NCBI GenBank assembly: GCA_036768485.1
Contig: JAVLUZ010000507.1
Location: 1,559,579 to 1,623,578, forward strand
DNA: 64,000 nucleotides
DNA from: Mermis nigrescens
Taxonomy: Eukaryota > Nematoda > Enoplea > Mermithida > Mermithidae
Direction: 5' to 3'
Position 1 is the stretch's first letter. Every line of letters begins with the position of its first letter. The translations under genes and the position numbers were made by a program. Below, piece by piece: positions 1 through 64,000 of the stretch. The notes beneath the pieces are model-generated. The model was not told the origin of the DNA and made no database searches. It worked only from the letters and a program-made list of their open reading frames with translations.

Positions 1-125
1 CTGCGTTATTCCACAGTTTCTGGTCACTTTCGAGGACTCGAAGAATATTTTCAATTTTCATGCATTTTGGCCTTCATTTTCTCCAGAAAATTTGTTAGTT
101 TTAATCTGGGGATCTAGACCACTCG
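1..125 (+). repeat. Family B repeat, truncated by the window edge
   Basis: Partial copy of an interspersed repeat called family B here. Its sequence runs from a segment like 'acgttattccatagtttacg' through T-rich 'tgccttcattttgcctcat' to 'ggggtctagaccat'. The full unit is about 235-300 bp and begins near 'gatgcacagcatggccgat'. Other copies lie at 8340-9540, 38255-38880, 44757-45290 and elsewhere. No coding potential. Confidence 0.6.
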
Positions 126-355
126 TGGGAGTGGGATGGTATGCACCCCCTAGAAGGCCGAATAACCCCTCCCCAAAAAAACCAAAAACCCCCAGAATTC
201 AATTTTCGATTTTATTTTTTGCGATTTTTCGATGCCAATGGATAGAACTCGATGAGAAACGTTTTTTCGCCATATCATTATTTCAAGACCATTTTTTAAC
301 CTTTAACAAATCTTGCACCACCATCCCCAAAATTTCGGTGCAGCTCACCTATGAT
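125..355 (+). repeat. Family A repeat
   Basis: Copy of a ~250-300 bp repeat, family A. It has a C/G-run block around 'gggtatgcacccc', then 'gatgccaatggatag', 'tcgatgagaaacgtt' and 'cgccata', and ends near 'gctgcccacctatgg'. Similar copies occur at 6200-6492, 12690-12950, 32395-32665, 48330-48575 and, reversed, 51433-51690. No coding capacity; the short ORFs across it recur in every copy and are repeat artefacts. Confidence 0.65.
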
Positions 356-379
356 CTAGACCCTGCTAAACTTCCTCGT

Positions 380-1336
380 GCGTGTCGCTCGTAACGCCGT
401 TTCAGAATCTTACTCAATTAAAATTTCATAATTTGCCAATGGACACTAAGAAATAAGATTCTCGCCCATCGGCTTCGGTTTTACTTCAAAGAGACGACCT
501 AACGAAATAATAAGATACAAGAATTGTAATTCAGAGTCGTTCCAATGATACATGCTAAAATACAGACCAGGGAATATTTTTCAAAAATATTTTTATGCCT
601 TGAAATGATTTTCAATGAACGTAAACCCTTATTGAAATTGAAGTGTACCTACACTTTGTATTTTAACACCATCCATCTAGCAAAATTTGCATGTCGAAAA
701 TTCCTGCTAATTAAAGTTTGTCAACCAAATTAGAGAAAGCTGTCTTGATAAATTCCTCCTATTATAGTGAACATATTCAATAAAAAACAATAACCTACCT
801 AAATAATGTCCTTATAAAATTTTGTGCTCTTTTACATACACAACGTGCAAATTAATCGCGCCGAATATAAAAATGTATGGTGAAAAAATAACTGAAGTGC
901 ACGCACAATTAAATTCAGAATATATAAAACTAATTATCATGAGCCAGGTCGGGCACACCGTATGAGCAATCAGTTTCAATCGCCAAATTATAATTATTGC
1001 CCGTATTGTTTTTGTAAGCGCTGGTGACAATGCGGAAAAAACCTCGTTCGCCCTGAAGGAAAATTATTCAAAATTCGAAGGATCGTACAAAAATGTTGAT
1101 TGTTCATAAAAGAACAAAAACGTTGCAATAGCAATATAATGTCTAAAATGAGACAAGTAGTTTTCTTTACAAAATTTCTGCGGCGTTGGAGAGACTAACA
1201 TCTTTCACCGGCGTAAACCACGCCAAAAAAAGTTTTCCTGCTTTCTTAGAGAAATTAGTCGATTTAAATACTTACGTTGTAACATGAAAGCAGCCTCGAA
1301 ACATAATTGAAATTTTTCATCGCAAACTACATATAA
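380..1336. other. AT-rich intergenic DNA, nothing recognised
   Basis: No homology, long ORF or terminal repeat could be recognised in this stretch on either strand. Confidence 0.4.
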
Positions 1337-1340
1337 ATGA

Positions 1341-2955
1341 GCTAGCAATCAAAAAATGCTCCGATGGAGCAAGAAGAACGAATATACTTGGAACTACGCA
1401 TCATTAAAGATATAAAAGGAGGGGACTAGGAAAAAGGTACCCATGCATGCCTGTGAAAGTTGAAAGAATCAAGTAAAAATTAGATTTCCGCTAAAAGACG
1501 CATAAAATCGAAGTACAGGATGGGCCACGTATCTATGACATATTTTATCTTGTTATAGCTAAATCACTTTTTTGTTATAGAACATAAAACTCTGCCAGAA
1601 TATGACGAAAACATAAAAGTTTCATTTTACAAAGTTTGATGTTGTTTAATTTTATGGTTCAAGAGTGACGCACTTCTACTTGATCACATCATTTTTTGAA
1701 ACTTCAAATAACGTTCACTAAATTGAAGCTGAACTTTGTAGTGCATTTTGACCAAAAGTTCATCAAAATAGTTGATAAAGAAAATTTTTAAACCCTGAAT
1801 GTTCAAGAGACTCTTTGTCTGCACTTTGGATTTAGTACATCCGCAAAGTTAATAAGTCAGGAAGAAGAGGAGGCTGTCGCAGGATGAGTCCATAAATCGC
1901 TTTTCATGCATTAGCTGCCTTATTTGTTCGACTAAGGAGTGCGATTTTTTCTTCTGTGTTTGAATCTAAAGCATATAAAATGCGACCTTAGAACATTAAA
2001 GAAATTGATTAGCTTCATTAATCACGCTTTCGATGAAGTTACAATCAAAATGCACTAGAAGGTTCCACTCAAATGTAGCAAACGTCGTTTAAAATTTGAA
2101 AAAATGATGTGTTTACGTAGAAGTGCAATGCGCGTCAACCGTAAAATTTGATCAAAGTTTAACTTCATAGAGTAAATTGTTTGAGTATTCTTCAAATACT
2201 GACCAAATTTTATCTTCCATAGCAAAAAATTGGATTAGCTATAGCAAAACGAAATGTGTGATAGACACATGGCCCACTTCTGCAGCCTGCAGAAAGGAGT
2301 TGCACCTTTGACGTAAAAATTAATAATTTGAATAGCTTATCCCTAGAAGAGAGACAATCACTGACCAAAAAACGACATTATGTGCATTGTTACGCTAGTA
2401 TGGTATGCATTGCTATGCGGCGGCAATTAACAAGATGGTATGTTTGTCATGATATATTTATGAAGCCATTGACAATTAACTAAATGTTGGAGAAATTCAA
2501 TATTGATAAGCAGGCACGTATCTCTGGGGGAGTGGGGGGATGCGGAACCCCTCAAACTTCGGAAAAATCCGAAAAATAGGACTTTTTACACGTTATTTTG
2601 TGCTATTTTTGGCTTTTTTGGGCTTAGTCCCCCCAAAAACTGGTATTGGTCCCCCAAAACAGGACGGCAAGCTACGTGCCTGTTGATAAGAAACTAAATC
2701 GGTTATTAAAACACATCAAGGCTTCCTCATAATCTCTTTTGCACAGCCATTGAATAATGTTTTATGTAGGCGAGCTTTTTTCAGAGGCCGCAGAATACAT
2801 GTACTTCGATTTTATAAGTTTTCAGCTGAAGTCTAATTTTTAGTTGATTCTTTCAACTTTCACTTTTCCCTAGTCCCCTCCTTTTATATCCTTAATGATG
2901 CGTTATTCCAAGTATATTCGTCTTTCTTGTTCATCAGAGCATTTCTGATTGCTAG
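1341..2955. mobile_element. Foldback (long-TIR) element, family D copy 1
   Basis: The outer arms are inverted copies. Left, 1341-1525, carries 'aaaatgctccgatgg', 'aggaggggactagg' and 'aaaatcgaagta'. Right, 2793-2955, carries the reverse complements in reverse order. A second inverted pair lies inside: 'gggccacgtatctatgaca' near 1521 against 'gatagacacatggccc' near 2260. No transposase ORF is visible, so this is non-autonomous. Two more complete elements (15691-16515, 26906-27560) and one single arm (53841-54081) share the arms. A hAT-type MITE is nested at 2511-2682. Confidence 0.75.
2511..2682. mobile_element. Nested hAT-type MITE with 8-bp TSD
   Basis: A 172-bp insertion bounded by the 10-bp terminal inverted repeats 'caggcacgta' and 'tacgtgcctg'. 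It is flanked by a perfect 8-bp direct repeat TTGATAAG at 2503-2510 and 2683-2690. An 8-bp target duplication with a CAGG terminus is typical of the hAT superfamily (established knowledge). Internal GC-rich runs resemble sequence at 13514 and 49990, which may be relatives. Confidence 0.8.
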
Positions 2956-3216
2956 TCCCCTACTTTTTTAAAAATTGAAAAAAAATTATACGTTAAAAAA
3001 TTGAAATCTTAAATCTATCTGCTGCTTACCTAAGAGCATTCGACAGGGATTCAACTACACACACCTGACGGAAAGACAAAAAGCCGCCCCTGCTGCTTTG
3101 ACGTAGGATCCACTACACTATATCATTAAAAATTTATATTAAAACTTTATATGTATAAGAAAAATAACCACATCGTGTGCATTGACGGGTGAGCAGAAAC
3201 GAAGAGTGACGTGGGT

Positions 3217-3385
3217 AGGGTTGCCGAGTGCTCTTGTCAAAAAAACCCAAATTTTTACTTCAAACTGCCTAAAAAAACCTCCAACCAATGGTAAGGCATA
3301 GGCGCGAAAAACCTCAATCGCTAAAAAATGCCTCCAACGGCCTCAAAAGACCCCAAAATGGGGAAATTCCTAACTTGGCAACCCT
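3217..3385. mobile_element. MITE with AGGGTTGCC termini, copy 1
   Basis: A 169-bp element with ends 'agggttgcc' and 'ggcaaccct', a perfect 9-bp inverted repeat. The interior is rich in AAAAACC and contains 'aatcgctaaaaaatgcctcc'. A closely related copy lies at 6829-6992. No convincing target duplication was seen. Confidence 0.65.
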
Positions 3386-3599
3386 GGAACTAGGAAACGG
3401 CCAGCAATCAATTCGTGAAAACATAAGCACTATGTGAACTAAAGCCGCAGTTTAAGTTTACGTAGGATTGGCACTTGGGCGTAAAGTAATGCATACGCAT
3501 TTAGAATAGATGATATTTCGCTTTAAAAAATCTCAACAACTATAATAGCAGATATTAAAAGACTTTAGGTTAGATTCGTAATTTTAATGTCACGGAGAA

Positions 3600-5022
3600 C
3601 ATTTTTTTAAAAATTTAGCCGTCCGCAATACTCTACAGAAAAAGTTACCTTTCACTTTAAACTTTACACAGCCGCCAAGTGTAAAGAAGATTTTAGTCGG
3701 ATTCGTAAGTCTGAAAGATCAACATTGATGAAAAAACTAACTCTCCACAATGGCCTAAAGACAACCAAGTGTTAAATGTAAACCACTTTACACCACGGTT
3801 GAGTGTAAGCAAACGAGCCCAACTGACATGACGTTTGACCACTGGTACATTTTTAGACTTTAGATCATGTCCAGACTCATAACCGGTAAAGTTGGCAGAA
3901 AAAAACAGGACAGAAACACGTTTAACACCCCCGATTTTTGACTTTGCACCTCCCGGAAAAGCTAAGTATTGATGTAAATAAACACAAGTTGCTGTGAATT
4001 GTACCCCTTAAAAATTAATTTATTTTTATTCTATTCGACATATCCTGACTTCTAAACGGAGAAAGTGGCGAAAAAATAGGGACAAAACGTATTTTCCCAT
4101 TATCCACAGCATTGTAAACTTTAAAAATCTGAATCTAATTCCCCATTTAGTGTAAAGAAATTCGAATTAGGCCAGTTTGTAGCCTTTAAATTGTAGTACG
4201 TTTGTGCGTGGGAAACTTCTGTTCGGTAAAATATTTGAGATATTGATCAAACGAAAATTGGAAGAAAACGTGTTTTTTACCCAATGTTACACCCCTGATT
4301 TCGAACTTTACACCTCCATAAGTAGCTCAATATTGAGTTTCTTTAAACGCGGTTTGCTGCGACGTGTAGCCATTAGAACGAACTTTATTTTATTCATTCA
4401 ATTTGTCCCGACTTATAAGCGGAGAAGTTGGCGGAGAAATCTCAGACAAAACCTGTTTTTACACCATCCACTAGAGTGTAAAGTTTCAACTCCTATATCT
4501 AACTCCGTATTAAGTGTAAAAAAGTTTGTTGGTAAGCCGAAAGTAGCCCTTGAGTCGAAGTACATTTCTGCTGGAGTAAATTTTTGGGGACTTATAACCG
4601 GAGTTGTTGGCAGACAAAAAACAGGCCAAAATGTGTTTTTTAACCGTCATATTTTTTGCACTCTTTACACTGCTATTCTAGAAATCAGTCACTTTTAAAA
4701 AATAAAGAAGTAGTTTTGAGCTAACTCAATTGTCTACATTTAAAAAAAACCAGACGATACAGAATGCAAAACTGAATTAGAAAAGTCGTGTGACCGACCA
4801 AAATTTAAAAAAGTATATGTTATAACGTTGCAGTAAAACTTTACACACTCTTTACACACAAAGTAATAATTTAAAAAACAACGGCAGCGCATTTTTTTAT
4901 TATCCATCTTTTAATAAAACCGCATAATATAGAAGTGTCCCAGTGTTGCTGTAGGGGGTGCACAGGTGTTAGGAGTATTCAAGTATATTATAGGTACGCG
5001 CTAATGCGCTACCTATGATACA
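3600..5022. repeat. Family E tract of TTTACAC/GTGTAAA units, copy 1
   Basis: Degenerate tandem-like units built around 'gtgtaaagaagattttag' and 'gtgtaaaccactttacac' palindromes. The tract ends at a conserved hairpin, GCGC-TAAT-GCGC within 'aggtacgcgctaatgcgct', followed by 'acctatgata' (4993-5020). The same terminus closes the related tracts at 16660-19058 and 27660-29624, so the three look like copies of one mobile or satellite-like unit. The ORF at 4204-4698 lies wholly in this repeat and has no recognisable domain. Confidence 0.6.
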
Positions 5023-5448
5023 GCTGCATTAAATTAATCAGCAGAACTTATGTACGGAGGCTTTTTCGCAGTTTTTGCGTCGTGAAGCAATTTTTATCCA
5101 TTAATTTTCCCTTAAAATTGAGGCATGCTCCTTAGAATTTATGAAATTGATTGCAAAAGCTTAAATTTTCGCTGTATAAAAAAGTAAGCAAAACTTTATG
5201 AGTAGTGATTTACAAATAATAATTTTTTTATAAATAAGTTATAACTTATAATAACTTATAAATAATTAAGTGACTTACAGTAACTTGATGTTAATGTAAC
5301 TGCCAACCAACTGTCCTTGAAAGTTCGTAAAATAAACTTGATATTTACTGAAAAGTTTCAAAAAGCAAAGTGAATAGATACAGCCACTAAGTTTTCCTGC
5401 TTTGAAATCTCATTTTTGATTCTTATTTCTATTTGCTCTTTTTCATAC

Positions 5449-5541
5449 CCACGACATTCCCCACGAATTTCTGACGATCCAATATTCAATGCCACTAGTT
5501 TCTTCAACTCCCCAACCGACGACAGAAATGGCGTGATTTAT
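5449..5541 (-). CDS. CTSZ: Cathepsin Z exon: catalytic His and Asn
   Basis: 31 codons in phase 0 encoding [11 protein letters not shown] and [15 protein letters not shown], with the catalytic His (NHA) and Asn (RNSWG). Acceptor 'gatttttcag', donor 'gtatga' directly after the Trp codon. The following GW-containing terminal exon was not found below 5449. Confidence 0.85.
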
Positions 5542-8500
5542 CTGAAAAATCAACTTAATGCAAATATATTATTAAAGTATTTAGGATATAATATTAAATA
5601 TATCAAAAAATCTAGCGTAATAAATAAATCAATTATCAAATATGTTTAGCATGCTTCCTTCTATTCTTTTACTTTAAATGTTTAATATCACGTTTCATTT
5701 CTGTTTTCATTTTTTCGTAGCACATTGCACTGAAAACGACACGTTTTATTTATAATTTGTCAAAATATTCCAAATTATCGATTTAAAATATTATGCCTTC
5801 GTTCATTAATTCTTTTCTGAAGCAAAAGGTAATTTATAATAATTCTCTGCGTTTTTAATTTTTCTTTTGTACGTTTTTTACAATTTTTCGTTTCTCTAAA
5901 CACATGCTCTTCAAGCACTTTTGCGAAACAGTTTTGATTTTTATACGTTTTCTTTACTTATTTTGCCTCTTTCCCTTAAAAAATGCACAAGACTGGAATC
6001 AAGGCCGTATAAAAGTCGATCATTCAGTGTTTAAATCTTGAGCTTAGAGCGAAAAAGAATAAAATTTTCGCGGATCATCGAAATTTCTTTGGATTTTTCA
6101 GCAGAGGACGTCCAGACAAATAAAATTTTATTGCGCGACTGCCAGACTCTCTATTTTGTGCATGACCAAATGTCTTGCATTCGCTAAAACACAATGGAAA
6201 CCACACATGAGCGTGGGGGTCTGGGGCGGTCCACACATGGGCGTGAGGGGTGTGCATTCTCTTCAGTAGGCCAAATACCACTCCCCCAAACCAAAATACC
6301 ACCCCCTAGCATTCAATTTTTCAATTTTTTTGTTCTTTCCGCGCTTTTTTTGATGCCAATGGATAGTGCTCGATGAGAAACGTTGAAAAATTGCGTTTTT
6401 TCGCCATACCCCCATTTTTAAAACCATTCTTTTTTAGCTTTAAAAAATCTGGCACCCTCCCTTCAAAATTTTGGTGCTACCCACCTATGGAACGGTCTAA
6501 AAAGTTTAATCAGCAGATTAAAAGTTTTAATTAAACCTCGGCTTTGAATGCGTGAGGAATTTGTTAATTTAGAGTCATACATATTATCATAGGATCCTCA
6601 ATGTATTCCATGTATATTCCGCCAGTGTATAGTTCAAATTTATCAGTGACGGAAATGCCACATCTGAAATAGTCAATGATAGCAAATGGCAACAAAATGA
6701 CAAATGTTTAATCGATTGCTGTCAATCGCAACAAATGTGCAGATACCGTTGAAATCGCTTTAAAAATGGTGCGAACGTTAGAATAGCAAAGAATGAATTA
6801 ATTGAGCAGTAAGAAATTTTGGATTTTCGCCAAGTGTTCTTGTCAAAAAAACCCCGATTTTCACCTCAAACTGCCTAAAAACCCCCAACCAATGGTTGAG
6901 CATAGGAACAAAAAACCTTAATCGCTAAAAAATGCCTCCAATGGCCTCAAAAAGCCCTAAAATTGGGGACAAACACCCAACTGGGCAACCCTGCCCTCCT
7001 TGTCCTAATTTTGACCAAATATTTCACAATGCCATGCAGGCATCCTGGGGTCGATGTCGTGGGCAACTCCGGAGTAAAAAAATGGAAAAATTTCAGAGGA
7101 AAATGATGCAACATTAAGGCCAACACTATATAGAAATCAAAAAAATTCCGCAAAAGTGCTTGGAATTGATCAGAAACTGTGCATAAAAATCTCCTTCGAG
7201 ATATTTTAGCATTTTTGAGACAATTTCGATTAAAATACGCAAGCTGAACCCCCCTGCCCACCAAACAGCTAAGCTGTATATCTATGGTCCAGACCATCAA
7301 GGTTCTAGGAGTATGCATGCTTATTTGCGGCAAATCTCATTAGTTTGTGATGAGAAACCACTTCGCTGATTAATAGATTTAAAAGGAAAAATTTCGTACT
7401 ATATATTTGTACGCATACAAATATTTTTTTATGAAATAAAAAAGTGTTCACTTTTTTCATTATTTTTGAACTAACAAGAATCTTGATTAATAATCAAAAC
7501 ATTATTTTTTATCTATCAGTACTGACGTTATTGGTCCATTTTTATGCAATTCGGCCTTCATTTGATCTATTCCTTGTACTTGTCCATACTCGGAAACTTT
7601 GAAGAGCGTGTAATTCGTGACTGGAGCGCACTGTCCGAAAGTAACGCAGTTCCCGCACTTATTAAACGAGTTGCATTCTGAATGGAAAGAAACTACTCAT
7701 TATTTCCTTTATCGAACTAATTTTATGATTTGCTGCTATCCTTCATTTCACACTCAAGTTGTTCATAATAGGACACAAATTAAAATTATACTTGAATCAA
7801 AAAATATAAACTTATATCAAAATAAATCAAATTGAAATTAAGAATTACGAAAAAATTAAGTGTCCTAAAATTCAAGAAACTTCCGATATGAATCTTCCCC
7901 TCTCCTCTTTCGACTCCATCAATTTGTCTTTAAAATACATTGCATACAATTTTAAATTAAAGACCTGCACAAAGTTCGCATCCGACGAGCCTTAAAAAGT
8001 GATGTCGAATAGGAAAATTTTAACCATTTGTAGTTGATTTCGAGTAAAATTGCATGAAAGATATGAGAATTTTGCCTGTTTTTCAGCCTCCATTTCGCCA
8101 TTAGTAAGCCTTGAAAACTTTTTCCTTTCTTTTTTAAGAATATGGAAGACTAGAAGTTTATTGACTTGCTAAGAAGAGAAAGGAAACATAAAATGAGGTT
8201 AAATTAAGACTAAAAATGAATAAAATGAGAGTTTTTGCTATTTGAGATAGCAATAAACCAGAAAAAATAATTGAGGTAGTGCTGCTCTTTTTCCCAATAT
8301 ATGATACCATGACTCGACCATTTATGAGGTCTTAGTATAGGCTAGACCCCAGGAGAGCAAAAATTTTCTGAAGTAAATAAGGAAAAAAGTCATTAACGGA
8401 AAATTATAGTTGTCCTATATAGATGCTTGAAAATGACCAGAAACTACTAAAGAGACAGTTATTAGACTTTTATATGTTTATAGAACTATAGGTCCATTTT

Positions 8501-10504
8501 AGGTTAAAAAAAGCTTTTTCGTTGACCCCTACCAGACCGACCTAACCCTTGATTGGCCATGCTGTGCATCTATGATTCTAATCAGAGGTGCACAGCATGG
8601 CCGATCTGTGGGGTCAGCCGTCTGGGGGGTCAATTAGTGAACTTTTCGGGTCAAACTGAATACAAAAACTGGAAATGCTAATATAGCAATAAAACTACAC
8701 CATTCCGTAGTTCACGATCAATTTCAAACATTTTTAGATAAAATTTTAGATTAACATCCATTTTTTGCCTTTATTTTGCCTCATTTCTCCTAAAAAAATT
8801 CCAATTTTTCGATCTTGAGGGTTTAGAATATAGATGCACAGCATGGCCGCTGGGGGGATCAGCCGTCTGGGAGGTTTTGGCCAAAATTACAACAACAACT
8901 GGAAATGCTGATTTAGCATTAAAACTACATTATTTCATAGTTTACGATCAATTTCGAGCATTTTTGAATAAATTTTTAAATTTCTATCGTTTTCTACCAT
9001 TATTTTGCTTCATTTCTCCCTAAAAATTGGGGGTCTAGTCTAAAACCATAGATACACAGCATGGCCGATTAAGGGGGTCAGTCAATTAGTGAGCTTTTTG
9101 GGCCAAAATGACAACAAAAACTGAAAATGCTGATAGGGCGTTAAAAGCGCCTTATTCCATAGTTTACGATCAATTTCAAGCATTTTTGAAAGAAAATTTT
9201 CGATTTCTATCTATTTCTTGTCTTTATTTTGCATCATTTCTCCTGAAAAATTTCCTATTTTAACGTTCTGAGGGGTCTAGACCATAGATACGCAGCATGG
9301 CCGATCTGGAGGAGTTGGTCTGTTTGGGAAGGGGTTCACTAAACTGAAATTGTTTGGGCCAAAATGACCTCAAAAACTGATATAAGCGCTAAAAGAGCGT
9401 TAAAACTATGTTTTTACGCAATTTTGCGGTCAATTTGAAGCACTTTTGGAGAAAACTTTTGATTTTTAGCCATTTTTAACCTTTACTGTGCCTCATTTGC
9501 CCCGAAAATTTCTCATTTTGCAATTCTAGGGGTTCTAAACCCCAAACCGCGCGCGTACTTATCTGGTAGCACAACCCCAAGCGCCATCATGAATTGCTCT
9601 CCTCTCATCTTACTTCCATCCTTAGCCTGATAATTGTTGCACGATTCGTCAACAATGCCTTGTTGGTGAGCGAAAGCATAGACGGGCAACATGTCGCCAC
9701 CGTGGCACGATCCGGCGTTGGCACAATCCAAAACGTACTGTACAGAGAGATAGGCTGGCGGCCAATGAGCCCGCCGTCGCACATTTATGCGATCAGCCAA
9801 CGCCGACGTTGAACTCATCGCCCAGCATGAACCGCAATCTGCATAGTATTCAGCATGAAAAATCATTTTTCGGCAAGCGTCAATTTTGTAAATCCACAAA
9901 AATGCATTAATATGTTTTTGAAAAAAATATTTTGCATATCAATGAAGAACCGGATAAACTAAAAGTCTTAAGGAATTGTCAAAAAAATAATCCAAAAAAT
10001 GAATGGGTCTACGACTGTATTGAATAATTTACTAAATAGAATGCTGAAACGAGTGAAAACGTGCAATTCAAGTGGCCGGCTACGAATATTAGTAACCAAA
10101 CTCAGAAATTTAAAAACTAAAAAATAAGCTTGAAAATTATATAATTTACACGTTGTAAAATTAAGCGGAAAATCGAGTGTTTTGTGCAAAAGCAACGTCG
10201 TGTTTCCACATATGGTTTGAAATCTAGCTGATACGTGAAACAGAAACGTTTTGGCAATTTGAAAAAGCCTATTCATAATAATTCCGATTTATGCTTAAAA
10301 CGACAAAAGCCTATTCTGATATATTTTTATAGCAAACAATATTTCTGTAAAAATTGGGAGTCACTTTGTGCACAAGTAAAATGCTTACATTGTGGTATGT
10401 GCTGATTTCTTGTCGGACTGCAATAATTAACGCCACTGACATTTCTCCAGTCTAAGGCTTTAGGTAACGGCCCAGTGTGTCCAAGGATCGTTTTTACCGA
10501 TTCC
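5449..10504 (-). CDS. CTSZ: Cathepsin Z/X-like cysteine protease gene, five exons, partial
   Basis: Papain-family (C1) lysosomal cysteine carboxypeptidase, read on the minus strand from five exons: 10389-10504, 9614-9838, 7527-7677, 6581-6663 and 5449-5541. Cathepsin X/Z identity rests on the HIPQYCGSCWA block, where the HIP insertion is a family hallmark, on [11 protein letters not shown], on CNNYQAKDG, and on the [10 protein letters not shown] and [10 protein letters not shown] blocks. Catalytic Cys, His and Asn are all present. The first four exons join in phase with GT-AG introns. The junction from 6581 to 5541 is one base out of phase by the obvious sites. The signal peptide, propeptide and C-terminal exon (after the NSWG block) were not located. 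The gene may therefore be intact with unseen exons, or partly degraded. Introns are full of repeats. Confidence 0.85.
6200..6492 (+). repeat. Family A repeat in cathepsin Z intron
   Basis: Carries 'tgatgccaatggatag', 'gctcgatgagaaacgttg', 'ttttcgccatac' and ends at 'gctacccacctatgg'. It lies in the intron between the 6581 and 5541 exon ends. Confidence 0.7.
6581..6663 (-). CDS. CTSZ: Cathepsin Z exon: YTGGIY segment
   Basis: Encodes [17 protein letters not shown] followed by MEYIEDPM. The acceptor is 'tatttcag', with phase matching the exon at 7527-7677. The best donor, 'gtatga', leaves one overhanging base, which does not fit the phase-0 start of the next recognised exon. An unseen small exon, an unusual splice site or a one-base lesion could explain this. 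Confidence 0.75.
6829..6992. mobile_element. MITE related to 3217-3385, left end truncated
   Basis: Shares 'ttcttgtcaaaaaaacc', 'caaccaatggt' and 'atcgctaaaaaatgcctcc' with the copy at 3217-3385 and ends at 'ggcaaccct'. The left GGGTTGCC terminus is not intact. Confidence 0.6.
7010..7310 (-). repeat. Family B repeat, reversed and degenerate
   Basis: Reads as the reverse complement of the family B unit ('aaaagtgcttggaattgatc', 'ctatggtccagaccat'). It lies in a cathepsin Z intron. ORFs at 6932-7333 are repeat artefacts. Confidence 0.5.
7527..7677 (-). CDS. CTSZ: Cathepsin Z exon: Cys-rich middle segment
   Basis: Encodes [16 protein letters not shown], then [15 protein letters not shown] and [10 protein letters not shown]. 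These match the family's second cysteine cluster and the 'YANGPIS'-type segment. Acceptor 'tccattcag', donor 'gtcagt'. The phase fits both neighbours. Confidence 0.85.
8340..9540 (+). repeat. Tandem array of family B units in cathepsin Z intron
   Basis: Four head-to-tail units of roughly 220-245 bp, marked by 'cagcatggccg' near 8592, 8836, 9056 and 9292. Each continues through 'aaaactgg', 'cgttaaaac', 'cgatcaatttcaagcat', 'tttattttgcctcatttctcc' and 'gggtctagacc'. The array ends about 75 bp from the catalytic-Cys exon boundary. Elsewhere family B is mostly single or double, so this is a local expansion. Confidence 0.75.
9614..9838 (-). CDS. CTSZ: Cathepsin Z exon: catalytic cysteine
   Basis: Encodes the [18 protein letters not shown] block containing the active-site Cys, then the [18 protein letters not shown] and CNNYQAKDG blocks. 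The acceptor is 'actatgcag' and the donor is 'gtaagatg'. Spliced phase is 2-1 and compatible with both neighbours. No internal stop. The family B tandem array begins less than 100 bp downstream in the intron. Confidence 0.9.
10389..10504 (-). CDS. CTSZ: Cathepsin Z exon: propeptide junction to HIPQ
   Basis: Encodes about 38 residues including [15 protein letters not shown] and [10 protein letters not shown]. The acceptor is 'tttgattcag' at the high-coordinate side and the donor is 'gtaagc'. It ends with one overhanging T that completes the Tyr codon before the CGSCWA block in the next exon. The segment is the start of the mature enzyme with the HIP motif that gives cathepsin X its carboxypeptidase preference (established for the family). 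Confidence 0.85.
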
Positions 10505-12470
10505 CTGAATCAAAAAATGTTAAACCAATGTCTATTTACCCGAAATATTTCATTTGCTATGTATCGCAAAAAGAAAAAATGAACCCGGAATCCTACGTAA
10601 GCTTTTATATTACTATATTAATGAATATTAATATATTGATTGATAATTAATTAATCCTTGGATATAATTTAATTTGAATTAATCCTACTTCTAGTCTTTT
10701 TCCCACAACTTCGCTCATAAATTTTAAAACTATCTCTGACAATAAGCTGACTGCGATTATAGCATTGATCTGATATATGTACATATAATTATCGTTATTC
10801 TCGCCTTACTGTTGATGAAAATTCTTAAAATTTATGCACAACGTTCTGTGAAACAGGCTGTAAGCTTACAATGATAGTAGTAAAAGTCTGTTACATTATT
10901 GAAAATTTTCTGTACCGTACCGTAGGTACTCATTCACTGGTTGATTCGAACAAGTGACATTGAATAAGGATAATAATTTCTCAAAATAATTTACTTTGTT
11001 CTAAATTAATTAGAATTAAAGGGCAACGTCGGTCCTTACTTTCCCAGCAACCATACTGACATATTTACGAAATTAATTGTTTATATCAAAACAAGTGAAT
11101 ACTCCTGAAATTCAAATTTTAATCCCGAGCAAAGCACCAGAATTTTAAGGGTAGTGCCAAAAACAGCATTTTTCGATTATTTTAAGATGTTTTTCCATAG
11201 AAAGATTTTTTATCAATTTCATTAGCGGACTCAAATATCTTCTACAGATCGATGGTATTATTAGAACGCCTTGGTGATTCTCGAGCCTCCGGAAATGCGC
11301 TTAAAAATTTGATGTCCAAGCATCTTTTGATAATCTGCTTAAATGACCTTAAATATCTTAAGGGCTAAAATAGCATGTTACTTTATTCACAGACCCCGAT
11401 CAATCTTCCGCATTTCACAAAACTATTGATCTAATCTGCTTTTAGCCTTAATCTTGTTTAACACTTCGAAAGACAAGTTCGATTTTGCTCCCTGGGTAGC
11501 CTATACCCCAAACCCTTTCTCACTCAGATGTCTGGTCATACATAGTTTGCTAGAGGTGCTTGTTCATTCTGTCACGGTTTGGAAACCCCGACTCGACAAT
11601 AAAATTTTAAAAAAACGGATTCTTATTTCTTTTATTTATAGCTAACGTATTTCGCAAACATACGAGAAAAATGTGTGTCCTCAGCTGCTAAGAAAAATGG
11701 AAAGCATGTTCGAAATTCCGCTGAAATGCATATAAATTTACCTACAAAATAATGGAAATACGAAATAAAAATTTTCCTATCGATTCCTTCGATGCCAAGA
11801 TTAATTTTTTGAAGTCTACGAATCTAACTGAAGAACGAAAAATTAATGTCAACTCCGCTCACAATTTTAATATTTTAAATTTTGACATTTGACAAGAAAC
11901 TTCTCTCGGGAGCGGATTTTATGGGTGGGGCGCGAGAGGACCGCCTCCATCGACTCATATTTGGCGAGACAAAGAACGAAAACGTATTTTTCAAAGATTT
12001 TTGATCATCTTCTATCCTGATTCTACTAATTTTTTTTGACGCTTCGCGCCGGATAATACCTATTCATTAAATTTATGTTGGAGGTTTGAGAGCGATATTT
12101 TGACGCAGGGAATAGGTTTTTGCAGCAAAAACGATTTCGTGACTCTTGGAAAATTTTCTAGAGCCTAAACAACTTTGTATCTTATAGTTTTCTATCATTT
12201 GGTAGCAATGATTCCAAAAAATTTCAGTTTCTCAGCGTCACGCTATAATGGACTTCGCTCCAAGTGAAAAAAAGAAAATAAAACAATATAGTCTCTAAAT
12301 GGATTTCTGCCCAAAATTCACTGATTCTCTGGATTTCCGCTAAAATCAAAAAAGTTCAAGCATATTTTCGCTAAAAATTTCCTACAATTTTGAATTTTTT
12401 TTGAAAAAATCTCACGCTAGAATTCATTCGAATAAAAGACGTTAGCAAACGGTGAAAAAACGCTTAGGAA
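10505..12470. other. AT-rich DNA upstream of known cathepsin Z exons
   Basis: The missing signal-peptide and propeptide exons of the minus-strand cathepsin Z gene should lie here or further up, but none could be recognised. No long ORF is present. A motif 'gacgcttcgcgccgg' at about 12039 belongs to repeat family C. Confidence 0.4.
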
Positions 12471-12559
12471 TTCGGAGAGGGGGGTGAATCAGGCACAAAA
12501 CTTTTTCAGGGCAAAAAGCGATGGGTACACGTCAAATGCACTGTCTTTGACATTTGTCA

Positions 12560-12685
12560 AAAAATGTGTATGTGGCAAGAAGCGGAGAAAATTTGTGTTT
12601 TGAGCCGAAAATGAGCCATGTACACGCTTACAAAGGCACACTTTTCAGAATTTTTTGAAAAAATCGACAATTCTGGGAGAGGGGT
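12560..12685 (+). repeat. Family C repeat fragment
   Basis: Contains 'gagccgaaaatgagccat' and 'tttttgaaaaaatcgacaat', then 'tctgggag'. Family C is a repeat often carrying the palindrome GGCGCGAAGCGCC or its variants. Other copies lie at 13550-13880, 14660-14960, 41440-41735, 42370-42690, 46850-47110 and 53290-53660. Confidence 0.5.
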
Positions 12686-12689
12686 AGGG

Positions 12690-12950
12690 GCCACACGTTG
12701 GCGTGGGGGGATAGTTTGGGGGTATGCATCCCCGGAGAAAGCCGAATAACCCCCAAAAAACCAAAACACCCCCCTCCCAATTCAATTTTTGAAATTTGTT
12801 TTTTCGCGATTTTTTGATGCCAATGGATAGTGTTCGATGAGAAACGTTGAAAAATGGTATTTTTCTGCCATACCACTGTTTTAAGACCATTTTTATTCCT
12901 TAAAAAAACTTGCATCCCCCCAGAATTTCGCTGCTGCCCATCTATGGTTG
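12690..12950 (+). repeat. Family A repeat
   Basis: Full-length-looking copy: 'gggggtatgcatcccc', 'ttttgatgccaatggatag', 'tgttcgatgagaaacg', 'tctgccatacc', ending at 'gctgcccatctatgg'. Three overlapping minus-strand ORFs here are translations of the repeat. Confidence 0.7.
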
Positions 12951-13549
12951 CGGCTATTTTGCGATGTCAATTGTTATTCTGGGGGTTCAAACGCCTTCCC
13001 CCTAATCCCTTCCTTCTAACCCCTCCCTCCAAAGAACGTGTATGTCCGTCACTATCTGTGCCTTACTTTTTATAATATTCTTTGATGTCATTGAGGCGCT
13101 GAGGCGTACGCTTCACGTAGCAAGGCTCACTGACATATTTGAGGCAGTGAAACAAATCGACTAATAACACGAGGTAAACGAAAAAGCGGAAAATGCCAAA
13201 ATGTTCCATCGATCTCCTGCTGACAACGTTCGCCAAAATCTCGACAATGACGTGTTAATTTCGAAAACAAAATTGGAGTGCAATACATATATGTGATACC
13301 TATTTCAAAGCGTAGATAAAAATGGACGATCAAAAAAATCAATATGAACCGGTTTACTGATAAAATTGAAGTTGGCATGTTTTATTTGTACTTAGCAAAC
13401 AAAGCGTAGACTTTGCCGACTTTTATTTGTCGAACAACTTGGGCGACAAGGTGATGCCTATTTCCTTTTAGGCATCATGAAGAGCAAACATGCTATGTAT
13501 AAGTTCATCAAATGCAGGCACGTAGGTGAGGGGATAGGGGACTCAGGTC

Positions 13550-13880
13550 AGCCCATAAGTATTACTGGTGGAGGTTTTGACCCCCGCAGAACGGCTGATA
13601 ATTCCTGAAAAGTGGCTCCTGAGCTGACCCCCAGAATTTCGGATTATCAGAAAAAAAATCATAGAAAATGTACTTTTTAAAGCGGTTATAGCCATATTTT
13701 AGCTCATAAGTGTCAAATTTTTAACTGCGCTTCGCGCTATTACTCATTTTTGACTTTGATTCAATTAGTTCAATTTTTTCAAATGTTTCCAAAAATTTTT
13801 TCCATGTTTTTTATAATCGAGGACGGACGAGCTCCGTTTAAAATGACGAATAGCGTTTTTGACGTGCAGTGTAGCTATGG
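13550..13880 (-). repeat. Family C repeat, reversed, with other repeat debris
   Basis: Has 'gcgcttcgcgc' near 13730, 'gattcaattagttcaa' and 'gaggacggacgagctccg', the reverse complement of the family C middle section. Confidence 0.5.
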
Positions 13881-14659
13881 TTTTTATGTCCAAAAATACA
13901 CTTTTAAAATACTCCGGGGCTGACCCCCAGATAATTTTGGACGTACGACTATTTCCTGAAAGGGTTATTCAAACGAACAAAATTGAAAATTTTTTGAAGC
14001 GAATCTGAAGGACTGTAACAGATTTTCGCATAATTCTAAGCTAATCGTGATATTGTTATATATTTTTTGTCTGCCAAACAGCCCAAGTTTTGAGGAAAAC
14101 ATGGTGAATATGTCAGAAGTTTCTGGCTTTTCCTGTAAAATTAATCATTGAAGTTTTTTAGTTAGTCCAGCTCGGTGGAATGTTGAAAAATAATTTGTGG
14201 TCATTTTGAAGGACAAGTTTTTTGTATATGATTGATGAATAAATTAAAATTTTTTAACTCTCTCAATTCTTCCTCTACTTGATAAAACATTTTTCTTAAG
14301 AAATCGCAGAACGCTTGACTAAATCATACATGCCTCCCATAAGGACATAAGAATAGCGAAATTCATAAAATCTTAAATTCAGCGAAAAACAGAATTGCCA
14401 TTTTACGAAAAAATATGTTCGTTAAAAGCTCTTTGGTAAAATAGAGAATTAGAATTGCATTTTCTGTTCTTTATAAGATAGCTCTATCACGTTGCTTCGT
14501 AGACTGTAATATATAACATTAAATATAGTGTTTTGTGCATCGTAAGAATAAGTAAGTAATTGCAATGCTGAGCGGGCTATATCAGGACCAGCATTTTGGG
14601 GTATGGCTAAAATGGTTTGTAGACTGTTCTGCACGTCGAAACTGACCATTTTGCCTTCT

Positions 14660-14960
14660 AAATATCACGGCGTTTCAGACAATGCTCGCTCTTTCTAGAA
14701 CATAAAAACGTAATAGAAATCTCAAAAAAATTCGAAAAAATTGAGTAAATTGAACAGAATATAGTAAAAAAATGTGACTGTGGCGCGAAGCGCCGAAAAT
14801 TCGAGATTTTTGAGCCAAAAATGAGCTAAAAACGCTTGCACACTTTTTATAACTTTTACCAACTTTAACAAATAATGGACAATTCTGGGGGTCACAGCCA
14901 TTTTGCGGGGGGTCAGTCGCGATTCTGGGGGAGTGGGTCAAAACCCTCCCTTAAACCCTC
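14660..14960 (+). repeat. Family C repeat
   Basis: Has 'tttcagacaatgctcgctc', 'gttcaattta'-type reverse motifs, 'ggcgcgaagcgccgaaaat' near 14782 and 'gagccaaaaatgagctaaa', ending in a G-rich block. It is inserted between two copies of a short sequence ('gaaaaataatttgtgg', 14185 and 15312), so the area is nested repeats. Confidence 0.6.
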
Positions 14961-15690
14961 CTCCCAAGAACACGTATGATACCCACCATTTTTAGGCCCA
15001 AAAAAGGCACAACCCCCAGAATTCCCATGCTGTGCATGTCTGATCAAAAGTCCCCCAACCTTCTCCCAAGAAAAGGGTATGTCTTACCTCAACCTAGAAT
15101 CTGATCTGTAAAACCTACCGCCAAGATCAATAACCCCTAGAATTGAATTTTTGGCGTATTGAGATTATTGTCGATTTTGACCCTTTCCAGAATTTGGCTG
15201 CTGCCCACGTAGGGTCTTGACACTAAGCCATTGCGAGAAACGCGTTATGCAAAATATCTATCACGTTGCTCCGTGGATTGTAATATATAACTCTGTTGAA
15301 AAATGTGGAATATTGAAAAATAATTTGTGGCCATTTTGAAGGACAAGAAAGTTTTGAAGGACAAAAAAGTCTTCAACAAGAAAGCCGTCTCTTTCGTTTT
15401 TCACTAATTGGTTGAATTGTTGATGCTCTCGAATCGCCTTACTGCAAAAAGTCTCAAGAATTTCGAAACAGACTAAATAACAGTGATAAAAAGATGTAAA
15501 CAGTAAAAATGCTAAAGATAATAAAAACGATATTCATATCGTTAACGATATTTTTGGGGTCGTCGTTTTCGTTAACGAAACGTTATTTTTCTGAAGAAAT
15601 ATCGTTAATGGAAACGATTTTTTCACTAACGATAACAACGTTACATTTATGTAACACAGCAAAAAATTTATATTTTACATTTAGATGACT

Positions 15691-16515
15691 ACTAGCAAAG
15701 AAAAATGCTCCGATGGAACAAAAAAGGGGAATATATTTGGGATTGTGAATTATCGAGGATGTAAAAGGAGGGGACTAGGAAGAATCTCCCCATGTTATAT
15801 GCCAAAAATCGCAAAATATGTAAAAAATCAGACTTTCTCTAAACAATGCAAAAAATCGAAGTATATTCTGCGGTCTCTGAAAAAACGTATTATTTTAAAA
15901 TAATTTTTTCTGATTGAATTGACATAATATCTTAAAAGCATATTACGTAATGCAACTTTTTGCAGACTTCATTCAACTTTGAGTTGCTTAATAATGTGAC
16001 TGAAAATGAAATGGTGTTAACAAATCATAATTAAGTTGTTCGTATTTCATTATTACTAAGCATGTCACTTAGCAGATACAGCCATTCTAAGTGTCAAAGT
16101 GCAAGCAATATTCAAATTACCAAAAAATTGATTGAAAAAAGCAGCGAATTAGCAATGCAGTAGCTAAGCGAATTGAATGAAATAGTACATATCGATGAAC
16201 TCAAGACAATCGATGATATTGTTGGTTCAAAGCAGTAGGAAACACGGAAGCTGACGTGCAACAGACCTTATGTAGATACTCTTCTACACATGTCTACACC
16301 AATTGTTTACTAAACTTTTACATTTTTCAAAGGCCGCAGAATATACTTCGATTTTTTGCATTGTTTAGAGAAAGTCTGATTTTTTACATATTTTGCGATT
16401 CTTGGCATATAACATAGGGAGATTTTCCTAGTCCCCTCCTTTTACATCCTCGATAATTCACAATCCCAAGTATATTCGTCTTTTTTGTTCCATCGGAGCA
16501 TTTTTCTTTGCTAGT
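15691..16515. mobile_element. Foldback element, family D copy 2
   Basis: An 825-bp element with inverted arms of about 200 bp (15691-15895 and 16330-16515). It starts 'actagcaaagaaaaatgctc' and ends with the reverse complement. An internal motif 'aaaggaggggactagg' is itself similar to the terminus. The interior has no transposase. The ORF at 15685-15903 is the arm read through and is not a gene. Confidence 0.8.
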
Positions 16516-16659
16516 ACCCCACTTTTAATTAGCAAGATTTGGAAATAGAATACTAGATTTCATTTACTGTGCGGTTCTTCTAATAATTGAATGGTTTAAA
16601 CTTTGCAAAGCTACTAGTTGTAGAAGAAACAAACATTCTGATTAGTAATTCTTATGTTA

Positions 16660-19058
16660 CGTAGAACATCCTGTAAAGAAATATGCTTCCAAAACTTTCT
16701 AGAGCTCAACTTAATTTACATTTTAAACTTTTTACAAGAGTGTAAAGAATTTTAGTGGGATTAAGAATTTCGATATTGCTCTGATATAACGATCAGCATT
16801 TATTAAGAAATGAAACCTCTATAATGTTCTAAGAACAAATTAACATTAGGTGTTAATCACTTTACACTACTCTTCATGCGCCCCTAGCAGACGTATCCAC
16901 ATCTGTTTCCATATATATTTTACGACTTTAGAGAAAAAATAAGTTACCATGAGGCTCTAGAATGAAGCTTATTATATAGTGTAAACATTACACTAGCAAT
17001 GAGTGTAAAGAAGATTTTAGTCGGATTTGTAAATTCGGTATTACTCGGATATTACGATCAACATTCATGAAAAAATTACGTCTCCATAACGGTTTAATGA
17101 CAAATAGACACAGATGTAAACCACTTTACATCACTGTTGAGTATAAACAAACGCGCCCAGCTGACGTCCCTTATTTGATTCCATGTAAATTTTCAGATTT
17201 TGGCAAAAAATTTAGGTTTTTCCAAAGCTCTAGAACGAAGATAAACCACTTTACATCACTGTTGAGTGTAAACAAACGAGCCCAGCTGACGTCCCTTATT
17301 TGATTCCATGTAAATTTTCAGATTTCGGCAAAAAATTCAGGTTTTCGCAAAGCTCTAGAACGAAGATTAATTAGCAGTGTAAACTTTACACAAACGCCTA
17401 GTGTAAAGAGGATTTTATTCCGATTTGTAAATCTGATATTACTCGGATATTATTATCAACATTTATGAAAAAATTGCATGTCTACAATGGTCTGAGGACA
17501 AATAAACAATGAGTGTAAACTACTTTACATCACTGTTGGATGTAAACAAACGCGCCTACGTGACGTCTCACATTTGATTCTTTGAAAATTTCTAGACTCC
17601 AGGAAAAAAATTAGGTTTCTGGAATGCTCAAAAACGAAGATAAATACATATGTAGTGTAAACTTCATATAAACACCTAGTGTAAAGAAGATTTTGGTCAG
17701 ATTCGTAATTTTGATATTGTTCCGATATTACGATTAATATTTATGAAAAAATTAAGTCTCCATAATGTTCTATGGGCAAACTAACAATAGGTGTAAACCA
17801 CTTTACAACACTGTAGAGTGTAAACATATGCGCCAGACTGGCATATCAAATTTGGTTCCTGGTCCATTTCTAGACTTGATAATCGTGTCCCTGACTCATA
17901 ACCGGAGAAGCAGGCAGAAAAAACAAGACAGAAACGCATTTTAAACACCAAATTTTTGACTTTACACTCGCTAAATATTAATGTATAGACAATTTGCTTT
18001 GACGTGCACCCGATATAAAGCACTTTATTTTTATTCTATTGGACTTATCCCGACTTCTGGACGGAGAAAGTGGCGAACGACAAAACGCAACAAAAACGTA
18101 TTTTCCATCATTTAGAACACTGTAAACTTTAAAATTCCGTACCGAACTCCCCATTGAGTTTAAAGAAATTCGGTTTGGTACAATTTGTAGCTTTTAAATC
18201 GTAGTACATTCCTGTGTGCCAAAATTCTCTTGCAAAAATTATTTGGTATGATTTATTAATCAAATTCGGAAAAAACGTGTTTTTTCGCCCATTTTTTACC
18301 TCTGATTTCGAACTTTACACCCCCATAAATAACTCAATATTGCGTTTTTTAAATGCACTTTGCTGCGATGTGTAGCCCCTGAGAGGCACTTTATTAGCTG
18401 CTGTATTCAATTTACCCTGACTCATAAGCGGAAAAATTTGGCAGAGAAATCTTAGTTAAAATCCGTTTTTACACCATCCACTAGAGTGTAAACTTTAAAC
18501 CCCAGGATCTAACTCACCATAGAGCGTAGAAGACTTTGCTTATATGCAGAATGTAGCCCTTTATCCGCTCTACATTTCTGTCAGAAAACATTTCAAAAAA
18601 CTCATAACCGGAGTTAGTATCAGACATAAGCAGGTTGAAAACTCGACCAAAAAGTGCTTTTTCACCCCAGATTTTCGCACTCTTTACACTGCCATTCGAT
18701 AACTAATGCGAATTTCAAAAAACAAAAAAAGCGCCATCTGTAGAATTCATCCCTCTATTATCCTATGCTGTTCAATTCTTCGAGTCATCAATACTGAGTT
18801 GTCCACATGCCGCATTATAAATGTCCCAAAATTTGTCCTATGTTATAACGTTACACAAAAACTTTACACCTTCTTTACACAGTCAGTTTTGAGTTTTAAG
18901 AAAAACAAAAAACACGGGCAGCGACTTTTTTTATTATCTTTTTTTTAAAAAAACCGCACCTTCCAGAAGTGTCCCGTTATAGCTGTAGGGGAGGGTGCAC
19001 AGGTGTTAGGGGTACCCAAGTATATTATAGGTATGCGCTAACGCGCTACCTATGATAA
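16660..19058. repeat. Family E tract, copy 2, longest
   Basis: About 2.4 kb of units containing 'agtgtaaagaagatttta' and 'gtgtaaacaaacg', many forming TTTACAC...GTGTAAA inverted pairs. The tract closes with the hairpin 'ggtatgcgctaacgcgctac' at 19029-19048 and 'ctatgata'. It includes a recent tandem duplication at 17117-17366. Confidence 0.6.
17117..17366. repeat. 125-bp near-identical tandem duplication
   Basis: Two adjacent copies, 17117-17241 and 17242-17366, each starting 'taaaccactttacatcactg' and containing 'ccagctgacgtcccttattt'. They differ at only a few bases, far fewer than other family E units, so the duplication is recent. Confidence 0.75.
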
Positions 19059-19059
19059 A

Positions 19060-20900
19060 TACTTGACTATATTTTAACTTTGTTAATTAGAATTAACTAG
19101 TTAACATTGTTGTTAGTTAGTAAAGATATAGTTAACAAAAATAAAGTTAAGTACGGCCTAAAAGGGCGGAGTTATCTATATCTCAATTAACAATATATTC
19201 AACTATGCCAACACTACCACCCGGGCACTCCTGCCTAACCCTAGTGAACTTACGAATCGGCTAATTGTTTTACTATCTCCCCAAAAACGTAGACGACCTT
19301 CCGAATTTAAGGGGGACGAAAATTTTGAAGTCTAATATCTTAACAACTACTCGAAGGTAGACAAAAATAATGGTGTTTTCGAGCTTCCCACAGCGAGATC
19401 TACGCATGAAAAAGTTTCAAAAAATTTAAATTTATTCGAATTATATTGAGAAATTTTTAAAATATGCCGCATGTAAATAAATAGGCGCGAAGAACCAGAA
19501 AATTTTATGCTTATCAGTTCAAAAGTGTGCTAAAATCTATTTAAGCAGTCGTTCTGATGAACTTTAATAATTTTCCATTTTTCCCTTTAGGAAACCGTTG
19601 CGAAAAATCTGCGTACTTAAAAAATTTCGGGGACTAGTCCTCCACAGTTTCCCACAGCTACGCTACTGTATCTCCAAAGTATTTTTATCTTACAGTTACC
19701 ATGAATATGTGAATTTATTCTAAGAGGATATCTAACTATTCCTGTTATTTAATTATCTCTGATCAACATGTATATACCTACTTGTAGTATGTGCATTATA
19801 GCAGAACATTGCAGAAGAAATTTCGTTCAGTAACAATAATAGTGTTGCCTTTCAGCTGGCATTTTAATCAGGATTTACTACTAATGAGGGCGATGTTTTA
19901 AATTCAAGATCTTTTTCGGAACGGGTCAGTAACTTGATCTTTTATTTGTTCAGTGCAGACAGGCAAACAAATGCAAAAGACCACAGTATCGATCGGTATC
20001 TCGTTATGGACGCATTAGTGCTCAAAGAGTTAAATCAACCTTTCCGTTTCATTGACTGATACACACACCCGTGCCCAAAAAGCCAAATTATGTATTCCAT
20101 ATTTGCTTACTGAATTTAAGTAGCAGTCGTACTGTAGAAATTAGAAAGCATAGATGTACTACGCTTAAAATTATCTGCCTTTAGAACCAAGGTCGAAAAC
20201 TACTTCAAATCAAGAAACCACGTATTATTCGCTGTTTCTAAACAACCAAAATAAAAAAGATTCAAAGCAGTAAAAAACCTCCGCTTTCTTGACAGAAAAG
20301 GACGAAATTGTTTTTATCCTTAATTTTCCTTCATACGGCTTTTTTTCTAAAAAAACGGAGACTTTATTCATTCGTTTGCTTCCAGGCACAACATTCCAGG
20401 AATTTCTTTCAAGATCTGAAAACTCACTGGCTGCTGCACATATTCCATGAGACGGATTGTCTAACCTGGTAAACTTAACGATAGCTGCGATAAGCGCTTC
20501 TATATCATGGCAACAAAAACTTATAGGTCTCATATTATGAAATTGGTAAAAATTTGACTGCAGTTTTCAGCTTAAAACCTACTATGGGCCGAAAAGTTAC
20601 CAAATAACAAAATTCTAACAATTTATTTGCAAAACTCAGTCAAAAATCATTTTATCAGATCGTAAATTCAAAAAACTTAAGTAAACGGCTTCGGATGTTC
20701 AAAAATAATTGAATAAATGTATAAAACGGCGGGAAACTGCTTTAAAATTGCACTTAATTTTTTTATTTCTGCTTACACTACTTGGTAGTTTACATGATAG
20801 ATAAAAATGTGTCGATGGTAAAATAATTAAACGGTAGTATATTAGATTTTAGCGTTCTTCAAATATTTCGCCTTCTGCAATTAGCTTCAAATCCTTAACA
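19060..20900. other. Intergenic DNA, no gene recognised
   Basis: No recognised gene or complete element. A minus-strand ORF at 20225-20533 (102 codons) has no domain I recognise. A stretch near 19630 ('ggggactagtcctcc') matches repeat debris at 49990. Confidence 0.4.
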
Positions 20901-21267
20901 TGTCGCCTGTGACGTCATTATGCCAGTCCAAGACAGAATTATCTAAAAAATACTTGAGCCGATCCGCGCGAAAATAAAACTGAGTAGGCGGAGTCGTAAT
21001 TCTACTCTCTACGATTATTCGTGAGCTCGTTACAGTCTCCGCCTCTTTTTTGAGTAAAACCCACCAGTCGCTTCGTAGGACCTTTCACGTTTTAGCCTGC
21101 GGCTCAATTTACTTTGCAGATTAATTCTACATAGTAGGTATCTATACTTAAGAGCATTAGCTCGTATTCTCGTTACGTTTGAATACTATTCGTATAAATT
21201 TGAATTTATTCCGATATTGGATATTCAAATTTCGGGCCATTATAGGAAAAAGAATAACACGACTAAC
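20900..21267. promoter_or_regulatory. Candidate regulatory region with CRE-like site
   Basis: A palindromic TGACGTCA (CRE/ATF consensus) lies at 20910-20917, about 350 bp upstream of a candidate first coding exon. CpG dinucleotides are denser here than in the flanking repeats, and 'ggcggagtcgtaa' and 'ttacagtctccgcc' form an imperfect inverted pair. The promoter role is inference only. Confidence 0.25.
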
Positions 21268-21384
21268 ATGCTTTTCTCGCCACCAGGACACTACTTGATT
21301 CCTCAACAGGCGGCTCAGATGACCCCGGCGGTATTGAATTCAACTATGCCGACGACGGAAATCGGGCACCCGGGCCAAATAACC
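21268..21384 (+). CDS. Candidate initiator exon, possibly eya exon 1
   Basis: An ATG at 21268 opens 39 codons beginning MLFSPPGHYLIPQQAAQ and ending GHPGQIT at the strong donor 'gtaagc' in phase 0. That phase fits the alternative acceptor 'cag' at 36364-36366 of the first recognised eya exon. The amino-acid composition (Pro, Gln, Thr, Ser) is that of a disordered N-terminus. The sequence sits in repeat-poor DNA. There is no homology I can name, so assignment to eya rests on strand, phase and position. An internal acceptor 'tctcgccaccag' would give a shorter exon. Confidence 0.35.
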
Positions 21385-22460
21385 GTAAGCGACGCTATTT
21401 AACTTTCCTTAATTTTCTCATTCGTTTACAGTACCGACAACTAAAGGTTGTACTAAGCGTACGCGTTAATGTAATTTTGTTCAAATTTCCGGGCGTCGTG
21501 TGAAAGTCCACGAATTTGAATCATCCGCGTGCTATTAAGCTTTAACGTGCATATATTATAAAAGCGACGAAATTCAATCCTGGCCCCGATCAGCTAACAT
21601 TCTATGGTATATGGCCGAATAAGAAAATAATCCGATTCAGATACCCGAGATTCTCCGATCTCCAACCTTGGGGCGAATACGTTTACGTATTACTCTACCT
21701 GGCTGGGGGTTTGCTATTACAAATTGTATCAATTGATACTTTTTGCGTTAAATACCTGCAGGAGCGGCTTGCATACCTTCATACCTTCATAGTAATAATA
21801 ATACTAATAATAATATGGAATAAGAATACAAGAGAGACCTGACACACGTTGGACGACGATGAGGCATTGGTTTACAGTGAATATGAAACGAAATACGGTT
21901 CCGCCGTTATATGCTAAAAGATCACGTGATACCGGGTATCACGTTTTTCAAGAAAAGCAGATTTTGTATCCGGCCCTTGCTGCAATGTGCTAGTTTCGAG
22001 TTCGCATTTCGCAGAACTCGGTCGTTTTTCGTACACGATAGTTTATTAGCAATCATGTAGGCATGAATTTCCAATGCGATTATTTTCGTTCAGGTTTCAA
22101 ATACAATACATTAATTAAAATAATTATACTTTAATTACGGTCATTTTTATAAATTTTATCTCATAAGTTTGACGGTGCCTTACTTGCTTACCTATTTCGG
22201 TGCTAAAATGGTCAGCGTCGTTTTCCTGCGATCGTTCATTGACATGTTAGAATCGATCCGTCATTGTGTAAGCTTACGATTATTCAGTTAGTGATGTGAC
22301 CTGAGTTTTTCATAATATGGAAAAGACGATTGAGTGAGATTTCGTCATTTTAGTAATATTTAAATTTAGGAAGCTTTTTATCACTATATTATATTAGAAA
22401 AAATTTGAAATCGGTTGCGATCGCTTTTATTAACCCGTGATTATATTGCACGATTTTTTC
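21385..22460. other. Repeat-poor non-coding DNA
   Basis: If the exon at 21268 is real, this is the start of a ~15-kb intron. It contains a near-perfect 19-bp palindrome 'cgtgataccgggtatcacg' at 21924-21942 and an AAT/ACT-rich microsatellite at about 21779-21830. No coding region is recognised. Confidence 0.4.
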
Positions 22461-22499
22461 ATGATGGATATCTGAAAAAATTTTCTTAAGGTTTCTCAT

Positions 22500-22740
22500 A
22501 ACCGCTTTTCGACAGTCGCGAGAAACATTGACATAGGGGGTGGGGCTCTGAACATCAGAATACAGAAGGCTCCAGAATTTATTTTCGAAAGTATTTTTTC
22601 TTTTTCTGCGATTCTTTGATGCAAAATAAGGAACGTCGAAAAATATTGTTTTTTGCCTCATCATAAAATTTTCAGCTTTTTTACATTTAAAATTTTTTTG
22701 GAAGCCAGAACCCTATAATTTATGGGCTGCTCATGTATGG
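22500..22740 (+). repeat. Degenerate family A repeat
   Basis: Weak but collinear match: 'tttctgcgattctttgatgc', 'aacgtcgaaaaatattg', 'tgcctcatc', ending 'gggctgctcatgtatgg'. Confidence 0.45.
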
Positions 22741-22942
22741 TTGTGCTTACGAGTTTAATTACTACATTTTGCCTCTGTCCTCCAAAAAGAGAGATCGTGA
22801 ATTTTTAGACAATTAAATCATGAATTTCAGCTGATTATCAAGTTCTACATATTTTTTTGATCATGTGACTAACTCGGTCAATTGCTTTCATAATCCTACA
22901 GTAAGCCATATTTCCGGTCTAACCTCGTAAACGGCTTTTTAC

Positions 22943-23302
22943 GTGTGTAAGCATCTTACTGTTCACAAGGGACATAAATCTGTGCTTACTACATCGCCAT
23001 TACGAAATTCGATCATCCCTCGTCCAAAAAGTTTGTTTCCGGCTGTCAAAAGCGACATTTTGAGCGACTCCTCTGACAAGCTTGTCATTGTTTTACCTGC
23101 GAGTCCGACGCTAAATAAAAGCATGTATTTTGACAATTCGTTTGGTATGTTTGGCCACTTGCTTCGTTCGTCACATTTTTTTACATCAGCTATAGGTCTG
23201 ACTCTAATTTTGAGCACTTCATTAGATCGACATGTAGCCATTCTAATATATAACGCTAAAACTCACATTAAGCCATATTATGCTTGCTTGCCCCACCCAT
23301 AA
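22943..23302. other. Unassigned open region on both strands
   Basis: Open for 119 codons on plus and 92 codons on minus (22963-23241), with GC content above the surroundings. Neither translation shows a domain I recognise. It could be an old retrocopy, an exon, or chance. Confidence 0.2.
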
Positions 23303-23733
23303 AATGCATACCATAGAATGAACTTCGAAAGTTCATAAATAATTTTGAAAGCTAGCCCATGTTTTAGGCATATTTGACTCACACTTACTTACATATATGC
23401 ACCTATGTAGGCGTAATAAGTATGACGCTTAATTCATTACGATAATACGACGCCATTGTTCGCGTATATTGCGCAAATTTTTTTTCACTCTAACCACCGT
23501 TTGGAATTCGATATCAGTTTGGGCATATCAATTTTCGCAAATTTAACGAAATAATGGCACGTGCTGCTAGTCTCATAAGTACCACTCCTAATGAAGAATA
23601 CGGTAGCTCACGTAAGCGTGCGTAATGATGGTATACTGTAGCTGACGATTCGTGAAATTATTTTTGTTTTACACGGGAGAATTATTTAAGTGAACGATGA
23701 CGGATCCTTCAAGGCGATTAAAAAATTATTTTT

Positions 23734-24578
23734 AGAGAATTCCATTCTATTTTTCACTAGGCATTTCTTAAACGAAAAGTTTTCCGCAAATTCGGATATT
23801 TTCATAATCACATATGCACGTATAAATTTTTATCGGCAAAATCAGGCACACTTCGTCGTTAGGGGTCTCAGTAGCGGATTTAGGATTTTCTGACAGGGGA
23901 CGGGCGGGACCCCAAAAGTTTCCTGGATATCTAAAATGGTCCGAAATATCCGTGCATTACGCTTGAAATAACTGTTTTTCGCCTTCTTAGTCTTTAACGA
24001 TTCAAAATAATTTTGAAATTTTCGAAAAATTTCAACGAAAAACGCATTGCAAAATGGCACTTAGCGCCAAAAAAATACTCGAAAAATCATTTAGAACTGA
24101 AATTCCTGTTCTGTACATGAACTACTCTTGCGTTAAATAAGGTTTAGAACGCCATAAAAGTCACTAAATATCATTAACGAGTGCTCGGAAAAATTTTTAA
24201 AATCATGATACAAATGGCGAAAATCATCAAAAATACACATCTGTTCTCTATTGCGTCCTTGAATATGGTTTGAAGAAAGGGAGCGGCCGTCTGACAACTC
24301 CTCTAAATCCACCCTGAATGGGCGATTCGATTTTGAAGCGCCGAAAAATCAAATACTTTCGAATGACTATTGGTGAAGAACCGTAAAAATATGCTTGTAT
24401 AAAATGGTCATAATTGAAAAATAATTTTTCTCGGTGCATCGGAAGTGGAACGGAGATAAGAAGAGAATTAAGAGAATTCCATTCTATTTTTCACTAGGCA
24501 TTTCTTAAACGAAAAGTTTTCCGCAAATTCGGATATTTTCATAATCACATATGCACGTATAAATTTTTATCGGCAAAA
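23734..24578. repeat. 108-bp direct repeats flanking 629 bp
   Basis: The sequence from 'agagaattccattctatttt' to 'ttttatcggcaaaa' occurs at 23734-23841 and again at 24471-24578, apparently identical. The 629 bp between them includes repeat debris. It is best explained by a recent segmental duplication. Confidence 0.75.
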
Positions 24579-24579
24579 A

Positions 24580-26620
24580 AATGGAATTCTATTCCAAAGG
24601 ATTTCAAACTTAAATGATTTTGAGACATTGAAGATTATAATTTGGCGTTCAGAAATTTCGAACTATAAAATCATAATGATAAAGTTTAGTTTGACAAGTA
24701 AAAAAGAACAAATTACGTTAAAAGTTAATTTTCTTCTCACAAAACAGTCTTGCAGAAAGTTCTTCTCAGAAAACTTTCTCAAAGCCGCTTGCGTGCCTTA
24801 CTTATTTATTAATTTTTTTCCTTTAAAAAAATAATATTATGACTTTCTATTATTACTGTCTTTTTGGATAAAAAACCACGAGTTAGTGCCAAAGCACCAT
24901 TTTTTTATGTTTCTGATGGCTCTTTTTAACCATTCAAGGGATATGTCATAATCCTCGTCATCCATTTTTGCGTTCAGCTGCTTTTCTCATTAAGTCATTT
25001 TCAAAATTTTAATATCTGTGAAACATTTTCCTATCTTTTATTTTTTCACAATTTCCTGCCATATTAGTCGATTGAAAATCATCTGATAATATTCGCATCA
25101 CTGCGAAGTCAAAATTCTATACATAGTAATTATGCGAATTTCTGTTACTCTCAATTAAGAAGGATGCAAAAGCGACCCGATTTTGACCAAAATTATTTCA
25201 AAGATGAAAATTACGGGCGAACAATGCCTTTGCATATGTAGCCTTTATGGATCCCCAGCGGTCCCAGCGGGTCTCCCGCGTAAAATACAGGCCGGCGGGC
25301 CATAATTAGCAAACCACTCTAATTATTTGGGCGGGTGAGAGGGAACAATGAGGCTGGTAAAAGTACAAAGAAGGTTCGTTGAAAACTGCAAGATCATTCG
25401 ATGCAAAAATCGGATCAAAAACTTCAGCCTTGCCCAAGTTATGTAAATTATTTGTAGGCAGTACGTGCTGTACTTCACAAAATGGCTAATATGAACAAAA
25501 ACGGGCATTTTTTGTTCATTGTTTATTTTCCGCCAAACCCTAACCTCCTTTTGTCCTCATATTTGATTCATTAATGGGAACGTGTATATATTCGTGTTTA
25601 CAGTACAAGTTACAGTAAGACACGGGCCAAGCTTCGTGTTGTATTTTCAAAAAAGAGCAGCAGTACAAAAGCAGCTGCGCCACAGTGGTTTACTAAGTAA
25701 ATCTCTTATACCTGATTTTTCTGCATTAGGATGACCAAAAGCCAATGCTGATGACCAACATGCGAAGCTGACCACATGCACGCAATCGTGCATATTTACA
25801 TAATGTAAACACAAGGTCTATTTATACATCCTCCAACGGAACTCTGAACTTAATTATGGTTTATTTCGCTTATATTAAGACAAAAATCAATGAAAAATTT
25901 CAGAATATTCCATTTATTAATAATTGCGAAGCATGCTCGTATGAAAAATATAAAAATAATTCCTTTCAGATCTGAAACAAGAAAATGAGCATCACTATTT
26001 TAAAGGTTTACTAATGCGATTGAGATTTAGCAATCGTCTTAAAGAAAATTCACAGATGAACAAAGACAGATTTGAAATGTAGATAGCCGCCCCACTTTTT
26101 TGCTATGCCAACTTCTGGAGGGTTGGAAAATGAGCATGGTTTGCTTTAGAGATTTTCGACCTTCATTCAGCATTATTTTTAAAATTTTTCTGACCCTTCG
26201 CTCTGTATAATACTTAATCATAAGATTTGTTGAATTGCTTGGCGCTTGAAAGCCTTCTGTGTCGGAAATGTAGTACGTAACGAAGATTGTATGGCGTAAT
26301 TTTAAGACTTTTAGCTCGTAAATGAACAATAGCTTTGCGCCGAATATTATAATATGTTTGCAATCGACTTTACGGTGAAACTTTGTAGCTTTCAGCTTTC
26401 AACCAAACTAAATTTTCTAAATTTGCACGGGACCCTCAAAACAAAACATTGAATTTTTATTCAAATTCTGAATTTTGACGGAATTTCACAGCACAGACGC
26501 TTTTTCACATATCATACACTTTCCATAAATTTTGGATCTTTTGTAAAAGAAATAACTCCGGTAAGAATTCTAGCGCAAACTGGATAGCAGGGCAAGGCAG
26601 AAAATGATTTTGTGCACATC
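24580..26620. other. AT-rich intergenic DNA, nothing recognised
   Basis: No gene, terminal repeat or familiar motif was found. Short ORFs are scattered and lack domains. Confidence 0.4.
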
Positions 26621-26622
26621 AG

Positions 26623-26775
26623 TGTTGCCAGATTGAAAGAAAAATTTCAAAAAATTAGTCATCGACCAATTTTATAGCTATGGACCGTTTTTTTCAAATC
26701 TTGATATGTTTTGTATAGGGCTTGGCCGATTTTACACTAAATTTAGCCGTTTCTTATTTTATGAATCTGGCAACA
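26623..26775. mobile_element. Small MITE with 12-bp TIRs
   Basis: Perfect inverted termini 'tgttgccagatt' (26623-26634) and 'aatctggcaaca' (26764-26775) bound 153 bp with no coding potential. No clear target duplication. Confidence 0.5.
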
Positions 26776-26905
26776 GTTGTGCGCACAAATGCACCTCAGG
26801 TACTTAATGAAACTTCATCCTTGAAATTTGTCTTCTTTTAGCCGATGTGAATCGTTGTTGATTCTGTCAGTCTGTTTAATTAAAAAATTGGTTATATTAT
26901 TATGT

Positions 26906-27560
26906 ACTAGCAAAGAAAAATGCTCCGATGGAACAAAAAAGGTGAATATACTTGAATTTCTTCATTGCTAAGGATGTAAAAGGAGGGGACTAGGGAAAAT
27001 TTCCCTATATGCGTAGAAGCCATAGGAATGTGCTAAACAGATAGACTTCCCCTAAACAGTGCAAAAATCGAAGTATATTCTGCGGCCTATGCCCGTTTCT
27101 GCAGATTTTCCGTAGTAATTTCGATTATGATGGCAAGTATTTTGATTAATTTATTTTGGAAAATTTAGAGAAATTTTTTGTGGTTTTTCAAGAAAACTAT
27201 TGAGTTGGCCATGTAGGTGTAAAGTTTACACTATTATCTTTTACTCAAGAGCATTGTGGAAGGTCAAGATTTCATTAAATGAATAATACATTGATTATTT
27301 ATTTGTCATGAAAGTGTCTTCAATGCTCTTTTGCGAAACACTTAAATACGCTTTGTGACTACACCCTCATTTTTCACGGGCCGCAGAATATACTCTGATT
27401 TTTGCGTTGTCTAGGGGAAGTCTAACTGTTTAGCCCATTCCTATGGCTTCTGCGCATATTAGGAAATTTTCCCTAGTCCCCTCCTTTTATATCCTTAACA
27501 ATGAAGAAATTCAAGTATATTTACCTTTTTTGTTCCATCGGAGCATTTTTCTTTGCTAGT
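26906..27560. mobile_element. Foldback element, family D copy 3
   Basis: A 655-bp element with inverted arms of about 200 bp, starting 'actagcaaagaaaaatgctc' and ending with the reverse complement. Arm identity to copy 2 is high, but the central sequence is different, so only the arms are conserved across the family. Confidence 0.8.
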
Positions 27561-27659
27561 TCCCTTCTTTTATTTAATAATTTAGGCCACATATCCATAG
27601 GTGGGCAGCGCCAAGATTCTGGTAGGTGCAAGTAGCTGAAGAAATATCTTTTTTCGTTT

Positions 27660-29624
27660 CGAACCCTTCACACTAAAATGATCACAGATCAAGAAATATT
27701 GCATTAAAAGAGAAAAAATTCTTATGTTTTGAGATATTATAGCCCTTTACGTTATAAAACCAATTGGACTGCACAGAAACCAAAATTGAGCTAGATAAGC
27801 TTTAGGACAGGCTAACAGTAAAAAACCTGTATACTTTACACTTATGTGCGACAACCATTGAGCGTAAAGAAATTTTAAGGTCAGATTTGTAATCTAACTC
27901 CGGGGCAATATTTAAAAAATTGGCCCTCCGCAAGTTGTTAAACCTAATGCTCTGGGCGGAAAAGTGCTTCTCAGTGTATACTTTACACTTGTGTTAATGA
28001 CGCAATATTGGGTTTATAGAAACAAAATAAACTAGTATCTGTAACGCTAAGGTCAGGGCACATTTTAAGCATAATTAGCATGTTCCGCCTACTTAGCGGA
28101 GTAGCTGAAGAAATTTTTTTTCGTCCCGAACCCTTTACACTAAAATGATCACAGATCAAGAAATATTTTCGTTGAAAGAGAAAAAAATTTACATTCTGAG
28201 ATATTGTAGCCCTCTTCATTATAAAATCAATTGGATCGCACAGAAGCCAAAATTGAGTCAGATAAGCTTTAGGACACGCTAACAGTAAAAAACCCGTATA
28301 CTTTGCACTTTTGTGCAACAACCATTGAGCATAAAGGAATTTTAAGGTCAGATTCATAATCTACAACTCAGGGGCTACATGTAAAAAATGGCCCCCGCAA
28401 ATTGTTTGATAACCAATGCTATGGGCGAAAAGTGCTTCTCAGTGTAAAGTTCACACTTGTGCATATAACGCAATATTGGGTGTATAGAAACAAACTAAAC
28501 TAGGGTCTGTAACACTAAGGTCAGGGCACATTTTAGGCATAATTAGTATGTTCCCTCTACTTAGCATGGTAGCTAAAGAAATTTCATTTTTCATCTCGTA
28601 CCCTTTACAATAAAACAATCATAAATCGAGAAACTTAGTGTTAAAAAAGAAAAAATTTTTACGTTTTCGAGATATTGTAACCGTCTACATTATAAAACCA
28701 ATTGGACTGCACAGAAATCAAAATTGAGCTAGATAAGCTTTAGGATACGCTAAGAGTAAAAAACCTGTATACTTTACACTTTTGTGCAACAGACATTGAG
28801 TGTAAAGAAATTTTAGGGTAAGATTCGTAATTAACAACTGGGGGCAACATTTTAAAAAAATTGGTCCTCCTTAAATTGTTTGATACCCAATGCTCTGGGC
28901 AGAAAAATGCTTCTCGGTGTAAACTTTACACTTGTGCTAATACCGCAATATTGGGCGTATAGAAACAAAATAAACTAGTATCTGTGACTCTTAGGTCAGG
29001 GCACATGGTCGAGCATAATCAGCACATTCCGCCTACTTAGCGGAGCACATTCCGCCTACTTAGCGGAGTATACTTTACACTTTTTTTTGTGTGTGAAATT
29101 TTGATTTTCGTCTCAAACCCTTCACACTAAAACGATCACGAGATCAAGAAATATTGCGTTAAAGAGGAAAAGAATTAGTTTTGAGATATCGCAACCCTCT
29201 ACATTATAAAACTGATTGGACTGCACAGAAACCAAAATTGAGTTAGATAAGCTGAAGGACACGTAAAGAGTAAAAAACAAGTATACTTTACACTTTTGTG
29301 TAACAACTATTGAGTGTTAGAAATTTTAAGTTCAGATTCGTAATCTACAACGCGGAGAGCCTCATTTGAAAAAAATTGGTCCTCCGCAAATTTTTTGATT
29401 TTTCGGTTTACACTCTACACTCTCATTGATAACTCGGTATTAAGTGTAAACAAAAAAAAGACGGGCATCGAATTTTTAAATTATCCGTCGATTAAAAAAA
29501 CCCGCACCTCCCAGGTGTGTGCCGTTGTGAGGGGGGACACAAATTTCGCACTCGCTGTGATAAACATATAAGAAAAAGGATGGCCAAGTATTTTATACGT
29601 AGCGCTATCGCGCTACCTATGATA
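27660..29624. repeat. Family E tract, copy 3, with four tandem ~470-bp units
   Basis: Units start with 'accctttacactaaaatgat' or close variants near 27664, 28130, 28600 and 29106, a period of about 466-506 bp. Each contains 'caattggactgcacagaa', 'gataagctttaggaca' and 'gtatactttacactt'. The tract closes at the hairpin 'gtagcgctatcgcgctac' followed by 'ctatgata' near 29600-29624, matching copies 1 and 2. Confidence 0.65.
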
Positions 29625-30483
29625 ACCATTTGTCAAAGCTTTCTCACGTACGTCGTCAGTTTAATTTCTGTTATGACGGTGATTGCGGCCGATGAAGCGG
29701 TGCAATCAAAGAGCTAATTTTGGAACTGACAAATCAGCACATTAAAATTCTAACCTCATCAGTCTATTCTGGACCAAATGGCAATCCTTGTTCTACAAAT
29801 AACAGGAAATCAGAAGGAGCGCACATTTTTTCATCAAGCACATGATGTATCTGAAATTATCTAAAATTAGACGATGAGAAAAGCAAAATGCTGACAAATT
29901 CTCTTTTGTTATACTTGTTATACTGTAACTGTCATCATCCGATATGTACAGTTTTGTTGTAAGTCAAAATTTCCCTACGCCCAGAGGCCTAGCCAGGATT
30001 TGGGTTCGAAGGGTGCATACATAAAAATTTTTAAGACTCCTTTTGTATTGAATACTTCGATATTGTACAGTAACGCATTATGCATGGAAAAACTGGGTTT
30101 TTCGACATTAGTGTAGCCTGGCGATCATAATACAAAAGAAGTTTAGTGTGACGCGGAGCGCCGGAAAATGTTGATATTTTTACTATTTTCAAACAGAATT
30201 CACGGTCTTTATTGACAAATAATTCAGAAATGTTAAGTAGCGCGAAGCGCCACGAAACTTAATCATTTTTTTCGTCCTAAACACAATTTTGAAGCTTTGG
30301 TAGCACTGACAAAACAGAAAATTATCAAATTTTCACAAAACAATTTTGACGAATGTCATCAATTTAGACTTCAAGAGAAAACAGTGCGAAATAACTTCAT
30401 ATGAAGTTACTGACTATTTCAAACTTTCAAACTCGATTTTGGAGCTTTATTAAGAGAAATACTCGTAGCACGGTTACCGGTGC

Positions 30484-30583
30484 CACACCTTAAAGTGTCC
30501 GGCACTGCACTTTAAAGTGTCCGGCCGGACACTTTAAGGTGCCTTGAAGTGTCCGGGTTTACCTTAAAGTGTCTGGTCCGGGC
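30484..30583. repeat. Palindromic cluster of CTTTAAAGTGTCCGG motifs
   Basis: Five copies in alternating orientation of 'ccttaaagtgtccgg' or variants. The core 30507-30542 is a 36-bp palindrome with one mismatch pair. It is much more GC-rich than its flanks and marks the left side of the TTAATTAA tract. Confidence 0.75.
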
Positions 30584-30664
30584 TATATTAACAAGCATAA
30601 ATGCAGAAAAAGAATATGGGATAGAGTGAGAATCACATGGAAGCCGTGGGACCATCAATCAATC

Positions 30665-31905
30665 AAGAGTAATTAAGAGTTCATTAATTAAGAGTTAGTA
30701 AACTAATCAATAAGGTTTAATTAATTAAGAGTTGAATTAAATCATAGGAGTTAATTAATCAATTAGTTTTGCTTTATTAATGATAAGTGTAATTATTTAA
30801 AATTTAATTATGAAAAATTATCAGAAGCGTAATTAATTAATTAATTAATTAATAATTAATTGATCAGTTAAGCATTTAATTAATAAATAATCATTGAAAT
30901 AAGTAGTTAAATATTATTAAATAATCAAGAGCAGTTAATTAATTAAGAGCTATTTAATTAATTAAGATCAATGACTATTCAATCAAGACTATTCAATTCA
31001 TTAAATAAGATGAATTAATCATGAGTTTAATCAAGTCATTAATTAGGAGTTAACTAATCAATGAATTTTGATTAATTAATTATAAGTGTAATTAGTTAAA
31101 ATTTACTTAATTAATTAAGATTAATTATTACCAGTTTAATTAATTAATCAAGAGATAATTAATCAATTCAGTATTTGATTATTAATTAATCAATTAAAAA
31201 CTAATTAAAGTTCTATATATAATCAGTAGTAGTTAATTAATCAAGAGCTATTTAATCAATTAATTTTGATCATTAATTAGATAAGACTAATTAATTAATA
31301 ACACAAATAATATTTATTAATTAAGAGTTTAATTAACATTAATTAATTAATGTATTTGATTGAGATTAATTTACCAGTTGATTTGTATTAATCAATTATA
31401 GCGTTATTAATTTAGAATCAATGAATTAATTAACTAATCAGGAGCGAAGTTGATTAATTACTGAATTAAGGGTTTACTTAATTGTTAATGAATTAATTCA
31501 TCAATTTTCATTAATTATTTAACAGTAATCAATCAAGAATTAGCTAATTAGTTACTTATGATTTTTAATATTTGAACAAATAATTAATTAATTACCTCTG
31601 ATTAATTATATATTACTAATTAATTAATTGAGGGTGTGTTAATTAATTGATTAAGAATTTAATTAATTGAACAATATTATTTCATTTAACTTTAATTAAC
31701 TTAGAGTTTAGTTAATTATGACTTAATTAATTCATTTAGGTGAATAAATTAAAACTGGTTAAAAAATATATTACCTAAAAAATAATGAAAAGTTAATTTA
31801 GTAAACATAAAAATTAAAAAATGACAAATTAATCAAAGCTATTTAAATGATTTAGGTATCATTAATTAATTAAGAGTGATTAATTAAATAAGAAACTAAA
31901 CTAAA
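30665..31905. repeat. 1.2-kb TTAATTAA-rich low-complexity tract
   Basis: Dense irregular runs of 'attaattaa' and 'taattaattaagag', more than 85 percent A+T by eye, with no ORFs of note. Not a simple perfect microsatellite: short G-containing spacers such as 'gag' recur. Confidence 0.8.
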
Positions 31906-32394
31906 TTTAAACCGTGCTTTTCATTAAATTTTTCTGAAGGCCTCAGTAAGCTCAACAAGATAATTTACTGTAAGTCGACAGATAAGCTCAGTGAGGGCGA
32001 GTGGCTAGTATTCTCCTAATTTTAATGCACTAAACCGTCCATATAAAATGATATCGGGCATTTAAACAGTGATGGGCCATACTATACACAACGTATCTTA
32101 AAATGTTAATTCATTGTGTTTAAGGTGTCAATTTAAGATAAGCTGAATGCGCAACTTTTATCTGCATGTTGATTGATCTGCTGGAATACGAGAATAAAGT
32201 ATGCCGCAAAAAATTTTATTGGAAAACCCTTCATTGCTATGTAATTACAGTGGCTCTAACGACCTACAGTGGATAAGAAAGAAGGATTTACTGTAGCCTT
32301 CGAAAACATTTACTGAAAAAGCTCTCGGATAAATGAAACAGACTATGGTTCCGGCGCGAAGCGTCGGAAATTTGACACTGTTTCCATTTTTGTA

Positions 32395-32665
32395 CTCCCA
32401 ACCACACTTGGGGGTAAGGGGATTTGGGGGGTATGCACCACCCTCCTCGAAGGCCGAATACCTCCAGAAACCAAAACACTCCTCCTCTCGGAATTCAATT
32501 TTTGAAACTTTTTTGTTTTTCTCGCAATTTTTTGATGCCAATGGATTATGCTCGATAAGAAACGTTGAAAAATGGTGTTTTTCGCCATACCACAATTTTC
32601 AAGACCATTTTTTGACCTTTGACAAATCTTGCATCCCTAGAATTTTGGTGCTGCCCACCTATGCT
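32395..32665 (+). repeat. Family A repeat
   Basis: Carries 'ggggtatgcaccaccc', 'tttttgatgccaatggat', 'cgataagaaacgttg', 'cgccataccac' and ends 'gctgcccacctatg'. Overlapping ORFs on both strands here (32245-32719) are translations of the repeat. Confidence 0.7.
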
Positions 32666-33299
32666 CCCAACGCGCTTTCAGAAAGAAAATATAAAAAGCA
32701 GTTTAATGTTAAATCGTAACGTTCAAATCTTCGCAAAATCGGCTGGTTCTGATTTCAGCCTAAAAACACTTAAATGTACGAATATCAACTCCATGCACGA
32801 CACTTTAAAATGCTAGGTGTTAATAAATTTTAAGTGTGTCCTGAGCTAAAAATAATATATAAACATGTAAAATAAAAATTTTGTTCATACCGTTTTCTGG
32901 CCCATTTAAAGCCTTCTTATTAGCAAGATGTATATAGTTCAGAAGACAAATGCGCAAAACACATGAAAATTTGGCCATTTAATCAATTTAAATAGGATTA
33001 CGCGTCCTTCTGAAAGAAGAGAAACAAGGCAGAGAATAGTTAAACTAGTAGGTACACAATTATTTTCGCACTTGTACCGAAGAACAAAATAGCACATCAA
33101 ATCACTAAATTCATGAATTATTTTAGCTGATTCAAGCTTCCAAACTCATTAGCGCTCTATAACAATAAATAACAATGATTCGGGCGCCGGAAAATTTTGA
33201 CATTTTCAACTGTTTGCACTATAAAAATAAAATTAATGGAAAATTTGGGGGAACGTGTCCCCTGTGCCACCTCCCACTGGCTACGCCCTGCGACATTGA

Positions 33300-34447
33300 G
33301 TCATTCGTAATGGAATAAATACTGCACATAAATAATTACTCTCAAATGAACCCAATTTCCCGGGAATTTTCAAAATTTTCAGTTAGGAGGACTATACAAT
33401 TAAGCGAATTTTTTTCCTGAAAAACATGAAATACGTCCCAATGCTAGTCTACTATTATTATGAATTTCATTCTAGTTTTCAAATACACAGTGAAAAATAA
33501 ATTTGGTGCTTTTAATATTTATTTACATATAACACTGTATGTTCGCCTTGAAGTACCTGTGCACTGTTTAAATTTAGCAGAATGATGGGAATAGATTCGA
33601 ACAGAACAAGCGTCAAAAATTGGGATTAGAATACGACCATTCTTCTGATCAAAACAGCTCGTAAGCTGTAGTACTAAATCCGGCTTTTTTTTATTATATT
33701 TTACTTTTTACTGCTCAAAGATTAACATTCTTACCATTATTTTATTATAATTATTTAAGGATCGTAGCAAGAAATCGATTTTTAAAAAATTTTTTCTCTA
33801 CATATGGCCTAAGTCTTATTTGCTAAAATTCATTCTTCTTTGCTCGTCGATCGGCTTTCAAAGTTTTATTTATTAAGTTTACAATCTTCTATCAGTAATT
33901 TTCCCCTACAATATTAAAGCCACATATTTTAATATATTTTACTTGTAACTTACTCAGCAGACTTGTTCTTTGACTTTCGAGAATTCAGTTAAATCTATAT
34001 CGATCCTTTATTTCACAGGCCTTTCAGTTCATCAAGAAACAAAAAATGGGATTAAGGAGTGCACAGACATTTAACTTAGCGAACAATTTATGCACATTAT
34101 GCCACAAAAGGGTCAGCGACGATGTCCTTATAGAAGTCTGATCGTTCAAAATAACGTTTACTGTGTTCTTGACAACACTTCTTTTTGTAGTGAATTCAAA
34201 AAAATAGTGAGTTTAATAACATTCAAAAAATTACTTTTTGGCTCAAATGTTTTAAAATCAGACAGTTTCAATAATTATTAGTTTTTTCGTACTTTAAGAA
34301 AATAGTTTTTTGCAGAATATCATATGAAAAAAATCGGCTTAAGTTGATTTTTTAGGAAGGGGAAACGCCGCCAATCATTAAATTGGTCCAATGAGAAAAA
34401 TAGAGAGACGAACGTGAATACATTTAATTTGACGATTGGTTGACCTG
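33300..34447. other. AT-rich DNA, nothing recognised
   Basis: No gene or element was identified between the repeat edge and the Harbinger relic. Confidence 0.4.
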
Positions 34448-35622
34448 GGGCCGTATTCACAATCGAGGCTAAAGTCTATAGACCGGTCTAAATCAGGCAA
34501 CATTTAGCCTGAAAATTTAGCCTGCTATCGACTGGGCTAAATGTCATTTAGATTGAATATTTCACTCTTCTCGGCAGGTTTGACTGTACGATTATTAGTG
34601 TGAATATGGCAGCTTTTTTAAATATACATTACGAATATCGAAGAGCTTGAACGCATTTTTCGGGAAATTCGTGATCCACTTTCACTATCTGATTCCCAAT
34701 TACTCGAACATTTTCGATTTGAGGGAAGGAATTTTATACTTAACGGATTTGATCGGAGAGAACATTGAACACCCTGCAGGTCGGAGTCGTGCTATACCAC
34801 CTATTTTGCAAGTTTGCATCGCCTTGCCTTATTATTCTTGTGGAACTTTTCAAATAACAATAGGCGATACGGAGCATATCAGCCAGCCTACTGTTAGTCG
34901 AATAATTCATAAAGTTTCTAAAGCACTGGCTACACGAATCGGTCAGTTCATTAAATTCCCTTCCTTGGAGCAATTACAGCGTGTAAAGGATGAATTTTAC
35001 GAAAAAGCTGCATTTCCTGGTAAGTTGAAGTTGAACGATCTAAAAAATCGTATCCACCGCATTTCTTTCATTTTACAAAATATTTCAAAACAATTGAATG
35101 TCTCATTTGAAATCATACATGAACAGCAAGGAAATTATGGGGGTCCGGATGGGGTAAAATCATCACAAAGTACTATGGAGAATTACCGATTTTTTTGAAG
35201 GGGTCCGCCAGATTCTCACGGGTCCAGTCAGATCCCCCACGCCAATGTGTGCTTGAAATTAACATTCAAAGCTAACATTGAATAATCTCCACTTGTTCTT
35301 GTCTCTCGTTCTATTTTATCAAGAAAAGATTTAGGGGTAAAACAAATATGCATATATGAGCACAAACATGATTATAATTAGTGCCTCATCATCAGCTGAG
35401 AATCTTGTACTGAAACTCATTTTTATACGATATCGATTGCAGATTTAGACGTAGGCAACAATTAATTTTGTTTGCAGTCACAATACTTTATCTATTATGA
35501 GAAAACAACATTGCCTCCGTTGACCCTGTTATGTCATTTAGACCAGTCTATAGACCGGTCTAAAGGCGTTTAGACCGGTGTACATTTAGCCCGTTATAAA
35601 AAATGCTTTGTGAATACGGCCT
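34448..35622 (+). mobile_element. Decayed PIF/Harbinger element
   Basis: Terminal inverted repeats 'gggccgtattcacaa' and 'ttgtgaatacggcct' bound 1175 bp, with a 3-bp CTG direct repeat immediately outside each end. Subterminal 'tatagaccggtctaaa' motifs occur at both ends. Three-base target duplications suit PIF/Harbinger. Inside lies a broken transposase fragment. Confidence 0.75.
34640..35025 (+). pseudogene. HARBI1/PIF transposase N-terminal relic
   Basis: Two reading frames together give the conserved N-terminal part of Harbinger transposase. One frame (34640 to about 34720) reads LERIFREIRDPLSLSD. The other (to 35021) reads LYLTDLIGENIEHP, GRSRAIPP, SQPTVSRIIHKVSKAL, QFIKFPS and KDEFYEKAAFPG. 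The change of frame near 34720 is a one-base lesion. The coding part stops at 'gtaagt' after FPG, where some family members have an intron, and no DDE catalytic domain follows, so the copy is inactive. Confidence 0.8.
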
Positions 35623-36359
35623 CTGGGCGTCGCTTGCCGTAAACTAGTCAACTGACGGATCAAACTTTGGAATACTAATTCTGCGAGTTTACTTTGTTGC
35701 GAAATAATTGTTAAACTTTCGAACTCGTCGTTAAACTTCAAATTTTATATGATTTATTTTAGTTTAAGACTGGCAAGATGCATTTAAAACTAATTCCGTA
35801 GTGTGCTTCAAGCATCTACGTTTCTAGCTTATTTCTCCCAACAATGCACTTTCGAGGTGCTTGATCCTCACTCTTTGTTTAGGCTTAGTGAATGCTGAAA
35901 AAGAATTCAGAGTACAACGATTTAGTTTGAATTTGTACTAGCAGAATGTAGCTATAAGATGCATGCGACTCAGATGATCCTACAGACTGCCTGTTCCATT
36001 ATTTGTTTCTTATTAAAATATTAGTGATAAACAGTAAATTAATCAATCTTGAATTTTCTTTTTGCATTAAGTAAGCCTCAATCACCTTGAAAGATAATTG
36101 TTGGAAGAAATACGCTACCGCAGGTTAACTAGTTTACGGTAACGAAAGAAATGTAAACAAAGCGACGCCTACGTCAACCGATCGTCCGAGTAGATGTATT
36201 TACGTTCGTCTCTATAGTTCTCATCGGACAAATTTAATGATAAGCGGCGTGCCCCCCAAAATCAACTTGAGCCAAAAAATCGATGAATTCCTTCTGTTTC
36301 ACTCCCCTTCCCCTCGGAATTTCCATACTGTGCATGTGTGGGTTGCTTGCTCTCCCTAG
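35623..36359. other. Sequence upstream of first recognised eya exon
   Basis: Mostly unrecognised AT-rich sequence. The last ~60 bp before the exon look repeat-derived: 'tcggaatttccatactgtgc' resembles 'agaattcccatgctgtgcat' near 15020. That stretch supplies a pyrimidine-rich run ahead of the 3' splice site. Confidence 0.4.
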
Positions 36360-36664
36360 GTCACAGATTGACGAAGATGCGTCGGCTTTGGCCGTTAAAC
36401 ATAAAACGTGTACTACGACTGCAGCCGTCAACGCCGACGCTTCTAGCAGCGGCAACGTCGATAATTTACCGCCAACGTTGCCGTCGAACGCTTTTCGACG
36501 TTCGATGACATCATCGACTTCAATGATGTGGCCGTCGAGCGACCACTCTGAACTATCGACGGCGATGACGTCGATCGACTCTGTGCCTTCAGGCGCCAAT
36601 ATTTCGGAAATGTATCCATCGGCGCTATATGGATGGTCGTACCATCCGACGTCACTGGATTACG
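36360..36664 (+). CDS. eya: eya exon: acidic/Ser-Thr-rich N-terminal segment
   Basis: Open for 101 codons, from [12 protein letters not shown] through [19 protein letters not shown], ending with one overhanging G at the donor 'gtagct'. The start is ambiguous: 'tctccctag' gives 36360 (phase 1) and 'gtcacag' gives 36367 (phase 0). GC-rich codons such as gcgtcg and acgtcg stand out from the AT-rich flanks. Assigned to eya by phase and composition, not by a conserved domain. Confidence 0.65.
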
Positions 36665-39600
36665 GTAGCTTAAAACTAATATTTCATATAATTTTCATAT
36701 TTATAATAACATAATATCTTAATAATATTTAAAATTCCATATACAAAAATTTTTCTACAGAGACTTTTGTGTTAATTTTAAGTTTTTTGTTAGATTTATA
36801 ATTAATTTGTGTCCTAATGCATGAGTTTCAAGAAATAACAGAGATATGCGCCTTAATTTTAGCACATCAGTGAATCGTAAAATGAGTGATTACTACGAAC
36901 AGGCAGTAATTATGACATGCATAAATAAATTATTATTGATAAATTTTTGCTAATTATTATATATGATAAAGCATAAGTAATCAAACGTATCAATCCTGCG
37001 TTCCTTAAAAAAAACATTACAGCATTGGAATCTGGAAGAAGTCTCGTAATTTTTTTCTAAAGTTACGTTTTTTGGCATTAAAAGTGTACACGTTAAAAGC
37101 ACCATTTTTCACGTTTCTGGCTACTATTTTTCTTTCTAAGAAAGAACAAAAGCAAGCAATTCTTGAAAAAAGAATTAGTGAAACCTAATCATCAATACTA
37201 TCAGCTAAAAAGTTCCTATGGAACACGATAAAAAGCATTTTCTTAGGTTCTCTAAAAAATTAGAATTCTGCATGGGCAGCATACATTGGCGACCGAACTC
37301 TGGGTCTGGTTGGGTAAATCACAAGAAACACCAAAAATTCAATTATGAGAGTCTGCCAAATTCTAAAGGGTCTTTCGGATTCTGGGGGAGCTAGCCAGAC
37401 GCACCATGCTCGACTCACGGCCTTACGGGTATCAAACACACCTAAAAATCACGTATTTATAAGTTTCTAGCCATCATGAAAGTTTGAAATTTTAGCGCAT
37501 TATCTGAGAAAGCACACTTTATAAAAAAGTCAAAAGAAAAACGAAAGAAAAAAGAAGGAGAGAAATGAAAAAGAAAAATATGTCAGTTCGAATATACATG
37601 TAAGCATGCATTTTAAAACTTAATAATGAGTTCACGGAAAACATTCGTTATATTTTGTTTTAAGTTATCTAAAATTATTTAAAATATATAGAGGTATATA
37701 TTTATATATTTAAAAAGTCACAAGCTGAATTGAGTTCGATCGTTTTAGGCAACTCGGAAATTCAGAAATTGCATTTGACAAATAAAACAATAACAAGGAG
37801 TCATACAAAATTGGTCTTCGCCATTTTAATTTCAGCATTTTATTACATGGAATATCTTTAGCGCGTTTCGGCTCTTATTATTTATTACAATTTTTATTTA
37901 TTTATGAGAAATCGAATAACAAGCTTTCGTTGCAGTAAATTACGGGTCGTCAGTTTCAACGTCAAAAGTTTATAATAGCTCAGAGTCTTGCGGATCAGCC
38001 GTTTCGGTATCAAAAGCTAGCAGTAATTCCGAACCTTTACCATCGACTGCTTCATTTCCACTTGAACATACATCGGAATCACCCTTCTGCACAGGTACTT
38101 AGCAATTATGTCACACATATATTTTTTATCGTTTTTTTCAGTTCTGATTTTAACTGTTTTGCTTGTGCTTTTGACAAAAAATTCGTAAGAAATTTAATGA
38201 TTATTAAAATTTAAAATTTTATTTCTAATCAGTCGTACCATCGTAACCATAGATGCACAGCTTGATGGTTAGTTTGGGGGGGCAGATGAGAACATAGAAG
38301 CTTTAACTAACCTTTTTAATTTAAATGATTTAATTTCAATTTAACTTTAAGCTTGGAATCAAAATAGTCCTGAAAATTGAAATAAGTGCTAAAATAGCGT
38401 AAAAACTATGTTAATACGCCGTTTCTTGTTAATTTCGACCGCTCCAAAAAATGTGATTTTCATATGTTTTCGAAATCCACTTTGATTATTTTCTCAAGAA
38501 AATTCCCCCATATTTTAATTCTGGAGAGGCTGGGGTCCAAAGTCTCCCACATCTGTATGTCTGGTCGCAAGCATAGATGCACAAAATGGCCCGTCTGAGC
38601 GCTCAGTTGTTCTGGGGTAGGGGTCAGCCGGTGTGGGATGAGTTAAATATTGAGCTGTTTTTGGCCAAAATTACATCAAAAACTGGTATAAATGCTAAAA
38701 TGACGTAAAAAATATTTTAATCTACACTTTATAATCAATTTCAAGCACTTCTGAAGGAAATTTTTTGTTCTCTTCAGTTTTAGACTTTCTTTTGTCTCTT
38801 TTTTCAGAAAATTTCCCATTTTTTCCATTTTGGAGAGGTGTAGTCCCTCTCCAACCTTACACGCGCATGTCTGATCGTAACTGTCAAATACATAATGTCT
38901 ATGAGATATATAGCGATTCAATATATTGTTTTGTACTACTTCAGAATACTCCTACAAGAATTTATTGTACGGTAGCCGCTCGTCATTGAAACCTCATTAT
39001 TATAATAGGTAAAAAGTTTATTTATGCTCATTTATGATAGTTAGGTTTATTCATGTGGTGCGATATGATCTTTAACGATAAGTGTAGGGCCTTTTATGAC
39101 TCGAGGACTCTTGACACCATTATCATTTCACTGGCAAAATGAGCATTATTAGTGCCTTCGACTTTCTGTCATCGATTTTTTGGGCCTATCAGGCTGTTTA
39201 TTTTGAAATAATAAAAGCTAGTCAGTGAAACAACGAGATTCATCTTTGATTTTTTTCTTAAAAAAATTCCTGCATTATTATTTCGAAGCATTGTTTAAGT
39301 GCCGTTTATGGCGGTCAATATTTTCCATCGTATCAGTCATCCGGTGTACTGTATCCTGCAACGAACGGCCAAGCTTATTCCAGCGATCCTGGACAGACAT
39401 ACAGTAAGACGAGATATTTTTTAATAAGTAGGTATTCCGGTTAGATTGTTTTATTCAATAATTGATTATATTTTGGCGGCATGACTTATTTCTATTTATC
39501 TTTCAATATTATATAAATAAAATTTACTTGGTGAATTGTTTATATTTTTAATGTGTATATCGTACTGATTTATGTATATTTTTATTTATTAAATCAATCT

Positions 39601-42600
39601 GATTACTGATAAATTAGTTCTGAACCTGAAAAACCTTTCCTTTTCAGACCGGTCATTTAAAACTAGTCCTCATCCATCATTAAGCGCTTACTTTGGAAGC
39701 AGTGGCGTCAGTTCCGCATCGTCTTATTACAGTAAGAATGCTATAAATATTAAAAAGTCGAATCATGAGCTCAATTTTAGAAAACAGTAGGCACTTTTTG
39801 TCTTGTATAGAGAAAAATTTTAGAATTAAGAATACTGGAAATGTGCGGAATAAATTGTTGAATTACTGCTATTTTGACAATGCAACGGAAATAAAGCTAT
39901 CTGAAAATTATATATCAGCAAAAAGATTGAGCTTCTATCAGCTCCTAATATTCGGTTTTCAACTTGTTGTTTTGTGTGCTTTATTTGAAAAAATTTGCAT
40001 GCTACAGCGCTACTGAAAAGCGGATTTAAAAAGCTGGTCGCCTCCTACTGGTCAATCAATGAGTTTCAGAATAAGTTCTTGGCCATTATTGAGTTGAATT
40101 TGTTAAATTTTTGTCAAATAGCATTTATTAACTTATATGAGAACTTTAAAGTCATATTTCCTTCCCACAGCCATTGTCTATTGGTCGTTGTGCATACCAG
40201 ACACTTTTTTAGGTAAGAGACAACGATTTATTACTACTTTTTGTTTATCAGCAGAATCTGAATATTGTTCGGTATTTTGCGCCAAATTTTCGTATAGTTA
40301 GCTGGCGTTAGGTTTTGAGTGAAAAAAATGGAGCTGTAGCAGTTTTCCCTATCCATCGTCTAGTCCAGAGTTTTCGATATTATGCCACTTCGCATCTGCT
40401 TTTGGCATATAAACCAGGGTGGCTTATAGGAGGTAGGGTCGGCCGTTCCAGCCATCGTTCCCAGATAGCTGGAGACATGCATAGGTGGGCAGCAACCGAA
40501 TTCGGGGGGGGTGGGGTCTGAATGGAGCAAAACTGGCAAAAATAGCAAAAAATTACGAACATTCAATTCTGGCGGTCTACTGTAATCTACGAGGGTATTT
40601 TGGATCATTGATGGTGTCTAAACACCCAAACCCCCACGCCCATGTATGGTTGGCGAGAATAAGATTGAATACCAACATACATTTCTTTGAATTTTTTCTA
40701 TCGTTGTGCATAACATGTTTTCATAACCGTGGCTGTTTTGGTAAAATTTGGGGTATAGTACTATTAACGGATATCCGAAGTCGGCCATGCACCATGCACA
40801 GCATGGGAATTCGGGGAAGGTCAGCCTTACAGATTCTATACTGTCTCTCGATTCTTAAAACCGATAGATAGAAGTCAAAAAGACTCTTTTTGATGTTTTT
40901 TGACGATGCTATTTTTTGGATCATTAAAATATAAAAAAATTCCATAAGAAAACTGATAAAATTGAGAAAAATATAACCAAAAATGACGATCAAAAATTCT
41001 TCTTTTGAGCCAAAAGTCGCTGAAAACGCTTAAAACATCGTATTTTCATAAGGTTTCTTAAAAACTGAAAATTCTGGGAGATCAGCAGCAGACATGCACG
41101 TGGGCGGTTTGGGGAATTTAGTCTCCCTGGAATGGAAAAATGTTGAACCTTTTGGAAAAAATGAGGCAAAAGGAAGGCTAAAAATGGATGAAAATTAAAA
41201 ATTTTCTTCAAAAATGCTTCAAATTGGCCAGAAACTGTGTAATAAGGTAGTTTTAACGCTATTTTAGTGCTCATACAAATGTTTGGGCTCATTTTGGCTC
41301 AGAAGTTCAATTTTCGACCCCCTTCCCAGATCGGCCATACTGTGCATTTATGATCAGCAGCCTTTAATGCACATCTGCCGCAGCATGGGGATTGGCTGAA
41401 ACGAAAAATTAGTTATTAACTGTCCTGGGTCTTAAAACCGATGGTTATGCGTCAAAATGTCATTTAGTCGTTTCTATGCTCTTTATGAACAAGTATTAAA
41501 AATATTTTGTAAAAATGTCAAAAAACTCGAGTGAATCGAACAAAATATAGTACAGAATGAGTACATGGAGCGAAGCGCTTGAAAATCTGACAGTTTCGAG
41601 CCATGGGATCGCTAAAACACTGAAGACGGCACCTTTCCTACGATTTCTTGGAAAATCTAAAATTCTGGGGGAATTAAAAAATTGAAGGGGATGGCTGAGA
41701 TCGTAGGGGTCAACTCCCAAATCCTTCAAGATAATGTATGATCAGCATTTCTTCTGGGTTGAACACCCAAAAAACCTAATTATCAATACATTTATTGTAT
41801 CAGCACTGTTTTGTGTTCATCGCGTTAATGTCGTTCACAATATTTGTTATAAAACATCAGGTTCTGGGGTTTACGGTAGTTCCGGTTTAAGCGGCTGCGC
41901 TAATGACTCTCACTTCGGTGCAAGCTGGTACAATACGCCGCCAGGCATTCATTATTATGCCATGAACACTTATGCGCCCCCGACGGCGCCGTCATCGATG
42001 GGCATCGTGGGCGGATATGGCTTGTCGCCGTTGGCGAATAGCTCGGCGATTATCGACGAAAAGTCGCTTAGCATGGATCAAGCGTCACCGTTTTCGAAAA
42101 CGGAATTGAAAAAGGGTTAGTAGGACACATGGGTTTGGGGGGAGCAGTCATTTTTTAGGCACAAGGTCCCATTGTACACACGTGTACAAAGATGATCCTT
42201 AAAAGTCTTTGTACATTTTGTACATGCAAATTTTTGTGTACTAAAATATGGTACAATAGCGCTTTTGGTGCGGCAAAACAAGGTTTTTCGACCTTAAGTA
42301 GTGTATTTTAGCTAATTTCTTGATTTCTGACGTGAAAACTACCCGCAGATTACACTAGACCCTCTCCAGTCTATTTTTAGTAACATTTTTAGCGATTTTT
42401 GGCGATTTCTGGCGTGCAATACTCGTATTATGATCGCATTTTATAAGCGGAATTTAGCTTTTATAGTATTTGCATTTTTTGCTATATTTTGTTCAATCTA
42501 CCAGATTTTTTCAAATCTTTGACAGTTTTTATAAATGTTTTTATGTTCTACGAAGAACGAGCATCGTCCGAAACATCAAAAACAGTGTTTTTGACGTGTA

Positions 42601-45600
42601 CTCATCGTTTTTTAGCCCAAAACAAGACACATGCTGTACTTGTATGGTATGAATCTCCGGAGAATCTGAAAGCCCCCAAAATCGATAGACCCATCAGGAT
42701 TGTATTTTTGGTGCTATTTTTGTGATGTTGTCCCATCAAACCCCTAGAATTAACTTGCTTCCCATGCATTGTTAGCAGTTGCTATCAGACATGCATCATA
42801 CTCTTATAAGGTCTAGAGATCCTTGAAAGTTGAAAATGTGAAATGTTCCGGAAGCAAATAAGGCTAAAGCCAAAGACTGACAAAATCTCAACTCGCTTGT
42901 AAAAGTAGGTACTGGTAAACTCAGTAAACTAAACAGGTTTCAATGTTATTTTAACATTTTGACTGATAAGGATGATAATGTTTATTTGGGAAATTATAGC
43001 AAAATTAAGTTAAGAATGGGTAGAAATTATAACCTGTTTGCGAAAGTTCTTAAAATCGACCATGGACTGTCAATTATGCACTTTTGCGCTATTTTAATGT
43101 TAGTACAAATTTTTAAGGTCATTTCAGCTTACAAAACCTCTCTGATTACCCTAGACTATAGTCTGTTTCATTTAACTTTGCGGTTTTCTTTCGAATTTAA
43201 TATGCATGAATCAGCTACAAAAGTGGTTTGAACTTTTGATGCAGTGATGTGGTTTGGCAATAGCAAGCGTCTCACCTTAAGTCGATATACCTATTGTAAA
43301 ATATTACAACTATACTATCAGTTTAAACCACTTTTGTAGGCTCTCTAAAATTTTTCAAAAACCTCAAAGTTTAATGAAACGGACTATAGTCTGACTCCAG
43401 ACCGACCATGCTGTGCACCGGTGGGAGCTCAGGAGGTGAAAAGAAAATTCGAAATGGTAAAGTGAAAGTATTCGAGCAAAACTGCAAGCAGTTAATTAGG
43501 ATACTTGTGTTATCGATAAAAACTTTTACCTGATTATTATATGTCATTATGGACCACAATACACTAAAATGCATAAACTTTATTTTTTTGCTTAATCTGC
43601 ATTTTTTGGAAAAAAACGCTGGCAAACCTTAAATTACTGCTTGGATTATATAGGGTGAGCCAAAAAGGCTGCATCCCGACATTTCATTATAACTTGAGCT
43701 AGTGCTATGATAATACGATTCGTTTACGCCCTAGTTTCACATTGATTAAAATCCTGTAGTTACTACACTATTTCAAATTCAGGCAAAAACAAGAAACGTA
43801 AGCAAATATGTTATTTCACGTTAATGAATATGTAGTTGCCACTTTTTGACAAGATTTCCAGTCAAAAAATTAGGATGATTAAACCCCAACGTGAATGTTC
43901 CTTCCTACTAGGTGCCAAACCTGCGAAATTTTGCCGAAAGGTTAAACAAATTGATGATAGGACTGAACCTTTTAGGATTTGAATAATATCAAAGAAGGGT
44001 GTAAACCAATCGCTTTAGTGCCCAAATGTTTAGCAGGTGACCAGTTTTTTGCACGATTTAAACAAGGAAATTTTTATCCTGGGGTGTAGCTTTTTTTTGG
44101 CCCACCCTGTATAAATTAAAGACAAAGTCGCTGAAAATGATTTAATCAAGAATTTTATATTATATTTAGTCGAGATCAAAACTCGAAAAATACGTTCATT
44201 GTCTAAAAATTGCGTATTTCCGATTCATTGTAGGAAACAAATCAAGACTGTGCGTTTTTTACTTTCGTGTGCCCGCGGAACTTCGAATATTTTTTTCAAA
44301 AATTCTGATCTTTATTTATTGGTTACGCAAAGCCCTTTTGCGAGGAACTAAATTCGCTAAAGTGACAGCTAAAATTCTTAAAATAAAATCTGCAAAAAAT
44401 CATGTAAAACAGGCTAAATTTATTTTTACTGCCCAATTGCTGTTTTAGTAAAATACCGGTTGCAGCTTTCAAATTTTAATCCTCTACTCTTTCGCCTTGA
44501 CCTAATCCGTATTTGTACACCTTACGTTTATTATTTTTATTTGTAGCTGTATTACAATTTTTAGCTTTATTACACTATTTCAAATTCAGGCAAAAACAAG
44601 AAACGTAAGCAAATTTCCATAAGCCCAACGCCCGAAAATTCATACGACCGCGTGTTCGTTTGGGATTTGGAGGAGACGTGCATCATTTATCAATCTCTGT
44701 TGAGTGGCGCTTATGCTTCAAAATATAATAAGGTAAGGAGGAAGCGCGTTGTTACCAGACATGCACGTGGAGGGGGTTTTGGTGGGTCCAAACGAGATAT
44801 GCACGTAGGGTGTTAAGCCCCAGAATGGAAAAAATGTGAAATTTTCTCGGGAAAACGTGGTAAAATGTAGGCCAAAAATGAACGAAAATTGAAAATTTTC
44901 TCAAGAGCTCTAAATTGACCATAAACTGTTGTATAATGTACTTTCAACGCCATTTTAGCGCTTATACTAGTTTTGGAGGTCATTTTAGTTTAAAAAGCTC
45001 AACTTTTAACCGCCCCCCAGACCGGCTGACCCCCTCAGATCGATCATGCTATGCATCTATGGTCTAGACCGCCAGAATGTAAAACTGTGAATTTTTCGGA
45101 AAAAACGAGACAAAGGTAAAAATGGAGAAAAATCGAAAATTTTCGTTAAAACTGCTTAAAAGTAGTAATAACGTAGTTTTAACGCTATATGCATTTATAT
45201 CAGTTTTTGAGGTTATTTTGCACAAAATAGCTCACTTACTGACCCACAGACCGGCTCAACCCCAGATCGGCCATGCTGTGCATCTGCAATTGTTAGTCTT
45301 ACTCGTATTTCAGCTCATTTTTACAAGAAATTAAAGCATCGACTTAACAATCTTTTATTGAAGGATCAAGCGCTGGCCAGCTCATTAAGAGCACGAATCG
45401 ACGAAATGATAATTGACCTTACGGAATATTTTGCCTTCAACGAACTTGAAGTAATAGTAGCGTTAGTAAACCAATTGAAAGAATAATCTTTCTAGCGAAC
45501 TACTACATTCCTGCATAGTATTTGTTTACGTTTGATAGGATTATGATCAAGTGCACATTGACGACGCTACTACTGCTGACGAGTTGTTAGCGACGGATAT

Positions 45601-48600
45601 AGTTTAGTACGTTAATGCAACGTTTTATAATTACTGCTTATTTGACAATTTTTATGACAAAAGGGAATAGATTTTAAGGCAAGCAAAACGATAACCCTAA
45701 TGTTTAATTTTTTCTGAGATCAGAATTTTGCCCACGTCCCTTGGAAAAACTGATTTCTCTCTTTTTCTTTAGTTTTTCTTTTATCTCTAAAAATTCCGCT
45801 CCTCTCAACGTAGAAGTATATTTTTGCCGGTATCCTCAAATTTAATTACTCGCTTTAAATAAATCCATATTGAATTGGTAAAAAATTACGCTAAGACAAA
45901 ATTGATTTCAATCTGTCTCAGCGCTTGATATTCATCTGTTTTTAGTGATTATGGATTAACACCCGATGCCTTTCAGTTGGGCACAACAGGGGCAACATTA
46001 TGCTTGACTCCACAAGTTAGAGGCGGAGTCGACTGGGTTCGAAAATTAGCTCTACGTTATCACAGGATTCGGGAAATTTATGAAATGTTCCGACGGACAG
46101 ACATGGCAGGTACGTATGTATGTATTGCGCACAAGATAGCATCAGGGTGTGTGGGCATTGGGTATGTAGGGACCAGCCATGTACGTGGGAATGGAGGCCT
46201 AGACCCCCGGAATGAGGAGAAAAATCGGAAATTTTCCGAAGAAAATGAGTCAAAATGAAGGAAAAGATGAATGAAAATTGAAAAATTTTCTTTAAAAGTG
46301 CTTGAAATTGATCAGAAATTGTGGAATAACGTAGTTTTAACGCTATTTTAGTATTTACACCAGTTTTTAGGTCCATTTGGCCCGAAAACCCAATTTTCGA
46401 TCCCTCCTTAGACCGACTGAACTCCCCACAGATCAGTCATGCTGTGGACCATACATGGGCAGCGAAGAGATTCAATTCTGGTTTATTCATAAATTTATTT
46501 TATCATGTTGTACTATTTATATGTGTTTATTCCAATATCTATTTGCAGGCATTTTAGGTGGAGTAAAGCATGATCAATGGCTAGAATTAAGGCATAATCA
46601 ATGGCTAGAGATAAGAGCCGAGCTAGAGACATTAACGAATTCGTGGCATACCAAAGCAGCGGAATGCATCTCTTTAATTTCGACACGATCTACGCAAGGG
46701 TAAATGAAAGAAAGTTATGTACATTATGTACCACGAATGAAATTTAAGATATAAAATAATTTTTATTAAAATATTAAAGATAATGTATGAAATGATACTT
46801 ATTGCATAATAGTATTAATGCCTGAAACATGCATACATGATATGGGGCTTTTATCCCTCCAGAAAATTTTTCAGCCCCCGGCACAAATTTTTTCAACCCC
46901 CCCCAAGGATTCGTGATTTTTCGAAAATTTCTAAAAATTTCCGAAAAATTCGAAGAAAAGTTGGTGCTTTTTTAAGCGTTTTAATTATCTATGGACTCGA
47001 AAGTGTAAATTTTTCGGCGCTTCGCGCCATTTAGCCATGTCGACTATATCTTGTTCAATTTGTTTGACTCTTTTGATTTTTTCGAAATTTTTCCAAGTTT
47101 TTATGCCTCGAAAGAAAAAATAGAAAATTCTCAGAGCGCATCTGACAGATCGCTTGATTAGATTTCAGTACAATATTGAACTAATATGCGCAATATTTTA
47201 CACGTACAGCATATTTATTATTCAGAAGGCCAGTGTCTATTTTTAGAATCGTGCTATTCTTTTAAAACGAAAATTGACAAAATGACAAAAATGAACATGT
47301 ATGGGTTTGAAATTCTTTTTACAACCTGTATTCAATGAAATATAGTACGTCTTGAACCTATTATATCTTACGAATATTCTGGCTGGGATTCTGCGAATCA
47401 TAAGCTATAAAAAGTACGCCATCTATACTGCTGTTCGCCTTAGTAATTGGAAGTAATCGTACTAGTAAATAATAGAACGTAAATTAAAGAATCGTAATCA
47501 AATTCAAAATCGAAAGATTATTGAAAAACCTAATTAATTAAAAAAAACCAAAATATCAAAAAATTAAAAAAATGAAATTGAAAATACGCAAGATTCGAGA
47601 AAAGTAGTAAAACTTATTTAAGAAAGTAAAAAAGATTTTCTGAAGCGGATGCGTATTTCTTTTATGATATATCAATAAGTTATTATATGTTTTTGAGTGT
47701 TTTTAAGGTTCCATACGATTGAAATTAATCTCTACAATTTTTTGTAGTCTTAATAAGAATCATAGGTGTAGCCAGGGGGGGGCATTGGGGGCACATGCCC
47801 CCCACCGAAATTTTTTAGAAATATTGTTGATTTTTCTGTTGCAGTGTGTCCAGAAAACTGAGTTCAAAAAGGCAAAAACGTCAAAATTTTCCCGCACTTC
47901 GCGCCTAGTCATTATTATTTATTGCTATATAAATCCAATGAATTTAAAAGCTTGAATCAGCTGAAATAATCCAGCACTTCACATCACTTTAGTGATTTAA
48001 TGCACTATTTGTTCGTTGAATGAAACTGCGCATGCTTGTTGAGCATAATAGAAAAAGTGCGAAAATGATTGTGTATCAGTTTGTCTATTCTCTGCTTTGT
48101 TTGTATTTTGTGTACCATTTGTCTATTCTTTGTTTCGCTTGTCTTTCTTTACAAGGACACATAATCCTATTTTAAATAAAAGGAATGGCCATATTTCCTT
48201 ATGTTTTTGCGCATTTATTGTTCTCTGAACTGCATTTTGTTAATAAGAAGGCCACAAATGGGCCTGAAAACGGTAAGAACAAAATTTTCATCGATACATC
48301 TTTCTATATCGCATTGGCAGCGACCATACCTGTGCGTGGGGTGTTTGTGGGTGTGCACTGTGCACCCCCCCCCCCGAGAAACCAAAATACCCACCTCTCC
48401 CCAGAAATCAAAATACCTCCAGAATTCAATTTTTGAATTTTTTTTGTTTTTTTCGCAATTTTTTGATGCCAATGGATAGTGCTCGATGAGAAACGTTGAA
48501 AAATGGTGTTTTTTCGCCACACCACCACTTTTAAGGTCATTTTTTTACCTTTGAAAAAATCTTGCACCCCCAGAACTACACTACTAAAGGTCGAAAAACT

Positions 48601-51600
48601 CAGGTTTACTATACATAACGTTACTGGCATTCAATGCAAAAAAGTCTTAATAAATTTTTGTTTAGGCCCCCCCCGAACCAAAATCCTGGCTACGCCTCTG
48701 ATAAGAATTGACGAACCTTGGACCTTTTATGCTAATTCTTTCTTGTATATGACGAAAATCCATATATAAAATATTGATTTAATCATTTTCAGCAGATAAA
48801 TTCATTTTATTTGTTTGATAGCTAACTTTGCATTCTAGACTAAGATGCGCGAACGTTCTTGTCACAAATACGCAGTTGGTGCCTACCTTCTCCAAGCTGC
48901 TTCTGTACAATTTTGCACGTTTTTTCTCAATTGACAATGTTTACAGTTCGGCGAAAATAGGTATGCCATTTTTAGAATGTTTTCGAAGTGGATCAGTCCA
49001 GACATGCACGTGAGAGTTTGGGGGTCAAGAATTTACATGGGCAGCAGGCGAATTCTGAGAGGGGGTCCGACGGGGCAAAAATTACCAAAAATAGCACCGA
49101 AAATTCAATTCTGGGGGTCCATCGGTTTGGGGGTTCCAGACCATAGATGCACAGCATGGCCAATCTGCGGAAGAGCTCAGCCGGTCTGAGGAAGGGTAAA
49201 AAATTAAGCTTTTTCGGGACCCAAATGAGCTAAAAAAACTTATATAAGCGCTAAAATAGTGGTAAAACTACGTTATTATATAGTTTCGGGTCAATTTAAA
49301 GCACTTTTAAAGAAAATTTTTTATTTTCATGCAGTTTTTGCCTTCATTTTCCCTCATTTGTTTGGAGGAAATTCTCCATTCTTCCATTTTGAGGGTCTAG
49401 ACCCCAAACCCCACGTGCATGCCCAGCAGTCCATACCCCTCAGACCACCCATGTCCATGTAATGGTCCAGGCTAAATGTGAGCGTGGGGGTTTGAGGGGT
49501 CAGACACCCCAAAACTCCGGTAAATAATGGTGTTTTTGAGCGTTTTTCGGCGAGCTCTACATACTAGAGAAACAATTTTTGAAAAAATCACTAAATTATT
49601 TTGATTCCACTTGTCTTCAAAAATCATGTCGTGTAAAATGGCTGCACAGCACAACTGATTTCTCAACATTAAATACAAGCTCGACCCTGCAGAAAAATTG
49701 TTTAAATTGTTCTATACACAATTCAGGTAGATTGCAAACAAAATCGATGTGAAAAATAATTAAATTCGGCATGAAGCGTCGGAAAATTTTGAACATGGAC
49801 GTTCGGAAGACAAAAGTAATGCAGCAAACAATAAATTTGGCGTGAAGCGCTTAAAATTTTAGGCCTTTTAGCGCAAAAGTAGGTATGCTTAAATCTGTCC
49901 TGACGATTTTTCAAGTAGGTACGCTTCAATAATTTTTAAATTTCTTTTGGAAACCCCCGTAAAAAATACTCGTCCTTTCAAAATGTTTGGGAAACTAGTC
50001 CCCCTTCCCCTACAGCTACGTGTCTGCTGCCCATGTATGGTCCTCCAGATTCCCGGAATGGAACAATGCGTAATTTTCTGGGAAAAATGGAAAAAACTAA
50101 GGCCAAAAATGAATGAAAATGGAAATTTTCTTCGAAAGTGCTTGAGATTGACCAGAAAGTGTAAGATAACATCGCTTCAGGGCTGTATAAGAATTTATAC
50201 CAGTTTTAAAGGTCATCTTGGCCCATAAAAGCTCAATTTTTGATCCCATGAACGGCTGATCCCCCAGATCGGTCATGCTTTGCTTCTATGGATCAGTCTG
50301 TCAGAAAAAGAAAATAAGCGAATGATGTGATTTCAAGTTGGATTCCTAAAACTAACCAGAATTAAAATGATTAACAATCCTTTGACCTTAGAAATTTCGT
50401 GAAAAGTACATCGTTCTATTCTTTTTACTTTTTATGCATTTTTACGTGGTATGGGTTTTATTTAAATTGAATCAATTAATCCAAGGTAAGAATAGATTAT
50501 TTTCTATTCAAATGCATCAATATTGAAAAAAACATTCACTCTATAGTTGGAGTAGAAAGAAAAAGAAGAATTTGAACAAAAACATTAAAATATGAAATTT
50601 GGGAATAAAATATATTCTTAATGGATAATTCAAGTTCGACTGTAAAAATGAATGATTTCCAGATGATGTGCACTTATTGTAAATTAATCAATTCAAAAAA
50701 ATTGACCGGATGATCTGTAATTAAGGCTTAAATATTTCAAAGATTCCATAGTCTCGTTCGACTTTTTTTTGTAAAAATACTAGGGCACTCGATATTTTTG
50801 TTTTTAAGACAATTAATTATAATTATAATTACAATATACTTAGTTAATACAATCATTATCACTTGTAATTGAAATTATAATTATGACTGTAATTAAATAT
50901 TATCAAATCTTTAAGTCGCTTCTCGTGATCATTTGATCATGCATTCAGTTTTATTTAAGATAAAAATTCTAGGTTAGTTCTATCGAAGATGTTTATGCAG
51001 GTAGTACCTCTTTTTCGAAACAATTATATATCTGCACCGTTGTTACATGAGTTTTGCTCATTAGTTCAACAGAAAATTGGAAAAAGTTAGAATATAAGAT
51101 TTGTCGAAATATTTAAGACGAGTGTCATCAATTTTAAGGAAAAGAACAATGTTTTGAACGAATAATGAATAGATTTGGTAAAAAATGCACGTACGTGATA
51201 GTCGGTGACGGACAAGACGAAGAGCTAGCCGCTAAACAGGTTTGTCATAATTAAATAGTTTAAGTATTAAAGCCAAATTTAAAAAAATAATATTCGTAAA
51301 TAAATACATGATGTAGGTAATAGTTTCGTATGATAGAGTTTAAAATTTTCTATTATACAAGATAACAAACAGTCGAGCGAAAAAGTAGGGAACGATCTTA
51401 GCTGGAGATAAATTCATTTATCAAAGGGTAGAATGCATACGTGGGCAGCAAGGAAATTCTGGGGGGGGCTGCAAGATTTTTCGAAGGTCAAAAAATGGCC
51501 TTAAAAATGGTGGTACGGCGATAAAAACACCATTTTTCGACGTTTCTCATCAAGAACTATCCATTGGCATCAAAAAATTGCGAAAAAAACGAAAAAAATT

Positions 51601-52396
51601 TTCAAGAATCGATTTCTGGGGGGTATTTTAATTTCTGGGGGGGGTATTTTGGTTTCTGGGGGTGCATACCCCCAAAACCCCCACGCCCAGGTGTAGTAGA
51701 ATGTTTATATCGAAATTCCAGTCAGCGTATTAGCATAGCCTATGTCACACTTCGCAAAATGGAAAATAATATTTGAGGTTATCTCATGATATTGCAACTT
51801 GCTCAGTTATTTCCGTTGACTCTTGTGATGTGATGTTATTGTGTACGAGTATAATGTACCTATATGTGCGAAAGTTTATATACGAAATGCTTTAATCTAT
51901 CTAGAAGAAATTTGTGATTTGACTTTAGGAATTAGTATATCCATCTAATTAATAAAACCTCTCCATACGAAGAGTCTAATCGATAAATACTTCAAAATGT
52001 TAGGCAACACTTTCATCTGAGTCTGAAGTCAAAAGTGACGTTTAGTCCGTTTCACATACGTTTAAGCGTAAATTTCAAGAATTTTTATCGATAGTTAGCT
52101 AACAGATCACGATAATTATATAGGTATCAGATCAATACTATAATCACAATCTGTCAGCTAATTGTCGGGGATTTTTTAAAGATATGCCAAAAGTTGTTTG
52201 AAACGGACTGACGGCTACCAGAAATCGATTCTCTCAGCATTTTGCTATTATTAATAAAATGGATTTGTTGGATGGCAGAGTTGATTTTGAAGTGTCAATA
52301 AAAATTCGTTTTTAGCTCCAACTACCGTTCTGGAGAATCGCATCTCAATCTGATTTGACTGCCCTTCACGACGCCTTGAAAAAGTGCTTCTTGTGA
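36360..52396 (+). CDS. eya: eyes absent (EYA) phosphatase/transcription cofactor, 14 exons
   Basis: EYA proteins are nuclear co-activators of SIX/Sine oculis factors and HAD-family tyrosine phosphatases. Exons: 36360-36664, 37936-38094, 38945-39008, 39300-39403, 39648-39731, 41861-42115, 44590-44732, 45364-45450, 45539-45606, 45946-46109, 46549-46699, 48839-48960, 51139-51239, 52316-52396. Every junction uses GT-AG and joins in phase, giving about 628 residues to the stop. The first six exons encode the variable Tyr/Ser/Thr/Pro-rich half and the last eight the EYA domain. HAD motifs seen: DLEET (motif I, second Asp changed to Glu), LVTNTQ (motif II), SSAKIGKE (Lys) and VGDGQDEE (motif IV). 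The protein ends in the family's FWRI...SDL.ALH..L block. The N-terminal start lies upstream, perhaps at 21268. Introns are packed with repeats. Confidence 0.9.
37936..38094 (+). CDS. eya: eya exon: Ser-rich segment
   Basis: Acceptor 'ttcgttgcag', donor 'gtactt'. Encodes [19 protein letters not shown], further Ser-rich sequence, and [11 protein letters not shown]. Phase 1 at both ends fits its neighbours. Confidence 0.65.
38255..38880 (+). repeat. Two tandem family B units in eya intron
   Basis: Units begin at 'catagatgcacagcttgatg' (about 38257) and 'catagatgcacaaaatggcc' (about 38573), each followed by 'gctaaaat', 'aatttcaagcact' and the T-rich 'ttttcagaaaattt' section. Non-coding. They end about 60 bp before the small eya exon at 38945. 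Confidence 0.6.
38945..39008 (+). CDS. eya: eya small exon: Tyr-rich
   Basis: A 64-bp exon inferred because it is the only piece found that restores the phase between 38094 and 39300. Acceptor 'ctacttcag', donor 'gtaaaa'. Encodes [20 protein letters not shown], in keeping with the Tyr-rich EYA N-terminus. Confidence 0.55.
39300..39403 (+). CDS. eya: eya exon: Tyr/Gly/Gln-rich
   Basis: Encodes [19 protein letters not shown] and [13 protein letters not shown]. It resembles the YGQ..Y...YP..GQ.Y pattern of EYA proteins. Acceptor 'ttgtttaag', donor 'gtaaga'. Confidence 0.7.
39648..39731 (+). CDS. eya: eya exon: Ser/Tyr-rich
   Basis: Acceptor 'ccttttcag', donor 'gtaaga'. Encodes [19 protein letters not shown] and VSSASSYY. 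The splice sites are strong and the phase matches on both sides. Confidence 0.7.
41085..41355 (-). repeat. Family B repeat in eya intron, reversed
   Basis: Starts 'cagacatgcacgtgggcgg' and ends 'tcggccatactgtgcattta', the reverse complement of the family B unit. Part of repeat debris filling 40440-41740 between exons 39731 and 41861. Confidence 0.6.
41440..41735 (+). repeat. Family C repeat in eya intron
   Basis: Contains 'gagcgaagcgcttgaaaatc' near 41568, 'gagccatgggatcgctaaa' and 'tggaaaatctaaaattctgg'. It ends about 125 bp before the exon at 41861. Confidence 0.55.
41861..42115 (+). CDS. eya: eya exon: PST-rich region before the EYA domain
   Basis: 84 codons, including [44 protein letters not shown] and [10 protein letters not shown]. 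The YYAM...APPTAPSS stretch matches the segment just before the nuclear-localising linker in EYA proteins. Acceptor 'aaaacatcag', donor 'gttagt'. Confidence 0.75.
42370..42690 (-). repeat. Family C repeat in eya intron, reversed
   Basis: Contains 'tatattttgttcaatctacc', 'ttttatgttctacgaagaac' and 'gagcatcgtccgaaacatc', the reverse complement of the family C 5' half. The ORFs at 42470-42725 are repeat artefacts. Confidence 0.55.
42810..43150 (-). repeat. Degenerate family B repeat in eya intron, reversed
   Basis: Contains 'ggtctagagatcc', 'cttaaaatcgaccatggac' and 'gcgctattttaatgttagta', degenerate matches to the reversed family B unit. Confidence 0.4.
43155..43390. mobile_element. MITE with ACTATAGTCYGTTTCA termini
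   Basis: A 236-bp element with long inverted ends, 'actatagtctgtttcatt' against 'aatgaaacggactatagt'. A second inner inverted pair, 'ctacaaaagtggttt' and 'aaaccacttttgtag', lies inside. It shares the AGTCYGTTT end sequence with the elements at 52044-52209 and 52844-53004. Confidence 0.75.
43651..44109. mobile_element. Mariner-like MITE carrying a copy of an eya exon start
   Basis: Inverted termini 'agggtgagccaaaaaggctg' and the reverse complement of 'tttttggcccaccctg', flanked by TA on both sides, suit a Tc1/mariner-type non-autonomous element (established pattern CAGGGTG...CAAAA). It is 459 bp and has no transposase. At 43764-43807 it contains a 44-bp exact match to the 3' splice site and exon start at 44571-44614. 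Confidence 0.65.
44590..44732 (+). CDS. eya: eya exon: basic linker and HAD motif I
   Basis: Encodes [27 protein letters not shown] and [15 protein letters not shown], matching the family's RVF.WDLDET...HSLL.G.YA block. The nucleophile Asp is at 44664-44666. The next motif Asp is Glu (gag, 44670-44672). The acceptor 'caaattcag' and the first codons are duplicated at 43764-43807. Confidence 0.92.
44757..45290 (-). repeat. Two family B units in eya intron, reversed
   Basis: One unit runs from 'agacatgcacgtgg' (44757) to 'tcgatcatgctatgcatcta' (45059), and a second to 'tcggccatgctgtgcatctg' (45288). Both are reverse complements of the family B unit. The second ends about 75 bp before the exon at 45364. 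Confidence 0.65.
45364..45450 (+). CDS. eya: eya exon: EYA domain helix
   Basis: 29 codons in phase 0, ending [12 protein letters not shown]. It corresponds to the family's 'LADTHLFFNDLE' segment. Acceptor 'ttattgaag', donor 'gtaata'. Confidence 0.88.
45539..45606 (+). CDS. eya: eya exon: DQVHIDD block
   Basis: Encodes [10 protein letters not shown] and [10 protein letters not shown], matching the conserved CDQVHIDDV segment. Acceptor 'gtttgatag'. The donor 'gtacgt' leaves two bases that make a Tyr codon with the next exon. Confidence 0.88.
45946..46109 (+). CDS. eya: eya exon: VRGGVDW block
   Basis: Encodes [29 protein letters not shown] and [13 protein letters not shown]. The RGGVDWxRKLAxRYR sequence is diagnostic of EYA. 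Acceptor 'gtttttag', donor 'gtacgt'. Confidence 0.93.
46160..46455 (-). repeat. Family B repeat in eya intron, reversed
   Basis: Runs from 'gggaccagccatgtacgtgg' to 'tcagtcatgctgtggacc'. It follows the donor at 46110 by about 50 bp, so ORF 45977-46258 mixes a true exon with repeat. Confidence 0.6.
46549..46699 (+). CDS. eya: eya exon with internal 8-residue duplication
   Basis: Encodes [30 protein letters not shown] and [15 protein letters not shown]. The family has a single 'WLQLRAEIE' segment, whereas here QWLE(L/I)R occurs twice. Acceptor 'atttgcag', donor 'gtaaat'. Confidence 0.9.
46850..47110 (-). repeat. Family C repeat in eya intron, reversed
   Basis: Contains 'cggcgcttcgcgccattta' near 47022, 'atatcttgttcaatttg' and 'tttatgcctcgaaagaa'. 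Confidence 0.55.
47763..48702. mobile_element. Possible element with TAGCCAGG termini
   Basis: The left end has 'ataggtgtagccaggggggg' and the right end has 'cctggctacgcctctgat', imperfect inverted repeats next to G or C runs. A family A copy (48330-48575) lies inside. There is no coding potential. It occupies the eya intron between 46699 and 48839. Confidence 0.4.
48330..48575 (+). repeat. Family A repeat in eya intron
   Basis: Contains a C9 run, 'tttttgatgccaatggatag', 'gctcgatgagaaacgttg', 'ttttcgccacacc' and 'cttgcacccccagaact'. Five overlapping ORFs here on both strands are repeat translations. Confidence 0.7.
48839..48960 (+). CDS. eya: eya exon: HAD motifs II and III
   Basis: Encodes [20 protein letters not shown] and [14 protein letters not shown]. 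Motif II Thr is at 48864-48866 and the conserved Lys at 48954-48956. The acceptor could be 'cattctag' (48839) or 'ctaag' (48845), both in phase. Donor 'gtatgc'. Confidence 0.92.
49140..49450 (+). repeat. Family B repeat in eya intron
   Basis: Starts 'catagatgcacagcatggcc' and passes 'aagcgctaaaatagtgg', 'gtcaatttaaagcact' and 'ttttgagggtctagacc'. It follows G-rich debris at 49000-49135. Confidence 0.6.
50025..50295 (-). repeat. Family B repeat in eya intron, reversed
   Basis: Runs from 'gctgcccatgtatggtcc' to 'tcggtcatgctttgcttcta'. Confidence 0.6.
51139..51239 (+). CDS. eya: eya exon: HAD motif IV
   Basis: Encodes [20 protein letters not shown] and [13 protein letters not shown]. It matches CFERI..RFG.K..YVVIGDGxEEE. 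Motif IV Asp is at 51207-51209. Acceptor 'caattttaag', donor 'gtttgt', and the phase fits both sides. Confidence 0.93.
51433..51690 (-). repeat. Family A repeat in last eya intron, reversed
   Basis: Runs from 'cgtgggcagcaaggaaattc' through 'acgtttctcatcaagaacta' and 'tccattggcatcaaaaaatt' to 'gggggtgcatacccccaaaa', the reverse complement of family A. Confidence 0.7.
52044..52209. mobile_element. MITE with AGTCCGTTTCA termini, copy 1
   Basis: A 166-bp element with perfect 11-bp inverted ends 'agtccgtttca' and 'tgaaacggact'. It lies in the last eya intron, about 105 bp before the terminal exon. The interior 'cacgataattatata' is shared with the copy at 52844. Confidence 0.75.
52316..52396 (+). 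CDS. eya: eya terminal exon
   Basis: Encodes [20 protein letters not shown] and LKKCFL, then TGA at 52394-52396. The family ends in PFWRISSHSDLxALHHALELxxL, so this is a complete C-terminus. Acceptor 'cgtttttag'. Confidence 0.93.
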   Translation, partial: LQLPFWRIASQSDLTALHDALKKCFL

Positions 52397-52843
52397 TGTT
52401 ACACATATGACAAGTGTGCACATTCAATTTCAACGTGCCAAGCAGTCGTTTCATAGAGGAATACTATCGTTATTATTTGTGTTCTGCGCAATCTTGCGAT
52501 CGGGATCAGAGCTTTAATATTTCGTGTTACATTTATTTTTCGATTCATGTAAGTACCACCTATCTTAAATGTATGTAGTGCAATATTGTCATGCATATGC
52601 ATAGAACCAAATTGACAAATAATTGTTTTACCTCGTATTTTGTCACTTTACTGAAGTAGCCCTATTGTGATCTAAAAAAACAAAAACATATCGCTTGGAC
52701 CAGTACATATTACCTACCAAAGACATACCAACAAAATTTTTTGTTTTTAGTCCAGCGCACAAGTAACGACGATACAGATTTCAATGGCTTTAAAGTCCCT
52801 CAAATTTTTTTAAACAATGTTATGTATTGGCCAGGAATTCTTT

Positions 52844-53004
52844 AGTCTGTTTTACATGACTTTAAGCATAAATTTTCAAAATTTTTATCAACAGTATGCC
52901 GACAGATTACGATAATTATATATCAGGTCAATGCTTTAACAGAAATCTGTCAAATTATTCTTAACAGTTTTATAATTTATGACCAAACTTGTGTCAAACA
53001 GACT
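52844..53004. mobile_element. MITE related to 52044-52209, copy 2
   Basis: A 161-bp copy with ends 'agtctgtttta' and 'tcaaacagact' and shared interior 'agattacgataattatata'. It lies downstream of the eya stop. Confidence 0.7.
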
Positions 53005-53289
53005 CAAATCGATTTCAACCACAAAAGCCTCCTAACTCGATTTAAATAAATTTCCATTTGAACCCTTTCATGCTTTTATCCAAAATTTCAAGCACAAAAG
53101 TCTCCAACTTAATTTGAATAAATTTTCATCGGAACTTTTTCATGCTTTTATTCAAATATTGAATCTCAAGCGCTTGAAAGTACAAGCCATTTTATATCGT
53201 TACTTGTGAGCCAAACAGTAGCCATTGATCGGGCGTTTACTTCTCATATTGTACATATCTATTGCGCCTATACGTACGTATGTATCTGT

Positions 53290-53660
53290 AGGCATACATG
53301 TACAGCATGGAAATTTTTGGGGGAGTCGGCGCCGAAAAAATTTTTGTTCAATGCCTTTTTGGGCTAAAAACACGTCAAAATTAAAAAAAACACTGTAGGG
53401 AGTGACAAACACTGTTTCTCACGTTTCGGACAATGCTCGTTTTTTCTGGAACATAAAAATATCGAAAAATCTTGAAAGCATTCGAGTTAATTGAATAAAA
53501 TACCTTAAAAATGAGGCGCCGAAAATTTGACACTTTTGAGACAGAAGTTAGCTAAAAATGCATATTTCTACGATTTTTTTCCGGGAAAATCGACAATTCT
53601 GGTGGTCAAATGTATTTTTGTGGGGGCCAGTATCCATCCTCAAAGAACACGTGTCATTAA
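53290..53660 (+). repeat. Family C repeat downstream of eya
   Basis: Contains 'cacgtttcggacaatgctcg', 'gaggcgccgaaaatttgaca' and 'gggaaaatcgacaattctgg'. Confidence 0.6.
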
Positions 53661-53840
53661 AGGATACATATTAAAGCTAGGTCCCACAAGAGTAAACTTC
53701 GAAATACTCGTTACGGAATCGCTCTAAAATTTCCCTCAATTTCGCAATTTTTGGTCCCATTAGGTAGGCTACCTTACATTTTTGGTTTAAAAATAGCCAA
53801 CTCCCTTATCAGATTTACGCGAATTTGATAGATATTTGTT

Positions 53841-54081
53841 ATTAGCAAAAGATGCTGGATGGAACAAAAAGAACAAAAGAGACAAACATAACATACTTGG
53901 GATTACGGATTATTAAGGATGTAAAAGGAAGGGACTAGGAACAAGCGACTATGTATGTATATTATGTGTGTATGTATGTATGTATACTATGTATGCTATG
54001 CCTAAAGGCGCAAAATCTTTTGGAAAAAAGACTTTATCTAAACAACGCAAAAAAATGAAGAATACCTATCCTGCGGCCTGT
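53841..54081 (+). mobile_element. Single arm of a family D foldback element
   Basis: Only the left-type arm is present: 'attagcaaaagatgctggat', 'ggatgtaaaaggaagggact', 'tatctaaacaacgcaaaa' and 'cctgcggcctgt'. It contains a TATG/TATA microsatellite at 53947-53997. The right arm is absent, and the retrotransposon region follows within a few hundred bases. Confidence 0.6.
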
Positions 54082-54188
54082 ATATGTGCGACGTGTTTTT
54101 GGACCGTCGCTAACACGAAACGACATCTTTTTTCGAGAGTCGTCGTTAACGAAAACGATATTAATTTTGGTAAATAATATCGTGAACA

Positions 54189-55853
54189 TATTGTTACTAC
54201 GAGAGTTACACGTATAGGCGAACCTGCCTTAGCAGTTCGCGTTAGCCATCTCATAGCCAATACTAGTAGCTATCTATGATAGTGCACTGTGGGCTATGCC
54301 TTCGGTCTTCCCATTATTTCCCCAAATTTTCAATAATAAAAAACATTTAGATACTTGTCCGGTAACATAGAGTTAAGTGTGTGATAATAGTAATCGTTTC
54401 ATGCATACCGCTTGTGCAATCGAGAATATTCGATCTGAGATAAAGGCTTATCAGTATTACGTTTATTTGATCTTTATTTGTTTTACTGTAGTGGCCCTTG
54501 AGGTCAGTATACGTAACGTCGTTTTAGAGTCTGGCTTTTGGGTTTTTCGTTGGCCGGTTATTTCGACTGTATAGTCTGTACATTTTCGTTTTTCTTTGCT
54601 GTATTTTGTTGTCCGGCTATAGGCCGTGATTTCTTCGTCGAATTAAAGTTAGAGAAAACCTACCCAGTGGTTTTTGGTTATACCGAGGGTTAGGTCGGCC
54701 ACCATCCCTACGTCGAGGACGTCTTCCCATCATAGTGGACTGATAGGTAAATTTCGTATGATAGTCTATTTTATTTGGAAAGCACAATTTATTTCTCAAG
54801 CCAAAAATTGATCAAAAATATTATTTAATCTTTAGGGATGATTGATCAGCATAGAGCTCGTTGTTGTTGTTTTCATTGTTCAGCGTGCTACACAAATTAG
54901 GAACCAAAAACATTTCTGATCAGGCACTGATTGAAAATAAGTTAAATTAACAACTTGAGCTTGAGATAGGTCAACTGACCTCCGCGGCAAATTCCGAGAC
55001 TAGGTAGGTAGCCTTAGGTCTTAGGGCGTAGCTGCTGAGATCACCCGACCAGAAGCAGCCAGCAATATTAGGGCTGAGGGGATCGAAGCCGTAAGGTCTG
55101 TAAGGGTCCAAAGATCGAAAGCCATTCAGAGCCGCGCGATCGGGGCCAGCACTAAGCGTAGACTTAAGTACCTACGTACCTAGGTAAATCTCGACAGGTG
55201 AATGATAGTACGGTTCGTATCTGTGATGATTCTGTAGACCCAGATCGAACCGGCTACATTTACATTGGACGTTCCCTCCTTTAGGCTGCTAGCTACAGCC
55301 GAGCTGATCAATCATCGTAAAATTATTTTTCGATCCAAAAATTTATCATTTTGGCCATCTAAGAATGTGTAACATTTTGTTCACCTTTGTTGTTGTATCG
55401 ACCGCGATCGTGGCAGTGCGCAATTTAAGTAAGCGTCCGTGGTAAAGATTTTGTGTATCGTGGTAAAGTCATCGTTATTTTTCTATTTCCGTCGAAATTT
55501 TATCGACGAAGGCAGCTCTCACGCTCGCATTTTTCTATAAACGTCGACCCACAGGCGACGATTCATCATTTTTCTCTCTTGACGACGAAATTCCGTCATT
55601 TAGGTTTTTACCTATATACCTGTTTTTCTAACCACGTACACGTTTTTGCGCTTTAGGCTTAGTCCTACCTGTTTTCGATCATTTCACGTCAGGTATATCT
55701 TACTTCACGTAAGGAAGTACTATTTACGTGGAAAAAACCTGTTTTTTGGATCAACAAAGGCCAAATTCGAAACATTTATTTTGGGAAAAATTTCAACGTA
55801 CTGAAATTTATTTTACCCAAGGTCATATTTTTCGACATTTTTGATACCTAAAA
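54189..55853 (+). other. 5' untranslated/LTR region of the retrotransposon, limits unresolved
   Basis: No recognised coding region lies between the family D arm and the Gag ATG. A 5' LTR should be here. 'tgttac' at 54189 is a possible left LTR edge of TG type, but the right LTR edge and primer-binding site could not be fixed because the 3' LTR lies outside the window. Polyadenylation-like 'aataaa' occurs near 54336. Confidence 0.35.
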
Positions 55854-58511
55854 ATGGCAGGAAAAAAGGTTTTGCGGACACCGCCCGCTAAATTGAAAAA
55901 ACCTTCTACGCCACCTACTTCAGCTCGCCAATTACCTACCGCGCCTGTTGACTCTAATAGCGCGAGTAATTCTGCGAGTAATGACACAGTTATGAGAGAC
56001 GTAACGACTAAGGCGAATAATGATAAATTACCCGCGTCACTACATGCCGCGAGTAATACACAGTCTGAAGATGAACTATCTTTGAGTACCATGCGATCTC
56101 GCATTAATCAAACTTCGTTAACTAGATCGGACCCTAATATTGACAATTCATCAAATCATACAATGATTGATAATACGACTACCATTAACACGGCAAATAA
56201 CCCTGAAACCAGTTCGGAGCGCGAAAATCCTGATTCTGACGTAGAAAGTAATCATAGTCGCAGCATGAATGCCGACAGAGAGCGTGCTAATGCTAATGTG
56301 ACTAATGATCTTATTTTGAAAGCGCTACAAGCTATTCATTTGCAATTTTCGGACCTTTCTACGCGCGTTGATCAAGATAAAAAGGAAAATGCGGATGAAA
56401 TGCGTAAACTGCGTTTGGAGCTAAGCACTATGCTTAAACCCCAACCAGTTCTGAATCGCATAGAAAATAATGTATCTGAGCGCGTTAACCACTCAATCGA
56501 TAGCGCAAATTTTTCTGAATTTAATGCGCAAAGTGCGACTCGTGCGCAAAGTACGCATAGGGCATCTTCATTGCTGTCCACTGGCAACAGCGCATCAAAT
56601 TCACGCTCACCTTCGGAAACCGTTCCCGAAAATATTATTCAAAATCGTACGAACCGCGCGCCTGAGATTTCTAATTTGTCACAGAATCCTGTAGACACGG
56701 GTTTGCAACCAGTGCAAAACTCGGGTTTTTCGGAGAATATACCTACGATTTCGCAGCCGTCGGTATCGATTTCGCAGACGTCGCGATCTCGGCCTTCGCT
56801 GCCCTTAAATCGTAATGCGCCTTCTTTCGTACCTAATCCTTCTATTGCGAACTCGCAGCACCAATTGAATCCACCACCGCTGCAGTATTTTCCACCGCAA
56901 GGCGAAATCTTACCAAATAATTATGTACCTAATCCTATAAATGTGGAAATACCACCTAATAATCCTATTTTGCATTCTTCTAATATCGAAATGCAACCTG
57001 TTGAGATAAACTTATCTGGCATTAATAATGAATCTGCACATCTGCAAAACGAATCTGCTCCCTTATCTGAATCGTCTAGTAGGAAAAAACATGTCAAATT
57101 CTCTGACGACAGCTCATCTAGCAGCTATGATCGCCCGCGCAGTCGTCGCTCGCGTCGCAAAAGTCGATCGCGCAGACGACGTCACCGCCATAGTTCAGGT
57201 TCTTCATCTGGAAGCTCGCGTGGTGACTCGCGTCTCGCTGATTCTTTGAATCGCGGACCATTTTTACAGCAGATGCAATTTGCAATTGCAAATAAAAAAT
57301 TTTTTGATGGCGATAAATCGGATATAAAAGCATATTTTGCAGAATTTGAATCGCTTGCCAATACCTATGATATTGACAAAGCTGATCGTTTAAAATTCGC
57401 AACTGGATTTCTTGACCCTTATGTTTTGCGTTTATACCATTCGTTACCTGCTGACATACAACAATCTTATTCGAAAATGAAGCAAGCGCTAATAACCGAA
57501 TTTTGTCCGATGGACACCGGTGCGCTCTTCAATCGTTTTTTGTCACACAAACAGCAGCCTAACAAATCGGTTAAAGCTTATTATCTCTCGCTTCGCGAAG
57601 AGTTAATTAAATCGGATCCCTATCTTGAAGTTGACTCGCCTCATTTTAATAATTTAATGCGACATCAATTAAAACAAGGTTTATTACCGCACATTTCGAA
57701 AGAGGCATATCACAAAAAACCTAGAGCATCATTAGCTGAATTTTTGGACAATGCGCTTAGCGCTGAATTTGCTAATAAAGAATTTGAGGATAAAAAGGCA
57801 GTAACGCCTTACGTATCGGTAACAGCTGCTCCCGTAGGCAGCGTAGTACCTAAAGATACTCCTCGCGCATCTAACCAAAATGATTCAAATCGCTCACGTA
57901 ATAGAACGTTTCATCGCTCATCGCGTGCTGAGAAACCAGAAAATTCTTCTCGTAAATATTGTACCTTTTGCAAGCGCATAGGTCACATTTATGAGGAATG
58001 TTTCACGCGTCAAAGGCAAGAAACGTCTAATAATCCTAATTATAATAACCAAGCTGATCGCAATACCAATTCTATGGCTCGCAATCGCAGCCAATCGCGT
58101 TCTTTTCGCGACAAAATCGTTCGCCATCGCGTTCGAATTCGCAAAATAGGCAACGATCTCAATCACGATATCGTAACTCTAGTCAACATCGTTCATCTAA
58201 CTATGCGAATAATGATAATCGCTTTGAATCAAAGCAATCACGATCGAATTTTTGGCAAAATCGTAATGATTATTACCAAAATTTGCGTGCTAATTATCAA
58301 AATTCGCGTTACGATAATCGTTATAATAATCAACCGCGCCAAAATACACCTTTTGTGCAATTTCCAAATGAACAGCGTGGAACATACTATAATTCGAACT
58401 ATCGCAACGACAATAATTTTAATCGACCATATGTCACATATACGGCAGATAACCAACCCGCCACAAATGTGCCCCCACCGCAGCCAACCCTTACATCTCC
58501 TCATGATGTGA
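55854..58511 (+). CDS. gag: Retrotransposon Gag
   Basis: Structural protein of the retrotransposon particle. The ATG at 55854 opens a Ser/Asn/Thr-rich disordered N-terminus. An Arg/Ser-rich basic tract follows at about residues 423-460, and a retrotransposon-gag capsid fold at about 465-645 (QMQFAIANKKFFDGDK, FATGFLDPYVLRLYH, ALITEFCP). A CCHC zinc knuckle lies at residues 703-716 (CTFCKRIGHIYEEC, spacing C-2-C-4-H-4-C). After about 58105 the frame's composition changes abruptly to Ile-rich sequence, while the -1 frame continues the Ser/Arg/Asn-rich style into Pol. The true Gag product therefore probably ends or shifts there rather than at the nominal stop at 58511. A likely Gag-Pol fusion was broken or frameshifted. 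Confidence 0.85.
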   Translation: MAGKKVLRTPPAKLKKPSTPPTSARQLPTAPVDSNSASNSASNDTVMRDVTTKANNDKLPASLHAASNTQSEDELSLSTMRSRINQTSLTRSDPNIDNSSNHTMIDNTTTINTANNPETSSERENPDSDVESNHSRSMNADRERANANVTNDLILKALQAIHLQFSDLSTRVDQDKKENADEMRKLRLELSTMLKPQPVLNRIENNVSERVNHSIDSANFSEFNAQSATRAQSTHRASSLLSTGNSASNSRSPSETVPENIIQNRTNRAPEISNLSQNPVDTGLQPVQNSGFSENIPTISQPSVSISQTSRSRPSLPLNRNAPSFVPNPSIANSQHQLNPPPLQYFPPQGEILPNNYVPNPINVEIPPNNPILHSSNIEMQPVEINLSGINNESAHLQNESAPLSESSSRKKHVKFSDDSSSSSYDRPRSRRSRRKSRSRRRRHRHSSGSSSGSSRGDSRLADSLNRGPFLQQMQFAIANKKFFDGDKSDIKAYFAEFESLANTYDIDKADRLKFATGFLDPYVLRLYHSLPADIQQSYSKMKQALITEFCPMDTGALFNRFLSHKQQPNKSVKAYYLSLREELIKSDPYLEVDSPHFNNLMRHQLKQGLLPHISKEAYHKKPRASLAEFLDNALSAEFANKEFEDKKAVTPYVSVTAAPVGSVVPKDTPRASNQNDSNRSRNRTFHRSSRAEKPENSSRKYCTFCKRIGHIYEECFTRQRQETSNNPNYNNQADRNTNSMARNRSQSRSFRDKIVRHRVRIRKIGNDLNHDIVTLVNIVHLTMRIMIIALNQSNHDRIFGKIVMIITKICVLIIKIRVTIIVIIINRAKIHLLCNFQMNSVEHTIIRTIATTIILIDHMSHIRQITNPPQMCPHRSQPLHLLMM

Positions 58512-61201
58512 ACACGGTTACTGCGAAAGGGCCAGAATCTAGCGCGCGTCCTAATTTATTCGCGTCGCAAGAATTTCTTGAAGAGTACGAACGTCTACAA
58601 CGTCGTCTTGCAACTTACGAGAAAATCAATCTACCTCCGTCTAAGATCTTAGATTCTACTATTCCTATCGTAAGCCATGCTGGGACAAATTTACCCACCA
58701 TTCTCGTTAAAGTTCATGGCGTTGACGTACCTGCTCTCATAGATACGGGTTCACAGGTCACCATGATGACCACGTCTGCATTTTTACGTCTTGGTTTTAA
58801 TTTACCACCTAAACAGGTTTCACAAGTCGTACATGGTGTAGGCGAAATCACCGCAGTCGTTCGTTATAAAGTAAATATGACTTTAACAATTGCGGAACAA
58901 TCTATCTCTACTTCAGTAGCTATAATTGATCATTTGCCGGAAGACATGCTTTTAGGATATGATTTTTGCGAATCCGCACTCATGTGGGTTAATCCTATTG
59001 AGCGTTGTGCTTTTATAAACGGCATAAAGGTTAATTTACTTTCATCTCATGAAAAATTGCAATTTCGCGCGAAACCCAACGCAACCACCTCTGGTGTTGT
59101 GTGTGTGCATGTTTCGTTACCTGAGCCTGTTATTATACAACCTAGGCATGAATTAATTACACCTGGCTATATAAGTCACGGTTCTTGCAATTTTGACTTC
59201 GCATTATTCGAACCAAATCCCGATTTTATGGAAAAAACTTCACTTTTTGTTGCTCCGTCTATAGTCGATGCTTCACAACCTTTAATACCTGTTCGCGTTT
59301 GTAACATCTCTAAAGCGCCAATTCGCATTGACTCTGGTGAAATAATAGGTTCTTTAACCACTGATGCCGAGGTTGTGTCACACGTTTCATCTTTGGATGA
59401 TAGGACACCAGAACTTTTTGCATCAATAAATAAAGCTTTAAACGGCTCCGCCGTTAATTCTAGACAGCAGCAACAAATTCGTGAACTTTGTCTAAAATAC
59501 GACTCAATTTTTGCATTAAAAAATGAACCTCTCGGTCGTACCCCCTTGATGAAACATCATATTGACACAGGGGATAATCCACCCGTTGTTGGAAAAACTT
59601 ATCGTGTTGAGCATTCTAGAAGAGAATCTATGCAGAAAATTATAAATGAAATGCTTGCGGATAAAATTATTCGACCTACTACTAGCCCATGGGCAAGTCC
59701 ATTATTTCTCATTGGAAAAAAGGACGGTTCCCTTAGGCCAGTCGTCGATTATCGACGGTTAAATGACATCACTAAAACGCAAGTTTATCCTCTTCCGCAA
59801 TTAGATGATTATTTTGACACCTTAGGCAATGCTGCATATTTTAGCACACTTGATTTAAAATCCGGATACTGGCAAATTCCACTCGATAATAAATCTCGCG
59901 AAAAAACAGCATTTATATGTCCTGTTGGTCATTACGAATTTGAAGTTTTACCTTTTGGCTTAAAAAATGCACCCGCAGATTTTCAAAGACTAATGGAGCT
60001 TGTGCTCGCAGGTCTAAATTGGAAATCTTGTCTCGTTTACATCGATGACATAATTATTTTTTCACGTACTTTCGAAGAACATTTAAAAGATCTTGAAAAT
60101 GTCTTCATTGCTCTTAAAAAGGCAAACTTACGTGTCAAGCCTGATAAATGCCATCTTGCGCATGCAGAGGTAAAATTTCTTGGCCACAGCATAAGTGCAA
60201 TGGGCATCGCTCCTGACATGTCCAAAGTCGCGGACTTAATCTCGTTTCCCGTGCCGAAAACCGTTAAATCCTTGCAGAAATTCCTTGGCTTAGTCCAATG
60301 GTTTAAGAAATTCGTTAAGGATCTTGCTAAAATCGCTAAACCATTATTCCATCTTCTTCGTAAAGATGTCGAATTTTGCTGGAAGGCTGAACACCAAACC
60401 GCATTTGAGCTTCTGAAGAAAGCATTTACATCCCCACCTATTTTGCAATTACCAAAATTCGATGATGAGCACCAATTTATTTTAACAACTGACGCAAGTA
60501 ACTATGCGTTAGGTGCTATTTTGACGCAAAAACATTTACCATCCAAAAATCGTTTTATTCTTAGCTACGCTAGTCGCGTGCTAAATTCTGCTGAATGTAA
60601 TTATGCTACTTCAGAAAAAGAAGCGTTAGCGGTAGTGTGGGCCATCAAGCATTATCGACATTATCTTTACGGTAAAAAATTCATTGTCGAAACTGATCAT
60701 CAAGCGTTAACCTGGTTAGTAAATGTTAAAGACCCATCGAGTCGATTACGCCGTTGGGGTCTCAAATTACAGGAATACGAATATGATATCGTTTACGTTC
60801 CTGGTGCATATAACTGCGCAGCTGATCTTCTTTCACGTCACCCTAAATATGATCATGCAGAACGCAAATATAAAGTAGAGCGCAAAAATATCGTTAACAT
60901 CGCAAATTTAGAATCCGAAGATTCTGAGTCAGATGATGAATTGGTTCCACCTGACCGATCGTGCGATAATGCGCCTACTGCACCAATTAATCATCCAAAT
61001 GCGCAAAATAATAATTCTACTGCGCAAACCGATCCTACCAATTCTAAACCACCTACATTTCGCGAACGCTTATTACTTACCGATGCCGAAAAAGCTGAAA
61101 TGCTAACACCTGCGCGTTTACTCGCTGAGCAACGTGCAGATGATGAATTGCATAAAATTCGCATCGCATTGAATGACTTAACAACGAAAAAAATATCGTG
61201 A
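58283..61201 (+). CDS. pol: Retrotransposon Pol: protease, reverse transcriptase, RNase H
   Basis: The frame is open upstream to about 58105, with no ATG at its head, so it is expressed by fusion or frameshift from Gag. Counting from 58283, an aspartic protease motif DTGS starts at residue 154. Reverse transcriptase blocks include WASPLFLIGKKDGSLRPVVD, STLDLKSGYWQIPL and the catalytic YIDD at residues 586-589. RNase H begins near residue 730, with TDAS (Asp 737) and TDHQALTW. The order PR-RT-RH fits Ty3/gypsy. The frame ends at a TGA right after a seven-A run, and the integrase continues in the +1 frame. Confidence 0.92.
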   Translation: MRANYQNSRYDNRYNNQPRQNTPFVQFPNEQRGTYYNSNYRNDNNFNRPYVTYTADNQPATNVPPPQPTLTSPHDVNTVTAKGPESSARPNLFASQEFLEEYERLQRRLATYEKINLPPSKILDSTIPIVSHAGTNLPTILVKVHGVDVPALIDTGSQVTMMTTSAFLRLGFNLPPKQVSQVVHGVGEITAVVRYKVNMTLTIAEQSISTSVAIIDHLPEDMLLGYDFCESALMWVNPIERCAFINGIKVNLLSSHEKLQFRAKPNATTSGVVCVHVSLPEPVIIQPRHELITPGYISHGSCNFDFALFEPNPDFMEKTSLFVAPSIVDASQPLIPVRVCNISKAPIRIDSGEIIGSLTTDAEVVSHVSSLDDRTPELFASINKALNGSAVNSRQQQQIRELCLKYDSIFALKNEPLGRTPLMKHHIDTGDNPPVVGKTYRVEHSRRESMQKIINEMLADKIIRPTTSPWASPLFLIGKKDGSLRPVVDYRRLNDITKTQVYPLPQLDDYFDTLGNAAYFSTLDLKSGYWQIPLDNKSREKTAFICPVGHYEFEVLPFGLKNAPADFQRLMELVLAGLNWKSCLVYIDDIIIFSRTFEEHLKDLENVFIALKKANLRVKPDKCHLAHAEVKFLGHSISAMGIAPDMSKVADLISFPVPKTVKSLQKFLGLVQWFKKFVKDLAKIAKPLFHLLRKDVEFCWKAEHQTAFELLKKAFTSPPILQLPKFDDEHQFILTTDASNYALGAILTQKHLPSKNRFILSYASRVLNSAECNYATSEKEALAVVWAIKHYRHYLYGKKFIVETDHQALTWLVNVKDPSSRLRRWGLKLQEYEYDIVYVPGAYNCAADLLSRHPKYDHAERKYKVERKNIVNIANLESEDSESDDELVPPDRSCDNAPTAPINHPNAQNNNSTAQTDPTNSKPPTFRERLLLTDAEKAEMLTPARLLAEQRADDELHKIRIALNDLTTKKIS

Positions 61202-62672
61202 CGAATTTTTTCTCGTAAACGATGTACTTTTTCGTCGTTTTCAACCTAAGCGTTCACCAACTGTCGTTCATCAAATAGTCATACCCAAATCTTTGCGTCG
61301 TTTCATATTAACGGAATTTCATGACTCTATTTTTGGAGCTCATTTTTCATCGCGCAAAATTTTGCCCGCCATACAAATGCGTTATTGGTGGCCGCGCATG
61401 GAAAATGATGTGATCGCGTGGTGTCGGAATTGTGATGTGTGCTTACAACGTAAGGTCGCATTAAATTCCACATCCGTTCCGTTGCAACCAATCGAAGTAT
61501 CCGCGCCTTTTGAACTCATTGCGTGCGATTGTTTGCATATGCCGCGATCCCCCTCCGGAAATGACCAAATAGTAGTTTTTATGGATTATTTTACAAAATA
61601 TGTGGAAGCTTTTGCTGTTTCTGACATAAAAGCAACAACAATTGCAAATTTATTGCTAAGAGAAATTATACCACGTTATGGAGTTCCCAAAAAATTTTTG
61701 ACAGATCAGGGATCAAATTTTACATCTACCCTTATTTTGGAAGTTTGCAAATTATTAAACGTTCAAAAAATATTTACAACCCCATATCACCCCCAGTGTG
61801 ATGGGTTGGTGGAACGTTATAATCGTACATTGATTGATGGTTTGTCTAAGCTGAGTGCGCGATCACAGTATGATTGGGAACAATTTTTACCCTTCGCATT
61901 ATTTGCATACCGCGCGACTCCTCAATCATCGACTAATATATCTCCTTTTGAAATGCTTTATGGTCGCGAACCAGCATTTCCTCTTGACACTTTACTTATA
62001 AATGACTTCGTAATAAATCCGAACTTACCATCTGTCGCAGAAAAATATGTCATTGATTTAAAGTTGACTTTACAAGATCTGCATGAAATCGCGTCTCAAA
62101 ATTTAACTCAAGCGCGTAAGCAGCAAAAATCGCAATATGACAAATCCGTAACGCACACAAATTTTAATCTCTCGGATATAGTCTATCTTAATAATACCTC
62201 AGTCATTCAACCTGAAATCGGTAAACTATCACCCAAGCGTGTTGGGCCATACCGAATTATTGACTTACCTACGCCTGAAACTGCGAAAATCGCATATGTC
62301 TATAACCCTCTCATCATTCATCACGTTCACAGGAATAGACTTTTACCTGAACCTAAACTACCTTACTCTGACTTAATTGTGGAAAAACACGCGTACGTCC
62401 CTGGCGATTTTGTGTTGGTAAAGTTACCACATCGCCCTCTTGCCCCGGCAGTTGTCATAAGTTTTGAGGATTTACCGGGCAGGGAACAGAAAGCTAAGGA
62501 CTGCGCGCCTGTACGTTTATTAAATGGTTCTAAAACAGCACATGCCGTACCATTATCTAATGTTTTTCCTTTTGCAGACCCATGGCTGCACAAGGTACCC
62601 CCAGCAAGGAGGCATTGTTGGAAGCAGCTGGTCGCCGATGCAAATTCGAGGGGCGTGATCCCGCGTCCCTAG
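61202..62672 (+). CDS. pol: Retrotransposon integrase, separate frame
   Basis: The integrase frame is open from the A run; the first ATG is at 61293. Counting from that ATG, the HHCC zinc-binding region shows FHDSIFGAH and CRNCDVC (44-50). The catalytic core shows Asp 79 (ACDCLHM), Asp 138 (LTDQGSNF) and Glu 174 (GLVERYNRTL), a D,D35E spacing. After the usual GPYRII...HHVHRNRLLP segment, a tail of about 100 residues contains GDFVLVKLPHRPLAPAVVIS and VPLSNVFPF. This resembles a PWWP/Tudor-type chromatin-binding fold rather than a chromodomain, and that reading is inference. The last 91 bp overlap the next ORF. Confidence 0.9.
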
Positions 62673-64000
62673 ATGAGTTTCGTTCGGCATTGACCAGTAT
62701 GGCTTTAGAGCGGGGCTTGGTCGTACCAGACCCGTTGCCGCAAAACGATAATAGTCGTGTTGGCGGTCTAGAATCATTTACCGCAAAATGGATAAAGCAT
62801 AAAGCATCACATAAAATCGTAAATCATAAAAAGCGTATTAACGACCAGCAACTCTGGTGGGCGAATCGGTTTGGTAGATTTCCTTTGGTAACCCCTCGCG
62901 TACCAAAGAACAGACTTCTACCCACCGTATTAATCTCCGATGACCAGAAGTCGTTTGCCGCCATTTTGGCGTTAATTCAACCATCGAATATGACGAATGG
63001 CACTTTATTCTTAGGCTATGATTCCGAATTTGTGAATGACAGAAAAGGCAGGCATTATAAGACCTGGGACTTGCGTTATCAGCAACTATGTCCCACTTAC
63101 CAGGACCTCCATGGCCCATTCGTACGCTACGTCCAAGTTGCGAGCGCGAACGGCCATGTGTTCTGTTGGGATCTAGCAAAGTTCCCGCAACCTCCGTTCG
63201 GGCTTCACCAGTTGCTTGAAACGCGTTTACCTAACGTATATATGGTTTGTTACGATCCAACGCAAGATCGACTTGCGTATTTCCATGTCTATGGGCCAAC
63301 TTTCGAGGAAATTGTGGCAATTCCGGATGCAGAAATTTGCAGTAAACTGCACTGGAAAGATCCATTTATTGCGAATTTCATTGATATTCAGCCATTGGCA
63401 AGAACTTTTACGCGTAGCTTACGCATTAAAGCGCAGTCACACTCGTTAAAGCGCTTAGCCGAATTCTTTTTTGACATGTATATTGATCCGAACGCGCCTG
63501 ATAACTTCGGACAGGCGTGGAGCTTACCCTTAACTCGGGACATGCAGCATTATCTAGCGATGGACGCCCTCATAACTATCGATGTGTTTATATTGATAGA
63601 AGGGTGCACGCAAGATAATCGCATTACTGACGATCGAAAACCCATGTCGGTTTCGTTTACAGGCGATGAACTGTATATTAAGGCTGGCGGCCCTAAAGCT
63701 AGAGTGCGCATACCCTTGTCGACTAGTAAGCCACCACAGGGACAGTCGACCAGTTCAGCGGCTGACGCTGAAGTTGATTCGAATGGCGAAGAGCTAATCT
63801 TAGCTGAGGACTTTTATTGCCCAGCTCCGCAACCGCCAGTGGCCATAGCTGCGGCCACTACCATCGCTTCTGTAACGGATGCGATGGCTCACGTTAATGT
63901 CTTCGAGAATCCAATGTTCTATACTCAGGAATCGCAGACCGTTGCCGACCCAGTTTTGGGCCCGGTCAGTGCGCCTGACACAGAACCTAAGTCAAAACCA
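62582..64000 (+). CDS. DEDDy 3'-5' exonuclease-domain ORF, continues past window
   Basis: The ATG at 62582 opens 473 codons without a stop to the window edge, in the -1 frame relative to integrase and overlapping it by 91 bp. Residues 1-140 are unrecognised. Residues about 143-335 match the RNase D/WRN-type exonuclease fold. Exo I is GYDSEF (Asp 147, Glu 149). Exo II is YDPTQDRLAYF (Asp 229). FIDIQPLA follows. Exo III is WSLPLTRDMQHYLAMDAL (Tyr 324, Asp 328), preceded by SLKRLAEFFFDMYID. All four metal-binding acids and the Tyr of the DEDDy subclass are present, so an active nuclease is plausible. The rest (about 370-473) is low-complexity Ser/Ala/Glu/Pro-rich. It occupies the env position of the retrotransposon. 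It could instead be a host gene captured by, or lying next to, the element. The domain call is fairly sure, the role unknown. Confidence 0.8.
   Translation, partial: MAAQGTPSKEALLEAAGRRCKFEGRDPASLDEFRSALTSMALERGLVVPDPLPQNDNSRVGGLESFTAKWIKHKASHKIVNHKKRINDQQLWWANRFGRFPLVTPRVPKNRLLPTVLISDDQKSFAAILALIQPSNMTNGTLFLGYDSEFVNDRKGRHYKTWDLRYQQLCPTYQDLHGPFVRYVQVASANGHVFCWDLAKFPQPPFGLHQLLETRLPNVYMVCYDPTQDRLAYFHVYGPTFEEIVAIPDAEICSKLHWKDPFIANFIDIQPLARTFTRSLRIKAQSHSLKRLAEFFFDMYIDPNAPDNFGQAWSLPLTRDMQHYLAMDALITIDVFILIEGCTQDNRITDDRKPMSVSFTGDELYIKAGGPKARVRIPLSTSKPPQGQSTSSAADAEVDSNGEELILAEDFYCPAPQPPVAIAAATTIASVTDAMAHVNVFENPMFYTQESQTVADPVLGPVSAPDTEPKSKP

Follow-up and report, generated by a model that had tools for sequence, protein, structure and literature searches.

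Does the exonuclease gene that lies at the end of a retrotransposon in the nematode Mermis nigrescens belong to that element and, if so, what might the element gain from it? The question arises from a stretch of 64,000 nucleotides (the window), in which a sequence-only reading had noticed an ORF, here called ORF3, that starts inside the integrase ORF (whose stop ends at 62672), overlaps it by 91 bp, and stays open for 473 codons up to the window edge. We find ORF3 just as that reading described it, and we find that it is carried by a Ty3/gypsy LTR retrotransposon of 14,414 bp with two 1.07-kb LTRs.

The Element and Its Genes

The principal features are the following.

54192 to 55264, forward strand: 5′ LTR, 1073 bp with TG...CA ends, recognized when the 5′ region was compared by blastn with the contig farther downstream
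55854 to 58511, forward strand: gag ORF, with a Retrotrans_gag match slightly below the cut-off and a CX2CX4HX4C zinc knuckle recognized by eye
58058 to 61201, forward strand: pol part 1, with aspartic protease, reverse transcriptase, and RNase H (Pfam)
61182 to 62672, forward strand: pol part 2, integrase, with an H2C2 zinc finger, an rve core, and a weak SH3_Tf2-1 match (Pfam)
62403 to 62576, forward strand: PWWP-like module at the integrase C-terminus (PF00855, E = 0.00097, 20 bits, cut-off 25.6 bits)
62582 to 64000, and on to 65734 outside the window, forward strand: ORF3, predicted DEDDy 3′–5′ exonuclease gene (ORF scan, Pfam, and sister models)
67534 to 68605 (window-equivalent), outside the window: 3′ LTR, partner of the 5′ LTR

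The two LTRs are 98.6% identical over 1073 bp (blastn) and differ by 14 substitutions at 1072 sites (K2P 0.0132). The element is flanked on both sides by ATAT, as expected of a target-site duplication; a polypurine tract, GGGGGAG, lies ahead of the 3′ LTR, and TTGGACGTTCCC follows the 5′ LTR, where a tRNA primer binding site would be expected. Searches for tRNAs and Rfam families gave no match within the window. As judged by Pfam, the gene order (gag, then protease, reverse transcriptase, RNase H, and integrase) is that of Ty3/gypsy elements, and the host element of ORF3 is a large, multi-copy Ty3/gypsy family. No dUTPase family matched the pol ORF (Pfam, matches listed up to E = 1). The PWWP-like module is better recognized in relatives of lineage B, where PF00855 matched with E values of 2.2e-13 (L109) and 4.7e-11 (L115). 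In the window copy the final part of gag appears to be out of frame, and integrase is in a different frame from RNase H. Translational slippage was considered and rejected, as there is no in-phase slippery heptamer at the gag/pol, pol/integrase, or integrase/ORF3 boundaries.

ORF3 Belongs to the Element

Extension past 64000, which the sequence-only reading had proposed, placed the end of the ORF3 stop codon at window-equivalent position 65734, ahead of the 3′ LTR; an intervening 3′ LTR is thereby rejected. The product is 1050 aa long in the window copy and 1383 aa in another copy. A chance open frame is ruled out, the probability of 442 open codons being approximately 1.3e-9 at the local frequency of stop triplets. 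Among the best 90 of 2,666 candidate matches in the genome (window included), all cover 469–473 of the 473 residues and 88 are free of stops.

Could a host exonuclease gene simply stand beside this one copy of the element, or have been captured by it once? The GC3 of ORF3 (0.47) is indeed unlike that of gag, pol, and integrase (0.30–0.34). But the 3′ LTR lies beyond ORF3, 89 of the 90 matches just described are further copies, and the junction from integrase into ORF3 is spanned in 40 of 40 scored matches (window included; best 40 of 838 candidates). The enclosing LTRs, the genomic copies, and the conserved junction thus refute the idea of a chance neighbor, whose probability we regard as virtually nil, and bear out the earlier claim that ORF3 is part of the element.

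ORF3 occupies the env position, where retroviruses keep the envelope gene. In its product the exonuclease domain is followed by an extended linker rich in Ser, Thr, and Pro, then by another region, and last by a basic tail rich in Gln and Arg. The tail (aa 1011–1383) has a net charge of +24 and, on that composition, may bind nucleic acids. When aa 474–1383 were searched as a whole, neither Pfam nor PDB gave a match at E ≤ 1; one slice of it gave a chance-level Pfam match (E 0.22).

A DEDDy Exonuclease Domain with Intact Catalytic Residues

The domain recognized through alignment A1 and its profile against PDB is as follows.

62897 to 63616, forward strand: predicted DEDDy exonuclease domain of ORF3, approximately aa 106–345

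The motif residues are at the positions given by the sequence-only reading: D147 and E149 in ExoI, D229 in ExoII, and Y324 and D328 in ExoIII. All five (DEDD plus Tyr) are present in every one of the 15 window-family copies examined, and across nine aligned families D147, D229, Y324, and D328 are invariant and E149 is present in eight.

The search with PF01612 that had been suggested as a check was successful only by way of relatives. The window ORF3 itself fell below the 23.6-bit cut-off, whether as the window ORF (E = 0.019, 15.2 bits), as a slice (E = 0.0054, 17 bits), or as the 1050-aa product (E = 0.063, 13.5 bits). All eight sister ORF3s exceed the cut-off; they had, however, originally been detected with PF01612, so that their passing it is no independent test. 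A model built from the eight sisters, with the window left out, gave the window ORF3 63.7 bits, as compared with 11.0 bits for the best of 5,000 shuffles, and the ORF3 model matched 7 of 14 targets, which comprised E. coli RNase D together with 13 others of the RNase D/Pol I exonuclease type and left aside 80 enterobacterial loci. A search of PDB with the window ORF3 alone gave no match, and an ORF3 slice matched a single entry, a designed repeat protein, at chance level (E 0.055). The joint A1 profile matched the WRN exonuclease (E = 2.5e-12) and also bacterial NrnC, EXD2, Egalitarian (E = 7.2e-5), and Mut-7. These DEDDy proteins are the products of host genes, whereas ORF3 of the window family has in addition its long linker and basic tail. 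By profile homology through its relatives, then, ORF3 qualifies as having a WRN/EXD2-type DEDDy 3′–5′ exonuclease domain and, from its sequence, is predicted to be enzymatically active.

A single-sequence AlphaFold2 model of ORF3, in which an RNase H-like fold would be expected, reached a mean pLDDT of only 34.7 and was unusable. Searches of PHROGs and NCBIfam returned nothing useful, a phage search found no relative at E ≤ 1, and in viral_contigs and genome_contigs, scanned with patterns able to detect no more than close relatives, none was confirmed. A plasmid search returned two weak pieces (E 0.05 and 0.8).

ORF3 Is Conserved and Is Present in Other Families

Purifying selection, which the earlier reading had put forward as a check, is evident from a median dN/dS of 0.122 over the 473 codons of ORF3 and of 0.065 in the exonuclease domain, as estimated from 14 copies hand-picked from the 90 listed matches (13 of the 14 with frames of at least 1371 aa). 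By this measure ORF3 is under purifying selection. Close pairs of ORF3 in other families gave values of 0.28–1.18.

ORF3 is also found in at least eight other gypsy families of the same genome, which fall into two further lineages and in which it is likewise a separate ORF downstream of integrase. Trees of pol and of ORF3 recover the same groups. Thus, ORF3 is not the result of one recent capture by one element. Taken together, the absence of stops from the nuclease region in dozens of copies, the dN/dS of 0.065, the invariant acceptor-like site described below, and the matching trees indicate that the element retains ORF3 for its usefulness.

A Candidate Spliced Message for ORF3

How might an ORF that begins within integrase be expressed? 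The following sites bear on the question.

62563 to 62577, forward strand: splice-acceptor-like site TTTTTCCTTTTGCAG, ending 4 bases upstream of the ORF3 ATG
55429 to 55434, forward strand: candidate splice donor TAA/GTAAGC in the leader, one of three
55693, forward strand: candidate splice donor CAG/GTATAT in the leader, one of three
55709, forward strand: candidate splice donor CAC/GTAAGG in the leader, one of three

Of the 225 YAG sites that were scored between 54001 and the end of the window, the acceptor-like site ranks second; the 45 bases upstream of the ATG are identical in 15 of 15 copies, and divergence between copies is lowest around this site. All three candidate donors are kept in the eight leaders that could be aligned (of ten fetched); none of them is the top-scoring GT, and the donor is ambiguous. 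In lineage A the best acceptor-like site of the integrase–ORF3 gap ranks between first and third within its locus in six of seven loci checked; in lineage B such sites are weaker, with best ranks of 4, 6, 23, 31, and 33 at five loci. The invariant acceptor-like site suggests that ORF3 is most likely expressed, in the manner of env, from a spliced subgenomic mRNA.

Given an invariant acceptor-like site just 5′ of the ATG, the overlap with integrase need not imply translational coupling. A Gag-Pol-Exo fusion produced by a −1 frameshift, or broken in the window copy, would account for the −1 frame of ORF3 relative to integrase across the overlap and would be in keeping with the other frame breaks in gag-pol of this copy. 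The overlap, however, has no X-XXY-YYZ heptamer; the integrase stop, 88 bases past the start of the ATG, persists in all but two of 15 copies, and those two are out of frame further upstream; and in other families some 105–860 nt separate the integrase ORF from the ORF3 frame. We consider such a fusion very unlikely.

Comparison with Bdelloid Elements

The sequence-only reading had noted that a cellular-type 3′–5′ exonuclease is not a standard component of Ty3/gypsy elements. It is not without precedent: DEDDy ORF3s have been published for Juno and Vesta, LTR retrotransposons of bdelloid rotifers (Rodriguez, Kenefick, and Arkhipova 2017, PMC5408684). In the parts of that account on which we draw, Juno and Vesta are gypsy-type elements which, like the window element, have an RNase D-like DEDDy ORF downstream of pol; there, as here, several DEDDy-ORF3 families share a genome and the LTRs have TG..CA ends. 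ORF3s of LTR elements are stated there to be expressed from spliced messages. The same account describes differences: a dUTPase lies between protease and reverse transcriptase in the Juno, Vesta, and TelKA families, whereas none was matched in the window element; the bdelloid LTRs measure 159–551 bp as against 1073; DEDD is changed to DEED in the bdelloid ORF3s but intact in ours; and at least two independent acquisitions of ORF3 were inferred for bdelloids, whereas the groups of the pol and ORF3 trees agree in the present genome. The long basic tail and the PWWP-like integrase C-terminus also set the window element apart from Juno and Vesta as these are described, PWWP going unmentioned in the main text of PMC5408684. 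So far as that account goes, it left the role of the DEDDy ORF3s open and applied its selection test to other types of ORF3.

What the Exonuclease Might Do

With ORF3 shown to belong to the element, to have its catalytic residues intact, to be under purifying selection, and to occur in several families, we favor, at a probability of roughly 0.6, the view that ORF3 is a real gene of the element, located at the env position, that encodes a DEDDy exonuclease translated from a spliced mRNA; a benefit in countering silencing is the weakest step of this view. Translation from a spliced subgenomic mRNA would yield the enzyme apart from Gag-Pol, and the enzyme might then trim RNA 3′ ends outside the particle, its main benefit being to weaken the silencing of the element by small RNAs. 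Such trimming, chiefly for this purpose, we propose tentatively and at somewhat less than even odds. The more specific proposition that an old and diverse set of gypsy elements, unlike the bdelloid ones in giving no dUTPase match and in having, in the window element and lineage B, a PWWP-type integrase C-terminus, keeps under purifying selection an exonuclease made from a spliced mRNA to degrade or trim the host's silencing small RNAs seems to us unlikely.

The low dN/dS would fit a replicative role and a role in counter-silencing equally well. An enzyme that trimmed the 3′ ends of the element's cDNA or RNA, or that proofread reverse transcripts of a 14-kb genome, is a serious possibility, albeit short of probable: the protein closest to the A1 profile is WRN, which is an exonuclease of DNA; constraint on the domain is strong; the element is long, at 14,414 bp; and the bdelloid paper, in the part considered here, proposes 3′-end processing of element RNA (PMC5408684). 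On the other hand, ORF3 lies outside Pol both in the window family and in other families, so that packaging is not built in. Nor does ORF3 track element length, since it is also carried by L115 and L116, in which the flanking direct repeats are only about 7.2 kb apart; the related idea that an exonuclease permits a giant element is weakened by the same observation. The match to Egalitarian, together with the long linker and basic tail, raises the alternative that the DEDDy fold serves as a non-catalytic adaptor that binds or moves element RNA, as in Egalitarian or inactive proteins of the EXD1/Maelstrom type. If the protein were purely a binder, the loss of some catalytic residues would be expected, whereas all five are kept in every window-family copy aligned and in eight of nine families, and we judge an adaptor to be quite unlikely.

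The retention of ORF3 by the element makes the need of an LTR retrotransposon for a 3′–5′ exonuclease a testable question, and it links that question both to proofreading of the ExoN type and to counter-defense against small RNAs. The ExoN of nidoviruses and arenaviruses, for which the models in the portion of the literature consulted are proofreading or immune suppression (PMC7968707), is likewise an RNA-replicating element's own 3′–5′ exonuclease; the replicons are unrelated, and the likeness is one of description. The Athena/Terminon Penelope-like elements are described as encoding DEDDy exonucleases of unknown function (PMC6431247, PMC5408684); there too the gene is borne by a retroelement, but one of another class that is telomeric and lacks LTRs and integrase. 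Finally, according to the description in PMC3706591, Dada DNA transposons have a DEDDy domain inserted in the transposase; carriage by a mobile element is thus common to both, whereas in the window element the domain has an ORF of its own.

Structure of the Element

ORF3, the exonuclease ORF of the Ty3/gypsy element, starts at the ATG at 62582 in the -1 frame relative to integrase and has no stop up to the window edge; the overlap with integrase claimed by the sequence-only reading was borne out at 91 bp by an ORF reading of the window. On the same contig the frame closes at window-equivalent position 65734, giving 1,050 amino acids in the window copy. Past this residue the end of ORF3 lies out of frame (window-equivalent 65735–67533); 17 of the 90 rows in the genome-wide ORF3 match list are open there, with a stop-to-stop frame of exactly 1,390 amino acids (in one such copy, a 1,383-residue protein counted from its ATG). 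The element is 14,414 bp long, has ATAT on both flanks, and is bounded by two repeats:

54192–55264, LTR, TG start and CA end
67534–68605 (window-equivalent), LTR, TG start and CA end

The LTRs differ at 14 of 1,072 sites plus one gap (K2P 0.0132), and GGGGGAG precedes the 3' LTR. After a gag ORF whose Pfam match scored 23 bits against a cut-off of 24.1, Pfam identified protease, RT, RNase H, and integrase, in that order, and found no dUTPase in the element. We looked for in-phase slippery heptamers at the gag-pol frame changes of the window copy; none explains these changes, which we guess to be decay or assembly error. GC3 is 0.47 in ORF3, as compared with 0.30–0.34 in gag, pol, and integrase.

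ORF3 Belongs to the DEDDy Exonucleases

PF01612, the family named beforehand by the sequence-only reading, did match the window ORF, if weakly when that ORF was taken alone (E = 0.019; 0.0054 for a slice of it and 0.063 for the 1,050-residue form). Searching the genome (524 Mb, 860 contigs) with PF01612 returned at least 22 rows, each above the cut-off. In the PDB, a profile of the window ORF3 aligned with those of eight sister families matched WRN (2.5e-12), NrnC, EXD2, Egalitarian, and Mut-7. A model built from the eight sisters, with the window left out, assigned 63.7 bits to the window, as against 11.0 for the highest-scoring of 5,000 shuffles, and models from only lineage B or only lineage A, the two groups of other ORF3-bearing gypsy families, gave 41.3 and 34.3 bits (best shuffle, 6.8 for each). 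D147, D229, Y324, and D328 are invariant across the alignment; E149 is replaced by K in L109, and the first Asp is no longer present in copies L108 and L113.

Copies and Selection

The best 90 of 2,666 first-look candidates for the window family's ORF3 were scored, a choice biased toward intact copies: all 90, window included, match over 469–473 residues at 90–100% identity, and 88 contain no stop. Likewise, a 600-base query running from integrase into ORF3 was covered over 599–600 bases in all 40 matches scored (window included; best 40 of 838). For the window and 14 rows chosen for spread (frames of at least 1,371 amino acids in 13 of the 14), median dN/dS for ORF3 was 0.122 (NG86; 104 of 105 pairs, which are not independent): 0.147 for residues 1–105 (104 pairs), 0.065 for the exonuclease domain (residues 106–345; all 105), and 0.185 for residues 346–473 (103). 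ORF3 is under less constraint than integrase, since dN/dS for the integrase C-terminus was 0.031 (77 of 78 pairs from 13 of the 15 copies, two frame-broken copies being left out). The dS values of the two are correlated (r = 0.81, 78 pairs) and are larger in ORF3 for 71 of the 78. In other families, close pairs gave 0.28–1.18 from 2 to 81 changes, a sign of weak or no constraint between recent copies; synonymous sites are saturated in most remaining pairs, and L112 against L115 and L116 gave 0.13–0.14 with dS near saturation.

Other Families Carrying ORF3

We fetched twenty regions of 10 kb, which take in 21 of the 22 PF01612 rows, and in 18 of these regions a Ty3/gypsy integrase lies upstream of the exonuclease. 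Near-identical copies account for several of the 18, which by our own grouping form eight families with ORF3 shortly 3' of integrase, plus L117, in which the two are 4.3 kb apart with a tandem repeat in between. At least eight further gypsy families (L104–L121) carry a DEDDy ORF3 as a separate ORF after integrase (frames, 285–547 amino acids), in two lineages.

Lineages by integrase and RT
A: L104, L106, L110, L114, L119; L117 by integrase
B: L108/L112, L109, L115

The window element stands apart from both by integrase and RT. The exonuclease tree recovers the same groups, and the A and B splits have support of 99–100 in all three unrooted trees. Within lineage A the exonuclease tree, at low resolution (29–86), disagrees with the pol trees. 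The simplest reading of these trees is one old association of ORF3 with these elements, although early exchange between families is possible.

L122 and L123 are without a Ty3/gypsy integrase in the fetched region, and their PF01612 stretches may be host genes. Of 16 loci tried with the ORF3 model, the best match was the stretch in L123 (5777–6259; G000:C147:10885-11184; E = 1.6e-11), which may be a host gene related to the source of ORF3.

Splice-Like Sites

An acceptor-like site, TTTTTCCTTTTGCAG, ends 4 bases upstream of the ORF3 ATG and comes second among 225 YAG sites when these are ordered by a simple pyrimidine score that we devised. The 45 bases upstream of the ATG are identical in all 15 copies, and the 100 bases immediately preceding the ATG show the least divergence (0.009, as against 0.032–0.129 within ORF3). 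Donor-like sites at 55429, 55693, and 55709 in the leader are all kept in the eight alignable leaders of 10 fetched. ORF3 is thus probably expressed as a separate ORF from a spliced mRNA. For six of seven lineage A loci, the acceptor-like site scoring highest near the integrase-ORF3 gap ranks 1–3 within its locus (14 in L120, the exception), and in several it lies 200–400 bases upstream of the ATG; splicing is poorly supported in lineage B because the best ranks there are 4, 6, 23, 31, and 33.

Across the last 200 bases before the ATG (62382–62581), variation is 0.009–0.016, as against 0.026–0.059 in the preceding integrase (13 copies); a further cis signal may overlap this stretch.

A PWWP Domain on Integrase

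Three relatives were tested with PF00855. The integrase C-termini of lineage B members L109 (5145–5507; E = 2.2e-13) and L115 (5241–5603; E = 4.7e-11) carry a PWWP domain, and none was found in the integrase of L104, of lineage A. The window element has a PWWP-like module at its integrase C-terminus (62403–62576), below the PF00855 threshold. The PWWP domain of LEDGF tethers HIV integrase; a PWWP domain on a gypsy integrase would resemble it as a built-in chromatin reader.

Relation to Known Elements and Possible Function

Published work describes DEDDy ORF3s in the bdelloid elements Juno and Vesta (PMC5408684) and counts a DnaQ-like exonuclease among the well-known accessory domains of LTR elements (a 2019 paper, PMC6338049). 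Titles and abstract openings among the matches listed, a scope outside which subscription journals and preprints fall, held no further DEDDy ORF3 of LTR elements in another animal group and nothing about PWWP on a gypsy integrase (PMC11244446, as excerpted, is unrelated in content). DEDDy ORF3s in LTR elements are therefore already known as a kind, and what is added here is the lineage, the size, the evidence of selection, and the PWWP integrase.

Because ORF3 is separate and probably spliced, the enzyme would be produced apart from Pol. Low dN/dS together with an intact active site argues for catalysis, and the basic, Q/R-rich tail (net charge, +24) suggests nucleic-acid binding. Small RNAs, in counter-silencing, and the element's own RNA or cDNA ends are about equally likely substrates; we would slightly prefer small RNAs because ORF3 shows no dependence on element length and is seemingly supplied in trans.

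Finally, we note a short ORF elsewhere in the window (34599–35198) with a weak, below-cut-off match to HTH_Tnp_4 (PF13613; E = 0.0005, 20 bits), perhaps a transposase remnant.
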